Under the pieces are notes generated by a model. The model did no database searches. It was not told the DNA's origin and worked only from the letters and a program-made list of their open reading frames with translations. A program made the position numbers and the translations under genes. Of a stretch of DNA of 64,000 bases, positions 1 to 64,000 are shown one piece after another (within the stretch, counting starts at the first letter, position 1; each line of letters opens with the position of its first letter). The DNA lies in assembly GCF_019331695.1 (NCBI RefSeq), contig NZ_JAHBBI010000008.1, forward strand, positions 1-64,000, read 5' to 3'. The DNA is from Bifidobacterium pluvialisilvae. GTDB taxonomy: Bacteria > Actinomycetota > Actinomycetes > Actinomycetales > Bifidobacteriaceae.

Positions 1-69
1 GCCACCGGCGTCGACGCCTACGAAAGCGGGTTCGGCATCAGAACCGGCTGGGCCGGACGCTCACACTAA
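1..69 (+). CDS. C-terminal fragment of an unidentified protein
   Basis: An open frame enters from the left edge and stops with TAA after 22 codons. The visible tail is Gly-rich and ends in Gly-Arg-Ser-His. The fragment is too short to assign a family. It is called coding because the frame is open from the first base and codon use is GC-rich in third positions. It could also be chance read-through. Confidence 0.45.
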   Translation, partial: ATGVDAYESGFGIRTGWAGRSH

Positions 70-340
70 CCTACCAACACGCCAACAACACGCGCGAATA
101 AGACCCACGTTTTGACCCTTAGCCCGCGATTCCAGTCTAGAACGGGGGTGATGCGCGACGAGGGGCGGTTGTGCCGAATTCGTCGTCTCGACATGATGCC
201 GTAACCTGGCGGGAAGGGATGCCGGGTGTTGTTGGGTGGTTGTCGGAAGGCGGGCGGGCGGCTGACGCGGTTGTCAGGTTGTTGGCGAGCAGCTGGCGTG
301 GTTGTCGGGCGATTGCCGGTGTGTCTTCCCGGCATACGAG
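70..340. other. intergenic stretch with no gene seen
   Basis: No convincing coding frame, RNA gene or clear promoter was found. The part from about 220 to 320 carries several loose copies of a gttgtcgg-like word, which looks like decayed repeat sequence. Confidence 0.4.
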
Positions 341-380
341 AAAACCCCGGACCGTTAGGATTCCAACGATTCGGGGTTTT
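341..380 (-). terminator. intrinsic terminator of tRNA-Leu
   Basis: An AAAACCCCG arm at 341 pairs with CGGGGTTTT ending at 380, and inner pairing continues through the CCGTT/AACGG segments. Read on the minus strand the stem ends in a T-run and lies about 10 bases past the tRNA-Leu 3' end, so it probably ends that transcript. Confidence 0.75.
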
Positions 381-389
381 CGTCAATCG

Positions 390-472
390 TGCGAGCGGGG
401 GGAGTTGAACCCCCACGAGCATACACTCACTGCCACCTGAAGACAGCGCGTCTACCATTCCGCCACGCTCGC
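390..472 (-). tRNA. tRNA-Leu (anticodon CAG)
   Basis: On the minus strand the gene starts GCGAGCG and ends CGCTCGC plus the discriminator A, giving a 7-bp acceptor stem. The anticodon loop TTCAGGT, closed by a CTGTC/GGCAG stem, gives anticodon CAG. A long variable arm and the GGTTCAA T-loop fit a type II leucine tRNA. The 3' CCA is not encoded. Confidence 0.93.
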
Positions 473-595
473 AGACAAGTGATTAATATAGCACTGCGTT
501 TTTCGATATGCCAAATTGGGTGTGTTGCCGGCGTGTCGTGGGTGGGAGATTCTTCGACTTGCTGCGCTCGCTTGGGATGACGGCGGGGAGGCGTG

Positions 596-719
596 GTTGT
601 TCGCCAAATCGGACGCAAGTTCGGTTGTTCGTCGAATCCACCGCCAAACGGCCCGTGTGACCGTTCACGCGCGGTGAAATCGGCGAACAACCGACAAAAC
701 GGTGGATTCGGCGAACAAC
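596..719. repeat. palindromic repeat family F (about 124 bp)
   Basis: Both ends read GTTGTTCGCC on opposite strands. Inside, GTTGTTCGTCGAATCCACCG near 624 is nearly the reverse complement of the right end, and a second copy of the word sits near 675. The result is a nested imperfect palindrome. Just upstream, 546-585 is a decayed single copy of family A (cttcgactt..gctcgcttgggatgac). Confidence 0.6.
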
Positions 720-890
720 GGGGAGGAGGCCGAGGAGGATTGGCCGGGAATGTGCCCGTTGGAGCCCTCCATGGCTAGTGCTGGGGCAGAGTTAGTGCCG
801 GGGGCAAAGCCAGTACCGGGAGCGACTCCTTGGTGTGCTGGATGGTCGGAGGCTGTAGACCATGGGCCGCTGCCCGTAGGTCTGAGCGGC

Positions 891-1637
891 TCAGCGCACC
901 GAATGGCCGGAGGCGACCTCGAAATGATACTTCGCACATCCGAGACCGACGTGGGCGAACAGGCCCTCGGTCGCCGCGGCGCTTACCGAACCATCCTCAT
1001 GCAGTGTGAAAAGGAACGGCTGCTGGCTCAACGACGTGGGCGCCAGCATGGCCGCATCCATGCCGCGACGGAACCATTCGGGCATCTCCGTGCCTTCGGG
1101 AAGGGTGCAGAGCTCCTCGATGGGCTTGCTGCGGTGCTTGCCACCCGGACGTGCGCCGTGGCCGAACGCCAGCACCCATACGATTTTCTCGTCGGGACCG
1201 AGCTTCCACCAGGCGTCGGGTGCCGCATCGGCGTTGTCGAGCACCGACCACGAGGTCTGCAGGCCCGACTGCACGATTTTCAGCGCCAGACGCTCGCCGT
1301 AATAGCCGACCTTCTCCTGCAGGGTAATCTCGCCGGGGTCCGTGGCCGCCTCGTCGGCGGTTCCCTCCTTGACCCAGCCGGCGGTCGCGCCCTCGGCCGG
1401 CGGTACGGGCGCACCGATGAGTGCGATTGCGTTGTGCACGCCCTTGAAGCGGCCGTAATGCGTCTTCAATCCCAGGAACGCGTCGTCCAGGTCGTGGGTC
1501 ATCTGGATATGCAGACCGCTTTCGGCGTTGCATGCGTCGATCTCGGATTGCAGCGCGGCCAATGCGTCGGCGTCGACCGGTTCGTCGGTGTACATGCGGA
1601 TGGCGTGACGCGCCTCCATCGCTTCAAGCAGGTCCAT
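891..1637 (-). CDS. nitroreductase family protein
   Basis: The 248-residue protein looks like an FMN-dependent nitroreductase-family oxidoreductase of the cytoplasm. The N-terminal motif EARHAIRMYTDEPVD matches the family opening (xxRRSxRxFxxxPV). A GYYGERLALKIVQSGLQTSW helix sits mid-protein, and the C-terminal third has a PEWFRRGMDAAMLAPTSLSQ segment that in relatives contacts the flavin. The natural substrate is unknown. The ATG is preceded by GAAGGAGA. The gene is monocistronic, with a near-perfect 19-bp palindrome at 1678-1696 just upstream as a candidate operator. Assignment rests on motifs only. Confidence 0.82.
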   Translation of the reverse strand: MDLLEAMEARHAIRMYTDEPVDADALAALQSEIDACNAESGLHIQMTHDLDDAFLGLKTHYGRFKGVHNAIALIGAPVPPAEGATAGWVKEGTADEAATDPGEITLQEKVGYYGERLALKIVQSGLQTSWSVLDNADAAPDAWWKLGPDEKIVWVLAFGHGARPGGKHRSKPIEELCTLPEGTEMPEWFRRGMDAAMLAPTSLSQQPFLFTLHEDGSVSAAATEGLFAHVGLGCAKYHFEVASGHSVR

Positions 1638-1677
1638 GAGTTCTCCTTCTGTTCCCCAAAACCATACGGGTGACGAA

Positions 1678-1696
1678 ATACGTGACGGTTACGTAT
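1678..1696. promoter_or_regulatory. candidate operator upstream of the nitroreductase gene
   Basis: ATACGTGAC-G-GTTACGTAT is a 19-bp palindrome with 8 of 9 arm positions matching. It lies about 40 bases before the nitroreductase start, where a repressor site would overlap the promoter. The binding factor is not in the window. Confidence 0.45.
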
Positions 1697-1815
1697 GCTG
1701 GCTCCCATCGTAGGCGGTGCCGGGGAGCGCGAGGCGTTGGTGCGGAAAGTTGCGCGGGGCGGCATCTTTCGGCTGGCTCCCGTTGGGGAGGGGCGGCGGG
1801 ATGGAAGCCTGTTTT

Positions 1816-1980
1816 TGTCATCCTGAGTGACGTGTTCCCCGCTGTCATCCTGAGCGGAGCCGCTTGCGGCGTAGTCGAAGGATCTTGGGATTGGCTGGGG
1901 TGCGAAATCCTTCGACTACGGGCTGCGCCCTTCGCTCAGGATGACAGGGACGAGGCTGCGCCCCTCGCTCAGGATGACGG
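1816..1980. repeat. REP-like palindromic repeat family A
   Basis: Copies of tgtcatcctgagcg run rightwards at the left end and cgctcaggatgaca runs at the right end. Between them gtcgaaggatc faces gatccttcgac-like arms, making one large imperfect hairpin between tgt and the nitroreductase gene. The same words recur at 22768-22885 and 28203-28515. Confidence 0.75.
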
Positions 1981-1999
1981 TGAATACGGCTGTTGGCCG

Positions 2000-3331
2000 C
2001 TAGCCGCGGGAGCCGTTGGCGTAGAAGCGGGCCAGCGTCTCGCGCTTGAACTCGTCGAAATACCCGCCGTCGATTGATGCGCGGATGTCGTCGAGCAGCT
2101 TCACGAAGAACCGTTCGTTGTGGATCGTCGCCAGCGTGCAGCCGCTCATCTCGCGTGCCTTGAGCAGATGATGCAGATATGCGCGCGAATAATGCGTGCA
2201 TGTGTAGCAGTCGCAGCCTTCCTCGAGCGGCCGGAAGTCGCGTTTCAACGCCGTGCGCAATACGTTCCAGCGTCCGTCGCGCGTGTAGATCGCGCCGTTG
2301 CGGGCCGTGCGCGCGGGCGCCACGCAGTCGAACGTGTCGCCGCCGTTCTCCACGCCGGCGAAGATGTCGTCCACCGCGGCGATGCCCAACACGTGACGTG
2401 GGCGCAGTTCCGGCATCTCGTCGCAGATCCATGCGCAGATGTTGCCGAGGATGTTCTTCTCAATTGCGCCGCCGATGCCGACGCCGTCGAAGTCAAGCGA
2501 GGCGATCTGCCGTGCGGCGTGACGGCGCAGGTCCTCGTAGTTCGCACCCTGCACGACGCCGAACAGCGCCTGGTACGGCTTGCCGAGCCGCGCGGCCGTG
2601 AGCCGCTTGTGCTCGGCGACGCAACGCTTGGCCCAACGATACGTGCGTTCGACGGACTCCTCCTGATACGACCGTGTGTTCATCAGCGTGGTCAGTTCGT
2701 CGAACGAGAACATGATGTCGGCGCCGATCTTGTGTTGGATGCCCATCGAAATCTCGGCGGAGAACCGGTGGATATCGCCATTAAGGGGGGATTTAAACGT
2801 GACGCCGTCCTCGTCGACGAACGCGAGGCGCTCCTTGCCCTTGGCGATGATGTCGTCGGATTTGAGCCCGGTGACGTCCATGGCCAGCGTCTTCTTGAAT
2901 CCGACGCCAAGCGACATGACCTGGAAGCCGCCGGAATCGGTGAACGTGGGTCCATGCCAGTTCATGAATTTTCCAAGGCCGCCGGCCTCGTCGATGATGT
3001 CCTCGCCGGGACGTTCGAACAGGTGGAAGGCGTTGGCGAGCGTGCACTGCGCGCCGAGGTCAACGAGTTGTTCGGGCAGCATGGCCTTCATCGTGGCCTG
3101 CGTGGCGACCGGTACGAACGCGGGGGTTTTGATATCGCCATGGGGGGTATGGATGATGCCACTGCGCCCGTGGCGGAAGCCGCCGCGGCCAAGGCCGTCG
3201 GCGGTGGGGTCGAGGCGGCGCGTGATCTCGAATCCGAATGCGCCGCGGTCGCCGGGCCTGCCGGGCGCCGCGCCGCGCGGATGCTCCACGAGGTCGATGG
3301 TGGTGTTGGTGGGGTCTGTCACGTCAGTCAT
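2000..3331 (-). CDS. tgt: queuine/archaeosine-type tRNA-guanine transglycosylase
   Basis: This 443-residue enzyme should exchange the wobble guanine of GUN-anticodon tRNAs for a queuosine precursor. Visible family motifs are DSGGFQVMSLG with the active-site Asp, GVVQGANYEDLR, the IGGAIEK segment, and a C-terminal zinc site CDCYTCTHYSRAYLHHL with the distal His in TIHNERF. The ORF is open further upstream, but the start at 3331 (MTDVTDP) is preferred: a TAGAGT box lies exactly 7 bases before the ATG and no Shine-Dalgarno site is present, so the mRNA is probably leaderless. The N-terminus is about 50 residues longer than in compact homologues. Confidence 0.92.
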   Translation of the reverse strand: MTDVTDPTNTTIDLVEHPRGAAPGRPGDRGAFGFEITRRLDPTADGLGRGGFRHGRSGIIHTPHGDIKTPAFVPVATQATMKAMLPEQLVDLGAQCTLANAFHLFERPGEDIIDEAGGLGKFMNWHGPTFTDSGGFQVMSLGVGFKKTLAMDVTGLKSDDIIAKGKERLAFVDEDGVTFKSPLNGDIHRFSAEISMGIQHKIGADIMFSFDELTTLMNTRSYQEESVERTYRWAKRCVAEHKRLTAARLGKPYQALFGVVQGANYEDLRRHAARQIASLDFDGVGIGGAIEKNILGNICAWICDEMPELRPRHVLGIAAVDDIFAGVENGGDTFDCVAPARTARNGAIYTRDGRWNVLRTALKRDFRPLEEGCDCYTCTHYSRAYLHHLLKAREMSGCTLATIHNERFFVKLLDDIRASIDGGYFDEFKRETLARFYANGSRG

Positions 3332-3338
3332 ACGTATA

Positions 3339-3344
3339 ACTCTA
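3339..3344 (-). promoter_or_regulatory. -10 box of leaderless tgt
   Basis: TAGAGT on the minus strand ends 7 bases before the tgt ATG, which places the first transcribed base at or next to the start codon. Confidence 0.5.
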
Positions 3345-3548
3345 AGCGATGGGCTGCTGCACGGTGTCGCGTCGACGGTCTTGCGGCTTTGCGAAGTGTT
3401 TGAGAAAGTCGGAAGAGGATTCGACAATATCTTTCAACGAACATTCAGGAAACTTCCAGAGGCTGAGTCTTAACTCATAGATAGTTCAAACGAGCACGTC
3501 ATACATGGTAAGCGGTTCGAGCTCCATGTAACCAACTAAGGAGTGACA

Positions 3549-5510
3549 ATGGCTGAAAACAACAATGTTCCCCAGTGGGGGCAGCAGCCGGGCGAAGAGC
3601 CGCGGCGGCGGAACGACGGGGAGCAGACTTCGCAGAATCCGGATACGTCGGCGGCGAACGAGGGCGCGGCGCCGCAGCAGCCGCAGCAGTACGGCATCGC
3701 TCCGAACCAGACCGCGCCGAACGCCGCATTGTACGACCCGGTGGTGGCGCAGGCGGAGCGGAACGCCGGCGAGAACGCGGAGGCGCAGACCCCCGCTGCG
3801 GCACCCGTCTCCGAGCAGGAAACCGAATCCATCACGCCAGTGGCCCAGGCCAACGAGCAGCCCACCGAGACGCTGCCGGTTCCCAACGAACAGCCGACGC
3901 AGACGCTGCCGTTCCCGAACGCCCAGCAGTCCCAGCCCCAGCCCACACAGCCCATCACCCCGCAGCAGCCCACTCCGGCCGCGCCTCAGGTCCCGCAATA
4001 CGGCGCCTACGGCCAGCCGCAGCAGCCGGCCCCGCAGCAGTCGCCGTACCGTCCCGCTCCGCAGTTCGGCGCATACGGTCCCGTGCCCCCGCAGGTGCAG
4101 CAGGAGCAGAACGCCCAGAACGCGAACAACGGCGGCAATGGCAACGGCGAACCCCCGCAGGGCGGCTCCCCGTTCAACCCGTTCCACAACCCCGACCAGC
4201 CGAACGGCAACCCCAACGACCTCAACGTGCAGGGCGCCTCCGCCCCACGCCGTGGCGTCTCCCCGGTGCTCACCGCCGTGGTCGCGGCCATCGTGGCCGT
4301 GGCGGTCAGCCTCGGTCTCGGCTTCGCCGCCCTCACCGGCGGCTGGGTCTCCCTGCCCACGTCGTCGTCCATGACGTCGCTGAGCTCCGGCTCCGGCAGC
4401 GGCAGCGCCAAGGCCGAATCCGGCCAGGCCGTCGACTGGACGTCCGTCGCCAAGAAGGTTTCCGGCTCCGTCGTCGCCATCCAGACGCAGATCCAGTCCG
4501 GCGGGCAGACCGGCACCGCCAAGGGATCGGGCGCCATCATCTCCAAGGACGGCGACATTGTGACCAACAACCACGTCGTCTCCGGCGCTACGCAGATTCA
4601 GGTCACGCTCTCCGACGGCTCGCTCTACACGGCCAAGCTCGTCGGCACCGACGTCACCACCGATCTGGCGGTCATCAGGCTGCAGAACCCGCCGAGCGAC
4701 CTCACCGTCGCCGAATTCGCCGACTCCGACGAACTCGCCGTCGGCGAGAACGTCATGGCCATCGGCAACCCGCTCGGCTACGAGAACACCGCCACCACGG
4801 GCATCGTCTCCGCGCTGAACCGCCCCGTCACCGTGATGGACGACGAGAACAACGAGATCGTCACCAACGCCGTGCAGCTCGATGCCGCCATCAACCCCGG
4901 CAACTCCGGTGGCCCGACGTTCAACGGCGCCGGCCAGATCATCGGCATCAACTCCTCCATCGCCACGTCGTCGTCCAGCTCCAGCTCGTCGTCGTCCAGC
5001 GGCTCGATCGGCATTGGCTTCGCCATCCCCTCCAACCTCGTCAAGCGCGTGACCAACGAGATCATCAAGAACGGCAAGGTCAAGCACGTGGCGCTCGGCG
5101 TCACCGTCAAGACCGACACCGCCGAGGCCGACGGCGTCACCCGCGCCGGCAGCGCCGTGCAGAGTGTCGTCTCCGGAGGCCCCGCCGCCAAGGCCGGTGT
5201 GCAGAAGGGCGACGTGATCGTCGGATACAACGGCAAGACCGTCGGCTCCAACGCCTCGCTGCTTGGATACGTCCGCGCGACGGCCCTCGGCGACACCGTC
5301 AAGCTCACCGTCGTCCGCAACGGCAAGACCGTCGAGCTCAACGTGACCATGGACAAGGAGGAAAGCGCCGTCAACGGCTCCAACCGCTCCGAATCCAGCA
5401 ACAACAACAGTCAGAACAACAACGGCAACTCCGACAACGGAAATTCCGACAACAACGGCAACTCCGACAACGGCGGAAGCAGCAACGATCCGTTCAACTT
5501 CGGATGGTGA
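3549..5510 (+). CDS. HtrA/DegP-like membrane-anchored serine protease with PDZ domain
   Basis: The 653-residue protein has a long Pro/Gln/Asn-rich cytoplasmic N-terminus (residues 1 to about 230), one transmembrane segment (about 239-263), an extracytoplasmic trypsin-like domain, a PDZ domain (about 505-600) and an Asn/Ser-rich tail. The triad is visible as His342 in NNHVVSG, Asp372 in TTDLAVIRL and Ser453 in NPGNSGGPTF. A serine run (about 475-487) interrupts the protease domain, an uncommon insert. The role is probably cleavage of misfolded envelope proteins. The start at 3549 follows AAGGAG by 5 bases; a GTG two codons earlier lies inside that ribosome site and is rejected. Confidence 0.92.
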   Translation: MAENNNVPQWGQQPGEEPRRRNDGEQTSQNPDTSAANEGAAPQQPQQYGIAPNQTAPNAALYDPVVAQAERNAGENAEAQTPAAAPVSEQETESITPVAQANEQPTETLPVPNEQPTQTLPFPNAQQSQPQPTQPITPQQPTPAAPQVPQYGAYGQPQQPAPQQSPYRPAPQFGAYGPVPPQVQQEQNAQNANNGGNGNGEPPQGGSPFNPFHNPDQPNGNPNDLNVQGASAPRRGVSPVLTAVVAAIVAVAVSLGLGFAALTGGWVSLPTSSSMTSLSSGSGSGSAKAESGQAVDWTSVAKKVSGSVVAIQTQIQSGGQTGTAKGSGAIISKDGDIVTNNHVVSGATQIQVTLSDGSLYTAKLVGTDVTTDLAVIRLQNPPSDLTVAEFADSDELAVGENVMAIGNPLGYENTATTGIVSALNRPVTVMDDENNEIVTNAVQLDAAINPGNSGGPTFNGAGQIIGINSSIATSSSSSSSSSSSGSIGIGFAIPSNLVKRVTNEIIKNGKVKHVALGVTVKTDTAEADGVTRAGSAVQSVVSGGPAAKAGVQKGDVIVGYNGKTVGSNASLLGYVRATALGDTVKLTVVRNGKTVELNVTMDKEESAVNGSNRSESSNNNSQNNNGNSDNGNSDNNGNSDNGGSSNDPFNFGW

Positions 5511-5546
5511 TGTGATTTCGCCGGAATCCCTCCGGTAACATCCCAA

Positions 5547-5588
5547 ACGGGCCGTGACATCATCGCAGCAGGTGATGTCACGGCCCGT
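5547..5588 (+). terminator. terminator after the htrA-like gene
   Basis: Two perfect 16-base arms (ACGGGCCGTGACATCA and its complement) flank a 10-base loop, 36 bases after the protease stop codon. The T-run is weak (TTGTGGTTG), so termination on either strand is possible. Confidence 0.75.
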
Positions 5589-5626
5589 TGTGGTTGTACG
5601 AGGAGCGATTCGTCTGCAAACTGCAA

Positions 5627-5801
5627 GTTCTGGGGCGATGAATTGGCGCGCCCACAGCTATCTGCGACTTCTGGGGTGACATTTTCACGAAAACGAAGTA
5701 GAGCCGTTGCAATTTCAACGCCGATACCTGCAATACCGTGATATCGAACACCAGAAGTTCGAGATAGGTATCCGGCATGGCAGGCAATCGCCCCAGAAGC
5801 C
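5627..5801. repeat. about 175-bp nested imperfect palindrome, possibly a structured RNA or MITE
   Basis: The outer arms GTTCTGGGGCGAT (5627-5639) and ATCGCCCCAGAAGC (near 5787) are complementary. Inner arms at 5658-5678 and 5746-5766 are also complementary apart from a few mismatches, and the centre holds CGTTGCAATTTCAACG, itself a palindrome. No coding frame fits. It lies between the htrA terminator and the P-ATPase gene. The remaining bases to 6140 show nothing further beyond a TATCGATA-type palindrome near 6041. Confidence 0.55.
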
Positions 5802-6157
5802 GCCGTTTGCTGAGCAATGAGCCGAGGTGCCGGCTCAATGGTGGTCGGCGGCGTGTCCGTCGGGCGGCCGCTGGTATGGTGTGTACCGAAATAACTGAAT
5901 ACCGAATCTTTACGCCGTGTATCACGACGATGGCCGGGGCCCGCCCACGGCCGGACGTCGGGGTGGGTTAACAAGGCGTTATTATTGCAGCGCCGACAGC
6001 GCGCAGTCACGTCCCTACCCGATTCGATGCTCATCGACATTATCGATAACAGTATCGGTGCACGGCATATCGCGGAATTCCCGCGCATACGCCCCCGGCT
6101 GGGTGTGGGTGCGACACTGACGTCGGCCCCCTACACAACCAGCGTAAGGAGCATCTG

Positions 6158-8602
6158 ATGAGCACAGCCATCGGAAAACCTAGGCCCAACATCGTCGTCC
6201 GCGCCGTGCGAGCGTGCGGTCGCATCTGCCGGCAGGTGCCGTTGTTGCCGATAACCATATTGTCCGCATTCGCCGTGGCCGGACTCTGGGATTACCGACC
6301 GTGGGAACGTCCGTTCTGGACGGTGGACCCGAGCATAGGCCAGTGGGTCATCATCGTATTGGTGACCTACACCGTCATCGACACGTTGCGTGGCATGATC
6401 GACGACATCCGGCACGGTCACGTGGGCGTGGACGTGCTGGCCGTCGTGGCGATCCTCTCGACGGTGGCCGTGCAGGAGTACTGGGCCAGCTGGGCCGTGG
6501 TACTGATGATCAGCTCCGGCGAGGCCATCGAGGAATACGCGCAGTCCAAGGCCGAAGGAAGCCTGACCGCGCTCATGGAGGCGGCGCCGCGGATCGCGCA
6601 CGTGGTGGATCTGCCGGGCGTCGGCGTTCGGCACGACGGTGAGACGACGGGAGCGGAAGATGCCGAGGCTTCCGCTGCCGTGTCGGCTCCTGCTCCGGCG
6701 TCCGCCCCGGCGTCGCATCTGCGGACGGTACCGATAGACCAGGTACGGCGCGGCGACGTGCTCCAGGTGCTTCCCGGCGAGACCGTGCCCGTCGACGGCG
6801 AACTGCTCAGCGGTTCCGCCACACTCGACCTTTCGAACATCAACGGCGAACCGATGCCGCGCGAAGTGTTCGCCGGGGCCCGCGTGATGTCGGGAGCGGT
6901 CAACGGCGCCACCATGCTCACCATGCGCGCCACCGAGCTGTCGCGCGACTCGCAATACCAACGCATCCTCGAACTCGTGCGGTCGGCGCAGAACTCGCGC
7001 GCCACGGTGGTGAAGACCGCCGACCTGCTGGCAGTGCCGTTCACCGTGGTCTCGTTCATCATCGCGTGCGCCGCATGGATCATCTCCGGCATACCCACGA
7101 GATTCGCGCAGGTGCTCGTGCTCGCCACGCCATGCCCGCTGCTCATCGCCGCCCCCGTGGCCTACATGGCCGGCACCGGACGGCTCGCCAAGGCCGGCAT
7201 CCTCATCAAGGCGCAGGAGGTTCTGGAGAACCTCGGCCGCGTCTCGCACATCTTCTTCGACAAGACCGGCACGCTGACCGTCAAGAAGCCGCAGGTCGTG
7301 CGCGTGGACAAGCCGGTCGGCGTGGTGACCGTGCCGTCGTCGGCCTCACAGCCGCAATCCCCTGCCGCGGCACTCAACGAGGACCATATCCTCATGTTCG
7401 CCGGCGTGGTGGAGAGTTATTCGGTGCACATCCTTGCCAAAGGCATCGCCAAGGCCGGAGTCGCCGCCGTGGAACGCCTGCATGCGCGGTACGGTGCCGG
7501 CCAGCGCGATTGCCCCGAGAACGGCCGTCCTGGTCATGGGCGGACGTATCCGGTCGTCAGGCACATCGAGGAGGACGCCGGCAACGGCGTAAGGGGCGAA
7601 GTCAACGGCCACGTCGTGCGCGTGGGCCGGTTCGGTTTTGTGACCGCCGGCATGCGCGGCATGGGCGCGATCGCAGCCCAGTTCGCCGTGCTGCCCGGGG
7701 CGAAGACGGCGGACGTGAAGGCGGGCGACGGAAGCGGATTCCGCTCGGTGGCGGCGTCCGGCGGCATCTCGCACCCGGTCACCACCGTGGATGCCGACGG
7801 CGGCGATGGCTTCCGTAGAACGGTCCGTGCCACGGCACCCGTCGATGTCACGCGCGCGCGTGCTGCCGCGGCTCGTGCGCGACGCCATGCCATGCGCGAC
7901 GCACTCTTCCCCTCCGACCACTTCGCCGACCTCGCGCCCGACGAGATGGCCACCTACGTGGCCGTCGACGGCCGTCTCGTCGCACGCATCGTCCTCAAGG
8001 ACGTGCCGCGAGCCAACACCAAGATATCGTTGGAACGACTGCGCTCGCTGGGTATCGGCCGTCTTTCCATGCTCACCGGGGACAAGGCCGCATCGGCGGA
8101 TGTCATCGCCGCTGAAGTCGGCATCGACGACGTCAGGTCCGAACTGTTCCCCGAAGGCAAGGTCGCGGCCGTCCGCGAGGCCGCCGCGGAGCAGCCGCGC
8201 GTCCAACCGTGGTGGGACCGCGCATTGCAGCGGTTCGTCGGCGAATCCACCACGAAATCCGTGACCATGATGGTCGGCGACGGCGTGAACGACGCGCCCG
8301 TACTGGCCGTCGCCGACATCGGCATGGCCATCACCGACGGCACCAGCACGGCCGCGTCGCAGTCCGCGCAGGTGGTCATCATGAACGACGACATCGCCGC
8401 CGTGCCGAACGCCATCACCATCGCACGACGCACCAAGCGCGTGATGATGCAGGCGGTGCTGCTCGGCCTCGGACTGGCGTTGGCAGGCATGATGGCGGCC
8501 GCGTTCAACCTGATTCCCGTGGTCGTCGGCGCGTTCATGCAGGAGGCCATCGACGTGGTCAGCATCCTCTGGGCGCTGACGGCGCTCATCGACCGGGAGT
8601 GA
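6158..8602 (+). CDS. heavy-metal-translocating P-type ATPase, TPC type
   Basis: This 814-residue membrane pump has the P1B layout: N-terminal helices without a metal-binding CxxC domain, an actuator loop with the NGEPMPRE motif, the intramembrane metal motif TPC at residues 324-326, the phosphorylated Asp368 in DKTGTLT, a nucleotide domain and the hinge MVGDGVNDAP near residue 706. TPC in place of the usual CPC sets it apart from the classical Cu and Zn pumps, so the ion cannot be named. The nucleotide domain carries a long low-similarity insert (about 445-590), and YSVHILAKGI stands where SxHPLAxAI is usual. The start follows AAGGAG by 6 bases. Confidence 0.9.
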   Translation: MSTAIGKPRPNIVVRAVRACGRICRQVPLLPITILSAFAVAGLWDYRPWERPFWTVDPSIGQWVIIVLVTYTVIDTLRGMIDDIRHGHVGVDVLAVVAILSTVAVQEYWASWAVVLMISSGEAIEEYAQSKAEGSLTALMEAAPRIAHVVDLPGVGVRHDGETTGAEDAEASAAVSAPAPASAPASHLRTVPIDQVRRGDVLQVLPGETVPVDGELLSGSATLDLSNINGEPMPREVFAGARVMSGAVNGATMLTMRATELSRDSQYQRILELVRSAQNSRATVVKTADLLAVPFTVVSFIIACAAWIISGIPTRFAQVLVLATPCPLLIAAPVAYMAGTGRLAKAGILIKAQEVLENLGRVSHIFFDKTGTLTVKKPQVVRVDKPVGVVTVPSSASQPQSPAAALNEDHILMFAGVVESYSVHILAKGIAKAGVAAVERLHARYGAGQRDCPENGRPGHGRTYPVVRHIEEDAGNGVRGEVNGHVVRVGRFGFVTAGMRGMGAIAAQFAVLPGAKTADVKAGDGSGFRSVAASGGISHPVTTVDADGGDGFRRTVRATAPVDVTRARAAAARARRHAMRDALFPSDHFADLAPDEMATYVAVDGRLVARIVLKDVPRANTKISLERLRSLGIGRLSMLTGDKAASADVIAAEVGIDDVRSELFPEGKVAAVREAAAEQPRVQPWWDRALQRFVGESTTKSVTMMVGDGVNDAPVLAVADIGMAITDGTSTAASQSAQVVIMNDDIAAVPNAITIARRTKRVMMQAVLLGLGLALAGMMAAAFNLIPVVVGAFMQEAIDVVSILWALTALIDRE

Positions 8603-8621
8603 CGGCTCTGCTGAGCAGATG

Positions 8622-8730
8622 CCTATGCATGTTTCGCGATACACCCAAGGCCGTTCGGCCGCCGTTCCGACGTCTGCTCGCAAAGCGTAGCAAACGTCTC
8701 CACTAGCCTACGATCGCGAAACATGCATAG
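8622..8730. repeat. 18-bp inverted repeat around a 70-bp core
   Basis: CTATGCATGTTTCGCGAT (8623-8640) is the exact reverse complement of 8713-8730. The structure begins 20 bases after the P-ATPase stop and may act as its terminator or be a small mobile repeat. No T-run follows. Confidence 0.6.
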
Positions 8731-8747
8731 TGCCCGTTGCGAATCAG

Positions 8748-8972
8748 CGACGAACAGGAACCGCAGGACATGGCGGGTTCCTGTTCGTTGTGGTGTGGAT
8801 AACGGATGGGAACCGGAGAAGTGCTGCGATTCCCATCCGTTGCGAGGTGTGCGACATAAAGGAGCCGGAGAGCTGTCACGGTTCCCATCGGTTGTGAGTT
8901 GGCGACGAAAGGGAACCGAGGGAGGCGTTGCGGTTCCCTTTCGTCGGGAATCGGCGACGGATGGGAACCGCG
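8748..8972. repeat. array of family C palindromes (GGGAACCG hairpins)
   Basis: Several hairpins sit head to tail, each with a conserved inner GGAACCG/CGGTTCC and a variable outer arm that still pairs: GAACAG with CTGTTC (8751-8787), GGATGG with CCATCC (8801-8841) and GAAAGG with CCTTTC (8903-8946). A decayed unit lies between the second and third, and a final half-unit at 8951. A related array is at 50326-50545. Confidence 0.75.
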
Positions 8973-9036
8973 GCCGCAAGCTGGAACCTGCCGCTGGAAC
9001 CCGGGAATCCGGGAACCGGGGAACCGGCCGCCGCCG

Positions 9037-10035
9037 TTACGCCGCCGTGATCTCGCCGGCGATGGGCTTCGGAATCCACGCGGCGAGGTCACTTCCGCGC
9101 AGTCCCTGCGACAGCAGGAACACGATCTTGGCGTACGCGGCCTCGAGCGTCATGTCGCCGGTGCCGATCGCGCCTGCGCGGGCGATGGCGTCGCCGGCCT
9201 CGTAATGGCCGAGCAGCACGGTCGCCTGCTGGCACTGCGACGCCACCACCACGGGAATCCCCTCGTCGAGCAGCCGCGCGAACACGTCGGTCAGGCCCGG
9301 CTCGTCGGCCGGCACGTTGCCCACGCCATACGCGCGCACCAGCACGGCCTCGGGCCGCGGCGTGAACATGGCCTCCAGCCGGGCCGCCGTGATGCCCGGC
9401 GCCATGTCGATGACCGCCACGTCATGCCGCGTATACGGCTTCGGGTCGGCCCAACCGCAGCCGTCGGCCGAATACGGTTCCCAATGCCACGGCGCGCCCG
9501 TCTGCGCGAGCAGGCCGACCGACGGCGCCGCGAATCCCTCGAACGCCCACGACGACACCTTGCTCACCCGGTTGCCCGCGATGAGATGGTGCCCGAAGAA
9601 CAGCGAGACGCCATGCGCGCGGCCGCTCAACACGGCGTTCAACGCGCCGGTCACGTTGGCCGTCGCATCGGTCTCGACCATGCCGAGCGGATACTGCGAG
9701 CCGGTGAACACGACGGGCTTGCCGAAATCCGTCAGCGCGTACGAGACGGCGGCCGACGAATAGCTCATCGTATCGGTGCCGTGCAGGATGATGAACGCGT
9801 CGGCGTCGTCATGATGCGAACGCAGGTCGTCGACGATGGCCTGCCAGTTCTCCGGCGTGGCGCACGACGAGTCGATGAGCGGATCGAGCTCGGTGAACGA
9901 GACCTGGTCGGCCGCGATCTGCGTGCCGTCGACCAAGCCGTACAGCCAGCCGCGCATGTCGGCGCCGGGGACGAGCCCATGCGGCGAATCGACCATGCCG
10001 ATCGTGCCGCCGGTATACGTGATATGAATGCGCAT
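9037..10035 (-). CDS. ansA: L-asparaginase, type I
   Basis: The 332-residue enzyme hydrolyses L-asparagine to aspartate and ammonia. The first catalytic threonine lies in TYTGGTIGM at the N-terminus, and the second catalytic motif HGTDTMSYS lies near residue 85. No signal peptide is present, so it acts in the cytoplasm. The ATG follows TAAGGAA. It is the second gene of a two-gene unit: the asparagine-permease-like gene ends 33 bases upstream on the same strand, so import and hydrolysis are probably co-transcribed. Length and motifs are normal for the family. Confidence 0.93.
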   Translation of the reverse strand: MRIHITYTGGTIGMVDSPHGLVPGADMRGWLYGLVDGTQIAADQVSFTELDPLIDSSCATPENWQAIVDDLRSHHDDADAFIILHGTDTMSYSSAAVSYALTDFGKPVVFTGSQYPLGMVETDATANVTGALNAVLSGRAHGVSLFFGHHLIAGNRVSKVSSWAFEGFAAPSVGLLAQTGAPWHWEPYSADGCGWADPKPYTRHDVAVIDMAPGITAARLEAMFTPRPEAVLVRAYGVGNVPADEPGLTDVFARLLDEGIPVVVASQCQQATVLLGHYEAGDAIARAGAIGTGDMTLEAAYAKIVFLLSQGLRGSDLAAWIPKPIAGEITAA

Positions 10036-10068
10036 CGTACGATTCCTTACGTGAGTCAGTTACGTCGG

Positions 10069-11544
10069 TCAGTTCTCGTCGGTGTCGAGCATCTCGTCCA
10101 TGAGATTGCCGTCGATGCGGCCGCGCACGTAATACCATCCGATGACCATCGCGATGATGACGACCACGAACAGCGCGAGCGTCCAACGGCCGGACACGCT
10201 CGTCAGATTGGAGATCACGACGATGGCGAAGAACAGCAGCGAAACGTAGTTCGTGTACGGCGCGCCGGGCATGCGGTATTCGGGACGCGTCTCCTCGCCG
10301 GCCTTGACCTTCTTGAGGAACGCCAGATGGGTGACGAGAATGGCGGCCCACGTGCCGGCGATGCCGATGCCGGCCAGGTTCATGATGATCTCGAACGCAT
10401 CGGCCGGCAGCACGGCGTTGAGGACCACGCCGATCAGGCCGAGGGCCGACGTGATGATGATGCCGCCGTACGGAATATGGTGCTTGTTCATGCGCGCGGC
10501 GAACTTCGGTCCCGAACCGGCCACGGCCATCGAACGCAGCGTACGGCCCGTGGCGTACAGGCCGGCGTTCAGCGACGAGAGGGCGGCGGTGAGCACGACC
10601 ACCTGGATGACGTCGCCGGCGTGCGGGATGCCGATGCCGGAGAAGAACGTGACGAACGGCGACTCGTTCGACGAGTACGCGGTGTACGGCAGCACGAGCG
10701 CCATGAGGATGACGGAGCCGACGTAGAACACGAAGATGCGGATGATCATCGAGTTGATGGCCTTCGGCAGGACCTGCTTGGCCTCCTTGGCCTCGCCGGC
10801 CGCGACGCCGACCATCTCGGTGCCGCCGAACGCGAAGACGACGCCCAGCGTGAGGGCGAACACGGGGGCGATGCCCATCGGGAAGAAGCCGCCGTGTTCG
10901 GTGATGTTGGCTATGCCGGCGTGCGTGTCGGCGACCGGGGCGCCCGTGACGATGGCCCAGATGGCGATGACCATGAACGCGATGATGGTGAACACCTTGA
11001 TGGCGGCGAACCAGAACTCGGCCTCGCCGAACATCTTCACGCTCATCATGTTGAGGACGAACACCAGCGCCAGCGCGGCGAGGGCGAGCACCCACTGGGG
11101 GATCACCTCGAACGCCTTCCAATAGTGGAAGTACACGGCGACGGCGGTGATGTCGGCCATCACCGTGGTGGACCAGTCGAGGAAGAACATCCAGCCGGTC
11201 ACGTAGGCGCCCTTCTCGCCGAGGAACTCGCGGGCGTAGGAGACGAACGCGCCGGAGGACGGGCGGCGGATGGCGAGCTCGCCGAGCGCGCGCACCATGA
11301 GGAACGCGAAGACGCCGCAGATCGCGTAGGCGATCGTCAGGCCGGCGCCGCCCTGCGACAGGCGGCCGCCGGCGCCGAGGAACAGGCCGGTGCCGATCGA
11401 ACCGCCGATGGCGATCATCTGGATGTGACGGGGCTTGAGGTCCTTCGCGTAGCCGGCGTCGCTCTTGTCGTGCGTGACGACGCGGCCGTTGGCGTCGTCG
11501 GGCGCCTTGGACGCGGACGTCGCCTCTTCCTTCTTCTCAGTCAT
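10069..11544 (-). CDS. ansP: amino-acid permease, probably for asparagine
   Basis: The 491-residue APC-superfamily transporter has about 12 membrane spans. The signature IGGSIGTGLFLGAGGRL opens the first helix, and GELAIRRPSSGAFVSYAREF and LTAALSSLNAGLYATGR closely match what I recall of Escherichia coli AnsP. The adjoining ansA gene supports asparagine as substrate. The start at 11544 (MTEKKEE) is chosen because AAAGGAC lies just upstream; the frame stays open for 26 more codons that include an AT-rich promoter-like stretch. Related permeases carry GABA or other amino acids, so the substrate is inferred. Confidence 0.85.
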   Translation of the reverse strand: MTEKKEEATSASKAPDDANGRVVTHDKSDAGYAKDLKPRHIQMIAIGGSIGTGLFLGAGGRLSQGGAGLTIAYAICGVFAFLMVRALGELAIRRPSSGAFVSYAREFLGEKGAYVTGWMFFLDWSTTVMADITAVAVYFHYWKAFEVIPQWVLALAALALVFVLNMMSVKMFGEAEFWFAAIKVFTIIAFMVIAIWAIVTGAPVADTHAGIANITEHGGFFPMGIAPVFALTLGVVFAFGGTEMVGVAAGEAKEAKQVLPKAINSMIIRIFVFYVGSVILMALVLPYTAYSSNESPFVTFFSGIGIPHAGDVIQVVVLTAALSSLNAGLYATGRTLRSMAVAGSGPKFAARMNKHHIPYGGIIITSALGLIGVVLNAVLPADAFEIIMNLAGIGIAGTWAAILVTHLAFLKKVKAGEETRPEYRMPGAPYTNYVSLLFFAIVVISNLTSVSGRWTLALFVVVIIAMVIGWYYVRGRIDGNLMDEMLDTDEN

Positions 11545-11764
11545 GACATGTCCTTTTATATATGTCGGTATATGTCCATGCGATATCTGATATCGATATC
11601 CGTCGATTGTCGATATCGACATCGTCGTGCACGGCGGCTATGCGCCGGGCGTGCAATCGGTGAACATGATATGACCACGAATGGTCAACGTGGTTAATGA
11701 GGGCTGGTCTGCGACGAATGTCATTTCCTCGTGAATCCCTCTGTTCCGTAGGCGGCAAATGCGT

Positions 11765-11770
11765 TACGCT
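11765..11770 (+). promoter_or_regulatory. -10 box of leaderless fprA
   Basis: TACGCT ends 7 bases before the GTG start of the ferredoxin reductase gene, and no ribosome-binding site lies between. The mRNA probably begins at the start codon. Confidence 0.5.
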
Positions 11771-11777
11771 GTAATGC

Positions 11778-13226
11778 GTGACTGATACTAACGAACTTCG
11801 TATTGCCGTGATCGGATCCGGTCCGGCCGGCGTATATTCCTCCGACATCCTGCTCAAGCAGCTCGCCAAGCGCAGCGAGGAGCTGGGACTGCCCGCCACC
11901 GCGCGCATCGACCTGTTCGAGAAGCTGCCCGTGCCGTTCGGCCTGGTCCGCTACGGCGTGGCCCCCGACCATCCGTCCATCAAGTTCATCGCCGGCGCGC
12001 TGGAGAAGACGCTCGACAACCCGAACATCCACCTGTACTGCGACGTGGAGTTCGGCAAGGACGTGACGCTCGACGAACTGCTCGAACGCTACGACGCCGT
12101 GCTGTTCGCCACCGGCGCCGTGAAGGACAAGCCGCTCGGCCTGCCCGGCTCCGACCTCGACGGCGTGTACGGCGCCGCCAAGTTCGTGGAATGGTACGAC
12201 GGCTATCCGACCGGCGCCCGCACGTGGCCGCTGGAGGCCGAGAACGTGGCTGTGATCGGTGGTGGCAACGTGGCCATGGACGTGGCGCGCGAGCTCATGC
12301 GCAACGCCGACGACCTCAAGGCCAAGACCGACATCCCCGACAACGTGTACGAGGGCATCAAGGGCAACAAGGCGCGCGTGCTGCACCTGTTCATCCGCCG
12401 CGGCGTGGCCCAGGCCAAGTTCTCGGTGCAGGAGCTGCGCGAGATGGAGAAGCTGCCCGGCGTGCAGCTCATCATCAACGAGGACGACTTCGACCTCGAC
12501 GACGAGACCATCGAGGTGGCCGGCAAGGACAAGCTCGCCCGCCAGATGGTCGAGGAGCTGTTCACCATCCGCGAGATGGCCGAGGACATGGAAGACGACG
12601 GCGACGTGGATTACGAGGGCAACCCCGCCGACCGCAAGTACTACATCCACTTCAACTCCGCGCCCACCGAGGTGCTTGGCAAGGACGGCAAGGTGACGGG
12701 CATCCGCGTGGAGGTGACCGAGACCGGCGCCGACGGCAAGATGCATCGCACCGGCGAATTCGTGGACTACCCGGTCGAGGCCGTGTACCACGCCATCGGC
12801 TACAAGCCGGCCGAGGCGCCGGGCATCGCCTACGACGAGAAGGGCGCGCATCTGGCCAACGCCAACGGCGACGGGCGCATCACGACCGAGGCCGACGGGG
12901 GCGAGGTGCGTCCGCGCCTGTACGCCACCGGTTGGGCCAAGCGTGGTCCGGTCGGCCTGATCGGTTCGACCAAGTCCGACGCGCTGATGATCGTGAACCA
13001 CATGCTCGAGGACTTCGCCGCAGCCCCGGAGCACGGCCTGTTCGCCAAGGACCGCAACCCCGGGTCGATCGACGAGCTGCTCGCCGGCAAGGGTATCAAG
13101 CCTATCGACTTCGCCGGATGGAAGCGCATCGACAAGTTCGAGCGCGCCGAGGGCGCGAAGGAGGGCCGCGAACACAAGAAGGTCATCGAGCCCGAGCAGA
13201 TGCGTGAGCTCGCCGCCGGCGAGTGA
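11778..13226 (+). CDS. fprA: ferredoxin-NADP+ reductase, FprA/adrenodoxin-reductase type
   Basis: The 482-residue flavoenzyme should move electrons between NADPH and ferredoxin. An FAD-binding AVIGSGPAGVYSSDIL stands at the N-terminus, followed by PVPFGLVRYGVAPDHP, which is diagnostic of the adrenodoxin-reductase branch. The NADP site AVIGGGNVAMDVARELM is near residue 155, and the C-terminal FAD contact YATGWAKRGPVGLIGST is intact. The start is GTG at 11778; the nearby ATG at 11774 is out of frame. A TACGCT box 7 bases upstream suggests leaderless expression. The gene appears monocistronic, with repeat family B following. Confidence 0.93.
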   Translation: MTDTNELRIAVIGSGPAGVYSSDILLKQLAKRSEELGLPATARIDLFEKLPVPFGLVRYGVAPDHPSIKFIAGALEKTLDNPNIHLYCDVEFGKDVTLDELLERYDAVLFATGAVKDKPLGLPGSDLDGVYGAAKFVEWYDGYPTGARTWPLEAENVAVIGGGNVAMDVARELMRNADDLKAKTDIPDNVYEGIKGNKARVLHLFIRRGVAQAKFSVQELREMEKLPGVQLIINEDDFDLDDETIEVAGKDKLARQMVEELFTIREMAEDMEDDGDVDYEGNPADRKYYIHFNSAPTEVLGKDGKVTGIRVEVTETGADGKMHRTGEFVDYPVEAVYHAIGYKPAEAPGIAYDEKGAHLANANGDGRITTEADGGEVRPRLYATGWAKRGPVGLIGSTKSDALMIVNHMLEDFAAAPEHGLFAKDRNPGSIDELLAGKGIKPIDFAGWKRIDKFERAEGAKEGREHKKVIEPEQMRELAAGE

Positions 13227-13248
13227 GACGCTGATGGGCGCGTTGCGG

Positions 13249-13409
13249 CGTGACCGGGCGCGGGCGCGTGTGACTGGGCGCGGGTTTTTGTGACCGGGCG
13301 CGGGCGCACCCGGTCACGGGGCTGTACAAACGTTGCGATTGCAAGGTTTGCGTAGCGGCGTGACCGGGTGCACGTGCACCGTGTCACGTCCGCGCGCCCG
13401 GTCACGCAC
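13249..13409. repeat. palindromic repeat family B (GTGACCGGGTGC)
   Basis: Repeated gtgaccgggcgcggg words pair with cccggtcac words in the same stretch, around a core reading caaacgttgcgattgcaagg. Other copies are at 42702-42946, 55423-55565 and 56885-57053, with a lone arm pair at 37041-37070. It fills most of the fprA-lysR gap. Confidence 0.75.
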
Positions 13410-13431
13410 CCGCCGTCGTGACGCCGGCGGC

Positions 13432-13437
13432 TACACT
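13432..13437 (+). promoter_or_regulatory. -10 box of the leaderless lysR-family gene
   Basis: TACACT ends 7 bases before the ATG at 13445 and no Shine-Dalgarno sequence is present. A clear -35 box was not seen. Confidence 0.5.
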
Positions 13438-13444
13438 GGAAACC

Positions 13445-14467
13445 ATGGCTGAACTCAATCCGCAGATGCTGGTGACCCTATGGCAGATCGAACGCTGTGG
13501 TTCGTTCTCCGCCGCCGCCAAGACGCTTGGCTGGAGTCAGCCGGCCATCAGCCAGCAAATCAAGAAGCTTGAATCCCAATGCGGCATGCAGCTCGTCACC
13601 CGCACCGCGCGCGGCGTCGAGCTCACGCCGGCCGGCGCCATGCTCGCCCGGCACGGCGGCGCCATGGCCGACGAACTCGTCCAGGCCCAACGCCAGCTCG
13701 AGGACTATCGCCGCGGCAGCTTCGCGCACCTGCGCATCGTCGCGCCGCCATCCATCTGCTCGACCATCGTGGCGAAGACGGTGGTCCGCCTGAGCATCGC
13801 CAACGAAAAGGCCATGCGCGCCGACGGATCCGCCGCCGACGGCGAACCGGGGGCGGCCGCGAACGGCGACCACGCCACGCGACGTCTCGAAATCAGCCTC
13901 GCGCAGATGGAGCCGCCGGAAGCCGTGGAACAGGTGACCAGCGGCGAGGCCGACGCCGCCGTCATCTTCCGCTACGACACGCTCCCGCATTTCCTCCGCA
14001 TCGACGACTCCCTGCGATTCGAGCCACTCGGTGCCGATCCGTTGCGGCTTCTGGTCCGCCGATCCAGCGCCATCGGCAAGGCGTACGAGCAGAACCATGA
14101 ACCGGTCGATCTCACCGCCGCGTGCGATGAGGCATGGATCGCCGGCTGCGCCACCTGCCGCGCGAACCTGTTCAAGCTCGCCGCCCGCGCCGGCTTCCAG
14201 CCCGACATCCGCCACTCCACCGATGATTACTGGGCCACGCAGAACCTCGTCGAAATGGGCATGGGCGTCTCCATCGTGCCCACGCTCGACACCAAGATCC
14301 ACGTGCAGGACGATCTCGTGGCCTGCACCCTGCGCGACGTCGACGCCAATCGCCAGATCGGCATCCTCACCCGCGTCAACGACACCCGCGAACCGTTGCG
14401 TCACCTGCGTGACGAGCTCGCCGAGACCGCACGACACTATCTCCGGCCGTTTTCGGCCGGCGAATGA
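13445..14467 (+). CDS. LysR-family transcription regulator
   Basis: The 340-residue protein has an N-terminal winged helix-turn-helix (residues about 8-65) with the family pattern SFSAAAKTLGWSQPAISQQIKKLE, followed by a substrate-binding-like effector domain. The effector domain contains an Ala/Gly/Asp-rich insert (about 122-145) not usual for the family. A CATCR pair of cysteines near residue 240 could be redox-sensitive, but this is a guess. The start at 13445 is set by a TACACT box 7 bases upstream; an upstream in-frame ATG would add 9 residues. No divergent partner gene is present, so the regulon is unknown. Confidence 0.88.
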   Translation: MAELNPQMLVTLWQIERCGSFSAAAKTLGWSQPAISQQIKKLESQCGMQLVTRTARGVELTPAGAMLARHGGAMADELVQAQRQLEDYRRGSFAHLRIVAPPSICSTIVAKTVVRLSIANEKAMRADGSAADGEPGAAANGDHATRRLEISLAQMEPPEAVEQVTSGEADAAVIFRYDTLPHFLRIDDSLRFEPLGADPLRLLVRRSSAIGKAYEQNHEPVDLTAACDEAWIAGCATCRANLFKLAARAGFQPDIRHSTDDYWATQNLVEMGMGVSIVPTLDTKIHVQDDLVACTLRDVDANRQIGILTRVNDTREPLRHLRDELAETARHYLRPFSAGE

Positions 14468-14473
14468 ACGCAA

Positions 14474-14593
14474 ATGTCGAGTTGTGGGTGTTCGGTTTGC
14501 GGCATCGGCGCTGCCGCGTACCCAAACCGTTGATTTTTCAACAGCGGACCGGCAATCTCTAAAAAACAAACACCCACAACTCGCGTTTTCGTT
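14474..14593. repeat. terminal-inverted-repeat element, family D
   Basis: The ends read cgagttgtgggtgtt on the left and aacacccacaactcg on the right, enclosing a core with aaccgttgatttttcaacagcgg. A second copy with the same ends and a related core lies at 48149-48294. It occupies the lysR-htpX gap. Confidence 0.75.
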
Positions 14594-14665
14594 GTGAACG
14601 TCGGCGTTTCGCACGTATGCGCAGCGTTAACAACGAATATTCAGCAAATATCCAGTCTCCATAGT

Positions 14666-14671
14666 TACGTT
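14666..14671 (+). promoter_or_regulatory. -10 box of leaderless htpX
   Basis: TACGTT ends 7 bases before the htpX ATG and no ribosome-binding site is visible. Confidence 0.45.
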
Positions 14672-14678
14672 TGGTCTC

Positions 14679-15608
14679 ATGGACCGAGAAATACGCGTGC
14701 GTGGTCACTTCAACGGGCTGAAGACCACACTGTTGTTTGCGCTCATGTGGGCGATCATCATGCTCATATGGTGGCTCACCGGCGGCAGCCGGGGAACGCT
14801 CGGCATCTACATCTGCATCGGTCTGGGCACCACGTTCATCTCGTACTGGTTCTCCGACAAACTCGCCATCGCGTCGATGGGCGCGCGCCAGGTCTCCGAG
14901 CAGGAGGCGCCCGCGCTGTACCGCATCGTCCGCGAACTCTCCGCCCGCGCCGGCAAGCCCATGCCGCGCATCTACATCGCGCCCACGATGTCGCCCAACG
15001 CCTTCGCCACAGGACGCAACGAACGCCATGCGGCCGTCTGCTGTACGCAAGGCATCCTCCAGCTGCTCAACGAGCGTGAAATCCGCGGCGTCCTCGGCCA
15101 TGAGCTCATGCACGTCTACAATCACGACATCCTCACCGGCGCCATCGCCTCGGCCATGTCCACCGTCATCACCTACCTCGGCTATTCGCTCATGTACTTC
15201 GGCGGCGGCAGCAGCGATGACGAGGACAACCGCGGCGGCGGCCTCATCGGCGTCTTGGTCAGCATGATTCTCGCCCCGATCGGTGCCTCGCTCATCCAGA
15301 TGGCCATCAGCCGCACCCGCGAATTCGACGCCGACGAGGACGGCAGCCGGCTCACCGGCGACCCCGAGGCGCTCGCCTCCGCGCTCAGCAAAATCGAATC
15401 CGGCATCCCGATGGCGCCGATGCGGCAGACCGCCGGCACGCAAAGCGTCTCCGCGTTGATGATCGCCAACCCGTTCTCCGCCCGCGGGTTCAGCCGTCTG
15501 TTCTCCACGCATCCGCCGACCGAGGAGCGCATCCAACGACTCATGCAGATGAGCTACGAACTGCGGCAGGCCGGTGCCGTGCCCGGCCAGCGCATTTCGA
15601 TGCGGTAG
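14679..15608 (+). CDS. htpX: HtpX-like membrane zinc metalloprotease
   Basis: The 309-residue M48-family protease belongs to membrane protein quality control. Two hydrophobic segments lie at about 15-55, and two more flank residues 165-210. The zinc motif HELMHVYNHD is near residue 142, and the third ligand is probably the Glu in FDADEDGSRLTG near residue 220. The conserved SPNAFATGRN segment precedes the active site. A TACGTT box 7 bases before the ATG, with no ribosome site, points to leaderless translation. The gene stands alone, between a family D repeat and tRNA-Gly. Confidence 0.92.
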   Translation: MDREIRVRGHFNGLKTTLLFALMWAIIMLIWWLTGGSRGTLGIYICIGLGTTFISYWFSDKLAIASMGARQVSEQEAPALYRIVRELSARAGKPMPRIYIAPTMSPNAFATGRNERHAAVCCTQGILQLLNEREIRGVLGHELMHVYNHDILTGAIASAMSTVITYLGYSLMYFGGGSSDDEDNRGGGLIGVLVSMILAPIGASLIQMAISRTREFDADEDGSRLTGDPEALASALSKIESGIPMAPMRQTAGTQSVSALMIANPFSARGFSRLFSTHPPTEERIQRLMQMSYELRQAGAVPGQRISMR

Positions 15609-15769
15609 CGCCGTCCGCTGCTGGTGCCGCTGTCGCTGTTGGTGTTGGTGTCGGACGGCGATGCCGGTGCCGTCGGTGCCGGCGCATCGTCGATACCACT
15701 GTTCGTCGCCGATGGCGTTTCCCCACGGCAATGTGCTAGACTGATATTTCGTGCAAAATGCACGATTCT

Positions 15770-15843
15770 GCGGACGTAGTTCATCGGTAGAATGAAAGCT
15801 TCCCAAGCTTTAGAGGCGGGTTCGACTCCCGTCGTCCGCTCCA
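15770..15843 (+). tRNA. tRNA-Gly (anticodon CCC)
   Basis: GCGGACG pairs with CGTCCGC to form the acceptor stem. The anticodon stem AAAGC/GCTTT closes the loop TTCCCAA, giving anticodon CCC. The GGTTCGA T-loop is present, and the CCA end is encoded at 15841-15843. A TAGACT -10-like box lies at 15736. Confidence 0.95.
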
Positions 15844-15847
15844 TCCG

Positions 15848-15880
15848 GGACCGTTGGAATTCCAACGGTCCTTTTGGTTT
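15848..15880 (+). terminator. terminator after tRNA-Gly
   Basis: GGACCGTTGG-AATT-CCAACGGTCC is a perfect 10-bp stem followed by TTTTGGTTTTTC, 4 bases after the encoded CCA. Confidence 0.88.
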
Positions 15881-16044
15881 TTCGGGGATGTTCGCGGTCT
15901 TTTGGAACCATTATGGAACATTGCCGAACGTATTGGAATCGCGTCAGGATTCGCTTGACGGCTGCGTTGAGTATCGGATACACGTCGCCGTTTCCGAAGA
16001 GAAGTGCGTTCTCGGTGGGCCGTGTCTTCTGTTTCGATCGGCCT

Positions 16045-16336
16045 GCCGTAATGGATTGCGTTGCACATCGCGGGGAATGCGTCGTAATCCATCGTTAAAC
16101 GGCGTTTGCCCATGGATTACGACGTTTTTAACCGAAAATGCAGCGTAGTCCATCATCGTGGGAGTTGTCGCGATATGAAAACCGCATGATTCCAAGGGTC
16201 TTGTGGAAGCGTTGCCGATATTGCGATGGACCGGACCGCGAATTCGGATTTTTGCAGCGTAATCCATCAAGAGAACGACGATTTCCGTGGATTGCGCGGC
16301 ATATGGGGCGGAATTGCGGGGTAATCCATCGCGACG
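16045..16336. repeat. array of AATCCAT palindromes, family E
   Basis: About eight copies of a gtaatccatc word or its complement gatggattac occur here, partly as facing pairs such as 16081-16093 with 16111-16123. Spacing is irregular. The stretch has no convincing gene; the Met-Asp-Tyr-Ala-rich frames across it are a by-product of the repeated word. Confidence 0.6.
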
Positions 16337-16404
16337 ATGTCACGAGCGCCATGAGCCCGGCGGATGAACGGCCGGCGGAATCGAAGTGGAATCGAAGCGA
16401 AATA

Positions 16405-16450
16405 CGAAACGGCTGGTGAATCGTGCGATATCGATTCACCAGCCGTTTCG
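16405..16450 (-). terminator. distal hairpin after the GPH transporter gene
   Basis: CGAAACGGCTGGTGAATCG and its exact complement face each other around an 8-base loop. The stem lacks a T-run. Together with the hairpin at 16466-16508 it closes the minus-strand transporter transcript. Confidence 0.6.
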
Positions 16451-16465
16451 CGAGTATGTAATTTC

Positions 16466-16508
16466 GGTGCGGCGATCCAGAGGTCGATGACCGCCGAATC
16501 GCCGCACC
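16466..16508 (-). terminator. proximal hairpin after the GPH transporter gene
   Basis: GGTGCGGCGAT pairs with ATCGCCGCACC around a 21-base loop, about 30 bases past the stop codon of the minus-strand transporter gene. Confidence 0.6.
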
Positions 16509-16538
16509 GGAGAGTGAAGGCCTTATTGGCGGAGGTCC

Positions 16539-17978
16539 TTACTTGTCGCCGGTCTTGGCGTCGGCCTCGTCGAGGAGCTTCTGGAACTCGGCGTCGGGGG
16601 CCGGGGCTCCGTTGACCTTCCATTCGGCCAGGTCGCTCATGATCTTCGGGAAGATCTTGTCGATGCGGTACATGGCCATGAGCACGATGCAGACCACGAA
16701 GAAGATGATCGGCAGCCACACGTAGATCATGTCGATGGCACCCATGGCGCCGGCGGACTGCACGGCCTTGGCGCCGTCGTAGCCGCCCGCGGCGAGCACC
16801 CAGCCGACCATGGCGGTTCCGATGCCCAGGCCGATCTTCTGGCCGAGCGAGCCGCCGGAGTAGAGCAGACCCTCAACGCGGATCTTGGTCTTCCAGTAGC
16901 CGTACTCGATGGTGTCGGGGAAGAACGCCCAGATGGAGCCGAGGATCGGGCCGTACACGATGCCCTTCACGACCTGGGTGAACACGATGAAGCTGTAGCT
17001 TTCCTTGGCGAACAGCGGCAGGAGGTAGGCGATGATCGAGACGACCAGGCAGAAGATGACGACCTTGGTCTTGCCGAACTTCGGGAACAGCTTGGTGCAG
17101 GCGAGGATGCCGACCATGGCGGGCAGCAGGTAGGCGAGGGTGAGCACGCCGACCGCGTCGGGCTGGTGCAGGTAGTACTTGGCGTAGTAGACGAGCGAGC
17201 CCTGGGTGAGGGAGTAGGCGACGTGGAAGAACGCGAGGAAGCCGAAGGCCATGAACCAGTACTTGTTCTTCAGCCAGGCCTTGACTTCGACCTTGAACGG
17301 GTACTGGCTCTTCTTCTTGGTGCCCTTGGCGATCTTCACACGCTCCTTCTGCGTGCCGAACACGACCCAGAACAGGAGGCAGGCGATGACGGAGAGCACG
17401 GCGTAGGCGAGCACCCAGCCCATCTGGCCGCCGCCGAAGGCGTTGACCAGCGGCATGGTGGCGTTGGTGATGATGAGGATGCCGCACTGGGCGAGGAACA
17501 TACGGGAGAGGTTGAGCTTCTCGCGCTGGCCCTGATCCTGCGTGACCAGCGAGTTCAGCGTGCCATACGGGATGGCCATCGACGAGAACGCGATCATGAG
17601 GAGGTTGTAGGAGATGAAGATGTAGATGATCTTCACGGTGTCGGAGGCGTTCTGCGGCACGGCGAACAGCGTGACGGTGAGGATGCCGAACGGGATGGCG
17701 CCGAACAGCAGCCACGGACGGGCCTTGCCCCAGCGGGAGTGGGTCTTGTCGACGAGTGTGCCGACGCAGACGTCGATGATGCCGTCGAACGAACGCGAGA
17801 TCAGCATCAGCGTGCCGACCGCGGCGGCGGAGATGCCGACGATGTCGGTGTAGAAGTAGACCACGAACATGCCCAGTGAGCCGAACGTGAAGTTGATGGC
17901 CATATCGCCGAAGCCGTAGGCGACATAGTCTTTGAGTCCCAGTTTCTCCTTGAAGCTGGTGGTAATGGCGCTGCTCAT
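16539..17978 (-). CDS. sugar:cation symporter, GPH (MelB/LacS) family
   Basis: The 479-residue protein has about 12 membrane helices. The family motif FDGIIDVCVGTLVDKTHSRW lies after helix 2, and PYGTLNSLVTQD lies between helices 4 and 5. No C-terminal IIA domain is present, so it is the short form. The sugar is not predictable. The start at 17978 (MSSAITT) follows AGAGGAAG; the frame runs 12 codons further, but those cover a LacI-type operator at 18000-18013, so they are taken as non-coding. The gene is monocistronic. A paralogous but divergent transporter is at 43291-44742. Confidence 0.88.
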   Translation of the reverse strand: MSSAITTSFKEKLGLKDYVAYGFGDMAINFTFGSLGMFVVYFYTDIVGISAAAVGTLMLISRSFDGIIDVCVGTLVDKTHSRWGKARPWLLFGAIPFGILTVTLFAVPQNASDTVKIIYIFISYNLLMIAFSSMAIPYGTLNSLVTQDQGQREKLNLSRMFLAQCGILIITNATMPLVNAFGGGQMGWVLAYAVLSVIACLLFWVVFGTQKERVKIAKGTKKKSQYPFKVEVKAWLKNKYWFMAFGFLAFFHVAYSLTQGSLVYYAKYYLHQPDAVGVLTLAYLLPAMVGILACTKLFPKFGKTKVVIFCLVVSIIAYLLPLFAKESYSFIVFTQVVKGIVYGPILGSIWAFFPDTIEYGYWKTKIRVEGLLYSGGSLGQKIGLGIGTAMVGWVLAAGGYDGAKAVQSAGAMGAIDMIYVWLPIIFFVVCIVLMAMYRIDKIFPKIMSDLAEWKVNGAPAPDAEFQKLLDEADAKTGDK

Positions 17979-17999
17979 TACTTCCTCTTTCCCGTAAAA

Positions 18000-18013
18000 T
18001 GAAATCGCTTTCA
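18000..18013. promoter_or_regulatory. LacI-family operator-like palindrome before the GPH gene
   Basis: TGAAATCGCTTTCA has a CG-centred, near-symmetric layout typical of LacI-family sites. It lies 22 bases before the transporter start. A second loosely similar word, gtgaacgctaacgcaa, is at 18079-18094. Otherwise 18014-18298 shows no gene. Confidence 0.5.
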
Positions 18014-18298
18014 CATAAAGGCCGACACATCATGGCACACAACAGAACAACGGAATTCCTTGCGTGCGCAACCCTTGTGTGAACGCTAACGCAAGCAATC
18101 ATGATAGAGAGATGAGAAAACGGTGTCAATACCGAAAGATAACAAAAATCCGATGTGATGGAGTCGCGAAACCCGGTGGCATGCGGGCGGACGGCGTCTG
18201 ATATGAAGACGACAAATGCCTTGTAATTGTTGGGGTTGAAGGGATTCGACGCCAGGCGGGGGACGTTACGTTGTGTGGTGATTACGCAATGATGCGTT

Positions 18299-18343
18299 GA
18301 TAACAACGACGAAAACCGTTACGGTTTCGCAATCGTTGTTATC
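18299..18343. terminator. 45-bp palindrome between the GPH and cutinase-like genes
   Basis: GATAACAACGA at the left is the complement of TCGTTGTTATC at the right, and ACCGTTACGGT pairs within the centre. It lies about 100 bases before the cutinase-like gene. It may be a terminator of unseen transcription or a regulatory hairpin. Confidence 0.45.
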
Positions 18344-18446
18344 GGATTGTTGCCGTTTGGTGAGGGGCTGATCGGCTGCGTGCGGCCTGCGTGGGACGGA
18401 AGGTGTTGGGGTGATATAAATGGGGAACGCGAAAAAGGAGTGTGCG

Positions 18447-19322
18447 ATGGGAAGGAATCCGCGGATCGTGCGTGCGCTGCACAACATGATGGTGATGTTC
18501 GCCGCCATCGCGATTCTGGTGGCGATGACGACGTTGGGGGCGTGCGGTTCGGCGGGCGTCGATGGGAGCGGGTCCGCGTCGGCGTCCACGGGTGCGTCGG
18601 CGTCCGGCGGCGGTGCCGCGTCGGACGCGTCCGGCTCCTCGCCAAGCAGCTCGTCGTCGGCCTCCCCGACGTCGTCGCATCGCGATTGGGGTAGGTCGGG
18701 GTGTTCCGGTCAGGATGTGCGCGTGGTCATGGCGCGCGGCACGAACGAGAACGCGAACGACGGCCTGCTCAATCCCGTCGCCAAGCAGATCGCGGCCGCG
18801 TTCGCCGGCCGGGTGCAGGTCACGTCGTTGGATTATCCGGCCACGTTCGATGTGGACAGCGTGGACGCCGGCGTTGGACGGCTGGTGGCGATGCTCAATG
18901 GGCAGGCGCAGCAGTGCCCGCGGCAGAGGACCGTGCTGCTCGGGTTCTCGCAGGGTGCGGTCGTGGTCGGCGACGCGATGTCCGCGCCGAAGCGGCGGCT
19001 GGACGTCAGCGGCAATCAGGACGTACTCACCGGTGCGGCCGGGCGTAATATCGTGGCCGCGGTGATGTACGGCGACCCGCGGTTCAACGGCAAGGCGGCG
19101 TACAATCGCGGCACGTTCGACAAGGCGACGAACGGGTCGCTTTCGCCGCGCGACCCGGACGCATTGAAGGCGTACGAAAGCCGGATCGTGGATTTTTGCG
19201 CCGGCGACGACCTGGTGTGTCAGACCAGCGGCGAGCAGGAAGGGCATCGCAGCTACTTCTCCGACGGTTCGCAGGGCGAAGGCGCCGACTTTGCAATCGC
19301 CAAGCTGAAAGCCGCGCTCTGA
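18447..19322 (+). CDS. cutinase-like esterase lipoprotein
   Basis: The 291-residue protein starts with a signal peptide ending in the lipobox LGAC (Cys about residue 33), followed by a Ser/Ala-rich linker (to about 80) and a cutinase-type alpha/beta hydrolase domain. The nucleophile lies in GFSQG. The Asp is in the DFCAGDDLVC disulfide segment and the His in EGHRSYFSDG, the usual cutinase order. The protein should be an extracellular lipid-anchored esterase; the natural substrate is unknown. The start at 18447 follows AAGGAG by 6 bases, while the ATG at 18420 has no ribosome site. Confidence 0.86.
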   Translation: MGRNPRIVRALHNMMVMFAAIAILVAMTTLGACGSAGVDGSGSASASTGASASGGGAASDASGSSPSSSSSASPTSSHRDWGRSGCSGQDVRVVMARGTNENANDGLLNPVAKQIAAAFAGRVQVTSLDYPATFDVDSVDAGVGRLVAMLNGQAQQCPRQRTVLLGFSQGAVVVGDAMSAPKRRLDVSGNQDVLTGAAGRNIVAAVMYGDPRFNGKAAYNRGTFDKATNGSLSPRDPDALKAYESRIVDFCAGDDLVCQTSGEQEGHRSYFSDGSQGEGADFAIAKLKAAL

Positions 19323-19480
19323 TGCCGGCCTGAACGGACGCCGACCTGAACGAAAAGGGTCGTATTTCGCGGCTGGAGAAATACCTGACGAATATATGCC
19401 AAAATGATTGACCGGGGGTTGTCGGAGAGTAAAACCCCCAATAGTCATGGGTTCGCAGCGTGCCGCGCTTCATCGGGTTG

Positions 19481-19575
19481 CTGGGGGTGAACATGGGCTA
19501 AACGTCCGATGAACATCGAAAATATAACAATTCCTGACAAATGGGGGTAAATTCTTTCTGGTGGGGGTACATTCT
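19481..19575. promoter_or_regulatory. three direct TGGGGGT repeats upstream of the HTH gene
   Basis: Words starting tgggggtgaacat (19482), tgggggtaaattct (19542) and tgggggtacattct (19562) share one orientation, with spacings of 60 and exactly 20 bases. A complementary tgggggtt is on the minus strand at 19433-19440, inside a small hairpin. The helical phasing suggests a multi-copy protein binding site before the gene at 19669. Confidence 0.5.
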
Positions 19576-19668
19576 CTACAACGGATTGTTATCGATGGAA
19601 AAACGGACGTCAATTGGCGGCGGCCGACGGGAATGACCTCGCCGGCGGTAATGCGTGAAGGGGACGAA

Positions 19669-20268
19669 ATGGCTTCAATGCCGGAATTAAGCGATGGGAA
19701 GGCCGTATACCTGAGATCGTTGCGTGCGGTCAAGAAAGTGTCGAGCAACCGTATCCGCTATACCGAGGAATTCAAGAACCGATGCATGGAACGGTATTTC
19801 CATGGCGAATCCCCCGCCGTGATCTTCCGGGAGGCTGGACTGGACTCCTCGATCATCGGATACAAGCGAATCGAACGATGCATAGCACGGTGGAAGAAGG
19901 AAGGATACGGCCTATCTCCGGACGACGCCGAAGCCGATGATGGCGATGCCGATGGGGGAGGGGCGGGATTCGCCGCCTCCACCGGGCACGGGACCGGCGG
20001 TGCGGAGGCAGGAAGCCGGCGTTCGTCCGGTCGAGCCCGCAAGGCGAAGTCGTCCCACGCTGAGGACATCTCCAAGCCGGGTGTGGGCGATGACGCGGAT
20101 GACACGGTTCGGAATGAGGATGCGTTTGACGCATTGATTGCGCGGCAGGTGCAGCGCATCGACGAAATCGAGCAGGAGCTGCGGCATCTGCGGGCCACGT
20201 TCCATGAGCTTGAAACGCGCTCCGGAGAGGATGACGGCATCGACGGCCGGCCCAACCCCTCTGATTGA
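19669..20268 (+). CDS. small helix-turn-helix protein with coiled-coil tail, function unknown
   Basis: The 199-residue protein has an N-terminal helix-turn-helix of the transposase-OrfA/HTH_28 type: RYTEEFKNRCMERYFHGES and a following GLDSSIIGYKRIERCIARW recognition-type helix (residues about 30-80). An acidic, Gly-rich linker follows, then a C-terminal coiled-coil (DEIEQELRHLRATFHELE). No transposase catalytic gene is adjacent, so it is more likely a domesticated regulator. GAAGGGG precedes the ATG at 19669. It lies 57 bases upstream of the first zinc-ribbon gene, which suggests an operon, and it may bind the direct repeats at 19481-19575. Confidence 0.72.
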   Translation: MASMPELSDGKAVYLRSLRAVKKVSSNRIRYTEEFKNRCMERYFHGESPAVIFREAGLDSSIIGYKRIERCIARWKKEGYGLSPDDAEADDGDADGGGAGFAASTGHGTGGAEAGSRRSSGRARKAKSSHAEDISKPGVGDDADDTVRNEDAFDALIARQVQRIDEIEQELRHLRATFHELETRSGEDDGIDGRPNPSD

Positions 20269-20325
20269 CGCGGTACATCCGGGGGAATTATGCTGGGAGG
20301 CAACGGCGGAGGAGAGGGGCTGGGC

Positions 20326-22695
20326 ATGTTCTGCGACAACTGCGGCGCGAAGATCAACGAGGGGGAGCGGTTCTGCGGGCAATGCGGCCAGCCGGTGCCG
20401 GCCGAGGGAACATCGTTCCCCGGAGCTGACGGCGCGGCAGGTGCCGCGTCCCCGACGCCGGTGCCGTCCGGCCCGTTGTCGGTGCCGCTTCCCGTCGGCG
20501 TCCCGTCCGACGTGCCAGCCGCAACCTCGTCTGCGACCTCGTCCGTGGCCGCAACGGCTGCCGTCCCGGTCAACCGCCGTCGCAGACTCATCGTCGTGGT
20601 CGCGGCGGTCGTCGCGGCCGTTGTGGTACTCGTATCCGGTCTGTTCATCACGCATAGCGCCGGCATGTGGGGCGACCGCACCCTGCCGGCGGCCAACGAA
20701 CTGCAATCTGCCTCCAAAGGCGAGAAACTCACGGCGAACATCGTCGCCGACAAACTCAAAAGCCGCGGCATCACTACGAAAATCAACAAAATCTACTCCG
20801 GCCGTGATGTCGGCGCATTCACCGGATACGACGGCGTGAAGGCCGGCGACACCATCCGACCCGGCCAGACCGTCACCATCAACGAATCGATGGGGCCGGG
20901 CGTTCCCAAAGGCACGACCGGACGCAAGGCCGCCGACATCGTCACCCTGCTCAAATCCATGAACGTGCCCGTCACGTTCCGGCGGATGCCGGTCACGGAC
21001 ACGACGAAATACCCTGAAGGCACGGTTCTTGCCACGTCGCCGGCCGACGGCGCGCCGGTGGCGAGCAAGACCGACGGCATCCAGGTCGGCGTGGCCGCAA
21101 AGGCCGGCGACGACGTCAGCGTCGGATACGACATGGTCGGCATGGACAAGGACCAGGCCAAGAAAAAGCTGGAATCCGAAGGCTACGTCGTCTTCCTGCA
21201 GCCCGTGTTCTCGTCGAAGCAATATCTCGGCAAGGTCGTCGACTCGAGTCCTGCCCCCGGTATGTCACGCATCGCCGGGGCCACGGTCACGCTGGACTAC
21301 GGCGTCGACGCCAGCAAAAAGAACGAAGTACTCGGCGACACCCTCTCCGACGACAGACGGACGGCGATGACCAACACCCTCGCGTTGGCCGGCAAATACT
21401 GCACCGACGGCGGCGATTGCGTGACGTTGAAGCCCGACGCCACCGACAGCAAGCCGTACACGCTGCGGCTCGCCGACCAGCCGGCGTCCGGCGGATACAG
21501 CAATTCCAGCGGCGGCTTCTATTCCAAGGTCTGGGATGGTCTGTCACTGTGCGCATACTCGCAGGACTCGTCGGGATGCGTACCCAACCCCGGCGGTGCA
21601 TCCGACTACATGAAGGACTTCCTCATCGAAGGCGACACCGGCGCCATGGAGCTGTTCGCCGGGTTCGGCCTGCCCCGCTGTGGAAGCAACGCATTCGTCG
21701 GCGATGGTCCCGTGACCTGCCGCGACGGGCAGATCGAGACCATCTCGGGGAGCGGCTCCGTCGATCTGAGCGAACTGAAATACGAGCCCCGGGAATTCTT
21801 CGTCGTCATGCCGGTGGGTGCCGATCTGGACGCGTTGAAAAAGCAAGGATACTTTGGCCAATCGTCCAGCTACCAGCCCGACTCCAGCCGCGTGTATCTG
21901 ATTCGTCGGGATAATTCCCGGTATTCGTCGATGGCGGCGTACGACGGCATGACCGCGAACACCAATCCGTTCGTGCCGGGGCCGGACATGGCGAAGTTCC
22001 AGGAGGCGCCCAATGCGAAGAACGTGTACTACCTCGTCGACGGCGCGTTCGCGAACGTGAATTGGGATTCGTTGCAGACCATGAGCGTGGCGCCGAGCAA
22101 GACTGCCGCGTCCGGTGGGGATGCGTCGGACGGGGGCGCGTCCGGTGGAGATGCGAAGTCCGGTGGGGCGGCGTCGAAATCGGCCGGCGGTGATTCCGCG
22201 GATGCTGCGTCGAAGCAGGCGTTCGCCACGTTGGCCGGAAACTACACGTTTGCAGCCAGCGGCGACGGCAGCGTCATGGACTACATGACCGTGAAATCCG
22301 ACGGATCATTCAGCGGGTTCCAAAGCACCGCCAACGCCAACAGGCCGGATTTGTCCAACGCGACCGCGCCGCGCATCCACGTCGGGTTCAGCGGCAGATT
22401 CGAATCGGCGACCAAGAACGCCGACGGATCGTATACGTTGCAGTGCAAGGCCGATTCGTTCACCACGGAAGGTGACCGGTCGAAACTCGGCTTCCAGCAT
22501 TGCGACAAGTTCGGCGCGTACCCGGCCGGGTCGGCGATAAGCGTGCTCGGCAGTCAAGGCGAGAACTACAGGCTGATTCACGGGTATGCGGATTCGGATC
22601 CGCTGAAATACTGGACGATCGTCAATCAGAACGGCGGCGAGAATGACTACGGCGTCTACGAGCGCGATCCCGAAGCGTGGGGATACCGGCGGTAG
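20326..22695 (+). CDS. zinc-ribbon membrane protein with PASTA-like repeats, copy 1
   Basis: The 789-residue protein begins with a zinc ribbon, MFCDNCGAKI to CGQCGQP, with two CxxC pairs. A Pro/Ala/Ser linker and one transmembrane helix (about 85-112) lead to a large extracytoplasmic part. The external region shows three PASTA-like units (about 115-340) with GVxxGDxIxxGQTVTI and KTDGIQVGV patterns, a middle domain with paired cysteines, a Ser/Gly/Ala linker (about 595-630) and a C-terminal domain opening FATLAGNYTFAASGDGS. The start is set by alignment with the paralogue at 23134. The topology suggests cell-surface sensing or envelope binding; no enzyme motif is visible. Confidence 0.8.
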   Translation: MFCDNCGAKINEGERFCGQCGQPVPAEGTSFPGADGAAGAASPTPVPSGPLSVPLPVGVPSDVPAATSSATSSVAATAAVPVNRRRRLIVVVAAVVAAVVVLVSGLFITHSAGMWGDRTLPAANELQSASKGEKLTANIVADKLKSRGITTKINKIYSGRDVGAFTGYDGVKAGDTIRPGQTVTINESMGPGVPKGTTGRKAADIVTLLKSMNVPVTFRRMPVTDTTKYPEGTVLATSPADGAPVASKTDGIQVGVAAKAGDDVSVGYDMVGMDKDQAKKKLESEGYVVFLQPVFSSKQYLGKVVDSSPAPGMSRIAGATVTLDYGVDASKKNEVLGDTLSDDRRTAMTNTLALAGKYCTDGGDCVTLKPDATDSKPYTLRLADQPASGGYSNSSGGFYSKVWDGLSLCAYSQDSSGCVPNPGGASDYMKDFLIEGDTGAMELFAGFGLPRCGSNAFVGDGPVTCRDGQIETISGSGSVDLSELKYEPREFFVVMPVGADLDALKKQGYFGQSSSYQPDSSRVYLIRRDNSRYSSMAAYDGMTANTNPFVPGPDMAKFQEAPNAKNVYYLVDGAFANVNWDSLQTMSVAPSKTAASGGDASDGGASGGDAKSGGAASKSAGGDSADAASKQAFATLAGNYTFAASGDGSVMDYMTVKSDGSFSGFQSTANANRPDLSNATAPRIHVGFSGRFESATKNADGSYTLQCKADSFTTEGDRSKLGFQHCDKFGAYPAGSAISVLGSQGENYRLIHGYADSDPLKYWTIVNQNGGENDYGVYERDPEAWGYRR

Positions 22696-22767
22696 CTGCT
22701 GTGCGTGACAGGGCGCAGGGTGCGTGACGAGGCGCGGGGTGAGTGGGTGACGGATACCTTTTTCACC

Positions 22768-22885
22768 TGTCATCCTGAGCGGCGGGCGTAGTCCGGAGTC
22801 GAAGGATCTTATGTCGCGAACAAGATCCTTCGACTCGCTACGCTCGCTCAGGATGACAAAAGGGGAAGCCGCTCGCTCAGGATGG
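22768..22885. repeat. family A repeat between the zinc-ribbon genes
   Basis: tgtcatcctgagcggcg and gtcgaaggatctt face gatccttcgactcg and gctcaggatgac. A second element at 22975-23030 has family H words (ccctctgacgagggggctcccg followed by gaagccgggtgggggag). Together they fill the 438-base gap before copy 2. Confidence 0.75.
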
Positions 22886-23133
22886 CGAAAGAGGGGAAGT
22901 TCGCTTGGGGTGACGGTTCGGCAACCGCGGGTGACGGACCATCCCCAGTCCGGCTGACGGCGGCCATGCCTTGGCCCCCTCTGACGAGGGGGCTCCCGGC
23001 GAAGCCGGGTGGGGGAGAGATGACACCTTCCCACACGGCCTGCGTGAGACGGCCTCCGGCGGCTGAGGTGGGGTGGATGTGGGTCAACAGGGCTAGACTG
23101 GGTGAAGCGAATGCGAGCGGAGGGGAGCGGACC

Positions 23134-25485
23134 ATGTTCTGTATGAATTGCGGCGCCAGGAACGATGCAAGCGCGCGGTTCTGCGCCAAGTGCGGCAAGC
23201 CGTTGGATGATTTCGAACCGACGGCGGCCGCACCGGATGCCTCCGGCGGAGCGGACCTCGACGATGACGACGACGCCACCGTACTCTCCCGGGTGCCGCA
23301 TACGCAGCCGGAACAGCCGGGAACCGCAGCGGAACGCAACGGGGCCGGCGAGACCGATGCGCCCATGCCACAGCCGGCGGTCGCCACCGCCCAAACCGCC
23401 GTCGCCCAGCAGCCCACCGCCACCGCACAGCCTGCCACCGCACAGGAGAAGCTCACCAAAAAACAGATCATCCTCACCATCGCGGCGGTCGTCGCCATCG
23501 CGCTCATCGCCACCGGCGGCATGTTCCTCACCCACCGCGCCGGACTCTGGGGTGCCAAGACCATCCCCGACGTCAGCGCCATCAAACCCGCCGACGGCAA
23601 GAAGCTCACCGCCAACATCGTCGCCCAACAACTCAACGACCAAGGCATCACCACCGAAGTCAAGAAAGTCTACTCCGGCAAGGACGTCGGCACGTTCGCC
23701 GGCCTCGACGGCGTGAAGACGGGCGACCGCATCAGCGCCGGCCAGACCGTCACCGTCAACGAATCCATGGGGCCGGGCGTGCCGCAGGGCACCGTCGGCA
23801 AGACCGCCACCGACATCGTCGCCACGCTCAAAACCATGGACGTGCCCGTGCGATACAAGCAGGTCGTCGTCAACGACACCACGAAAACCAAGCCCGGCAC
23901 CGTCATCGCCACCTATCCCAACGACGGCGCGCCCGTCGTCGACACCAAAACCGGCATCAGCGTAGGCGTCGCCACCAAAGGCGACGGCATCGGATACGAC
24001 ATCATCGGAACCGACAAAAACCAGGCGAAATCAACACTGGAGTCCAAAGGATATTCGGTGACATTACAGCCGAAATTCTCATCCAAACAATACGTCGGCA
24101 AAATCGCCGGCTCCAATCCGGCACCCGGAACGCCACTCGAATCCGGCGACAGCGTGACCCTCTACTACGGCATCGACGCCAGCCAGACCACAACCGTGTT
24201 CACCAAAACCATGGACGGGCAAAAAGTCATGGCCAACCCCGGCGACTTCATGACCGGCACCTACTGCAAGAGCGACAACACCACCTGCATCACGCTCGAC
24301 ATGGAGAAACTCAACAGCGGCAGCGAATACAGCTACCTCTTCAACGCCGCCGACAACGACGGCCAGTCCCGCATGCTCACCGCATCACGCAGCTACCAAA
24401 GCTACGGCATGCCACCCAGCGACAGCTCCAACGCCGGACTGCTCATCAACGGCAAAACCGGCACCTTCGAACTCTTCCCGCTCTCCTCCGTCATGGGCGA
24501 CCTCTACTGCGGCAGCGAACCCATGGGCGACAGCCCCGGCGTCTCATGCGTCAACGGCACCAAGGTCACCGGCTCGACCAGCCCGTCATCCGGACTCGTG
24601 CGCCGCATGGACGCCTTCTACCTCTACTTCCCCGTAGGCGCCGACGTCAACGCCGTGGAATCATCCGGATACTTCGACGCCGACGCGCTCGCCAAGGCCA
24701 GGAAGCAGAAGGCCGTCGACACCAGCCGGCCGTTCATCGTCGTGCGCGACAAGTCGCTCTACGACAAGTCCGAAACCGAGATTAGCAACGCCAGCCAATC
24801 CGACCCCAACCCGTTCATGCCCGCCGACCCGAACGCCGGGAAAACCGCCAAGACCGTGAAGATGAAGCCCGCGCCATCCGACGGAACCGTGTACTACCTC
24901 AGCGAAGGCGGCGACACCATCGACTGGGATTCTCTGACCGACGCCGACGTCAAAGGCGCGGGCGATTCGACGGGCTCCACGTCCGATTCCTCCGGCGCCG
25001 ACGCGGCGTCGAAGAAGATCTTCGCCGAACTCGCCGGCTCCGAATACACGTTCGCCGCCTCCGGCGACGGCAGCCTGTACTCCCTCATGACGTTGAAATC
25101 CGACGGCACGTTCAGCGGCACTACCTACGCCGCCGACCTCAGCGACTCCAAGTACTCCGTCGCCACGGCGCCACGCAAGGAACTGAAGTTCAGCGGACGG
25201 TTCTCCTCGGCGGCAAAGGGCAGCGGCGGCACCTACACGCTGCAATGCGACGCCGGCGCGCTCAAGACCGTGGACGGCACCCACGCCATCCAAGCCGGAT
25301 TCGACCCCTGCGGCAAATTCACCGCCTACCCGGCCGGCACGTCGTACGACACCTTCGGCACCGGCGTCCAATCGGTGCTGCTCAACCGCGGCGAATCCGA
25401 AAGCGGACCGAAGGACTGGATAATCGTCAACCAGGGCATCGCCGACGACTCCATCCCCGGCACCTACGAGCGCACCAAGAAGTGA
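23134..25485 (+). CDS. zinc-ribbon membrane protein with PASTA-like repeats, copy 2
   Basis: The 783-residue protein repeats the whole plan of its upstream neighbour: zinc ribbon MFCMNCGARN to CAKCGKP, an acidic/Ala-rich linker, a transmembrane helix (about 110-135), PASTA-like units and a C-terminal FAELAGSEYTFAASGDGSLY domain. Near-identical phrases (PGVPxGTxGKxATDIVxxLK, FSSKQYVGKI) show it arose by tandem duplication and has diverged. The start at 23134 follows GGAGGGGAG and matches the ribbon of the paralogue; the longer open frame to 22882 runs through repeat sequence and is rejected. Function unknown. Confidence 0.8.
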   Translation: MFCMNCGARNDASARFCAKCGKPLDDFEPTAAAPDASGGADLDDDDDATVLSRVPHTQPEQPGTAAERNGAGETDAPMPQPAVATAQTAVAQQPTATAQPATAQEKLTKKQIILTIAAVVAIALIATGGMFLTHRAGLWGAKTIPDVSAIKPADGKKLTANIVAQQLNDQGITTEVKKVYSGKDVGTFAGLDGVKTGDRISAGQTVTVNESMGPGVPQGTVGKTATDIVATLKTMDVPVRYKQVVVNDTTKTKPGTVIATYPNDGAPVVDTKTGISVGVATKGDGIGYDIIGTDKNQAKSTLESKGYSVTLQPKFSSKQYVGKIAGSNPAPGTPLESGDSVTLYYGIDASQTTTVFTKTMDGQKVMANPGDFMTGTYCKSDNTTCITLDMEKLNSGSEYSYLFNAADNDGQSRMLTASRSYQSYGMPPSDSSNAGLLINGKTGTFELFPLSSVMGDLYCGSEPMGDSPGVSCVNGTKVTGSTSPSSGLVRRMDAFYLYFPVGADVNAVESSGYFDADALAKARKQKAVDTSRPFIVVRDKSLYDKSETEISNASQSDPNPFMPADPNAGKTAKTVKMKPAPSDGTVYYLSEGGDTIDWDSLTDADVKGAGDSTGSTSDSSGADAASKKIFAELAGSEYTFAASGDGSLYSLMTLKSDGTFSGTTYAADLSDSKYSVATAPRKELKFSGRFSSAAKGSGGTYTLQCDAGALKTVDGTHAIQAGFDPCGKFTAYPAGTSYDTFGTGVQSVLLNRGESESGPKDWIIVNQGIADDSIPGTYERTKK

Positions 25486-25672
25486 CGCGACCGAGAAGTG
25501 CCGCATCGGGAGGCAATGCCCGGGGCATGCGGTTTCGCGTCCGCATGTCCCGAGAATTGTGTTGTTGTTATGCCATTGTTATTCCATATTCATGCCTATG
25601 AAGGGAATCCTGACTATAACTAAGACAAGTGAGTTTTACGAAAGGCATTGTAGCCGAACGATGGAGGACGCG

Positions 25673-26515
25673 ATGACGGGTGCCGCACAAGTCGAAATGA
25701 CCGTATTGACCGATATAGTCCGCGAGGCCGCGCATCGATATATGTTCGACACCGTCGCCGCCCACCGCATCCGCGTCAAAGGCATGGGGGACTTCGTCTC
25801 GGAGGTCGACTCCGACATCCAGCAGTTCATCCACGACGAACTGGCCGCACGCTACCCCGACATCCAGTTCCTCGGCGAGGAGAACGGTGAGCAGAACGTC
25901 GACTTCAACGGCGTCTACTGGGTGCTCGACCCCGTCGACGGCACCAGCAACCTCATCCACGGCGTCAAGCACAGCGCCATCTCGCTGGCATTGATGAACG
26001 GTACGAACAGCGAGAAGGCCGTCGTCTACCAGCCGTACCTCGATGAGATGTTCACCGCCGAACGCGGCAAGGGCTCCCACCTCAACGGCAAACCCATCCA
26101 CGTCAGCATGACCGCCGACATGGGCATGGCGCTCATCGCCGTAGGCACGTCGCCATACCACCGCGAAATGGCCGGCCCCAACTTCACCATCATCCGCGAA
26201 GTGTTCGAACGCTGCGCCGACATCCGCCGCAGCGGGTCCGCCGCCCTCGACATGGCCTGGGTGGCCGCCGGACGATACGACGCCTACCTTGAGAGCCGCG
26301 TCAAGCTCTGGGATTGCGCCGCCGGACGGCTGCTCGTCGAAGAAGCCGGCGGCAAAACCATCAACTGGTCCGGAGAGGCGCTCGGCAACGCCATGGAAAG
26401 CAGCATCGTCACCGGCACGCCGGAGATCGTGGAGCAGTTGCAGCAGTATTTTCTCGACGAAGTGAATCCGTCGGAGGCGGATTCGGCGGAGGCGGCGCGT
26501 CTTCCCCGCGGCTGA
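25673..26515 (+). CDS. inositol monophosphatase family protein
   Basis: The 280-residue protein carries the Mg-dependent phosphatase motifs: GEENGEQN (first metal Glu), WVLDPVDGTSNLIHG (DPxDGT) and the C-terminal LWDCAAGRLLVEEAGG (WDxAAG). It should remove phosphate from a sugar- or inositol-type substrate such as inositol phosphate, histidinol phosphate or fructose bisphosphate; the sequence does not distinguish these. The start at 25673 follows GGAGG by 5 bases. An upstream in-frame ATG exists, but it overlaps this ribosome site. The C-terminus has an acidic Ala-rich tail. Confidence 0.88.
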   Translation: MTGAAQVEMTVLTDIVREAAHRYMFDTVAAHRIRVKGMGDFVSEVDSDIQQFIHDELAARYPDIQFLGEENGEQNVDFNGVYWVLDPVDGTSNLIHGVKHSAISLALMNGTNSEKAVVYQPYLDEMFTAERGKGSHLNGKPIHVSMTADMGMALIAVGTSPYHREMAGPNFTIIREVFERCADIRRSGSAALDMAWVAAGRYDAYLESRVKLWDCAAGRLLVEEAGGKTINWSGEALGNAMESSIVTGTPEIVEQLQQYFLDEVNPSEADSAEAARLPRG

Positions 26516-26600
26516 AGACTCGACGTACCTTCGTACGCCTTCGCCTTCCGCCGCGGGGAATCCGCGCGCGTCCTGCGCCGAATCCCTCCTTTGACGGGGT

Positions 26601-26701
26601 GGCGCCTCGCTGCGCTGGCGCCAACAGTAGTCGGCAGGCGGCCGAGTGGGGGCGGGCAGAGCTGGGTCCCACTGGGCGGGGCGCCTCGCTGCGCTGGCGC
26701 C
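26601..26701. repeat. pair of 22-bp direct palindromes
   Basis: GGCGCCTCGCTGCGCTGGCGCC occurs at 26601-26622 and, identically, at 26680-26701. Each can fold on itself. The second copy touches the stop codon of the deacetylase gene. The two lie between convergent genes and could serve both as terminators. Confidence 0.7.
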
Positions 26702-28041
26702 TACTTGGCGGGCTGGTTGTTTTCCACCCACTCGGGGAACGTGCCGTCGAGCTTGATGAGCTCGGAGACGGTCACGAACGTGAAGCCCTTGGCCTTGAGC
26801 CCGTCGATGATGCCGGGCAGCGCCTCCACGTCCTGGTCGCGGTTGCCGCCGCCGTCATGCATCAGCGAGATGGAGCCGTTCTCGGCCTGGGAGAGCACGG
26901 CCTCCTTGATTTTGTCGGCGCCGGGACGCTTCCAGTCCTCGGTGTCGATGGTCCACAGCACGTTCATGCTGATGATGTCATAGGAGTCGAGCCACTGCTG
27001 CCGTTCGAACGCGCCGTAGGGGGAGCGGAACATGCGGCCGTTGTCGCCGGTGTTCTTCTCGATGACGCCGAACGACTTGCCGATTTCGTTGCGCAGGTCG
27101 TTTTTCTGCAGCCCGGGCAGATATTTGTGGCTGACGGAGTGGCTGGCGATTTCGTTGCCATCCTCGGCCAGCGACTTCTCCTGCGGTCCGAAATAGGAGG
27201 CCTCCTCACTGAGGTTGAAGAACGTGGCCTTGACGCCCTTCTCCTTGAGGATCTTCTGGTACTTGGCCGTGTATTCGCTCGGACCGTCGTCGAACGTGAG
27301 CGCGATGTACTTCTTGCCGTCCTTCGGACGCGGCGTCTTCGTCGTCACCTTGAAGTCCTCGGCCTTCTTGACCACGCCCTTGTCCACGGTCTCCTTGGAG
27401 ATCTTGCCCGTCCACTGCTCCTTGTAGCCGTCGCGTCCCGGCGATTCGACGTACTGGATGGCACCGCCGCCCATGAGGTCGACCCCGTCGAGGCTCGGTC
27501 CCTTGTACGGGATCGTCTCGCGTTTGACGGTATGGTCCTCGACGGTGTCCTTGCCGTTCTTGACGGTGATCTGCGCGTCGGACTGCAGCCGGGTGGTGTT
27601 CCAATCGGCGGCCTTGAGCGTCTGGCCGTTGACGGTGATGGTCTGCTTGTCGCCGCCCTTGGCGTCAAGCACCTTGTTGGTCACGGACAGCAGGTTGCCC
27701 GGCTTGGTGCCGAAGTCGTCATTGCTGCTCATGATGCTCTGCACGGTCGTGTTGATATGCGTTTCGACGGGGGTGCCGTTGACGGTCACGGTGATCGGAC
27801 GGAGTCGGTTCATGTAGTACCAGCCGCCGGCCACGCCCGCGGCGGCCACCAGCGCGATGACGATGAGCGTGACGAGGATGATCTTGCCGACGCTGCGTTT
27901 TTTCCGCGGTGCGCCGCCGTAATCGCCGTCCGTGCCGTCGTCGATGAAATCATCGAAGTTCGCGCCGCGCGCGCTGTCGCCGAAATGCAGTTCCTCGACC
28001 GGTGCGTCGTCGGATTGCGCGCCGTTCTCTGTATTGCTCAC
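26701..28041 (-). CDS. membrane-anchored polysaccharide deacetylase
   Basis: The 446-residue protein has a short acidic cytoplasmic N-terminus, one transmembrane helix (about 55-80), an intermediate region (about 85-240) and a NodB deacetylase domain. All five NodB motifs are present: TFDDGPSEYT, HSVSHKYL, FRSPYGAF, DTEDW and SLMHDGGG. The likely job is removal of acetyl groups from peptidoglycan or another wall glycan outside the membrane. The start is GTG at 28041 after GGAGAAAGG; the frame extends 34 codons upstream without a ribosome site. It is convergent with the phosphatase gene. Confidence 0.87.
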   Translation of the reverse strand: MSNTENGAQSDDAPVEELHFGDSARGANFDDFIDDGTDGDYGGAPRKKRSVGKIILVTLIVIALVAAAGVAGGWYYMNRLRPITVTVNGTPVETHINTTVQSIMSSNDDFGTKPGNLLSVTNKVLDAKGGDKQTITVNGQTLKAADWNTTRLQSDAQITVKNGKDTVEDHTVKRETIPYKGPSLDGVDLMGGGAIQYVESPGRDGYKEQWTGKISKETVDKGVVKKAEDFKVTTKTPRPKDGKKYIALTFDDGPSEYTAKYQKILKEKGVKATFFNLSEEASYFGPQEKSLAEDGNEIASHSVSHKYLPGLQKNDLRNEIGKSFGVIEKNTGDNGRMFRSPYGAFERQQWLDSYDIISMNVLWTIDTEDWKRPGADKIKEAVLSQAENGSISLMHDGGGNRDQDVEALPGIIDGLKAKGFTFVTVSELIKLDGTFPEWVENNQPAK

Positions 28042-28202
28042 GAATATGCCTTTCTCCACTCTCTCCCCGACGCGCGATCGCCTCGCCGCCGGTATGGGGC
28101 GCCTAAGGGGGCTACGGGGAATAATGTACCCGCGGCACGTCACATTTGCGTTTTTCCTGTCATATGGTGCGCAAACAGCGGGTAAACAATGGGCAATGTG
28201 AC

Positions 28203-28515
28203 GGGATGGATCCTTCGACTCCGTCGCTGCGCGACTCCGCCCAGGATGACAAGGAAGGGGATGGTCGCCCAGGATGACGAGGAAGGGGATGGTCGCTCAG
28301 GATGACAAGGAGGGGCGGTTGCTTGGGATGATGGGGATACGGGTCTGTCATCCTGCGCGAGCGGTTCCCGTTGTGTCATCCTGCGCGAGCGGTACCTCCT
28401 GAGCGAGCGGTATCCATGTTGTCATCCTGAACGAGCGGTACCTATGTTGTCATCCTGAGCGAGCGGTACCTATGTTGTCATCCTGAGCGAGCGCAGCGAG
28501 TCGAAGGATCTCTAC
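28203..28515. repeat. family A array with 28-bp tandem units
   Basis: Rightward aggatgac units start at 28243, 28271 and 28299, and leftward gttgtcatcctgagcgag units start at 28418, 28446 and 28474, each spaced exactly 28 bases. The outer ends carry ggatccttcgactc and gagtcgaaggatc. The whole array is one large imperfect palindrome before purA. Confidence 0.8.
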
Positions 28516-28525
28516 CCATACATGA

Positions 28526-29899
<1,374 letters not shown>

Positions 29900-29972
29900 C
29901 GGCTGGCTGACGGCGACCGATATCGGTCGGCCATCAGGAGATTCCCGGGATTGTTGCCCGGGGTTGTTCATT

Positions 29973-30008
29973 ACCCGGTCTGCGTGACGTTGCGCGGACC
30001 GGGTTTTG
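29973..30008 (+). terminator. terminator between purA and the GntR gene
   Basis: ACCCGGTC pairs with GACCGGGT, with further GCG/CGC pairing inside, and TTTT follows. It lies 75 bases after purA and just before the convergent GntR stop, so it may work for both. Confidence 0.7.
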
Positions 30009-30085
30009 CGTTATATGACGTTATACGGGGTGGTCGTGCGCCGGACGGGTCCTGTTACCCCCGTCCGGTGTGTGTCGTATGCCGC

Positions 30086-30868
30086 TCAGATGCCCGATTG
30101 CATGATTGAAAGGCCGTGGACGTTCGTGGAGACGATGTACTTGCCCACATACGCCGGCCTGTTATTGTGCAGAATCGTTTCCGTGAGGATGAGCACGGGC
30201 GCGTCCGCGGCGACGTGCAGCAGCGACGCCCTCGATTCGCCGGCCGTGCTCGCGGCCAGATGACATTCCCCCTTGGAGAACGACGCCCCGACGTGTTCGA
30301 TGAGTTCGGCGAGCAGCGTTCGTTTGTCGTCGGAAAGCTGACGCAGGGTGGCGTCGATATCCAGCCCGACCTCCGCATCGCGGTGCGAGGGCAGGTGCTC
30401 CTGGACGATTGCGGCGGGCGAACCGTCGACGCTGATTAATGATTCGCGGAACCAGGTATCGTCGCCGACCGAGATGCCCAGCCGGTCGGCGACGAATTCC
30501 GTGGCCGAGTCGAACATGGTCTTGATGGGGGAGACGTCGACCGGCGAGCCGCCGGTCGCGATGATGTCTTCGAACGGTTGGATCTTTTCGAGGCCGAGCG
30601 CGGGCAGGGAGTCGGTGACGAAGCGTCCCACGCCGCGTTTGGTGGTGAGCAGGCCGTCCTCCTCGAGGAGGATGAGCGCCTCGCGTACGGGTGTGCGGCT
30701 GACGCCGAGGCGTTCGGCGAGCTCGGATTCGCGGGGGAGGAGCGTGCCGGCGGGCAGCACGCCGGACCGGATGCCGGAGGCCAGGCGCGAATACACGGCG
30801 ATTCTGATGGGCTGACGATGCGCGATGACGAGCGGGCTGTTGAGATATTCCTCGGCTGTGGTGCCCAT
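30086..30868 (-). CDS. GntR/HutC-family transcription regulator
   Basis: The 260-residue protein has an N-terminal winged helix-turn-helix (about 20-85) with LLPRESELAERLGVSRTPVREAL and EEDGLLTTKRGVGRFV, then a UTRA-type ligand domain of the HutC branch. It is divergent from the MFS and nucleoside hydrolase genes. Two palindromes in the shared promoter region (30957-30976 and 30984-30999) are probable operators, so it most likely represses the transporter-hydrolase unit and perhaps itself, with a nucleoside or its breakdown product as inducer. The start follows AAAGGAGAG. Confidence 0.9.
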   Translation of the reverse strand: MGTTAEEYLNSPLVIAHRQPIRIAVYSRLASGIRSGVLPAGTLLPRESELAERLGVSRTPVREALILLEEDGLLTTKRGVGRFVTDSLPALGLEKIQPFEDIIATGGSPVDVSPIKTMFDSATEFVADRLGISVGDDTWFRESLISVDGSPAAIVQEHLPSHRDAEVGLDIDATLRQLSDDKRTLLAELIEHVGASFSKGECHLAASTAGESRASLLHVAADAPVLILTETILHNNRPAYVGKYIVSTNVHGLSIMQSGI

Positions 30869-30956
30869 GCGACTCTCCTTTGATTGCGATTACCGCTTAG
30901 TCTAGCCGCGTCAGGGGAATCTTCCACCAATGCGTATTATCAGCGTGTCATACCAG

Positions 30957-30999
30957 TAAGTATGATATCTTACTTAATAATTAAGTATGATTTCATACT
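30957..30999. promoter_or_regulatory. twin operators in the gntR-MFS promoter region
   Basis: TAAGTATGATATCTTACTTA (30957-30976) is a palindrome with 9 of 10 arm positions matching. AGTATGA-TT-TCATACT (30984-30999) has perfect 7-bp arms. Half-sites gtcatac and gtatgac lie outside at about 30947 and 31005. All share GTATGA, as expected for a dimeric GntR-family repressor. Confidence 0.65.
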
Positions 31000-31215
31000 C
31001 GTCGGTATGACGCATAAGTACGACATATGAAGGTGACGCATGATGTCATCCGGCGGACACATGGGCCCGATGGATACCTGAATCCGATGGGCCCGATGAA
31101 TCGGACGACGTGGCCGATTCCCGATGATGCCGGCCACGGCATCGATATCGCAGACCGACGAATGCCGTACATCGACAACGTACGCCGACGACGGAGCAAG
31201 ACGAAGGAGTCGAAG

Positions 31216-32640
31216 ATGAACACCCAACCGACGCAGACGATTGCGTCCGAAGAGCCGAACAACGGCCTCGGACTCTCCAAAGGACAGGTCGTGGCACTGG
31301 TCGCCGCCTTGATGATGACCGTACTGTCATTCCAGCTCAACGCCAGCATGATCACCCCGGCATTGCCAAGCATCGCCGAGGAACTGAACGTCTCCATCAA
31401 CGACGTCTCGCAGGTCAGCACCATCTTCCTGCTGTTCGGTTCCATCGGCGGCATCCTACTCATCCGATGGAGCGACTACGTGGGGCGGCGCAACGTGCTG
31501 TTCGTAATCCTCGGTTCGCTGCTGGTCGGTTCGCTGCTGGCCCTATTCGCGCCGAACCTGCCGGTGCTGCTCGTCGGCCGCGCCATGCAGGGCATCAGCT
31601 CCGCGGCGTTCCAGATCTCCTATCTCGTGCTTGACGAGGCACTCTCTCCCAAGGCGTTCGGCGCCGCACTCGGTCTGATTACCGCGCTCAACGGCGGCGT
31701 CGGCGGCGTGGACGGCTACTTCGGCGGCCTGCTGGCCGAAAACTTCGGATACCGTTCGCTGTTCATCGTGATCCTCGGATTCACCGCCATCGCGCTCGTG
31801 GCCGTCATCATCACGTTCCCGAAGAACATGAAGACCACGTCCACCGGCAAATTCGACTGGATCGGCGGCGTGCTGATCACCGCCGGATTCGTCTGCCTGA
31901 ACAAGGGCATCTCCGCCGGATCCTCCGCCGACCACGGCTGGACCTCACCGAAGGCCATCATCCTGCTCGTCATCGCCGTCGTCTCGCTCGTGCTGTTCTG
32001 GATCCGTCAGCAGCGTGCCAGCAGCCCGCTCATCACCGTGGACGAGCTCAAGTCCCGCCAGGTGTGGCCGGTCATCGCCGGCGTGCTCTTCACCCTCGCC
32101 GGCGTATACCCGGTCATCAACTTCACCATGGTCGTGCTGAGCCAGAACTCGCAGATCGGCTTCGGCATGAGCGCCTCCATCTCGTCGCTGTTCTTCCTCG
32201 TGCCGCCGGCGGTCATCGGCATCGTGGCCGCGCCCGTGGTCGGCTGGATCGCGCCGCGCATCGGATGGATCCTCACCCTGCGCATCGGCCTGGTCATCTG
32301 CGTGGCAGCACTCGTCGTGATCATGCTGTTCCCCACGAACTTCGTGCTGTGCGTGGCCATGATCGCCGTGCTCGGCGTGGGCTACAACGGCTTGGCGCTC
32401 ACCACGCTCAACGCCCTCGGCGTGCTGCTCTCGCCCGAGGACTCCAAGGGCGCCCTGCCGGCCATGAGCGGCGCGTGCTTCGGTCTCGGCTCCAGCATCG
32501 GCATCGCGCTCATCTCGCCGTTCGCCTCCGCCAACGCGGTCGGCGGCGTGCGCATGGCCATGGCCATCTCGCTGGCCATCACCGTCGTCGCCCTGGTGGC
32601 CGCCCTGCTGATGCGCGCTCCGGAAGGCAAGAAGGTCTGA
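31216..32640 (+). CDS. MFS transporter, probably for nucleosides
   Basis: The 474-residue protein has 12-14 predicted membrane helices and the DHA2-like layout. The loop motif RWSDYVGRRNVLFVILG follows helix 2, and GRAMQGISSAAFQ is near residue 130. It resembles drug-type transporters, but its place between a nucleoside-type regulator and a nucleoside hydrolase argues for uptake of ribonucleosides. The start at 31216 follows GAAGGAG by 6 bases; the open frame continues 63 codons upstream through the promoter region and is rejected. The hydrolase starts 57 bases downstream. Confidence 0.8.
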   Translation: MNTQPTQTIASEEPNNGLGLSKGQVVALVAALMMTVLSFQLNASMITPALPSIAEELNVSINDVSQVSTIFLLFGSIGGILLIRWSDYVGRRNVLFVILGSLLVGSLLALFAPNLPVLLVGRAMQGISSAAFQISYLVLDEALSPKAFGAALGLITALNGGVGGVDGYFGGLLAENFGYRSLFIVILGFTAIALVAVIITFPKNMKTTSTGKFDWIGGVLITAGFVCLNKGISAGSSADHGWTSPKAIILLVIAVVSLVLFWIRQQRASSPLITVDELKSRQVWPVIAGVLFTLAGVYPVINFTMVVLSQNSQIGFGMSASISSLFFLVPPAVIGIVAAPVVGWIAPRIGWILTLRIGLVICVAALVVIMLFPTNFVLCVAMIAVLGVGYNGLALTTLNALGVLLSPEDSKGALPAMSGACFGLGSSIGIALISPFASANAVGGVRMAMAISLAITVVALVAALLMRAPEGKKV

Positions 32641-32697
32641 CCGGCGGAGACCCGCCAGACGTCCCAGCATCACATACCAGACATACAAGGAGCTGCC

Positions 32698-33663
32698 ATG
32701 ACCACCAACCGCACCGCACCCCGTCCCGTGTACTTCGACTGCGACACCGGCATCGACGATTCGCTGGCACTGGCCTACCTCATGGCCGCGCCGGACGTGC
32801 GTCTCGTCGGCGTCGGCACCGTGGCCGGGAACACCAACGCCGACCAGGCTGCGCGCAACAGCCTCGACCTGCTCGCGCTCGGTGGCCACGGCCACGTGCC
32901 GGTCGCCGTTGGCGCCCGTGGATACCGCGTCAACGTGTTCTCCGGCGGCGTGCCGGCCGTGCACGGTGCCAACGGCGTCGGCGACGTCGACCTGCCGGTT
33001 GCGAACCGCGCCGTGGACGACCGCACCGCCGTCGACCTGCTCATCGCCCTCTCCCACGAGCATGCGGGCGCACTGCACATCGTGGCGGTCGGCCCGCTCA
33101 CCAACCTCGCCGCAGCCGTGGAGGCCGACCCCACGCTCCCAGACCGCATCGCCGGCGTATGGGTCATGGGCGGCGCCGCCCTGGTCCCCGGCAACATCTC
33201 GCCCGTCACCGAAGCGAACATCGGCCACGACCCCGAGGCCGCACAGATCGCGCTCGCCGCCGGATGGGACGTGACGGTCGCGCCGCTCGACGTGACCATG
33301 GCGCACACGTTCGAAGAGACCCACCGTCAGGCGTTGCTCGCCTCCGCCAACCCGGCGGCCGTGGCGGTCGGGCGGATGCTCGACTTCTACTTCGACTTCC
33401 ACGTGCCCGAATATGGCCGTCGCTGCAGCGCGCTGCACGATCCCACGGCCGCGGCCCTGTGCGCCGGCGGCATCACCCCGGCCGTCGCCCCCGCCGTGTC
33501 CATGGAGGTGGACACCACGCACGGCCCCGGCCGCGGCCAGCTCATCTGCGACCTGCGCGGCCAGCGGCAGGCATGGCATGACCGGCCCGGCGCCCGGACG
33601 CGCGTGGTCCTGCGCATCGATGACCCGGTCGCCGACCATCTGGTCGACGTATTGACCAGATAG
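32698..33663 (+). CDS. inosine/uridine-preferring nucleoside hydrolase
   Basis: The 321-residue enzyme of the IUNH family cleaves N-glycosidic bonds of ribonucleosides to ribose and free base. The Ca-binding N-terminal motif reads DCDTGIDDSLAL, close to the family DTDxGxDD, followed by VGVGTVAGN and GPLTNLAAAVE. The active-site His lies in LHDPTAAA near residue 243. The start follows AAGGAGCTGCC, typical spacing. It is co-directional with the transporter, so uptake and cleavage are coupled. The purine or pyrimidine preference is not readable. Confidence 0.9.
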   Translation: MTTNRTAPRPVYFDCDTGIDDSLALAYLMAAPDVRLVGVGTVAGNTNADQAARNSLDLLALGGHGHVPVAVGARGYRVNVFSGGVPAVHGANGVGDVDLPVANRAVDDRTAVDLLIALSHEHAGALHIVAVGPLTNLAAAVEADPTLPDRIAGVWVMGGAALVPGNISPVTEANIGHDPEAAQIALAAGWDVTVAPLDVTMAHTFEETHRQALLASANPAAVAVGRMLDFYFDFHVPEYGRRCSALHDPTAAALCAGGITPAVAPAVSMEVDTTHGPGRGQLICDLRGQRQAWHDRPGARTRVVLRIDDPVADHLVDVLTR

Positions 33664-33803
33664 CCGCGCTATGTGACGCGAGGTACACGGCACGCGTCGC
33701 TGTACGCGCCTCCGCGGCCCTCGCGCCACATCCCCGCATCCGCCCCGCCGGCGAAAATCCGGCCCAGAGTGAAACGCCGATTGCCGTTCATGCGGCATCG
33801 GCG

Positions 33804-33809
33804 TATATT
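33804..33809 (+). promoter_or_regulatory. -10 box upstream of the fluoride riboswitch
   Basis: TATATT lies 7 bases before the first conserved riboswitch bases, giving a start of transcription near 33815. Confidence 0.5.
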
Positions 33810-33814
33810 GATGT

Positions 33815-33913
33815 GCGGTGATGGAACTCACCGGGATGTTCGGCAACGGCCCCAAACGGCCGCGGCGCTTGACGTCGGACATCCGAACCGCATTTCCGCT
33901 GATGGTTCCTATA
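33815..33913 (+). promoter_or_regulatory. fluoride riboswitch (crcB motif)
   Basis: GGTGATGGAACTCACC (33817-33832) and GCTGATGGTTCCTAT (33898-33912) are the two conserved blocks of the crcB RNA motif. GGTG/CACC forms the first helix, and GGAAC (33823-33827) can pair with GTTCC (33905-33909) as the long-range contact. Between them lies an extra hairpin (ggatgttcgg with gtcggacatcc). A stem CTCGGG-CTCC-CCCGAG-like follows at 33928-33946 but has no T-run. Directly downstream are two crcB genes, which is the expected target. Confidence 0.78.
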
Positions 33914-34118
33914 ATTCGACAGACGATGCTCGGGCTCCGCCCGAGGTCGTGTGCAGAACTTTCATGCGACGGGCGCATACGTGTGCAATCGCATGGATGC
34001 TGATGTGTGTGACACGCGTGGAGCGTGGGGTACAGGCATCGTGGACGGTCGAATTTCAGCGGATTGCGCATTACTCGTTATCCGCCCTCCTTCCACGATT
34101 AACAAGGAAGGAAAGGGC

Positions 34119-34895
34119 ATGGCAGAATTCCAACAGCGTGCGGCCGGGGCAGGGCCGGCGGCATCCAAACCCTCGTCGGACGTCCCCCCGCTGGCGGATT
34201 CGACCCTGTATCTCGTCGTATTCCTCGGCGGATGCCTCGGCACCGGCATGCGTTACGGACTGTCGCTCACCAACGCCGCCACCGCCGGCGACCCGGACGC
34301 GGGCGGCGTATGGTCGGCCATCCATCTCGGCACGTTCACCGCGAACATCATGGCATGCTTCGTCTACGCCGCCCTCTCCGCGTACATGACGCACGCGACG
34401 TGGATTCGCAAACGCAGCCGGGACGTCATCTCACGAGGCTTCGGCATGGGCATGTGCGGCGGCCTCTCCACCATGTCCACATTGGCGTTCGAACAATTCG
34501 GCGACCTCGCCGCCGGCAACGTCCTCGGCGTACTGATATACGTCGTGCTGAGTTTCGGCATCGGCATCATGGCCGCGTATCTCGGCGTGCGGCTGGCGCT
34601 CGCGATTGCCGGCCGCCAATCCCGCCGCGACGTCGACGCCGGAAACGCATCGCCGTCCGCATCGCCGGTGGCCGATACGGCAGGGCTGCCGCCGTCGATC
34701 GCCGCGAAGATGGACGTTCCGGCCGGCCCGTCATCGTTCGGAACGTCATCGTTCGATGAGGGGACGAAGGCCGCGTCGTCGGCCTCGTCGTCCGCAAAGG
34801 CCGCTCCATCCACAACGTCCGCCAACGTGGATAATCCACGCTCGTTGTGGACCGACGACGACACCACCGCCAACGCCCGGGAGGCCCGCCGATGA
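34119..34895 (+). CDS. crcB: CrcB/Fluc fluoride exporter subunit 1, with long C-terminal tail
   Basis: The 258-residue protein has a CrcB core of four membrane helices (about 25-165) preceded by a 25-residue hydrophilic stretch. The GGCLGTGMRYGLS opening and the pore motif CGGLSTMSTLAFE are present. The last about 85 residues are a hydrophilic Ser/Ala/Asp-rich tail not found in compact homologues. GGAAAGG precedes the ATG at 34119. It overlaps the next crcB gene by four bases (ATGA), which fits translation as a heterodimer. Upstream sits a fluoride riboswitch. Confidence 0.9.
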   Translation: MAEFQQRAAGAGPAASKPSSDVPPLADSTLYLVVFLGGCLGTGMRYGLSLTNAATAGDPDAGGVWSAIHLGTFTANIMACFVYAALSAYMTHATWIRKRSRDVISRGFGMGMCGGLSTMSTLAFEQFGDLAAGNVLGVLIYVVLSFGIGIMAAYLGVRLALAIAGRQSRRDVDAGNASPSASPVADTAGLPPSIAAKMDVPAGPSSFGTSSFDEGTKAASSASSSAKAAPSTTSANVDNPRSLWTDDDTTANAREARR

Positions 34896-35275
34896 GCTTC
34901 TTCATTGCCGTTTTCGTGTTCCTCGGCGTCTGCATCTGCGGCGGCCTCGGCGCCGTCGCACGATTCGTCCTCGACACCGCCGTGAAAATCGTATGGAAGA
35001 ACGCCTTCCCGCTGTCGACGCTGGTCATCAACATCATCGCGTCGTTCCTGGCCGGCATGGCGGGCGCGGCCGCCGCGGCGTCGACGTTCTCCGACCCATG
35101 GCATCTCATGGCCGTGACGGGGTTCCTAGGCGGACTGTCGACGTTCTCCACGGCCATCAACGAGGTCGTGTCGCTGGGCCGCGACAAACGCATGTCGATG
35201 GCCGGATACTATCTGATCGCCTGCACCGTGGTGCCGGTGCTGTGCGCGGCATTGGGGTGGCAGCTCGTCCGTTAA
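34892..35275 (+). CDS. crcB: CrcB/Fluc fluoride exporter subunit 2
   Basis: The 127-residue, four-helix protein has the standard size for a Fluc subunit. GGLGAVARFVLD at the N-terminus and TGFLGGLSTFSTAINEV in the pore region match the family. Its ATG overlaps the stop of the first subunit, so the two are translationally coupled and probably assemble as a dual-topology pair that lets fluoride leave the cell. A convergent palindrome at 35275-35340 ends the transcript. Confidence 0.93.
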   Translation: MSFFIAVFVFLGVCICGGLGAVARFVLDTAVKIVWKNAFPLSTLVINIIASFLAGMAGAAAAASTFSDPWHLMAVTGFLGGLSTFSTAINEVVSLGRDKRMSMAGYYLIACTVVPVLCAALGWQLVR

Positions 35276-35340
35276 TTCACGAATCGCGAGATAGGGGCCG
35301 TTTTGGGGCGTTTTAGGGCCGTATCTCGCGATTCATGAAT
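35275..35340. terminator. bidirectional terminator-like palindrome between crcB and the ClC gene
   Basis: ATTCACGAATCGCGAGAT and ATCTCGCGATTCATGAAT pair over 17 of 18 positions. The stem starts at the crcB stop codon and contains the stop codon of the opposite-strand ClC gene (35333-35335). Confidence 0.75.
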
Positions 35341-37021
35341 AGGAGCACAACTTATTCAACACTTTTCGGGCCTTCACCTCATCACGCCCGTTAAATAACA
35401 CGACCACATAATCGCCGGCGTGGATCGGCGTATCGGGGCCGGGCACGAAATCGCGGCTGCCGCGGCGGATAGTGATGATGATCATACCGTCGGGCAGCGG
35501 CACGTTGCGCACCAGCGATCCAGCCATCGGACTGCCGATTTCGACCGGATGCTCGACCACGCCGCTGCGGATCGCGCTCGGCCGCGCGTTGGCCTTGGCG
35601 ATGGTGAAATCGGCATCCTCGATATCGGCGTCATCGATGTCGTGCGTGATGCGGTCGCGGACCGGGCGCCCGTTGCCGTCGACCGAGTCGACGATGATGT
35701 CGTCGCCGATGCCGTGCGCACGCTGATAACGGTCGAGCAGCGCCTCGTATATCGGCTTCGTGCCGCACAGGTCGGAAACGAACAACGCGAGGAACGCGCA
35801 CGTGGCGACCGGCAGCATATGCGTGATGCTGCCCGACATCTCGACGATCAGCAGCACCGACGTGATCGGTGACTTGACTGCCGCCGACAACGTGCCGGCC
35901 ATGCCCATCACCGCGAACACGGAGACGTACCGCGCGTCGAGATGCGCAAAACCGACGAAATACCCGCCGACGGTGGCCACGATGCCGCCGGCCAATGCGC
36001 CGACCGCCAGAATCGGCATGAAAATGCCGCCCGGACAGCCGCTGCCGAAACTCGTGGCCGTGAACGTCATCTTCACAACCAGCAGCACCAGCAGCATCGA
36101 CAGCGCCACGTCGCCCTGCTCCACGAACGCGATGAGATTGCTGCCGCCGCCAAGCGCAAGCGGCAGGAACATGCCGCACGGCAGGGCCACAGCCAACGAG
36201 ATGATAGGCCGGACCGGGGCGGGAATATGGTTCATCAGCGTCTGCATGCCCAGGAGCAGACGATTCATCGCCACGCCGACGACGCCCATCGTCAGCCCCA
36301 ACGGAATCAGCCACCAATACTCCTCGATCGGCAGCTGCTCGACCCTGGTGAAATCAAGGACCGGTTGCAGGCCGAAGCATTGCTTCGCCACGAAATCAGC
36401 GGTGAGCGACGCCGACATGGCGGCGAGCAGAATCGTGGCGGAGAAACTGCGGTGAATCTCCTCCAATGCGAACATCGCGCCGGACAGTGGCGCGCAGAAT
36501 GCGGCGGAAAGCCCGGCCGCCGCGCCGGCCGTCGTCAGGACGTTGCGTTCGATGTCGCTGCGGCCGAGACGACCGGCCGTCATCTGGCTGGTGGCCGCGC
36601 CGATCTGCACCGATGGGCCCTCGCGTCCCATCGACAGGCCGAACAGTCCGCACAACAGGCCGCCCGCGAACCGTACGGCGAGCACCGACCACGATCGCAT
36701 GCGCATGCCGCAGGTGACGACGCCCTCGGTCTGGGGGATGCCGCTGCCCGACGCCATCGGCTCCCAACGCACCAGCCATGCGATGAACAGACCGGCGATG
36801 ACGGCGGCCGCGGCCCACGGCGCGATGTATATGGGATGGTCGCGGAACGTGGCGTACATGACCCGCGCGAACCGCGTGCCGTATTCGATGCCGAGCCGAT
36901 ACAGCACCACGAGCACGCCGACCGCGAATCCACCGATTATGGCCTTTGCGGCGATGCGCCAACGCGCGCGGGCGGAGTCGGAGAGGAAGCGGTGGATCTG
37001 CGATTTCACGGTATTCAGCAT
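35333..37021 (-). CDS. ClC-type chloride channel/antiporter with TrkA-C domain
   Basis: The 562-residue protein has the ClC membrane core (about 25-430). The selectivity motifs are GSGIPQTEG, GREGPSVQIGA with the gating Glu, and GSGCPGGIFMPIL. The GSGIP serine is that of chloride-type ClCs; fluoride-type CLC-F proteins differ there, so despite the crcB neighbours it is probably a Cl-/H+ antiporter. A TrkA-C-like domain (about 480-562, ending VVLFNGRDEVKARK) probably binds a regulatory ligand. The start at 37021 is tentative: an upstream GTG lies inside a family B repeat, and no ribosome site is seen for either. Confidence 0.86.
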   Translation of the reverse strand: MLNTVKSQIHRFLSDSARARWRIAAKAIIGGFAVGVLVVLYRLGIEYGTRFARVMYATFRDHPIYIAPWAAAAVIAGLFIAWLVRWEPMASGSGIPQTEGVVTCGMRMRSWSVLAVRFAGGLLCGLFGLSMGREGPSVQIGAATSQMTAGRLGRSDIERNVLTTAGAAAGLSAAFCAPLSGAMFALEEIHRSFSATILLAAMSASLTADFVAKQCFGLQPVLDFTRVEQLPIEEYWWLIPLGLTMGVVGVAMNRLLLGMQTLMNHIPAPVRPIISLAVALPCGMFLPLALGGGSNLIAFVEQGDVALSMLLVLLVVKMTFTATSFGSGCPGGIFMPILAVGALAGGIVATVGGYFVGFAHLDARYVSVFAVMGMAGTLSAAVKSPITSVLLIVEMSGSITHMLPVATCAFLALFVSDLCGTKPIYEALLDRYQRAHGIGDDIIVDSVDGNGRPVRDRITHDIDDADIEDADFTIAKANARPSAIRSGVVEHPVEIGSPMAGSLVRNVPLPDGMIIITIRRGSRDFVPGPDTPIHAGDYVVVLFNGRDEVKARKVLNKLCSYS

Positions 37022-37378
37022 AGCCCGGGCGGAGGCTATAGGTGAACGGGCGTGGGTGTGCCCGGTCACCTATGGCGCGCCGGTTGTGCGCCGGGTCGCG
37101 CGTCATCGAGGACATATGCCCGTTTTGAGCCCGTTATCGGATTTTGTTATCTCAAAAACGTATGTTTAGCGTCGGTATGTGGGCAATGCACATGAATGTA
37201 ACGCAGTGTATTTAGCATTGGTATTTGTATGTTTGTGCCTTTGCCGGCAGCGTGCCCGAAGCGTATGCGTAGGGTCGTGCGATCCGGTGAAGGAAGCCAG
37301 ACGATAAACGATCGACCGATCGACGCAAACGGTAATCGGTACAACGATATCGATACAACGATAAAAAAGAGGAAACAG
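37022..37378. other. divergent promoter region of the ClC and pdxS genes
   Basis: A single family B arm pair lies at 37041-37070 (ggtgaacgggcg..gcccggtcacc). The rest is AT-richer and should hold both promoters. Repeats of acaacgata occur close to pdxS (37341-37370). No gene was found. Confidence 0.5.
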
Positions 37379-38254
<876 letters not shown>

Positions 38255-38298
38255 TTGCTTTTTCGGTGTGAGGTTTCGGTTTCGACCGGCGTTTTTTC

Positions 38299-38321
38299 GG
38301 CTCCCCTCGTCGAGGGGAGCC
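38299..38321. repeat. family H palindrome in the pdxS-pdxT gap
   Basis: GGCTCCCCTCGTCGAGGGGAGCC has perfect 11-bp arms. The same ggctcccct/aggggagcc pair is found at 39071-39093 and, decayed, at 22975-23030 and 46098-46146. Confidence 0.75.
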
Positions 38322-38358
38322 ATTGATATGTACCGTTTTTACGTAAAAGGACACGACA

Positions 38359-38979
38359 TTGGTAGTAGCCGTTGAATACATCTCCAAGGAGGAGTCGTCC
38401 GAGGCCGAAAGCGCCAAGCACGGCGTGACCGGCATCCTCGCCGTACAGGGCGCGTTCGCCGAACACGCCGCCATGCTCGACCGGCTTGGCGCCCAGTGGA
38501 AGCTGCTGCGCGCGGCCGAGGATTTCGACGATTCCATCGACCGTGTGATCCTGCCCGGCGGCGAATCGACCACGCAGGGCAAGCTGCTGCATTCCACCGG
38601 ACTGTTCGAGAAGATCGCCGCGCATATCGCCGCCGGCAAGCCCGTGTTCGGCACCTGCGCCGGCATGATCCTGCTCGCGAAGAAGCTCGACAACGACGAC
38701 AACGTGTATTTCGGCGCGCTTGACGCCGTCGTGCGCCGTAACGCGTACGGCCGTCAGCTCGGCTCGTTCGCCGCGACCGCCGATTTCGGCGACATCAAGG
38801 ACTTCCCGCTGGTGTTCATCCGCGGACCGTTCGTCGTGTCGGTCGGCTCGGAGGCCACGGTCGAGACCGAGGTGAACGGCAACGTGGTCGGTCTGCGTCA
38901 GGGCCGGATTCTGGCGACGGCGTTCCATCCCGAACTCACCGACGACACCCGGATTCATGAGCTGTTCCTGAGCCTGTGA
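38359..38979 (+). CDS. pdxT: pyridoxal 5'-phosphate synthase, glutaminase subunit
   Basis: The 206-residue class I glutamine amidotransferase supplies ammonia to PdxS. The triad is visible: the Cys in GTCAGMILLA and the His/Glu in AFHPELTDD, with PGGESTTQGK contacting glutamine. The start is TTG at 38359, preceded by AAAGGA with normal spacing; no ATG gives a complete N-terminus with a ribosome site. The N-terminal 20 residues are an unusual acidic extension before the family opening GILAVQGAFAEH. Confidence 0.95.
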   Translation: MVVAVEYISKEESSEAESAKHGVTGILAVQGAFAEHAAMLDRLGAQWKLLRAAEDFDDSIDRVILPGGESTTQGKLLHSTGLFEKIAAHIAAGKPVFGTCAGMILLAKKLDNDDNVYFGALDAVVRRNAYGRQLGSFAATADFGDIKDFPLVFIRGPFVVSVGSEATVETEVNGNVVGLRQGRILATAFHPELTDDTRIHELFLSL

Positions 38980-38995
38980 GGCTGAGCCGTTAAGC

Positions 38996-39093
38996 GGGCA
39001 GTCCGGTGGACTGCCCGTAGGCGATGCGAGCGCGATATATCGAGCGCGAGATGGGTACCGTCTTAGCAAAGGCTCCCCTCTGTGAGGGGAGCC
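38996..39093. repeat. family G element followed by a family H palindrome
   Basis: GGGCAGTCCGGTGGACTGCCC (38996-39016) is followed by gcgagcgcgatatatcgagcgcgag. The same order of words, reverse-complemented, recurs twice downstream of the MHS transporter (52395-52590). The family H palindrome at 39071-39093 ends just before the convergent aldehyde dehydrogenase gene. Confidence 0.65.
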
Positions 39094-39115
39094 AAAGGAG
39101 TGAAGGTTCAAACGA

Positions 39116-40504
39116 TCAGAACGGACCGTCGATGTCGGCCACGGCGACGACCTTCTGGTTCACGAACTCCTTGAGTCCAAGATCGAGCAGCTCATGGCCG
39201 TATCCGGAGTTCTTCACGCCGCCGAACGGGATGTCCGCGGCGACGACGGTCGGATGGTTAATGGCGACCATGCCGGTGTCGAGACGGCGCGCCACCTGCT
39301 GGGCGCGGTGGATGTCCGAGCTGAATACGGAACCGCCAAGGCCGAACGGGGAATCGTTGGCGATGCGGATGGCGTCGTCCTCGTCCTTGGCGCGGTACAC
39401 CTGCGCCACCGGTCCGAAGAACTCGGTGTGGAAGGCGTCGTTGTCCTCGGTGATGTCGGTGACGATCGCCGGACGGAAGAACGCACCCTGTTCGGGCACG
39501 TCGGCCAGATACTCCACCTTGGCACCCTGCTCCACTGCAGAAGCCACCTGGCGCTTCAGGGTTTCCACGGCTCCGGCGCTCGACAGCGGCGCGAGCGTGG
39601 TCTTCGGGTCGGTCGGATCTCCCGCCACCAGCTTCGCGGTGCCTTCGCGGTAACGTGCGAGGAACCGGTCGTATACGGATTCGTCGATGATGAGACGCTT
39701 CGAGGAGACGCACACCTGACCGGCGTTCCAGTTGCGGCCGAACACTGCCCAGTCGGCGGCCTTCTCCACATCGGCGTCGTCCAGCACGATGAACGCGTCG
39801 GCGCCGCCGAGCTCCAGCGTGCTCTTCTTCAGATGCTTCGCGGCGAGCGAGGCCACATGCCCGCCGGCCTTCTCCGAGCCGGTGAGCGCCACGCCGCGCA
39901 CGACCGGGCTGGCGATCACATGCTCGGTGAGGTCATGCGGCAGATACAGGTTGGTGAGCAGTCCCTTGGGCGCCCCCGCCTCGAGGAACAGCTGCTCCAT
40001 GCGGGCCGCGCTCTGCGGTACGTTCGACGCGTGCTTGAGCACCACGACGTTGCCGGCGGTCGCCTGCGGCGCAGTGATGCGCACGACCTGGTAGTACGGG
40101 AAGTTCCACGGTTCCACGGCGAAGATTACGCCCATCGGGTCGTTGACCAACTGCACGTCGGTGTCGCCGTAGCCCTTCGCCGGGAGCAGACGCGGGGACA
40201 GCAGCTCCTCGCCGTGCTCCACGTAGTAGCGCAGCATGGCCACGCACAGGTCGACTTCGGCCTCGGCCTCGGCGGTGATCTTGCCCATTTCCAGAGTGAG
40301 CGTGGAGGCGTAGTCGCTGCGGTTGTTCTCCAGGATCTCCGCGGCCTTGGCCAGCACGGCCACACGCTCAGCGATCGGCTTCTCCTTCCACTCGAGGAAC
40401 GTGGCGTGCGCGGTCTTCAGCGCGGCGTCCACCTCGGCCTCGGTGGCATCAGGAAACGTCTTGATGGTTTGTTCGGTGTATGGATCGATGGTGGCGTATG
40501 CCAT
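39116..40504 (-). CDS. NAD(P)-dependent aldehyde dehydrogenase, succinate-semialdehyde type, copy 1
   Basis: The 462-residue cytosolic enzyme belongs to the ALDH superfamily. The general-base Glu lies in LELGGADAF and the nucleophilic Cys in NAGQVCVSSKR. EPWNFPYYQVVR and the GSEKAGG segment complete the cofactor site, and the C-terminus has ENDAFHTEFFGPVAQV. It groups by pattern with short succinate-semialdehyde dehydrogenases, but the true aldehyde is not known. AAAGGGGAA precedes the ATG. Two LacI-like operator words lie upstream (40592-40606 and 40760-40777). A paralogue follows at 41058-42428 in the same orientation. Confidence 0.88.
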   Translation of the reverse strand: MAYATIDPYTEQTIKTFPDATEAEVDAALKTAHATFLEWKEKPIAERVAVLAKAAEILENNRSDYASTLTLEMGKITAEAEAEVDLCVAMLRYYVEHGEELLSPRLLPAKGYGDTDVQLVNDPMGVIFAVEPWNFPYYQVVRITAPQATAGNVVVLKHASNVPQSAARMEQLFLEAGAPKGLLTNLYLPHDLTEHVIASPVVRGVALTGSEKAGGHVASLAAKHLKKSTLELGGADAFIVLDDADVEKAADWAVFGRNWNAGQVCVSSKRLIIDESVYDRFLARYREGTAKLVAGDPTDPKTTLAPLSSAGAVETLKRQVASAVEQGAKVEYLADVPEQGAFFRPAIVTDITEDNDAFHTEFFGPVAQVYRAKDEDDAIRIANDSPFGLGGSVFSSDIHRAQQVARRLDTGMVAINHPTVVAADIPFGGVKNSGYGHELLDLGLKEFVNQKVVAVADIDGPF

Positions 40505-40591
40505 GGCATTCCCCTTTCGGCTGTCGTCATCGGCAACCAGTTGTTAATGATATTGACGATTGAACGTCGTTGGCAGCGTTTCCGCTAAATA

Positions 40592-40606
40592 TGAAAGCGC
40601 TTACCA
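40592..40606. promoter_or_regulatory. LacI-type operator-like site before aldehyde dehydrogenase 1
   Basis: TGAAAGCGCTTACCA has the central AGCGCTT of LacI-family sites and lies about 90 bases before the start codon. The stretch 40505-41003 holds no gene; its small open frames lack ribosome sites. Confidence 0.45.
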
Positions 40607-40759
40607 AAGAACGGTGTCATATTGTCTCAATGGTCGAAGTCGTATATAATGTGATGTCATTTTCAATGAATCATTGAAACGTATGGCGTATGAGCGCATT
40701 TTGCATCATGGCGGCGAGTGTGCCTCGACCGGTGTTGCTCGCTGCTGTTGCTCCATATA

Positions 40760-40777
40760 TGGAAAACGCTTACCGAA
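40760..40777. promoter_or_regulatory. second LacI-type operator-like site
   Basis: TGGAAAACGCTTACCGAA resembles the site at 40592, in the same orientation and 168 bases further from the gene. Confidence 0.4.
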
Positions 40778-41003
40778 AATTCGCCATCACAAACCCCACT
40801 TCAGGCAAATCCTCCGGTATGCAACGAAAGGTACGGTCGAACGTGCACGCCGATCTGATGTCGATTACGGATTGTTTTTCGAGTACGTCATCGTTGCCCC
40901 TTTCGATCGTCAGCATTGACGGTAGTGAAATCCGACACAATCATTATGCGGACATGACGATGAGCTATGCCAATAGGTTGCCAACGTTTTCGTGGCAATC
41001 CGC

Positions 41004-41042
41004 GCCTGGACCGCGGCGCCGGTTCGGCGTCGCGGTCCAGGC
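41004..41042 (-). terminator. terminator of aldehyde dehydrogenase 2
   Basis: GCCTGGACCGCG at 41004 pairs with CGCGGTCCAGGC ending at 41042, 15 bases after the minus-strand stop codon. No strong T-run is present. Confidence 0.65.
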
Positions 41043-41057
41043 GGAACCTCATCGTGC

Positions 41058-42428
41058 CTATCCGTTGATGACGACCTTCTGGTTGAGGAACTCCTTCAAT
41101 CCGAGGTCGATGAGCTCATGACCGTAGCCGGAGTTCTTCACGCCGCCGAAGGGGATGTCCGGGCCGGAGGCGCTGGCGCGGTTGATGGTCACCATGCCGG
41201 TGTCGAGTTGGCGGGCGATCTCCTGCGCATGATGGATGTCGGTCGTGAACACCGAACCACCCAATCCATACGGGCAGTCGTTGGCGATGCGAATGGCGTC
41301 GGCCTCGTCCTTCGCGCGATACAGTTGCGCGACCGGTCCGAAAATCTCGGTGCGCGTGGCCTCGGAACCTTCGGGAATGTCGGTGATCAGCGCCGACGGG
41401 AAGAAATTCCCCTCTTTCGGAACGTCGACGAGATACTCGATTTTCGCGCCCTGCGCCACGATGTCCGCCACCTGCTGCTCGACCTGGCGCTTGGCCGTGG
41501 CGCTGGAGAGCGGCGCCAGCGTGGTCTTCGGATCGGCGGGATCGCCCGGCACGAGTTTCGCCGCCTCCGCGCGGTACCGCTTGACGAACTCGTCGTAGAC
41601 CGCGTCGACGACGATGAAACGCTTCGACGACACGCATACCTGGCCGGCGTTGCGGTTGCGTCCGCGCACGGCCCATTCGGCTGCCGACTGGATGTCGGCG
41701 TCCTCCAGCACGATGAACGCGTCCATGCCGCCGAGTTCCAGCGTGCTCTTCTTGAGATGCTTGCCGGCCAGCGACGCGATGATCGCGCCGGCCTTCTCCG
41801 ACCCGGTGAGCGCCACGCCGCGCACGTACGGACTGGCGATCACGTGTTCCGTCAGGTCATGCGGCAGGTACAGATTCGTGAACACGCCCTTGGGGGCGCC
41901 GGCCTCGAGGAACAGCCGCTCCATGAGCGCGGCGCACTGCGGCACGTTCGACGCGTGCTTGAGCATGACGACGTTGCCGGCGGCCAACTGCGGCGCGGCC
42001 ACGCGAATGACCTGATAATACGGGAAGTTCCACGGTTCGACGGCGAAGATGATGCCCGTCGGATCGTTGACGAGATGCACGTCGGTCTCGCCGAATCCCT
42101 GCGTGAGCAGCATTCGCGGTCGCAGCAGGTCCTTCGTGTGCTCCACGTAGTATCGCAGGATCGCCACGCAGACGCTGACCTCGGCCTGCGCCTCCGACAT
42201 GATCTTGCCCATCTCGGTGGTGAGCATCTCGGCGTATTCGTTGCGTTCGGCCTCGAGAATCGACGCCGCCTTGTCGAGGACGAACGTGCGTTCCTCGATC
42301 GGCTCGTTCTTCCAGACGCCGAATATGGCGTGCGCGGCTTCAAGGGCCGCGTCCACCTCCTCGCGCGTTGCGGTGGGGAACGTCTTCAGGGTTTCGCCGG
42401 TGTAGGGATTGACTGTTGCGTATGCCAT
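41058..42428 (-). CDS. NAD(P)-dependent aldehyde dehydrogenase, succinate-semialdehyde type, copy 2
   Basis: The 456-residue paralogue of the gene at 39116 has the same ALDH motifs: EPWNFPYYQVIR, GSEKAGA, LELGGMDAF and NAGQVCVSSKRF with the catalytic Cys. Start (MAYAT) and end (LDLGLKEFLNQKVV) line up with copy 1, so the pair is an old tandem duplication. About one third of residues differ by eye, so different aldehydes are likely. GAGGAGG precedes the ATG. Copy 1 has its own long upstream region and terminator-like hairpin, so the two are probably separate units. Confidence 0.88.
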   Translation of the reverse strand: MAYATVNPYTGETLKTFPTATREEVDAALEAAHAIFGVWKNEPIEERTFVLDKAASILEAERNEYAEMLTTEMGKIMSEAQAEVSVCVAILRYYVEHTKDLLRPRMLLTQGFGETDVHLVNDPTGIIFAVEPWNFPYYQVIRVAAPQLAAGNVVMLKHASNVPQCAALMERLFLEAGAPKGVFTNLYLPHDLTEHVIASPYVRGVALTGSEKAGAIIASLAGKHLKKSTLELGGMDAFIVLEDADIQSAAEWAVRGRNRNAGQVCVSSKRFIVVDAVYDEFVKRYRAEAAKLVPGDPADPKTTLAPLSSATAKRQVEQQVADIVAQGAKIEYLVDVPKEGNFFPSALITDIPEGSEATRTEIFGPVAQLYRAKDEADAIRIANDCPYGLGGSVFTTDIHHAQEIARQLDTGMVTINRASASGPDIPFGGVKNSGYGHELIDLGLKEFLNQKVVING

Positions 42429-42701
42429 CGTTGGGCCTCCTCACATGTGCCGCGCCGGCGGATGATGCGTGGCGTCGCGTTGTGCGCCGTTGCGTCGCAT
42501 GGTGTGAAGCGGCGCATTGCTGCGTTGCGCGTGATGCACGTGGCATGGCTCGCATGATGCCGGGCGTGGTACTTCGTGTTCCTACATGTTCCATTGTCGC
42601 GCGGAGTATGCGTTTTGGCGAATATATTGCCGCGAATGCCCGTGTGATTTCGTGCAACGCGGGGGTGGTCGCTGCTGTGGCGGATGGCCGGGCCGCGCCG
42701 C
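42429..42701. other. intergenic stretch upstream of aldehyde dehydrogenase 2
   Basis: This should contain the minus-strand promoter of the gene. Words such as gcgttgcg and gcatgatgc recur irregularly. No gene or clear operator was found. Confidence 0.35.
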
Positions 42702-42946
42702 GTGACGGGGCGCGGGGAACGATTGGTATCAAGCGTGACTCGGTGCGGGTTTGTGACATGGTGCGGTTTTGGTGTGACCGGGTGCGGGTACGCCTGGTCA
42801 CGGGTGGTTGGGAGCCCTTGTTTTGCAACGTTTTGCGGTTGGCGTGACATGGCGCGGCTGTGCCCAGTCACGATACGGTGCACCCGGTCACGCCTCCGCA
42901 CCCGGTCACGCCTCCGCACCGGGGCACACCGCCGCACCCGGTCACG
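42702..42946. repeat. palindromic repeat family B, long copy
   Basis: gtgacggggcgcgg, gtgactcggtgcggg, gtgaccgggtgcggg and several cccggtcac words surround the shared core cccttgttttgcaacgttttg (about 42817-42837). The right part has four spaced caccc/ccggtcacg units. Confidence 0.7.
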
Positions 42947-43009
42947 GCACCGTGCCTATTCGCCTCGCGTATCCGTGCCCTGTACCTCGTCCCACCTGCC
43001 ATCATCATC

Positions 43010-43023
43010 AGTAACTAGTTACT
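43010..43023. promoter_or_regulatory. perfect 14-bp palindrome upstream of GPH transporter 2
   Basis: AGTAACTAGTTACT is fully self-complementary and lies 20 bases before the LacI-like operator. It may be a second regulator's site. Confidence 0.35.
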
Positions 43024-43042
43024 CATAACGGAAAGCAAACAT

Positions 43043-43060
43043 TTGTGATACCGTTCACAA
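43043..43060. promoter_or_regulatory. LacI-family operator-like palindrome before GPH transporter 2
   Basis: TTGTGATACCGTTCACAA has a CG centre and arms matching at 8 of 9 positions. The gene starts 230 bases downstream, so a long leader would follow. Confidence 0.5.
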
Positions 43061-43290
43061 CCGCGATATTACAGGGCTATAACAAACGCCGTCATTTATA
43101 AACAATGCGCAACGAAACGGCTTCGGAACGATAACATCCGGCCGTTTCCAAAAAATGCAGCGATAACCTTTTCCCCGACGTCGGCAAGCAAGAGGCAAGC
43201 ATGCGCACGTGCACAGCGTCGGCAACGCCAGGCACGCTACGAAAAACGACGCCGTAACAGAGGAAACGCAAAGCAAAGGGGCGACAACCA

Positions 43291-44742
43291 ATGTCGGCTA
43301 CAACGAGGAACGCCAGCGCCGCGACGAGCGCGGTCCATGGCACCGTTACGGGAAAGAAATTCGACGGGGTACTGCCCGTCAAGGAGAAGATCGCCTATCT
43401 GAGCACTGATATGGCGGGCAACCTGCTGTACTCTTCGCTCGGCACCTACATCATGTTCTTCTACACCGACGTGTTCGGCATCACCGCCGCCGCGGCCGGC
43501 TGGATTCTCCTCATCGCCCGTATCGGCGACTGCATCTCCGCCCCGGTGTGGGGTTCCATCGTGGACCACACCAAGACCAAGTGGGGCCAGAGCCGTCCGT
43601 TCTTCCTGTGGATGTGCGTGCCGTTCGCCATCACCGTGTTCCTCGCGTTCACCGCGCCGAACCTGCCTCCGATGGGCAAGGCCGTGTACGCCGCCGTCAC
43701 CTACATCGTGGCCGCCGGCCTCGTGTACACCGGCATCCAGACGCCGATCACCGCCATCCTCTCCAACCTCACGCCCGACCCGGCCGAGCGCGTGAAGGCC
43801 AACACGTTCCGTCTCTCCGGCGGTCTGTTCGGCACGTTCATCACCGCCGTCTGCACGATTCCGCTGGTCAACTGGGCCGGCAAGGCGCTCACCGGCGCCA
43901 CCAACCAGAAGGTCGGCTTCATGGTCACGTTCGCCCTGTACGGCGTGATCGCCATCGCCCTGCTGCTCTTCGCGTTCCGCAACATCCGCGAGCACAACTA
44001 CGATCCCAAGACCCAGAACCCGCTGCCGTTCAAGGAAAGCCTGCACGCCATCAAGGGCAACTGGCCGTGGATCATCCTCATCGTCGCGTTCGTCATCTTC
44101 TGGATCGCGCAGGAGGACCGCATGTCCGTGGCCGTGTACTACGCCAAGTACAACCTGAACAACGAGAACCTCGCCACCATCCTCAACGGCATGCAGATCC
44201 TCGGTCTCATCACCACGTTCCTCATCCCCGTGATCTCCAAGAAGCTCGGCAAGGCCGGCAAGACCGACACGATGATCGCCGGCATGGTCATGGCCATCAT
44301 CGGCCAGCTGCTGCTGCTCACCGCATCGCACAGCTTCGCCCTGTTCGTCGTGTTCTGGGCCATCTCCATCCTCGGTGCCGCCATGGCGCTCGCCATGCCG
44401 TTCGCCATGCTCGCCGACACGGTCGACTATGGCGAATACAAGAACGGCATCCGTGCGGCCGGTCTGCTTTCCGCCGTCGGCGCCTCCTTCTGCATCCAGT
44501 TCGGTTCCGGCCTCGGCAACCTGATCCCGTCGAAGATCATGGCCGCCGCCGGCTACGTCGCCAACCAGACGCAGACCCCCGCCGCGCTCAACGCCATCCA
44601 GTTCTGCTTCATCTGGCTGCCGGTGATCGTGTACGCCGTCGTGATCGTGATCATGCTCGGCTACCGTCACTTCGAGAAGAACGAGCCGTTCATCCGCGCC
44701 GAACTCGCCAAGCGTCGCGCCGCCGCCGACGCCGCCGCGTGA
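43291..44742 (+). CDS. sugar:cation symporter, GPH family, copy 2
   Basis: The 483-residue transporter has about 12 helices and a 30-residue hydrophilic N-terminus. RIGDCISAPVWGSIVDHTKTKWG is the family motif, PITAILSNLTPD is the helix 4-5 loop and DTVDYGEYKNGIRAAGLL is the conserved C-terminal part. No IIA domain is present. It is only distantly similar to the transporter at 16539, so the sugars probably differ. AAAGGGG precedes the ATG. A LacI-like operator at 43043 suggests sugar-dependent control. No glycosidase is adjacent. Confidence 0.88.
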   Translation: MSATTRNASAATSAVHGTVTGKKFDGVLPVKEKIAYLSTDMAGNLLYSSLGTYIMFFYTDVFGITAAAAGWILLIARIGDCISAPVWGSIVDHTKTKWGQSRPFFLWMCVPFAITVFLAFTAPNLPPMGKAVYAAVTYIVAAGLVYTGIQTPITAILSNLTPDPAERVKANTFRLSGGLFGTFITAVCTIPLVNWAGKALTGATNQKVGFMVTFALYGVIAIALLLFAFRNIREHNYDPKTQNPLPFKESLHAIKGNWPWIILIVAFVIFWIAQEDRMSVAVYYAKYNLNNENLATILNGMQILGLITTFLIPVISKKLGKAGKTDTMIAGMVMAIIGQLLLLTASHSFALFVVFWAISILGAAMALAMPFAMLADTVDYGEYKNGIRAAGLLSAVGASFCIQFGSGLGNLIPSKIMAAAGYVANQTQTPAALNAIQFCFIWLPVIVYAVVIVIMLGYRHFEKNEPFIRAELAKRRAAADAAA

Positions 44743-44809
44743 GTCGCACGTGATGCTCGCATGAGTTGCGTGTGAACCGGGCGCCGGTTATAACGCATCC
44801 ATGCAACAC

Positions 44810-44890
44810 AACCTACGCGTAGGATTGCTACGCGTAGGTTTTTGCGTATTCGCGAGTAAAACCCTACGCTGGTGTGGCTCGGCGTAGGGT
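44810..44890 (+). terminator. tandem terminator hairpins after GPH transporter 2
   Basis: AACCTACGCGTAG pairs with CTACGCGTAGGTT and runs into TTTTT (44810-44843). A second hairpin, AACCCTACGC with GCGTAGGGTT, follows at 44860-44890. The shared ctacgc words suggest duplication. Confidence 0.8.
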
Positions 44891-45018
44891 TCTACGCAAG
44901 CGTGCGTTGTAACCGACGTGCTGTCCGTGTTGTTTTGGGATGACGATTGTCTGATTACGGCCGTTGGATTACGGCCGTCTTGGGATGACGACGTTGAGAC
45001 GATACGACGGGGAGTAAA

Positions 45019-46071
45019 GTGGCCGGCGTGAATGACGATATGGGCGTGAATGACGATACGGTGAAGCAAGGCGTTGCGGATGCGGCGGCGAATGGCCGCA
45101 TGACCCGTGGGGATGATGGTGTGGATGGCCGCGGGAACGACGGCGTGGATGGCCGCGCGACTCGTGAAGGCGATGGGCGTGATGCCGCGCAGACCGACGA
45201 GCGTATCAAGCGTGCCGTGCGTGGCGTGACCGGGCCGGCGTATGGCGGTGAAGGTTCGGCGACCCTGGGGGAGGGGCGGCCGGCAGGTCACGTGTGGGCC
45301 ATGTTGATCGGCGTGGGCGTGCTTTCCGGTTTTCTGTCGGGGCTGTTCGGCATCGGCGGCGGCACGGTGATCGTGCCCGCACTGGTGTTCCTGGGGCTTT
45401 CGCAGCGTCATGCGGCGGCGACGTCGCTGGCCGCGATCATCCCGACGTCCATCACCGGTGTGATCTCGTATGCGACCGGCGGCGACGTCGATTGGATAGC
45501 CGCCGTGCTGCTCGCGTGCGGTCTGGTCGTCGGGTCGCAGATTGGCAGCTGGCTGCTGGCATGGCTGCCGGAGGTGCTGCTGCGCTGGATATTCGTCGTG
45601 TTCCTGGTGTTCGTGATTCTTTCGCAGATCGTGTTCACGCCGTCGCGCGACCATGTGATCCATATGACGATATTGACCGGCGCGTTGCTGGCGTTGCTGG
45701 GCGTGGGCATCGGCGTGCTGGCCGGGCTGCTGGGCATCGGTGGCGGGGCCGTGATGGTGCCGGCGCTGTCGGTGCTGTTCGGCGCGAGCGACCTGATGGC
45801 GCGCGGCACATCGTTGCTGGCCATGTTCCCCAGTTCGATCGCCGGCACCGTGGCAAATACGCGGCGGCGGCTCGTGCATCTGCGCAACGGTCTGACGATA
45901 GGCATCACGGCGGCGATTGTGGCGCCGTTGGGAACGATCGTGGCCGGATGGGTGACGCCGCGCATGGGCGCGAATCTGTTCGCCGCGTATCTGGGGGTGC
46001 TGCTGGTGCGCAGCATCTGGACGGCGGTGAAGATCACGCCGGGACTGCGCGAGCGTCTGCTGCGGCGGTAG
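45019..46071 (+). CDS. TauE/SafE-family membrane exporter
   Basis: The 350-residue protein has 8 or so membrane helices arranged as two halves, each opening with the family signature: LSGFLSGLFGIGGGTVIVPAL and LAGLLGIGGGAVMVPAL. Relatives export sulfite or other small anions; the substrate is unknown here. The first 90 residues are a hydrophilic, Asp/Gly-rich region with a repeated GDDGVDGR / GNDGVDGR unit. The start is GTG at 45019 after GGGGAG; a second GTG three codons later is possible. Confidence 0.85.
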   Translation: MAGVNDDMGVNDDTVKQGVADAAANGRMTRGDDGVDGRGNDGVDGRATREGDGRDAAQTDERIKRAVRGVTGPAYGGEGSATLGEGRPAGHVWAMLIGVGVLSGFLSGLFGIGGGTVIVPALVFLGLSQRHAAATSLAAIIPTSITGVISYATGGDVDWIAAVLLACGLVVGSQIGSWLLAWLPEVLLRWIFVVFLVFVILSQIVFTPSRDHVIHMTILTGALLALLGVGIGVLAGLLGIGGGAVMVPALSVLFGASDLMARGTSLLAMFPSSIAGTVANTRRRLVHLRNGLTIGITAAIVAPLGTIVAGWVTPRMGANLFAAYLGVLLVRSIWTAVKITPGLRERLLRR

Positions 46072-46097
46072 CGGGTATGTCGTGGGGGCGCTGACCA

Positions 46098-46146
46098 CCC
46101 CTCAGTCACGCTACGCGTGCCAGTTCCCCTGACAAGGGGAGCCTTC
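46098..46146. repeat. decayed family H repeat
   Basis: cacccctcagtcacgctacgcg and the palindromic words ttcccctgacaaggggagcc lie between two convergent genes and may act as a terminator. Confidence 0.5.
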
Positions 46147-46148
46147 GG

Positions 46149-48020
46149 TCACTTGTTGTCGCCGGTGCCGGTGCTCGGCTTGGGGCTGCTCTGGTCGCTC
46201 GTGCTCGGCTTGGTGCTGTCGCTGCCGGTCTTATCGGTCACGGTGCCACTGGGGGTCTTCTCGCTTTGGGATCCGGTGCCGGTGCCGGAGGACGACGATC
46301 CGTTGCCTGAATTGGTGCTGCCTGAACTGCTTGAGCCGTTGTCGTACTGGTTGTAGTATCCGTTGCCGGAATACCCGTTATAGCTGCCGTTGCCGTACCG
46401 GTTATAGGTTCCGTTGCCGGAATTGTAGTATCCGTTGCCGTAGCTGTTGTTGCCGTATCCGTTGCCTGAATTGTAGTATCCGTTGCCCGAGCCGGAACCC
46501 GACGACGAGCCCGAATCGGACGACGACTGCATGGCGTTCTTCACCGCCGTCTTCGCCTGCTCCAACGTGGTCATCGCGTTCTGCAGGTCCGACGCAGTGG
46601 ATTCGGGTGCGTTCGCCGCGGACTGCGCCGCACTGATGGCGTTGAGCAGCGTCGTGCGGGTGGCATCGTCCACTACGCCGTTGCTGTCGTCGTATGTGGT
46701 CTGCGCCGACGTGATGGCCGCCTGCAGGCTCGCCTTCAGCGTGTTCTTCTGATTGTCGCCCTTGCTGCCCGACACCGCCTTGATGGCGCTGTTGATGCTG
46801 TTGGTCGTCTTGGTTATGGCGTCCGCCATCGTCTGATTGGCCTTGGCGTTCGCCTCCAGTTCGGACGCCGCCATCGACGACTTGCAGTCGCGGGCCTGCG
46901 TCACGTCCTTGGCGCCGTCCACCGCCTTTTTCAGATTCGTCAGCGTCGTGGGGTCGGAGACCTCCGAGGACGTCGTCTGCAGAGCGGACTGCGCATCCTT
47001 CTGTGCCTTCGTCAGTGCCGTGGTCGCGGTGCCGTAGTCCTTGACGGACGCCGTGCAATCGGCCATCGCGGACTCCTGCGACTTGCCGCCGAACCGCTGC
47101 CATGCGAACACGCCGCCCACGATGAGCGCCGCAATCGCCACGATGGCGATGCAGAATATCGTCACGCGGCGCCGGTTCAGACGAATCTTCTTCGGCGCGT
47201 TCGACGCGGTTCCGCCGGCGGCGGACGTGCTTTCCGACGCGGGTGGGATGCTCGCCGGCATGGATTCACCCGCGGTTGCCTCGCCTGTGCCTGCCTCGCC
47301 TGTGCCCGTCTCATCGCTGGCGTCGGTCACCGCCGGTTCCACGATCGTCGTCTCGCCAAGGGATTCGTCGCTTGCGGATGATGTGGCCGGCAATGCCGTC
47401 GTGGCCGGCAGCGTCGTCGTGGCGTCCGGTGCCGTCTCGGCATCGATGTCGCCGATCGGCGGAATATCGGCCGTGTCGGCCAGCAGGTCCTGCATGATGT
47501 GGTCGGGCAGGGCGGCCGTCGGCATGGCCGTGGTCCGTTCCGCCGCCACGTCGTCATTCCGTTCGTCGTCATTCGCCGCGGTGTCGTCTGTCGCGGCGTC
47601 GTCCGCGGACGCATGGTCGTCTACCGGGACGTCGTCATCCGATGCGGCCGTCCCATCCGCATCGGCGGAATCGGCCGGGCCGGCCGCGGCGTCCGTCTCC
47701 GGACCGGCCTGCCGCGCTGGCTCCCCGGCCTCGCTGCCGTCTTCGGCGGCGGTCTCCTCCCCGGCCTCGGCTTTGTCTTCCTCGTCGGCCTTGCCGTCGT
47801 CTTCGCCATCCCCGTCGTCATCCGGCCGGTCGTCCGAACCGTCGAAGTCGAATGTCAGCGTGGGGATGTCCCATGAGGTATCGGCCGCATCGTCGTCAAG
47901 ACCGGAGAAATCAAGGTCCCTGCTGATGTCGGTGTCGAAGTCGTCGTTGCCGTCTCGCTTGTCGTTGTCATTGCGCTTGTCGTCGTCGCGCTTGCCGTTG
48001 TTCGTATCCTTCGTCGTCAT
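46149..48020 (-). CDS. large membrane protein with acidic N-terminus and Gly/Tyr/Asn-rich tail, function unknown
   Basis: The 623-residue protein shows four parts: an Asp/Glu/Ala-rich disordered cytoplasmic segment (1 to about 280), one transmembrane helix (RVTIFCIAIVAIAALIVGG and flank, about 290-315), an Ala/Thr-rich alpha-helical coiled-coil-like ectodomain (about 325-490), and a tail of GNGYYNSGNGYGNNSYGNG-like repeats passing into a Ser/Gly/Thr stretch. Two cysteines in the ectodomain could pair. No known domain is recognised. The start at 48020 follows GGGGAG. The design fits a surface or cell-wall-spanning protein. Confidence 0.75.
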   Translation of the reverse strand: MTTKDTNNGKRDDDKRNDNDKRDGNDDFDTDISRDLDFSGLDDDAADTSWDIPTLTFDFDGSDDRPDDDGDGEDDGKADEEDKAEAGEETAAEDGSEAGEPARQAGPETDAAAGPADSADADGTAASDDDVPVDDHASADDAATDDTAANDDERNDDVAAERTTAMPTAALPDHIMQDLLADTADIPPIGDIDAETAPDATTTLPATTALPATSSASDESLGETTIVEPAVTDASDETGTGEAGTGEATAGESMPASIPPASESTSAAGGTASNAPKKIRLNRRRVTIFCIAIVAIAALIVGGVFAWQRFGGKSQESAMADCTASVKDYGTATTALTKAQKDAQSALQTTSSEVSDPTTLTNLKKAVDGAKDVTQARDCKSSMAASELEANAKANQTMADAITKTTNSINSAIKAVSGSKGDNQKNTLKASLQAAITSAQTTYDDSNGVVDDATRTTLLNAISAAQSAANAPESTASDLQNAMTTLEQAKTAVKNAMQSSSDSGSSSGSGSGNGYYNSGNGYGNNSYGNGYYNSGNGTYNRYGNGSYNGYSGNGYYNQYDNGSSSSGSTNSGNGSSSSGTGTGSQSEKTPSGTVTDKTGSDSTKPSTSDQSSPKPSTGTGDNK

Positions 48021-48148
48021 GCTCACTCCCCGCCGTTCCATCGTCAATCCGCGCGCGGAACGCCGCGCGCCGCACTATCGGAACAATGGTATTCCATCCC
48101 CGTGTTGGGGGCGCCGAAAATATGTCACAATATTGTGCCGTTCCATAA

Positions 48149-48294
48149 CGAAAACGCGAGTTGTGGGTGTTCGTTGTTTACGGCGGCGTCGACAGGGAAA
48201 ACATCAACCGCGGATTTTCAACGGTTTTCCGTTGTGGAACGCAGACGGATTCCGCAAAGTCGAAAAGCAAACACCCACAACTCGCAGTTTCCCG
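48149..48294. repeat. terminal-inverted-repeat element, family D, copy 2
   Basis: Ends gcgagttgtgggtgtt (left) and aacacccacaactcgc (right) match the element at 14474. The core has aaccgcggattttcaacggt, similar to that copy. It lies just before the alpha-glucosidase promoter. Confidence 0.75.
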
Positions 48295-48363
48295 ATGACA
48301 ACGGGTGCTTGAACGGTAAAATTGGCGAGGATTCCGGTTTCTGGGCAGTCAAGGAGGATGCAA

Positions 48364-50241
48364 ATGACGACCGAACAGCGCGCGGCGCTTCCCGACACGA
48401 TTCACACCAACGGCGCAACGCCGAACCCGTGGTGGTCGAACGCGGTGGTGTACCAGATCTATCCGCGCAGTTTCCAGGACACGAACGGCGACGGATACGG
48501 CGACATCCCGGGCATCACGTCGCGGCTCGACTATCTGGCCGACCTCGGCGTGGACGTCATCTGGCTGTCGCCGGTGTACAAGTCGCCGCAGGACGACAAC
48601 GGCTACGACATCAGCGACTATCAGGACATCGACCCGATGTTCGGCACGCTCGACGACATGGATGAACTGCTCGAGGAGGCCCACGACCGGGGCATCAAGG
48701 TCGTGATGGACCTCGTGGTGAACCACACGTCCGACGAGCACGCATGGTTCCAAGCCTCGCGCGACAGGAACGACCCGCACGCCGACTGGTACTGGTGGCG
48801 GCCCGCCAAGGCGGGGCACGAGCCGGGGACGCCGGGCGCGGAGCCGAACCAGTGGGGGTCGTATTTCGGCGGCTCGGCATGGGAATACGATCCGAAGCGC
48901 GGCGAATACTATCTGCACCAGTTCTCGAAGAAGCAGCCGGACCTCAACTGGGAGAACCCGGACGTGCGCGCCGCCGTCTACAAGATGATGAACTGGTGGC
49001 TCGACCGTGGCATCGACGGATTCCGCATGGACGTAATTACGCTGATCTCCAAGCACGTGGACGCCAACGGCGAACTGCCGGGCGTGGGCGCGAACACCGA
49101 ATCCGCGGGGCCGGTGGGGGAGGACGGCTATTCGAGTCCGAACCCGTTCTGCGCCGACGGGCCGCGGCAGGACGAGTTCCTCGCCGAAATGCACCGCGAG
49201 GTGTTCGACGGGCGCGAGGGCACCCTCACCGTGGGCGAGGCTCCCGGCATCACGCCGGAACGCAACCGGCACATCACCGACCCGGCGAACCGCGAGCTCG
49301 ACATGCTGTTCCTCTTCGACCACGTGGAGCCGGGCGGCGGACAGTCCAAGTGGACGGCGGAACCCTGGAGGCTCGCGCACCTCAAGCATTGCCTCGCCGG
49401 CCAGCAGGGCGCGGTGAAGAAGACCGGGTGGACCAGCCTGTTCTTCAACAACCACGACCAGCCGCGCGTGGTCTCCCGCTGGGGCGACGACTCCACCGAC
49501 GAGGCGCGCGTGCGCTCGGCGAAGGCCATCGCCCTGCTGCTGCACATGCACCGCGGCACCCCGTACGTGTACCAGGGCGAGGAGCTCGGCATGACCAACG
49601 CCTACTTCGACTCGCTCGACCAGTACCAGGACCTCGAATCCATCAACATGTACCATCAGCTCACCGAGGCCGGCGTGATGACCCCGGAGGCCATGATGGA
49701 CGCGCTCAAGGCCATCAGCCGCGACAACGCGCGCACGCCCATGCAGTGGGACGCCACCAAGTACGCCGGGTTCACCGCGCCTTACGCGCCCACCGCCCCC
49801 TGGCTGGCCGTGAACGCGAACCATGACGTGGTGAATGCCAAGAAGGAGAAGCGCGACCCCGACTCCGTGCTGTCGTTCTACAAGAGGCTCATCGCGTTGC
49901 GGCACGAGAACCCGGTCGTCGCGGCCGGCGACTGGCGGATGCTCGACGCCGACGACCCGCAGGTGTACGCGTTCGTGCGCACGCTGCGCGAGGACGGTGT
50001 CGGCGGCGGCATCGACGGCTCCGGCGAGCGGAAAATCGTGGTCGTGGTCAATATGTCGGGCGAATCGGCGAAGATCCCCGCCGAAACCGCCGACATGCTC
50101 GGCCTTGGCCTCGCCGGCACCACGCTCGGCGGCGTGAGCGCCGACCGCATTCTCATCAGCACCTATCCGGAGGAGGAGACCGCCGCCGACGTGCTCTTCG
50201 GCAAGCTCGCCCCATGGGAGGCCTTCGCCTACGAGCTGTAG
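48364..50241 (+). CDS. alpha-glucosidase / oligo-1,6-glucosidase, GH13
   Basis: The 625-residue cytoplasmic enzyme of the GH13 oligo-1,6-glucosidase branch releases glucose from alpha-linked oligosaccharides. Conserved regions in order: DLVVNHTSDEHAWF, DGFRMDVITLI with the nucleophile Asp, TVGEAPG with the acid/base Glu, and FFNNHDQPR with the third carboxylate. YQIYPRSFQDTNGDGYGD is the family opening. The start at 48364 lies 6 bases after AAGGAGG; the ATG at 48358 abuts it and is rejected. The gene is monocistronic, with no sugar transporter or regulator next to it. Confidence 0.93.
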   Translation: MTTEQRAALPDTIHTNGATPNPWWSNAVVYQIYPRSFQDTNGDGYGDIPGITSRLDYLADLGVDVIWLSPVYKSPQDDNGYDISDYQDIDPMFGTLDDMDELLEEAHDRGIKVVMDLVVNHTSDEHAWFQASRDRNDPHADWYWWRPAKAGHEPGTPGAEPNQWGSYFGGSAWEYDPKRGEYYLHQFSKKQPDLNWENPDVRAAVYKMMNWWLDRGIDGFRMDVITLISKHVDANGELPGVGANTESAGPVGEDGYSSPNPFCADGPRQDEFLAEMHREVFDGREGTLTVGEAPGITPERNRHITDPANRELDMLFLFDHVEPGGGQSKWTAEPWRLAHLKHCLAGQQGAVKKTGWTSLFFNNHDQPRVVSRWGDDSTDEARVRSAKAIALLLHMHRGTPYVYQGEELGMTNAYFDSLDQYQDLESINMYHQLTEAGVMTPEAMMDALKAISRDNARTPMQWDATKYAGFTAPYAPTAPWLAVNANHDVVNAKKEKRDPDSVLSFYKRLIALRHENPVVAAGDWRMLDADDPQVYAFVRTLREDGVGGGIDGSGERKIVVVVNMSGESAKIPAETADMLGLGLAGTTLGGVSADRILISTYPEEETAADVLFGKLAPWEAFAYEL

Positions 50242-50325
50242 CGGGGCGTAGGACGAGCCGATGATGCTCCGCCGGCGTCGGCCACTGCCCACGTCCCCGC
50301 CGGCGGGGAAGGCGGACTGGATTCG

Positions 50326-50545
50326 TAACGCACGGGAACCGAAGCATACGTTCGGTTCCCGTTGGTTGGGTGATTTGCAACGTATGGGAACGCAATCACA
50401 TCCCCGGTTCCTATCTGTTGAGCGGCGTGCAACGGATGGGAATGGAAGTAGCGTCTTGGTTCCTGTTGGTCGTGGTGTAAGCGACGAACAGGAACCAAAA
50501 CGTGCGTTCGGTTCCTTTCCGTTGGGCGGATGCGCCGCGAAAGAA
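50326..50545. repeat. array of family C palindromes, copy 2
   Basis: At least four hairpins with ggaacc/ggttcc cores are present, for example AACGCACGGGAACCGAA with TTCGGTTCCCGTTGGTT (50327-50367). Later units are more decayed but keep gcaacgNatggga and ggttcctNtcNgttg ends. Same family as 8748-8972. Confidence 0.7.
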
Positions 50546-50592
50546 CGGTGTGCGTAACACGAACGCCGAACTGTCCACATAGTGGCCCTCGA

Positions 50593-50622
50593 TTGGCGTA
50601 TGCCGTAGGCCGCGCCTATCTT
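50593..50622 (+). promoter_or_regulatory. predicted promoter of the attenuated MHS transporter transcript
   Basis: TTGGCG (50593-50598) and TATCTT (50617-50622), separated by 18 bases, lie 46 bases before the leader ribosome site. Confidence 0.5.
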
Positions 50623-50684
50623 CTCAAGTGGTTCGGGTCGAAAGGCCCGCAAAGATGTATGACGCCGAAAGGAGGTTCGCCAAG

Positions 50685-50771
50685 ATGTACGGAATGACCG
50701 CAACCAAGCTGAATGTCGCACTTGCTGCTGTGTCCGGCCGAATTATTATTCCGTCTTCGTTGGCGGACTGA
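50685..50771 (+). CDS. 28-residue leader peptide rich in branched-chain residues
   Basis: A strong AAAGGAGG (50668-50675) stands 9 bases before an ATG that opens 28 codons and a TGA at 50769. Eight residues are Ile, Leu or Val, and codons 20-22 are three consecutive ATT (Ile) at 50742-50750. The peptide ends Pro-Ser-Ser-Leu-Ala-Asp. Placement before paired hairpins and a terminator, ahead of a transporter and two ilvC genes, makes it a probable attenuator leader that senses charged tRNA-Ile. It is too short for homology; the assignment is by architecture. Confidence 0.75.
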   Translation: MYGMTATKLNVALAAVSGRIIIPSSLAD

Positions 50772-50864
50772 TTCGACATTTTCCACTGTTCGATCCCGTC
50801 AACGTGGCGGGGATCGGAACAGACAAAATCTAGTTTTGAGCTCCGCCAAAAGCGGGGCTTTTTT
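50758..50864 (+). promoter_or_regulatory. ribosome-mediated transcription attenuator
   Basis: Segment 1 (50758-50766, CGTTGGCGG, inside the leader) can pair with segment 2 (50796-50804, CCGTCAACG, one G-U). The arm containing segment 2 instead pairs with segment 3 in hairpin 50788-50820. Segment 3 (50806-50812, GGCGGGG) can also pair with segment 4 (50841-50847, CTCCGCC). Segment 4 otherwise pairs with segment 5 to form the terminator AGCTCCGC..GCGGGGCT plus a T-run (50839-50864). Stalling at the Ile codons leaves segment 1 free, giving 1:2, then 3:4, and read-through. Translation to the stop masks segment 1, giving 2:3, then 4:5, and termination. Confidence 0.75.
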
Positions 50865-51024
50865 CATATCGCATGATCGAGATCCGATACACGGAATGAA
50901 AAACGAGCGATGGAAGACAACTCAAGAAACTGAGAAACCCGGGAATCGGACGGACGGCCGCTTGCAGAGAGAAACCGTTGGCCCCCGAACAGAAGATTCA
51001 CGGACTACACAGGAGATTAGAGAA

Positions 51025-52377
51025 ATGACAGCAGTCGAGGCTACGACTGATAGCAAACTCAAGACGATGGCGCGTGACTCCGTCAAGACCGTCATCGCCG
51101 CCTCCATGGTCGGCACGGCCATCGAGTTCTACGACTTCTACGCATACGGCACCGCCGCTGCGAACTACTTCCCGCACATCTTCTTCTCCGACAAGGCGAA
51201 CCCGACGGTCGCCCTGCTCATGAGCCTGCTCACGTTCGCCATCGCGTTCATCGCCCGCCCGCTCGGCTCGCTGGTGTTCGGCCACTTCGGCGACCGCATG
51301 GGCCGCAAGACCACGCTGGTCGTCTCCCTCATGACGATGGGCGTCGGCACGTTCCTCATCGGCTGCCTGCCGACCTACAACACGTGGGGCATCGCCGCGG
51401 TCGCCATCCTCTGCCTGCTGCGCTTCATCCAGGGCATCGGCCTGGGTGGCGAATGGTCCGGCGCCGCACTGGTCGCCACCGAGAACGCGCCTGAGAACAA
51501 GCGCGCCCTCTACGGCTCCTTCCCGGAGCTCGGCGCCCCGATCGGCTTCTTCCTCTCCAACGGCACCTACTTCGTGCTTGAGTCCTTCAACGACTCCGCC
51601 GCCATGCTCGCCTGGGGCTGGCGCGTGCCGTTCCTGCTGAGCGCTATCCTCGTGATCATCGGCCTCGTCGTGCGAGTCCACATGGAGGAGACCCCGATCT
51701 TCCGCATGGCCCAGGAGCAGAAGAAGGTCGTCAAGTCCCCGCTCACCGAGGTGTTCCGCAAGAGCTGGCGTCAGGTCCTGCAGGCCACGTTCCTCGTCGC
51801 CGTCACCTACACGCTGTTCTACACGCTCGCCACGTGGTCGCTCGCCTGGGGCACCAAGGCCCAGGGCGAGGGCGGCGGTGGCCTCGGCTTCTCCAACCAG
51901 GAGTACCTGCTCATGCTGATGATCGCCATCTGCGTGTTCGCCGCCTTCATCGTGATCTCCTGCGTGAACGCCGACAAGTTCGGCCGCAAGCGCGTGATCG
52001 TCACCTCCTCCGTGCTGCTCGTCGTGTTCGCCGCCCTGTTCCCGTTCCTGCTCAACGGCCAGATCGTCGGCCAGCGCAACTTCTTCGCCAACATGGTGTT
52101 CCTGTGCGTCGGCTTCGCCCTGATGGGCACCGCGTTCGGCCCGATCGGCGCCTTCCTGCCCGAGCTGTTCGACGCCAACGTGCGCTACTCCGGCTCCGGC
52201 ATCGGCTACAACCTCGCCGCCATCGTCGGCGCGGCCTTCGTGCCGACCATCGCCACCTGGCTGTCCAGCCACTTCGGCGTCCACTCGGTGGGTCTGTACC
52301 TCGGCGTCATGGCCGTGTGCTGCCTCGTCGCGGTGCTCTCGTGCCATGAGACTAAGAACGTTGATTTCACGAAGTGA
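51025..52377 (+). CDS. MFS transporter of the metabolite:H+ symporter (MHS) family
   Basis: The 450-residue protein has 12 membrane helices. MVGTAIEFYDFYAYGTAAA, the loop GHFGDRMGRKTTLV and RFIQGIGLGGEWSGAALVATEN are the MHS (ShiA/ProP/KgtP) signatures. MHS members carry dicarboxylates, betaines, proline or shikimate. The Ile-codon attenuator upstream and the two ilvC genes downstream suggest a branched-chain amino acid or keto acid as substrate, which is inference. AGGAG precedes the ATG by 9 bases. The last codons (NVDFTK) are copied in the 121-bp tandem repeat that follows. Confidence 0.85.
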   Translation: MTAVEATTDSKLKTMARDSVKTVIAASMVGTAIEFYDFYAYGTAAANYFPHIFFSDKANPTVALLMSLLTFAIAFIARPLGSLVFGHFGDRMGRKTTLVVSLMTMGVGTFLIGCLPTYNTWGIAAVAILCLLRFIQGIGLGGEWSGAALVATENAPENKRALYGSFPELGAPIGFFLSNGTYFVLESFNDSAAMLAWGWRVPFLLSAILVIIGLVVRVHMEETPIFRMAQEQKKVVKSPLTEVFRKSWRQVLQATFLVAVTYTLFYTLATWSLAWGTKAQGEGGGGLGFSNQEYLLMLMIAICVFAAFIVISCVNADKFGRKRVIVTSSVLLVVFAALFPFLLNGQIVGQRNFFANMVFLCVGFALMGTAFGPIGAFLPELFDANVRYSGSGIGYNLAAIVGAAFVPTIATWLSSHFGVHSVGLYLGVMAVCCLVAVLSCHETKNVDFTK

Positions 52378-52640
52378 AATCAAGTTCCAAGTCTCATCCT
52401 CGCGCTCGATGACTCGCGCTCGCTTCGGCTTCGGGAACAGTCCACTGGACTGTTCCCATGGAGAAGCCTCAGCTAAGAACGTCGGCTTCACGAAGTGAAA
52501 TCAAGTTCTAAGTCTCATCCTCGCGCTCGATGACTCGCGCTCGCTTCGGCTTCGGGAACAGTCCACTGGACTGTTCCCATGGAGAAGCCTCAGCTAAGAA
52601 TGTCGACTTCACCAAGTGAAGCCGAATTCCGAGTCTCATC
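52352..52640 (+). repeat. 121-bp tandem repeat starting inside the MHS gene
   Basis: ctaagaacgt begins units at 52352 and 52473 and a partial unit at 52594 (ctaagaatgt), spaced 121 bases. Each unit opens with codons for AsnVal(Asp/Gly)PheThrLys-stop and then holds gcgctcgatgactcgcgctcg and the hairpin GGGAACAGTCCAC..GTTCCC. Only the first copy is in the gene. The hairpins may end the transporter transcript. Confidence 0.85.
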
Positions 52641-52941
52641 ATCGGCGGATTTCACCGAGTTCTCCGGTGGAATTCAGCTTCCGTTCATCCGACGGTGGTC
52701 GAATGAACACAGCGCGGACGACGGCCCACAACGCCACCGCCCGCGATACGAAAATTCAATATTCAATATTTGGACGCGGACTTCCGCGTCAGATGCTGGT
52801 GGACTAGAACTAGTTCCCAGTGATCGATGACTTTCAACGTCTAGGACACAATCCTTCTCGCCGAAGGCCGTCAGCAATCTCAACCGATTGCCGGACGTCC
52901 AACGCTCGGTAATCACCAAACAATATAAAGGAGTGCCAATC
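52641..52941. other. upstream region of ilvC1
   Basis: A hairpin GACGCGGA-CTT-TCCGCGTC-like is at 52771-52788 and a ctagaactag palindrome at about 52805. An AT-rich aattcaatattcaatattt stretch near 52755 may carry the promoter. No terminator-type T-run or credible leader peptide was seen, so control differs from the MHS gene. Confidence 0.4.
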
Positions 52942-53994
52942 ATGGCAGCAACTATCTGGTACGAGAAGGACGCCGATCTGTCCGTGCTCGAAGGCAAGAA
53001 GGTGGCCATCCTCGGCTACGGTTCCCAGGGTCACGCCCATGCGCTGAACCTGCGTGATTCCGGTGTCGACGTGGTCGTCGGCCTGCGTCCGACCTCCAAG
53101 TCGGTCCAGTTCGCCAAGGAGCAGGGCCTCGAGGTCAAGTCCGTGCCGGAGGCCGTCGCCGAGGCCGACATCGTCATGATCCTGCTGCCTGACCAGTACC
53201 AGGCCGCCGTGTACAAGAAGGACGTCGAGCCGAACCTGAAGCCGGGCGCCGCTCTGGCCTTCGCCCACGGCTTCAACATCCACTACGGCTACATCAAGCC
53301 CACCGAGGATCACCCGGTGTTCATGGTCGCCCCGAAGGGCCCGGGCCACATCGTGCGTCGTGAGTACGCCGCCGGCCGTGGCGTCCCGGTGGTTGTGGCC
53401 GTCGAGCAGGATCCGCGTGGCGACGGCTGGGCCATCACCCTGGCCTACGCCAAGGCCCTCGGCGCCCTGCGCGCCGGCGCCATCAAGACGACCTTCAAGG
53501 AAGAGACCGAGACCGATCTCTTCGGCGAGCAGGACGTCCTCATGGGCGGCATCAACCACCTGTGCGACCTCGGCTTCGACGTGCTGACCGAGGCCGGCTA
53601 CCAGCCGGAGATCGCCTACTTCGAGGTGTTCCACGAGCTGAAGATGCTGGTCGACCTCGCCAACGAGGGTGGTCTGAACAAGGCCCGCTGGTCCTGCTCC
53701 GACACCGCCCAGTACGGTGATTACACCTCCACCGTCATCACCGACGAGACCAAGAAGCGCATGCAGTACCAGCTCAAGCGCATTCAGGACGGCTCCTTCG
53801 CCAAGGAGTTCATGGACGACCAGGCCGCCGGCGCCCCGAAGTTCAAGAAGCTGCAGGAAGAGTTCTCTCACCCGCACCTGGAGACCGTTGGCCCGAAGCT
53901 TCGCGCCATGTTCTCTTGGAACAACGGCCCGGCCAAGGACGCCGATGAGGCTGAGTCCTTCAACGGCAAGATCGCTCGTACCCAGGTTCAGTGA
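52942..53994 (+). CDS. ilvC: ketol-acid reductoisomerase, copy 1
   Basis: The 350-residue class I enzyme converts acetohydroxy acids to dihydroxy-isovalerate or -methylvalerate in valine, leucine and isoleucine synthesis. The Rossmann motif [20 protein letters not shown] and the following RPTSKS loop indicate NADPH use. The Mg-binding C-terminal KARI domain includes [11 protein letters not shown] and [17 protein letters not shown] precedes the ATG by 8 bases. A second complete copy of identical length follows, and part of the two genes is identical at the DNA level. A T-rich terminator at 54042 separates them. Confidence 0.96.
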
Positions 53995-54041
53995 TTGATT
54001 ATTAATAATTAATAATTAATAATTAATTATTAAAAATATTG

Positions 54042-54086
54042 AAAAATCCCGTCGTTCCGGCTTCGGTCGGGGCGGCGGGATTTTTT
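54042..54086 (+). terminator. terminator of ilvC1
   Basis: AAAAATCCCG pairs with CGGGATTTTTT around an inner CCG/CGG stem. Just before it (53996-54040) is a very AT-rich run of attaataatt repeats, unlike anything else in the window. Confidence 0.88.
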
Positions 54087-54340
54087 GCTGGGCAACCATC
54101 TGACCGCCCACGTTGTGGACGCGAATGTGACGTACGCGACATTATCGGTAGGATGGTGGGCAGTTTGCAGGACAAAATCCTCAGATGAGCTCGTCTGAGT
54201 GGACGATCGAGCGGTTCATGATCGTTTCGCGGGGTATGCCGCGTGGGTGACTGGCCGACGGCGTCCCGGACACCACGCGCGTCATGCGCGGCGCTTATGC
54301 GCAACCACAACAACATTCGCAGTAGTTAAGGAGTGCTTAC
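54087..54340. promoter_or_regulatory. upstream region of ilvC2
   Basis: A possible promoter is TGTGAC (54126-54131) and TAGGAT (54149-54154), 17 bases apart. A small hairpin CTCAGA..TCTGAG follows near 54181. No leader peptide with branched-chain codons and no attenuator terminator was seen. AAGGAG stands before the ilvC2 start. Confidence 0.4.
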
Positions 54341-55393
54341 ATGGCTGCACAGATTTGGTACGAAAACGACGGCGATCTCTCCGTCCTCTCCGGCAAGAAG
54401 GTCGCCATCATCGGTTATGGCTCCCAGGGTCACGCCCATGCGCTGAACCTGCGTGATTCCGGTGTCGACGTGGTCGTCGGCCTGCGTCCGACCTCCAAGT
54501 CGGTCCAGTTCGCCAAGGAGCAGGGCCTCGAGGTCAAGTCCGTGGCCGAGGCGTCCGCCGAAGCCGACGTCATCATGATCCTCGCCCCCGATCAGTACCA
54601 GCGCACCATCTGGGCCAACGACATCGAGCCCAACATCAAGGAAGGCGCGGCCGTCGCCTTCGCCCACGGCTTCAACATCCACTACGGCTACATCAAGCCG
54701 ACCGCCGACCACCCGGTCTTCATGGTCGCGCCGAAGGGCCCGGGCCACATCGTGCGTCGTGAGTACGCCGCCGGCCGTGGCGTCCCGGTCGTGGTCGCCG
54801 TCGAGCAGGATCCTCGCGGTGACGGCTGGGCGCTGACCCTCGCCTACGCGAAGGCCCTCGGCGCCCTGCGCGCCGGCGCCATCAAGACCACGTTCAAGGA
54901 AGAGACCGAGACCGATCTCTTCGGCGAGCAGAACGTGCTCATGGGCGGCGTGAACAAGCTCGTCGAGATGGGCTTCGAGGTCCTCACCGATGCCGGCTAC
55001 CAGCCGGAGATCGCCTACTTCGAGGTCTGCCACGAGCTGAAGATGCTCGTCGACCTCATGAACGAGGGTGGTCTGAACAAGGCCCGTTGGTCCTGCTCCG
55101 ACACCGCCCAGTACGGCGACTACACCAACACCGTCATCAACGAGGACTGCCGCAAGCGCATGGAGTACCACCTGGGCCGCATCCAGGACGGTTCCTTCGC
55201 CAAGGAGTTCATCGACGACCAGGACGCCGGCGCCCCGCACTTCAAGGAGCTGCAGGAGAAGTACTCCAACGAGCGCATCGAGACCGTCGGCCCGAAGCTG
55301 CGCGCCATGTTCTCCTGGAACAAGGACGCCGTGAAGGACGCCGACGAGGCCAACTCCTTCACCGGCAAGATCGCCCGCGCCCAGGTGCAGTGA
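54341..55393 (+). CDS. ilvC: ketol-acid reductoisomerase, copy 2
   Basis: The 350-residue enzyme has the same domains and motifs as copy 1 ([38 protein letters not shown]) and is about 85 percent identical by eye. A stretch of about 120 bases covering the cofactor loop is identical to copy 1, including third codon positions, while flanking codons differ, as expected after gene conversion. AAGGAG precedes the ATG. Its separate promoter region suggests that the two copies are expressed under different conditions. Confidence 0.96.
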
Positions 55394-55422
55394 TTTATCG
55401 CTGACCAATAAACACTGTATCG

Positions 55423-55565
55423 TGTGACCGGGTGCACGCGCGCCCGGTCACGCCATCTGAGAAACGTTGAAAAATAAGGGTTTTGATGAGCGCGTGACCG
55501 GGTATACGTGCACCCGGTCACGTAGACATATGCCCGGTCACACGGCACAACGCGCCTAGTCACAC
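55423..55565. repeat. palindromic repeat family B, left of the endonuclease gene
   Basis: gtgaccgggtgcacgcgcgcccggtcac, a core aacgttgaaaaataagggttttg, and a second gtgaccgggtatacgtgcacccggtcac follow in order. It ends 5 bases before the stop codon of the endonuclease gene. Confidence 0.75.
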
Positions 55566-55569
55566 GACG

Positions 55570-56688
55570 CTACGTTTCTCCCCGCCGCCGACGTCGATTC
55601 CGGCGTCGTCGCTGCCTGTCGCGTTGCCCGGCCAAGCGTTGATCATTCGATAACGCCGCATATTGCGGCAGCGGTTGGCCGGTGACAGTCACACCCAACG
55701 CCTGCGCCACCCGCTGCGTCAACGACCGCCGTCCCGCCGCGGTCATCACATCATCCGCGAACGCCACAATCACCGCATATCCGTGCGCACGGAATGCCTG
55801 ACGTTTTCTGTCGTCACGGCGATACTGTTGTTTGTCAACACGATGCGCATCACCGTCGTATTCGATGATTACTTTCGCATCCGGATACGCCATATCGACC
55901 ACGGCGACCGTCCGCAATTCAGGCAGATACATCGTCCACTGCGTCACGGGTCTGGGGAGGCCGTCGCTCAACAGCGCCAGCACTGTTCGCGCTTCCATCG
56001 GCGAATCGGTGACGTTCTCGAGAAATGGCAGAGCCGCGGAACATTTCGTTTTGCCGGGAAAATCCACCTGCCGAAGAAAGCATACAATGTCATCCTTCGT
56101 GACTTTGACGTCGCTGGCGGTTCCGCGGAGCATGGCGTCGGCGAGCACGATGACCTCCACCTGGCTGAGATACGGAGCCATCATCGCCCACGTCGTCAAC
56201 GGATGCGTACATATTATGACGCCGCCGTTCCACGGAATCCGAATGTTCGGTGCGCCGGGGATGGCCGTGACGATGCCGTCGGACCGTTGCGTCGGTAGCA
56301 AGGTCGTGGTCGTGCTGGTCGTGCTGGTCGTTATGCCCATGCCGACCGTATTCCGCACGTCATTGGTCACGATTACGTCTCCCGTGATGTTGCCGGAGGA
56401 CGCGCGAAAAATCCATCGCAGATAACCGGTGTCCTTCCGATGGGAGCGGTTATTGCGACCGATATAAGCGATGCAGAACTCGTTGTCGGCGAGACGCGAC
56501 GTCAATGGCGTCTCCAATCGGCATAATTTTAGGGCGGTGACGCCGGCGTATACGATTTGCCGACGTGCGATGGCGCGCGCATTGTATTCATGGCAGCGTT
56601 GCAACGTGTGCAGCTGCGTTTCGACCAATGAGCGCGCGAGGTAGTTGCGGGCAATCGCTGTGCCGGACGGTGGTTGGTAAGTGTTCAT
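55570..56688 (-). CDS. DUF559-type endonuclease-like protein
   Basis: The 372-residue protein has an N-terminal region of unknown fold and a C-terminal Vsr/DUF559-like nuclease domain (about 275-345). VDMAYPDAKVIIEYDGDAH supplies the PD-(D/E)xK-type acidic residues, and the RRDDRKRQAFRAHGYAVIVAF helix-strand follows. The last 20 residues are nearly all Arg/Gln/Asn and may bind DNA. A Ser/Thr run (TTSTTSTTTT) lies near residue 125. Codon use looks less GC-rich than in the neighbours. The start at 56688 has a TACGCT box 6 bases upstream and no ribosome site. Family B repeats flank the gene on both sides. Confidence 0.7.
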   Translation of the reverse strand: MNTYQPPSGTAIARNYLARSLVETQLHTLQRCHEYNARAIARRQIVYAGVTALKLCRLETPLTSRLADNEFCIAYIGRNNRSHRKDTGYLRWIFRASSGNITGDVIVTNDVRNTVGMGITTSTTSTTTTLLPTQRSDGIVTAIPGAPNIRIPWNGGVIICTHPLTTWAMMAPYLSQVEVIVLADAMLRGTASDVKVTKDDIVCFLRQVDFPGKTKCSAALPFLENVTDSPMEARTVLALLSDGLPRPVTQWTMYLPELRTVAVVDMAYPDAKVIIEYDGDAHRVDKQQYRRDDRKRQAFRAHGYAVIVAFADDVMTAAGRRSLTQRVAQALGVTVTGQPLPQYAALSNDQRLAGQRDRQRRRRNRRRRRGET

Positions 56689-56694
56689 GACATG

Positions 56695-56700
56695 AGCGTA
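56695..56700 (-). promoter_or_regulatory. -10 box of the leaderless endonuclease gene
   Basis: TACGCT on the minus strand, the same word as before fprA, ends 6 bases before the ATG. Confidence 0.45.
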
Positions 56701-56884
56701 CGGGTTTACGCACGGCGACGGCGTCGAAATCGAATAATCGCGAAAAATGTGGATGGCTGGAACGTTATCCACAATGTTCGTTGCGCATGGGAATCGACGA
56801 TTCCGTTGGTATTGCAGGCGTTTGCGAACGTGGCGGCATGTCGTGCATGTGCTGGCGTTGGCGTGTCGCGAGCGCGATTGAGAC

Positions 56885-57053
56885 GTGACCGGGTGCGGGT
56901 GCGTTGCGTTGTGACCGGGTGCGTCGCATGTGTGTGACCGGGTGCGGGTGCACCGGGTCACGTGTGTTTGTAATCCCTTATTTTGCAACGTTTTGTCGAT
57001 GGCGTGACTGGGTGCGGGTGTGCCCGGTCACGAAAACATGTACCCGGTCACGC
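56885..57053. repeat. palindromic repeat family B, right of the endonuclease gene
   Basis: gtgaccgggtgcgggtgc arms, the core cccttattttgcaacgttttg (56978-56998) and cccggtcacg arms follow in order. The core is nearly the reverse complement of the core in the left-hand copy, so the two copies face in opposite directions around the gene. Confidence 0.75.
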
Positions 57054-57068
57054 CGAACATGCTCCCGC

Positions 57069-58196
57069 CTACGCCGCGCGGAACGCCAGGTAGTCACGCA
57101 GCTTGAACGCGGCGTCGAGCACCGAATAATCCTTCAGTACGCGCGGATTGTAGCCGGTTTCGCGCGCGATCTTGTTGAGTCGGTTCTGCAGCGTGTTCTT
57201 GTGCAGGAACAGGTCTTCGGCCGCGTGGATGATGCTGCCGTTGTGCCGCGTGTACGCGTCGAACGTCGTATGGAAGTCGTCGATCTCATGGTCGTCGAGC
57301 CCTTCGAACACGTGCGCGACGAAACGTTCGGCGTCGTCGGCGGGGATCGACGAGATGAACATGCCGTAGTCGAGGTCGTCGTAGCTGCTGACGCCTTTCT
57401 GCTGCGAGAACAGCAGCCAGTCGACCGTGCGGCACGCCTCGCCGTAGCTGCGCCAGTACGCGTCCGCCTGGTCGGCCGCCCGTCCGACGCCGAAGCTCAT
57501 CTGCCGGTGGAACGTCTTGGAGATGTCGGTCTGTATGCCTCCGAGGAACGCCGCGGGGTCGGTGACGTCGGCGTCGTCGAGGAACAGGCAGACCTCGCGC
57601 GCGGTGACAGAGAACATGCTGTGGTCGAGGCCGCCGCAATGCGTCTGAAGAATAGCGTGCAGGCCGTCGGTGGCCGGTATGGCCACGCCGGTGCCGACGA
57701 ACCGGCCGACCGCGGCCCGTCGCCGCCGGTCGAGGTCGATGTTCAACGCCGAGGCCAGATAGTTCACGAATCCGGCGTCGTATTGACGGAGCGTCAGCAT
57801 GTTGATGAGATTGGCGGTCATCATGCGCTGGTCGAATCTGGTGATCTGTTCGAGATTCTCGCGGATCAGTATCTCGGTCATTTTTTTGATGACGTTGCCG
57901 AACGGCTCGACCTCCTCGCGTCGGCCGGTGATGCCGATGACGGCCACGACCGAGCCGTTGAACAGGACCGGCACGTTGATGCCGTTTCTGGCGCCTTCGA
58001 ACTGATGCTCGTCGTCGATGGACACGGTCCGCTTGGCTTCCACGGCCAGTCGCGCGCCGTCGTGCGAGGTGCCGACGCGGGATTTGTCGGTGCTGGCGAT
58101 GATGGTGCCGCTCGTGTCGAACAGGTTGATCTCATGCCGGATCACGCCTTTGATGTTCGACACGATGGTTTCGGCGATCTGCGGATCGATGTCCAT
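57069..58196 (-). CDS. cdaR: CdaR-like sugar-diacid regulator
   Basis: The 375-residue activator has an N-terminal sugar-diacid recognition domain (1 to about 130, opening QIAETIVSNIKGVIRHEINLF and containing GRREEVEPFGNVIKKMTE), a GGDEF-like middle, and a C-terminal PucR-type helix-turn-helix (AAEDLFLHKNTLQNRLNKI). In Escherichia coli, CdaR turns on glucarate and galactarate genes when diacids or glycerate are present. Here it is divergent from gudD and probably activates that cluster. The start at 58196 follows GGGAGGGG; the longer frame covers the shared promoter. Confidence 0.88.
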   Translation of the reverse strand: MDIDPQIAETIVSNIKGVIRHEINLFDTSGTIIASTDKSRVGTSHDGARLAVEAKRTVSIDDEHQFEGARNGINVPVLFNGSVVAVIGITGRREEVEPFGNVIKKMTEILIRENLEQITRFDQRMMTANLINMLTLRQYDAGFVNYLASALNIDLDRRRRAAVGRFVGTGVAIPATDGLHAILQTHCGGLDHSMFSVTAREVCLFLDDADVTDPAAFLGGIQTDISKTFHRQMSFGVGRAADQADAYWRSYGEACRTVDWLLFSQQKGVSSYDDLDYGMFISSIPADDAERFVAHVFEGLDDHEIDDFHTTFDAYTRHNGSIIHAAEDLFLHKNTLQNRLNKIARETGYNPRVLKDYSVLDAAFKLRDYLAFRAA

Positions 58197-58429
58197 TGGC
58201 CCCTCCCTGATGCGAATCGGTCGGCTCGTTCCGACCGGTCGGTATGGCGATGCGTTGCATTCCAATATAGCCCATGACCATGGTACGGAGAACATATTCG
58301 GTTGGGAAACCCGCCGTGGTTTCGAGCATCTGGAATATGGCGGGAACGATTGCGGAATCCCATAATTGAAGTACACAACGTTTTCTAGTCCACACAATGA
58401 AGTCCGGAAAATCAAGGATTGGAGGGGAT

Positions 58430-59776
58430 ATGCTTCCCACTATCACGACTATGGAAGTCATTCCGGTCGCCGGATACGACAGCATGCTGCTGAATCTGGC
58501 GGGTGCGCATGAACCGTTCTTCACGCGCAACATCGTCGTTATGACGGACAGTGATGGTCTGACCGGCGTGGCCGAGGTGCCCGGCGGCGAGGTGATCACG
58601 AAGCGTCTGGAGGCGTGCGTTCCGCTGGTCGAGGGCCGTTCGGTCAGCGAATACAAGGATGTGGTGCAGCGGTGCCGCCGGATGCTCGAGGAGCAGGTCG
58701 CCGGGGCGGCCGGTGCCGGATCCGGTGCGGAAACCGCGCACGCGCAGATCTTCAAGAAGGTCACGAACGTGCTGACCGGCGTGGAGACGCCGCTGCTCGA
58801 CCTGCTGGGCAAGCATCTCGGCGTGCCGGTGGCGGCGTTGCTCGGCGACGGGCAGGTGCGCGACCGCGTGCGGTTCCTCGCCTACCTGTTCTACGTGGGC
58901 GACTATCGCAGGACCGACATGCCGTACCTGCACGACGATGACGATTCCGACGCGTGGGGCCGCATCCGCCGCGAGCCGGCGCTCGACGCCGAGGCCATCG
59001 TGCGTCAGGCCGAGGCCGCGCAGGAGCGGTTCGGTTTCCATGACTTCAAGCTCAAGGGCGGCGTGTTCGAGCCGGCCAAGGAGATCGAGGCGGTGAAGGC
59101 GCTCAAGGAGCGCTTCCCCAAGGCTCGCATCACCATCGACCCGAACGCCGCATGGTCGCTGGACGAATCCGTGGAACTGTGCCGCGGGCTCGAAGGCACG
59201 CTCACCTACGTGGAGGATCCGTGCGGCGCCGAAGGCCGGTTCTCCGCGCGAGAGACCATGGCCGAGTTCCATCGGCGGACGGGTCTGGCCACGGCGACGA
59301 ACATGTGCGACACCGATTGGCGTGAGATGAAGAACGCTATCCGACTGGATTCGGTGACGATCCCGCTGGCCGACCCGCACTTCTGGACCATGACCGGCTG
59401 CGTGCGCGTGGCCCAGCTGTGCCACGACTTCGACCTCACCTGGGGCGTGCACTCCAACAACCACTTCGACATCTCGCTCGCCATGGTCGCGCAGGCCGCG
59501 GCCGCCGCCCCCGGGCGCATCAACGCCTGCGATACGCATTACATGTGGCAGGACGGCCAGTTCCTCGGCACGAAGGCCCCCGAATTCGAGGACGGCTGCC
59601 TCACCGTGCCGCGCGACGTGCCCGGCCTCGGCGTGGAGATCGACCGTGCGAAGCTCGAAGCCGCCCACCGCCTGTACGTCGAGAACAACTGCGGCACCCG
59701 CGATGACTCCGCCGGCATGCAGTACCTCATCCCCGGCTGGAAGTTCGACGGCAAGCGTCCGGCGCTCGTCCGCTAA
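58430..59776 (+). CDS. gudD: D-glucarate dehydratase
   Basis: The 448-residue enolase-superfamily enzyme dehydrates D-glucarate to 5-keto-4-deoxyglucarate. The general base is in FKLKGGVF (KxK). Metal ligands are in ITIDPNAAW, YVEDPCGAE and ATATNMCDTDW, and the catalytic His is in WGVHSNNHFDIS. The length is close to the E. coli enzyme. GGAGGGG precedes the ATG at 58430. It is the first gene of a co-directional set with aldolase-like, garK and garR genes, divergent from cdaR. No diacid transporter is in the visible part of the cluster. Confidence 0.93.
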   Translation: MLPTITTMEVIPVAGYDSMLLNLAGAHEPFFTRNIVVMTDSDGLTGVAEVPGGEVITKRLEACVPLVEGRSVSEYKDVVQRCRRMLEEQVAGAAGAGSGAETAHAQIFKKVTNVLTGVETPLLDLLGKHLGVPVAALLGDGQVRDRVRFLAYLFYVGDYRRTDMPYLHDDDDSDAWGRIRREPALDAEAIVRQAEAAQERFGFHDFKLKGGVFEPAKEIEAVKALKERFPKARITIDPNAAWSLDESVELCRGLEGTLTYVEDPCGAEGRFSARETMAEFHRRTGLATATNMCDTDWREMKNAIRLDSVTIPLADPHFWTMTGCVRVAQLCHDFDLTWGVHSNNHFDISLAMVAQAAAAAPGRINACDTHYMWQDGQFLGTKAPEFEDGCLTVPRDVPGLGVEIDRAKLEAAHRLYVENNCGTRDDSAGMQYLIPGWKFDGKRPALVR

Positions 59777-59824
59777 GGACCGGCCCCGGATCCATCGAAC
59801 CCCCGATACCAGAAACGGAACGAC

Positions 59825-60742
59825 ATGGCACATCCCATCAACGTCAACAGCTTCAAAGGCATCTTCGTGCCGATCCTCATGCCCGTGACCGACGAGCGTG
59901 ACGGCGTCATCGACATCCCGCGCCTGCGCGAACAGGTGAGCTACGTCATCGAACACGGCGTGGACGGCATCCTCGCCTTCGGCTCCAACTCCGAGTTCTA
60001 CATGTTCTCCGACGACGAGATGCTCGAAGCCACCCAGGCCATCATCGACGAGGCCGCCGGCCGCGTGCCCGTCATGTTCGGCGTCGGCCACATCCGCACC
60101 AGCCAGTGCGTACGACTGGCCCGTCGCGCCGCCGAGCTCGACATCGACGCCATCTCGGTGCTCCAGCCGATGTTCATCACGCCCACGCAGACGGCCCTCT
60201 ACAACCACTTCAGGGCCATCGCCGAAGTGGTCCCCGACACGGCCGTGCTCATCTACAACAATCCCGGACTGGCCGGCTACCCCATCTCACTCGACGTCAT
60301 CGTCAAACTGGCGCACGATGTGGATAACATCGTCGGTATCAAGGACTCCTCGGGCAACATCACCAACCTGCAGGAGCTCGTCCGCCGCACCGCCGACATC
60401 GACTTCAGGGTGTTCGCCGGCAAGGACATCATCGTCTACGCCGGGTTCTGCTGCGGCGCCGACGGTGCCGTCTGCTCCACCGCGAACATCTATCCGGAAC
60501 TCGTCTGCGGCATCTACGACAAGTTCATCGCCGGCGATCTGGACGGCTCGCGCAAGGACCAGTTCACGCTCAATCCGATCCGCCTCTCCCAGGACGCGGC
60601 CAGCTTCCCGGCCGCCACCAAGGACATGGCCAACCTGCTCGGCATGAACGTCGGCCCGTCGGTCCTGCCCACGGAACCCACCGCCGGCGCCGCGCTCGAC
60701 GGCATGAAACGGGCCATGCGGGACGCCGGATACCTCGACTGA
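59825..60742 (+). CDS. DapA-superfamily lyase, probably 5-keto-4-deoxyglucarate aldolase or dehydratase
   Basis: The 305-residue (beta/alpha)8 class I enzyme has the Schiff-base Lys in VGIKDSSGNI, the proton-shuttle Tyr in IYNNPGLAGYP, and GSNSEFYMFSDDE where DapA has GTTGE. In this cluster it must act on the gudD product. With garR and garK downstream, cleavage to pyruvate and tartronate semialdehyde fits best, a job done in E. coli by the unrelated class II GarL. The alternative is the known DapA-family dehydratase giving alpha-ketoglutarate semialdehyde. It starts 48 bases after gudD, with a weak ribosome site. Confidence 0.82.
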   Translation: MAHPINVNSFKGIFVPILMPVTDERDGVIDIPRLREQVSYVIEHGVDGILAFGSNSEFYMFSDDEMLEATQAIIDEAAGRVPVMFGVGHIRTSQCVRLARRAAELDIDAISVLQPMFITPTQTALYNHFRAIAEVVPDTAVLIYNNPGLAGYPISLDVIVKLAHDVDNIVGIKDSSGNITNLQELVRRTADIDFRVFAGKDIIVYAGFCCGADGAVCSTANIYPELVCGIYDKFIAGDLDGSRKDQFTLNPIRLSQDAASFPAATKDMANLLGMNVGPSVLPTEPTAGAALDGMKRAMRDAGYLD

Positions 60743-60850
60743 CCGGCACGACCGGCCATCGCGGACAACGACCCGACAACCCGGCGCGTCGGCCGCATCG
60801 CAACGCCGCCGGTCATATCATCGTCAATATCATATGAAAGGAGGGCGGCC

Positions 60851-62029
60851 ATGGAACCGCGACCGTATCGAACGCCGTCAGTGCTGCTCGCCTCCGACTC
60901 ATTCAAAGGGTCGGCGTCCAGCCGCCGCATCGAGGACCTCCTCGAAGAGGGCGTGCGCCGCGTCGTCCCCGACTGTTCGGTGACGAAATACCCCATCGCG
61001 GACGGCGGCGAAGGCACCGTCGACGCCGTGATCAACGCCTGCGGCGGCGAACGCCGCACGGCCGTCGTCCACGGTCCGCTCGGCGACGACGTGACCGCCG
61101 AATACGGGCTGCTGCCCGACGGGGCAGCCATCATCGAAATGGCCCAGGCAAGCGGCATCACGCTCATCGAACAGACGCTCGACAACGCCATCGACGCCTC
61201 CACGTACGGCGTCGGACAGGTCATCCTCGACGCCATCGACGCCGGCGCACGACGCATATATATAGGACTCGGCGGCAGCGCGACCAGCGACGGCGGCACC
61301 GGCATGGCCAAGGCGTTCGGCGTACGGTTCCTCGACGCCGCCGGCGATCCGGTCCCCTGCGGACTGCGCGGCCTGCGTGCGATCGCTGCAATCGACACGT
61401 CCGGCATCGACCCGCGCATCGGCCGCACGGAATTCGTCGCCCTGACCGACGTGTCGAATCCGCTGGTCGGACCGTCCGGGGCCGTGCACATCTACGGCCC
61501 GCAAAAAGGACTGACCGCCGACAGGACCGCCAAGGCCGACGCATGGATGCGGCACTATGCCGACGTCGTCGAGGCGACGACCGGCGTGAACGTGGCCGAA
61601 CTGCCGGGCGCGGGCGCGGCGGGCGGCCTCGGCGCGGGACTCGTGGCGTTCTGCGGCGCGCGGATCCGCAGCGGCATCGAGACGGTGCTCGACCTCATCG
61701 GACTGGAGGACGTCATGGACTCCGTCGACCTGGTCATCACCGGCGAGGGCCGCATGGACGCGCAGTCGGCCAACGGCAAGGCGCCGGTCGGCGTGGCGCA
61801 ACGCGCCAAACGCCACGGCAAGCCGGTCGTCGCCGTCGTCGGCGGACGGGCCGACGACCTCGGCGCCGTCTACCGCATGGGCGTCGATCTGGTCGTTCCC
61901 GCCATCCCCGGGCCGGCGTCGCTGGACGAATGCATCGCCCGCACCGCCGTGAACGTGCCGATCGCCGGGGAAACCGCCATGCGCGCCTTCCTCCTCGGCC
62001 GCGACGCCCTGAGCTCCCCGGCTCCCTAG
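60851..62029 (+). CDS. garK: glycerate 2-kinase
   Basis: The 392-residue GarK/GlxK-family kinase phosphorylates D-glycerate to 2-phosphoglycerate, feeding lower glycolysis. SDSFKGSASSRRIEDL at the N-terminus, PIADGGEGTVDA, GLGGSATSDGGTGMAKAFG and the C-terminal ITGEGRMDAQSANGKAPVGVA are the family motifs. AAAGGAGGG precedes the ATG at good distance. It lies 108 bases after the aldolase-like gene and 65 bases before garR, in the order expected for tartronate semialdehyde use. Confidence 0.93.
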   Translation: MEPRPYRTPSVLLASDSFKGSASSRRIEDLLEEGVRRVVPDCSVTKYPIADGGEGTVDAVINACGGERRTAVVHGPLGDDVTAEYGLLPDGAAIIEMAQASGITLIEQTLDNAIDASTYGVGQVILDAIDAGARRIYIGLGGSATSDGGTGMAKAFGVRFLDAAGDPVPCGLRGLRAIAAIDTSGIDPRIGRTEFVALTDVSNPLVGPSGAVHIYGPQKGLTADRTAKADAWMRHYADVVEATTGVNVAELPGAGAAGGLGAGLVAFCGARIRSGIETVLDLIGLEDVMDSVDLVITGEGRMDAQSANGKAPVGVAQRAKRHGKPVVAVVGGRADDLGAVYRMGVDLVVPAIPGPASLDECIARTAVNVPIAGETAMRAFLLGRDALSSPAP

Positions 62030-62094
62030 CCGCCACACACTCAGCATCACCAACCAAATCAACCAAACCAACCACCAAACCAAAGGAAACCATC

Positions 62095-62979
62095 ATGAAG
62101 GTAGGATTCGTAGGACTCGGCATCATGGGCAGGCCGATGGCGCACAACGTGCTCAAGGCCGGCCACACCGTCATCGCGTACGACCGCAACCAGGCCCCGG
62201 TCGACGAGCTCGCCGCCGCCGGCGCCATCGCCACGGCCAGCGGCAAGGAGGTCGCCGAACAGGCCGACGTCGTCATTACCATGCTGCCGAACTCGCCGCA
62301 CGTGCGCAGCGCCCTGTTCGACGAGGGCGGCATCGCCGAAGGCCTGTCCGAAGGCAAAGCCGTCATCGACATGAGCTCCATCGCCCCGCTTGCCAGCCGC
62401 GAGTTCGCCGAGAAACTGGCCAAGCGGGGCGTGGACTTCCTCGACGCCCCGGTCTCCGGCGGCGAACCCAAGGCCATCGACGGCACCATCGCGGTCATGG
62501 TCGGCGGCGAGCAGGCCGTGTTCGACAAGTACGAGGCGCTGCTCGGCACCATGGCGTCCACCGTCACGCTGGTCGGCGGCGTCGGCGCGGGCAACATCAC
62601 CAAGCTCGCCAACCAGATGATCGTGGCCGTGAACATCGCTGCCGTCTCCGAGGCGTACTCGCTGGCCAAGAAGGCCGGCGTCTCCCCGGAGAACGTGTAC
62701 AAGGCCATTCGCTCCGGTCTGGCCGGCAGCGTCGTCATGGACCAGAAGTCGCAGAAGATCTTCGACGGCGACTTCACGCCCGGCTTCCGCATCGACCTGC
62801 ACATCAAGGACCTGCAGAACGCGCTCGACACCTCGCATGGCGTGAACGTCTCCGCGCCGTTCACCTCGCTCGCCATGGAGATCCTCCAGTCGCTCAAGGT
62901 CAACGGCCACGGTTCCGACGACCACAGCGGCATCGCCGAATGGTACGAGATGGTCAATAATTTCAAGCTGCAGGACTGA
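62095..62979 (+). CDS. garR: tartronate semialdehyde reductase (2-hydroxy-3-oxopropionate reductase)
   Basis: The 294-residue beta-hydroxyacid dehydrogenase reduces tartronate semialdehyde to D-glycerate. The dinucleotide motif GFVGLGIMGRPMAHNVLKAG, DAPVSGGEPKA and the catalytic-Lys region GNITKLANQMIVAVNI are intact. The start at 62095 follows AAAGGA; before it is a 40-base run made almost only of A and C (62046-62085), which should stay unfolded. The product is the substrate of GarK, one gene upstream. Confidence 0.93.
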   Translation: MKVGFVGLGIMGRPMAHNVLKAGHTVIAYDRNQAPVDELAAAGAIATASGKEVAEQADVVITMLPNSPHVRSALFDEGGIAEGLSEGKAVIDMSSIAPLASREFAEKLAKRGVDFLDAPVSGGEPKAIDGTIAVMVGGEQAVFDKYEALLGTMASTVTLVGGVGAGNITKLANQMIVAVNIAAVSEAYSLAKKAGVSPENVYKAIRSGLAGSVVMDQKSQKIFDGDFTPGFRIDLHIKDLQNALDTSHGVNVSAPFTSLAMEILQSLKVNGHGSDDHSGIAEWYEMVNNFKLQD

Positions 62980-63065
62980 CGACGGTCCGCGCGCCGGCGC
63001 GTGACGACATGCACAACGTTGCGTGACGACGGATGCCGATGTACGGAACGTCGATCGCTTGATTT

Positions 63066-63104
63066 CCCGTGTTCCCCGCCACGCCATGCGGCGGGGAACA
63101 CGGG
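63066..63104 (+). terminator. hairpin between garR and the aldo/keto reductase gene
   Basis: CCCGTGTTCCCCGCC and its perfect complement flank a 9-base loop. It lies 87 bases after garR and lacks a T-run. It may separate the reductase gene from the glucarate operon. Confidence 0.6.
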
Positions 63105-63174
63105 AATCGTCGTATTGCGATTCCGCGCCGGACATCCGGATACTATTGGCAAGGCAAGGGGAGTGACGGTAATC

Positions 63175-64000
63175 ATGACGTTCAGGGAAACCGTACGACT
63201 GCACGACGGCACGATGATGCCGCGACTGGGCATGGGCACCTGGTATCTGGGGGAGGGGCGGCGTTCCGCGCGCACGGAGATCGCGGCGCTGCGGGCCGGT
63301 CTCGACGCCGGGATCCGGCTCATCGACACGGCCGAGATGTATGGCGAAGGCCGCGCCGAATCGTTGGTCGGCGAGGCGATTGAAGGATATGACCGCGAGC
63401 GGCTGTTCCTCGTCTCCAAGGTGTATCCGCATAACGCCGGCCGCGGCAATCTCCGACGCAGTCTCGAGGCGTCGCTGCGTCGTCTCGGCGTCGATTATCT
63501 CGACATGTATCTGCTGCATTGGCGCGGATCGGTGCCGCTCGCCGAAACCGTGGCGTGCATGGAGACCGCGAAGGCCGACGGACTGATAGCCAACTGGGGC
63601 GTCTCCAACTTCGACACGTCCGACATGCGGGAGCTGTTCCGTGTGCCGGGCGGCGATAATTGCGCCGTGAACCAGGACCTGTATCATCTCGGGTCGCGCG
63701 GCGTGGAATACGATCTGCTGCCGTGGATGCGCGAGCATGGCGTGCCGATGATGGCGTACTGTCCGCTCGCGCAGGCCGGCAGCCTGCGACGCGGGCTGTT
63801 GGACAACGCGGCCGTGCGGTCGGTGGCGGCCGCACACGGCGCCACGCCGATGCAGATCCTGCTCGCGTTCGTGCTGCGACGCGACGACATGATCGCCATT
63901 CCCCGCAGCGGCACGGCCGAGCATGTGCTCGCCAACTGGGCCGCGCGCGAGATTACGCTGACGCCCGGCGACCTGGCCGCGCTCGACGCCGCGTTCCCCG
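63175..64000 (+). CDS. aldo/keto reductase (cut by the window edge)
   Basis: At least 275 residues of an NADPH-dependent aldo/keto reductase are visible. The N-terminus has MPRLGMGTWYLGEG and IRLIDTAEMYGEGRAESLVGEA with the catalytic Asp and Tyr, LFLVSKVYP with the Lys, YLLHWRG with the His, and a C-terminal AIPRSGTAEHVLAN cofactor segment. The substrate is unknown; its place suggests a sugar-acid aldehyde, but the hairpin before it may mean an independent unit. AAGGGGAG lies 12 bases before the ATG at 63175; an in-frame GTG at 63163 is a possible alternative start. Confidence 0.88.
   Translation, partial: MTFRETVRLHDGTMMPRLGMGTWYLGEGRRSARTEIAALRAGLDAGIRLIDTAEMYGEGRAESLVGEAIEGYDRERLFLVSKVYPHNAGRGNLRRSLEASLRRLGVDYLDMYLLHWRGSVPLAETVACMETAKADGLIANWGVSNFDTSDMRELFRVPGGDNCAVNQDLYHLGSRGVEYDLLPWMREHGVPMMAYCPLAQAGSLRRGLLDNAAVRSVAAAHGATPMQILLAFVLRRDDMIAIPRSGTAEHVLANWAAREITLTPGDLAALDAAFP

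Follow-up and report, generated by a model that had tools for sequence, protein, structure and literature searches.

A predicted isoleucine-codon attenuator in front of an MHS-type transporter and ilvC, conserved across the Bifidobacteriaceae

The attenuators of ilvGMEDA and leu in E. coli depend on ribosomes stalling at branched-chain codons. These codons are a mixture of Ile, Val and Leu in the case of ilvGMEDA and Leu codons in the case of leu, and both targets are biosynthetic operons. The his attenuator of E. coli consists of the segments A to F with the codons located in the first arm; pairing of A:B, C:D and E:F turns the operon off, pairing of B:C and D:E turns it on. In a survey of Actinobacteria from 2005, which included B. 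longum, no ilv attenuator was reported for this species (PMC1262725).

In the window analysed here, i.e. a whole stretch of 64,000 nucleotides of Bifidobacterium pluvialisilvae DNA, a transporter gene and the gene ilvC1 are preceded by a leader which is very probably a ribosome-mediated transcription attenuator sensing charged tRNA-Ile and controlling both the MHS-type transporter and ilvC1. Conservation, covariation and state-by-state folding predictions all speak strongly for attenuation at Ile codons, as put forward in the initial annotation.

Leader, pairing segments and predicted states

A short ORF with a ribosome site and tandem Ile codons is followed by mutually exclusive hairpins ending in an intrinsic terminator:

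50593-50622, plus strand: putative promoter from sequence reading (TTGGCG, 18 nt spacer, TATCTT)
50670-50675, plus strand: Shine-Dalgarno sequence AGGAGG of the leader ORF, kept in nearly all related leaders
50685-50771, plus strand: leader peptide ORF of 28 codons, reading MYGMTATKLNVALAAVSGRIIIPSSLAD followed by the stop
50742-50750, plus strand: regulatory codons ATT ATT ATT (Ile)
50739-50755, plus strand: segment 0 with the Ile codons, pairs with segment 1
50757-50775, plus strand: segment 1 (ORF end, stop codon and next bases), pairs with segment 0 or 2
50786-50804, plus strand: segment 2, pairs with segment 1 or 3
50805-50822, plus strand: segment 3, pairs with segment 2 or 4
50839-50848, plus strand: segment 4, 5' arm of the terminator and 3' arm of the antiterminator
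50852-50864, plus strand: segment 5 and T run of the intrinsic terminator, matched by the scan
about 50838-50864 (hairpin 50839-50859), plus strand: intrinsic terminator found by terminator scan, arms AGCUCCGC and GCGGGGCU, then T run

The 28-codon ORF, the good ribosome site, the three ATT codons and the T-run terminator of the initial annotation were all recovered between 50670 and 50864, AGGAGG standing nine bases 5' of the leader ATG. The putative promoter was not flagged by a simple promoter scan; its -10-like box (CCTAT..T) is conserved across species. The fold of the 186-nt leader beat 199 of 200 dinucleotide shuffles (z -2.3). All four pairings already proposed exist in the window, with duplex or hairpin energies of -15.0 (1:2), -15.5 (2:3), -18.9 (3:4) and -14.5 kcal/mol (4:5). 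The number of segments had to be corrected from five to six, since the Ile codons themselves (segment 0) pair with segment 1 in a conserved hairpin at 50739-50775. A direct 1:4 pairing (UUGGCGGA with UCCGCCAA) was considered as a simpler switch and rejected, being weaker in the window (-12.7 kcal/mol) than 1:2 or 3:4.

Folding of the window leader gave terminator or antiterminator depending on the position of the ribosome. With no ribosome, the lowest-energy fold contains 0:1, 2:3 and 4:5. With a ribosome on the Ile codons (RNA free from 50757), 1:2 and 3:4 are formed both before and after segment 5 is made, and with a ribosome at the stop codon (RNA free from 50782) the fold consists of 2:3 and 4:5. 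Judged by the customary toeprint distance, the 3' edge of a ribosome that holds the first Ile codon in its A site is expected near 50754-50755, ahead of 50758, where the pairing of segment 1 with segment 2 begins; once at the stop codon, the ribosome covers segment 1. The geometry assumed before (coverage to about 50756, segment 1 at 50758) was thus about right.

From these states we infer ribosome stalling and read-through as follows. When isoleucine is plentiful, the ribosome would reach the stop codon and cover segment 1, whereupon 2:3 and the 4:5 terminator would form and transcription would stop. When isoleucine is scarce, the ribosome would stall on the ATT codons and cover segment 0, allowing 1:2 to form; segment 3 would then be free to pair with segment 4 as the antiterminator, and transcription would continue. 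The leader having six segments, the predicted state in the absence of translation is therefore off (0:1, 2:3 and 4:5).

Among the relatives, all 66 distinct leaders formed 1:2 and 3:4 when folded as stalled with RNA up to segment 4, a criterion which is loose in that 241 of 660 shuffles passed it as well. The equilibrium folds of the finished leaders did not separate the states, 4:5 being present in 32 of 66 with the ribosome at the stop codon vs 31 of 66 with the ribosome stalled. Because of this, the order of folding during transcription must matter in many species.

Conservation and covariation of the leader

A search of a genome collection yielded 80 named loci, which belong to Bifidobacterium and its close relatives. 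Essentially every one of these loci has an ORF that is led by a Shine-Dalgarno sequence and ends in a variant of RII[I/S]PSSLAD. This end is kept among the relatives, whereas the N-terminal part is variable in both length and sequence. In an alignment of 57 sequences, the core starts with ten invariant bases, CGAATTATTA. In 81 sequences the three codons after an invariant CGA encode III (48), IIS (29), IIN (2) or IMI (2), at least two of the three always being Ile codons; about 40% of the leaders carry two Ile codons instead of three.

A covariance model of the leader, run on 189 genomes of the family (E <= 2e-5), detected the element in 116 of them. An ortholog of the MHS-like transporter is present in 119 Bifidobacteriaceae genomes and every one of these has the leader, 113 according to the model and six by reading (G014, G023, G029, G034, G040 and G050, with a divergent Ile leader that is readable by eye and gave no strong model match). 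Relatives possessing the transporter and lacking the Ile run were sought in these 119 genomes and none was found. The parts of the leader are not due to chance, because they are conserved across the transporter-bearing genomes. Three genomes (G102, G107 and G145) have the leader and no full match to the transporter ortholog; in G102 the transporter is interrupted by the contig end. A paralog of the transporter with 58% identity has no such leader in the nine genomes read, the window's own genome contains no second significant match to the model (next E 0.1), and no leader was found outside the Bifidobacteriaceae in the sampled genomes of the order.

The Ile run was kept in the alignment of related leaders, and the stems 0:1, 1:2, 3:4 and 4:5 covary. 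Pairs were counted on the 57-sequence alignment. In shuffles that ignore relatedness, so that their counts are not to be read as probabilities, the covariation score was reached in none of 500 for 0:1 (95.7% paired, 13 double-change cells), 1:2 (96.8%, 25 cells) and 4:5 (97.4%, 18 cells), in 3 of 500 for 3:4 (87.9%, 14 cells) and in 268 of 500 for 2:3, which is conserved (91.0% paired) with no covariation support. RNAalifold, run unguided, picked 1:2 and 4:5. Swapping segment 2 between sequence classes weakened 1:2 from a native mean of -18.8 to a permuted mean of -16.95 (sd 0.53), and only 2 of 5000 permutations of this segment-1/segment-2 test were as strong as the native combination. The pairing 1:2 is not explicable by coding constraint, because it joins coding and non-coding sequence.

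Some leaders deviate in form. Two Bifidobacteriaceae MAGs (UW_DM_BIF2_1, L116, and UW_DM_BIF1_1, L119) keep RIIITP, but their set of hairpins is shortened and arranged differently, a single T-run terminator following shortly after the ORF; this may be a simpler attenuator. Pseudoscardovia-type genomes (L019, L021 and L023) encode leader peptides of unusual length (about 49-68 codons), in which a stretch rich in Val, Leu and Ile precedes the RII end.

The leader might also work mainly by translation or ribosome release, i.e. translation of the small ORF would affect downstream translation or the access of Rho, and the hairpins would be incidental. The actinobacterial ilvB leaders are ambiguous in this respect, as a change of the candidate regulatory codons in the S. 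coelicolor ilvB leader had no effect (PMC1262725), and the equilibrium folds described above, which fail to separate the states in all species, would agree with such a mode of action. However, the T-run intrinsic terminator is conserved with covarying arms, as is the antiterminator arm competing with it, and the ribosome site of the transporter (about 51011-51015) lies about 150 nt past the terminator, outside the switching segments, which makes this explanation very unlikely. Even less probable, to the point of being negligible, is a metabolite riboswitch or a T-box in place of a leader peptide. A structured 5' leader with a terminator would be expected of these, too, but no Rfam family reached its gathering score, the best sub-threshold matches being unrelated families with E 0.09 or worse, for which reason T-box, riboswitch and known Rfam leaders were rejected. 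Furthermore, the Shine-Dalgarno-led ORF is kept with its invariant Ile codons, the N-terminal part being free to vary.

Transcription unit, further leader copies and the substrate of the transporter

The genes downstream of the leader and a candidate operator upstream of it are the following:

50573-50587, plus strand: NdgR/LtbR-like palindrome operator GTCCACATAGTGGCC, predicted by resemblance
51025-52377, plus strand: MFS transporter nearest the metabolite:H+ symporter (MHS) subfamily, 450 aa, PF00083 and PF07690 above cut-offs
52942-53994, plus strand: ilvC1, ketol-acid reductoisomerase (KARI_N and KARI_C)
54341-55393, plus strand: ilvC2, neighbour of ilvC1 (KARI_N and KARI_C)

The initial annotation had named an MHS-family transporter as the target. 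Membership in the MFS with MHS as the nearest subfamily held; TIGR00883 was the best of all NCBIfam models, but its score of 413 bits stays below the curated cut-off of 443.45. Judged by its sequence, the protein is filed here only as an MFS protein nearest MHS. Going by this transporter, the nearest named relatives of the window are B. catulorum, B. primatium and B. saimiriisciurei.

ilvC1 is probably co-transcribed with the transporter and part of its transcription unit, because in none of 79 loci was a plus-strand intrinsic terminator found in the gap (median 343 nt) that separates transporter and ilvC; read-through would then continue into ilvC1. An internal promoter between the two genes is possible. 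After ilvC1 a terminator-like hairpin with a T run is visible at about 54047-54087, and ilvC2 is probably a separate transcription unit.

A small hairpin with the loop CA[AC]AA (GGACACAATCC, GGACAAAATCC) is located 5' of both ilvC genes (window 52844-52854 and 54170-54180), the only two places in the genome with the exact form. It was found upstream of 88 of 111 ilvC copies vs 64 of 3000 random windows and, in the related loci L040-L119, sits soon after a -10-like box. Its outer stem varies in some species with the pairing kept, and some leaders contain a related motif in the linker that joins segments 3 and 4. The gap between transporter and ilvC1 also contains two near-identical units of about 120 bases (window 52383-52600), including GGGAACAGTCCACTGGACTGTTCCC.

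In most of the 80 related loci, a palindrome GT[CT]CACATAGTG[GA]AC is located ahead of the putative promoter. This 15-bp palindrome, to which the candidate operator of the window has one mismatch, fits the form GTCCA-N6-GGAC of the NdgR ChIP-seq sites in S. coelicolor (PMC4340878). Furthermore, the window's own genome contains an IclR-type regulator gene divergent from leuCD, and ndgR and leuC of S. coelicolor are arranged in the same way (PMC4340878). By resemblance and synteny only, the palindrome and the IclR-type gene beside leuCD thus agree with an NdgR/LtbR regulon. Control by an IclR-type regulator at the promoter level is likely, too; an NdgR/LtbR-type regulator acting at 50573-50587 probably has a share in setting initiation. 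One further site in this genome (one mismatch, C12:168465) was set aside, its neighbourhood being untied to branched-chain genes.

The leader is not confined to the MHS-type transporter. In three genomes it stands directly before ilvC, i.e. in two of B. asteroides type (L154 and L155), where ilvC lies away from the transporter, and in G145 (L157). In three genomes it precedes a sodium/bile-acid-type transporter: G145 (L156), G107 (L159) and G204 (L158). These proteins match PF01758 above its cut-off and score below the cut-offs of PanS NF047939 (240 bits, cut-off 400) and TIGR00841 (250 bits, cut-off 326). The MHS-type ortholog is absent from G145 and G107, two of the three genomes, as if one transporter had been exchanged for another, unrelated one with the sensor left in place. 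In the window's own genome, a second transporter of the sodium/bile-acid type is absent. Some sodium/bile-acid-type genes (G167:C1:2231422, G224, G206, G053, G057 and others) contain an in-frame stop inside the matched stretch, which could be gene decay or a match running past the gene end.

The branched-chain amino or keto acid guessed earlier as the substrate is plausible, and this guess is strengthened because the leader is also found on a second, non-homologous transporter family. The transporter may be assumed to import a metabolite of the isoleucine pathway, either an amino acid or a 2-oxo acid. By analogy with related sodium/bile-acid-type transporters, a 2-oxo acid of the isoleucine pathway would be the likeliest substrate: pantoate is bound by a PanS relative, and the relatives in plants transport pyruvate and chain-elongated 2-keto acids (PMC10645422).

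Alternatively, the attenuator may act as described and the substrate of the transporter be ketopantoate or pantoate, a precursor of the pantothenate type. By the above scores, the sodium/bile-acid-type transporter with the leader comes closest to PanS, and binding of pantoate by a PanS relative points in this direction. Moreover, IlvC can act on ketopantoate. However, the sensor codons are Ile codons, which give no readout of pantothenate, the PanS equivalog cut-off is not reached, and among 82 genomes that possess a related transporter of this type, the leader was seen in front of it in only 3. A pantothenate precursor is thus an unlikely substrate. Tentatively, and with somewhat more doubt than trust, we propose that one Ile-sensing leader has passed between ilvC and two unrelated transporter families, one transporter replacing the other in some genomes, and that it thereby labels an uptake system not recognised so far, the substrate being a branched-chain 2-oxo acid or some other precursor of isoleucine.

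Comparison with known attenuators

No report of this leader in Bifidobacterium was found in the literature, as covered by open-licence papers. The attenuation mechanism is classical and known; the target, the family-wide conservation and the occurrence of one leader common to ilvC and two unrelated transporter families appear unreported. Bifidobacteria would thereby join the hosts of classical attenuation, which here would act throughout the family and on a transporter as its first target. This opens an experimental way to ask from where gut bifidobacteria take their isoleucine or its precursors. Furthermore, the leader can be used as a functional label, since it tags two transporter families and ilvC as one Ile-responsive set and, being shared, narrows the substrates of both families.

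In architecture, the leader resembles the his attenuator of E. coli and Salmonella, as it forms a chain of six alternately pairing segments with the codons in the first one. It differs by its Ile instead of His codons, by the transporter and ilvC as targets and by its host family, the Bifidobacteriaceae; the likeness is restricted to architecture and implies no sequence relation. In the ilvB(NC) attenuators of Corynebacterium, Mycobacterium and Streptomyces, too, the leader encodes a peptide with branched-chain codons, and a terminator stands ahead of a branched-chain gene (PMC1262725, PMC11857589). Their target, however, is ilvB, and the Ile, Val and Leu codons overlap with the terminator (PMC1262725), whereas the bifidobacterial leader has Ile codons only and is directed at the transporter and ilvC. 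On inspection, ilvB of the window's own genome has no such Ile leader. Stalling at branched-chain codons, finally, is the feature in common with ilvGMEDA and leu of E. coli, from which the bifidobacterial leader differs by the use of Ile alone and by a transporter as the first gene.
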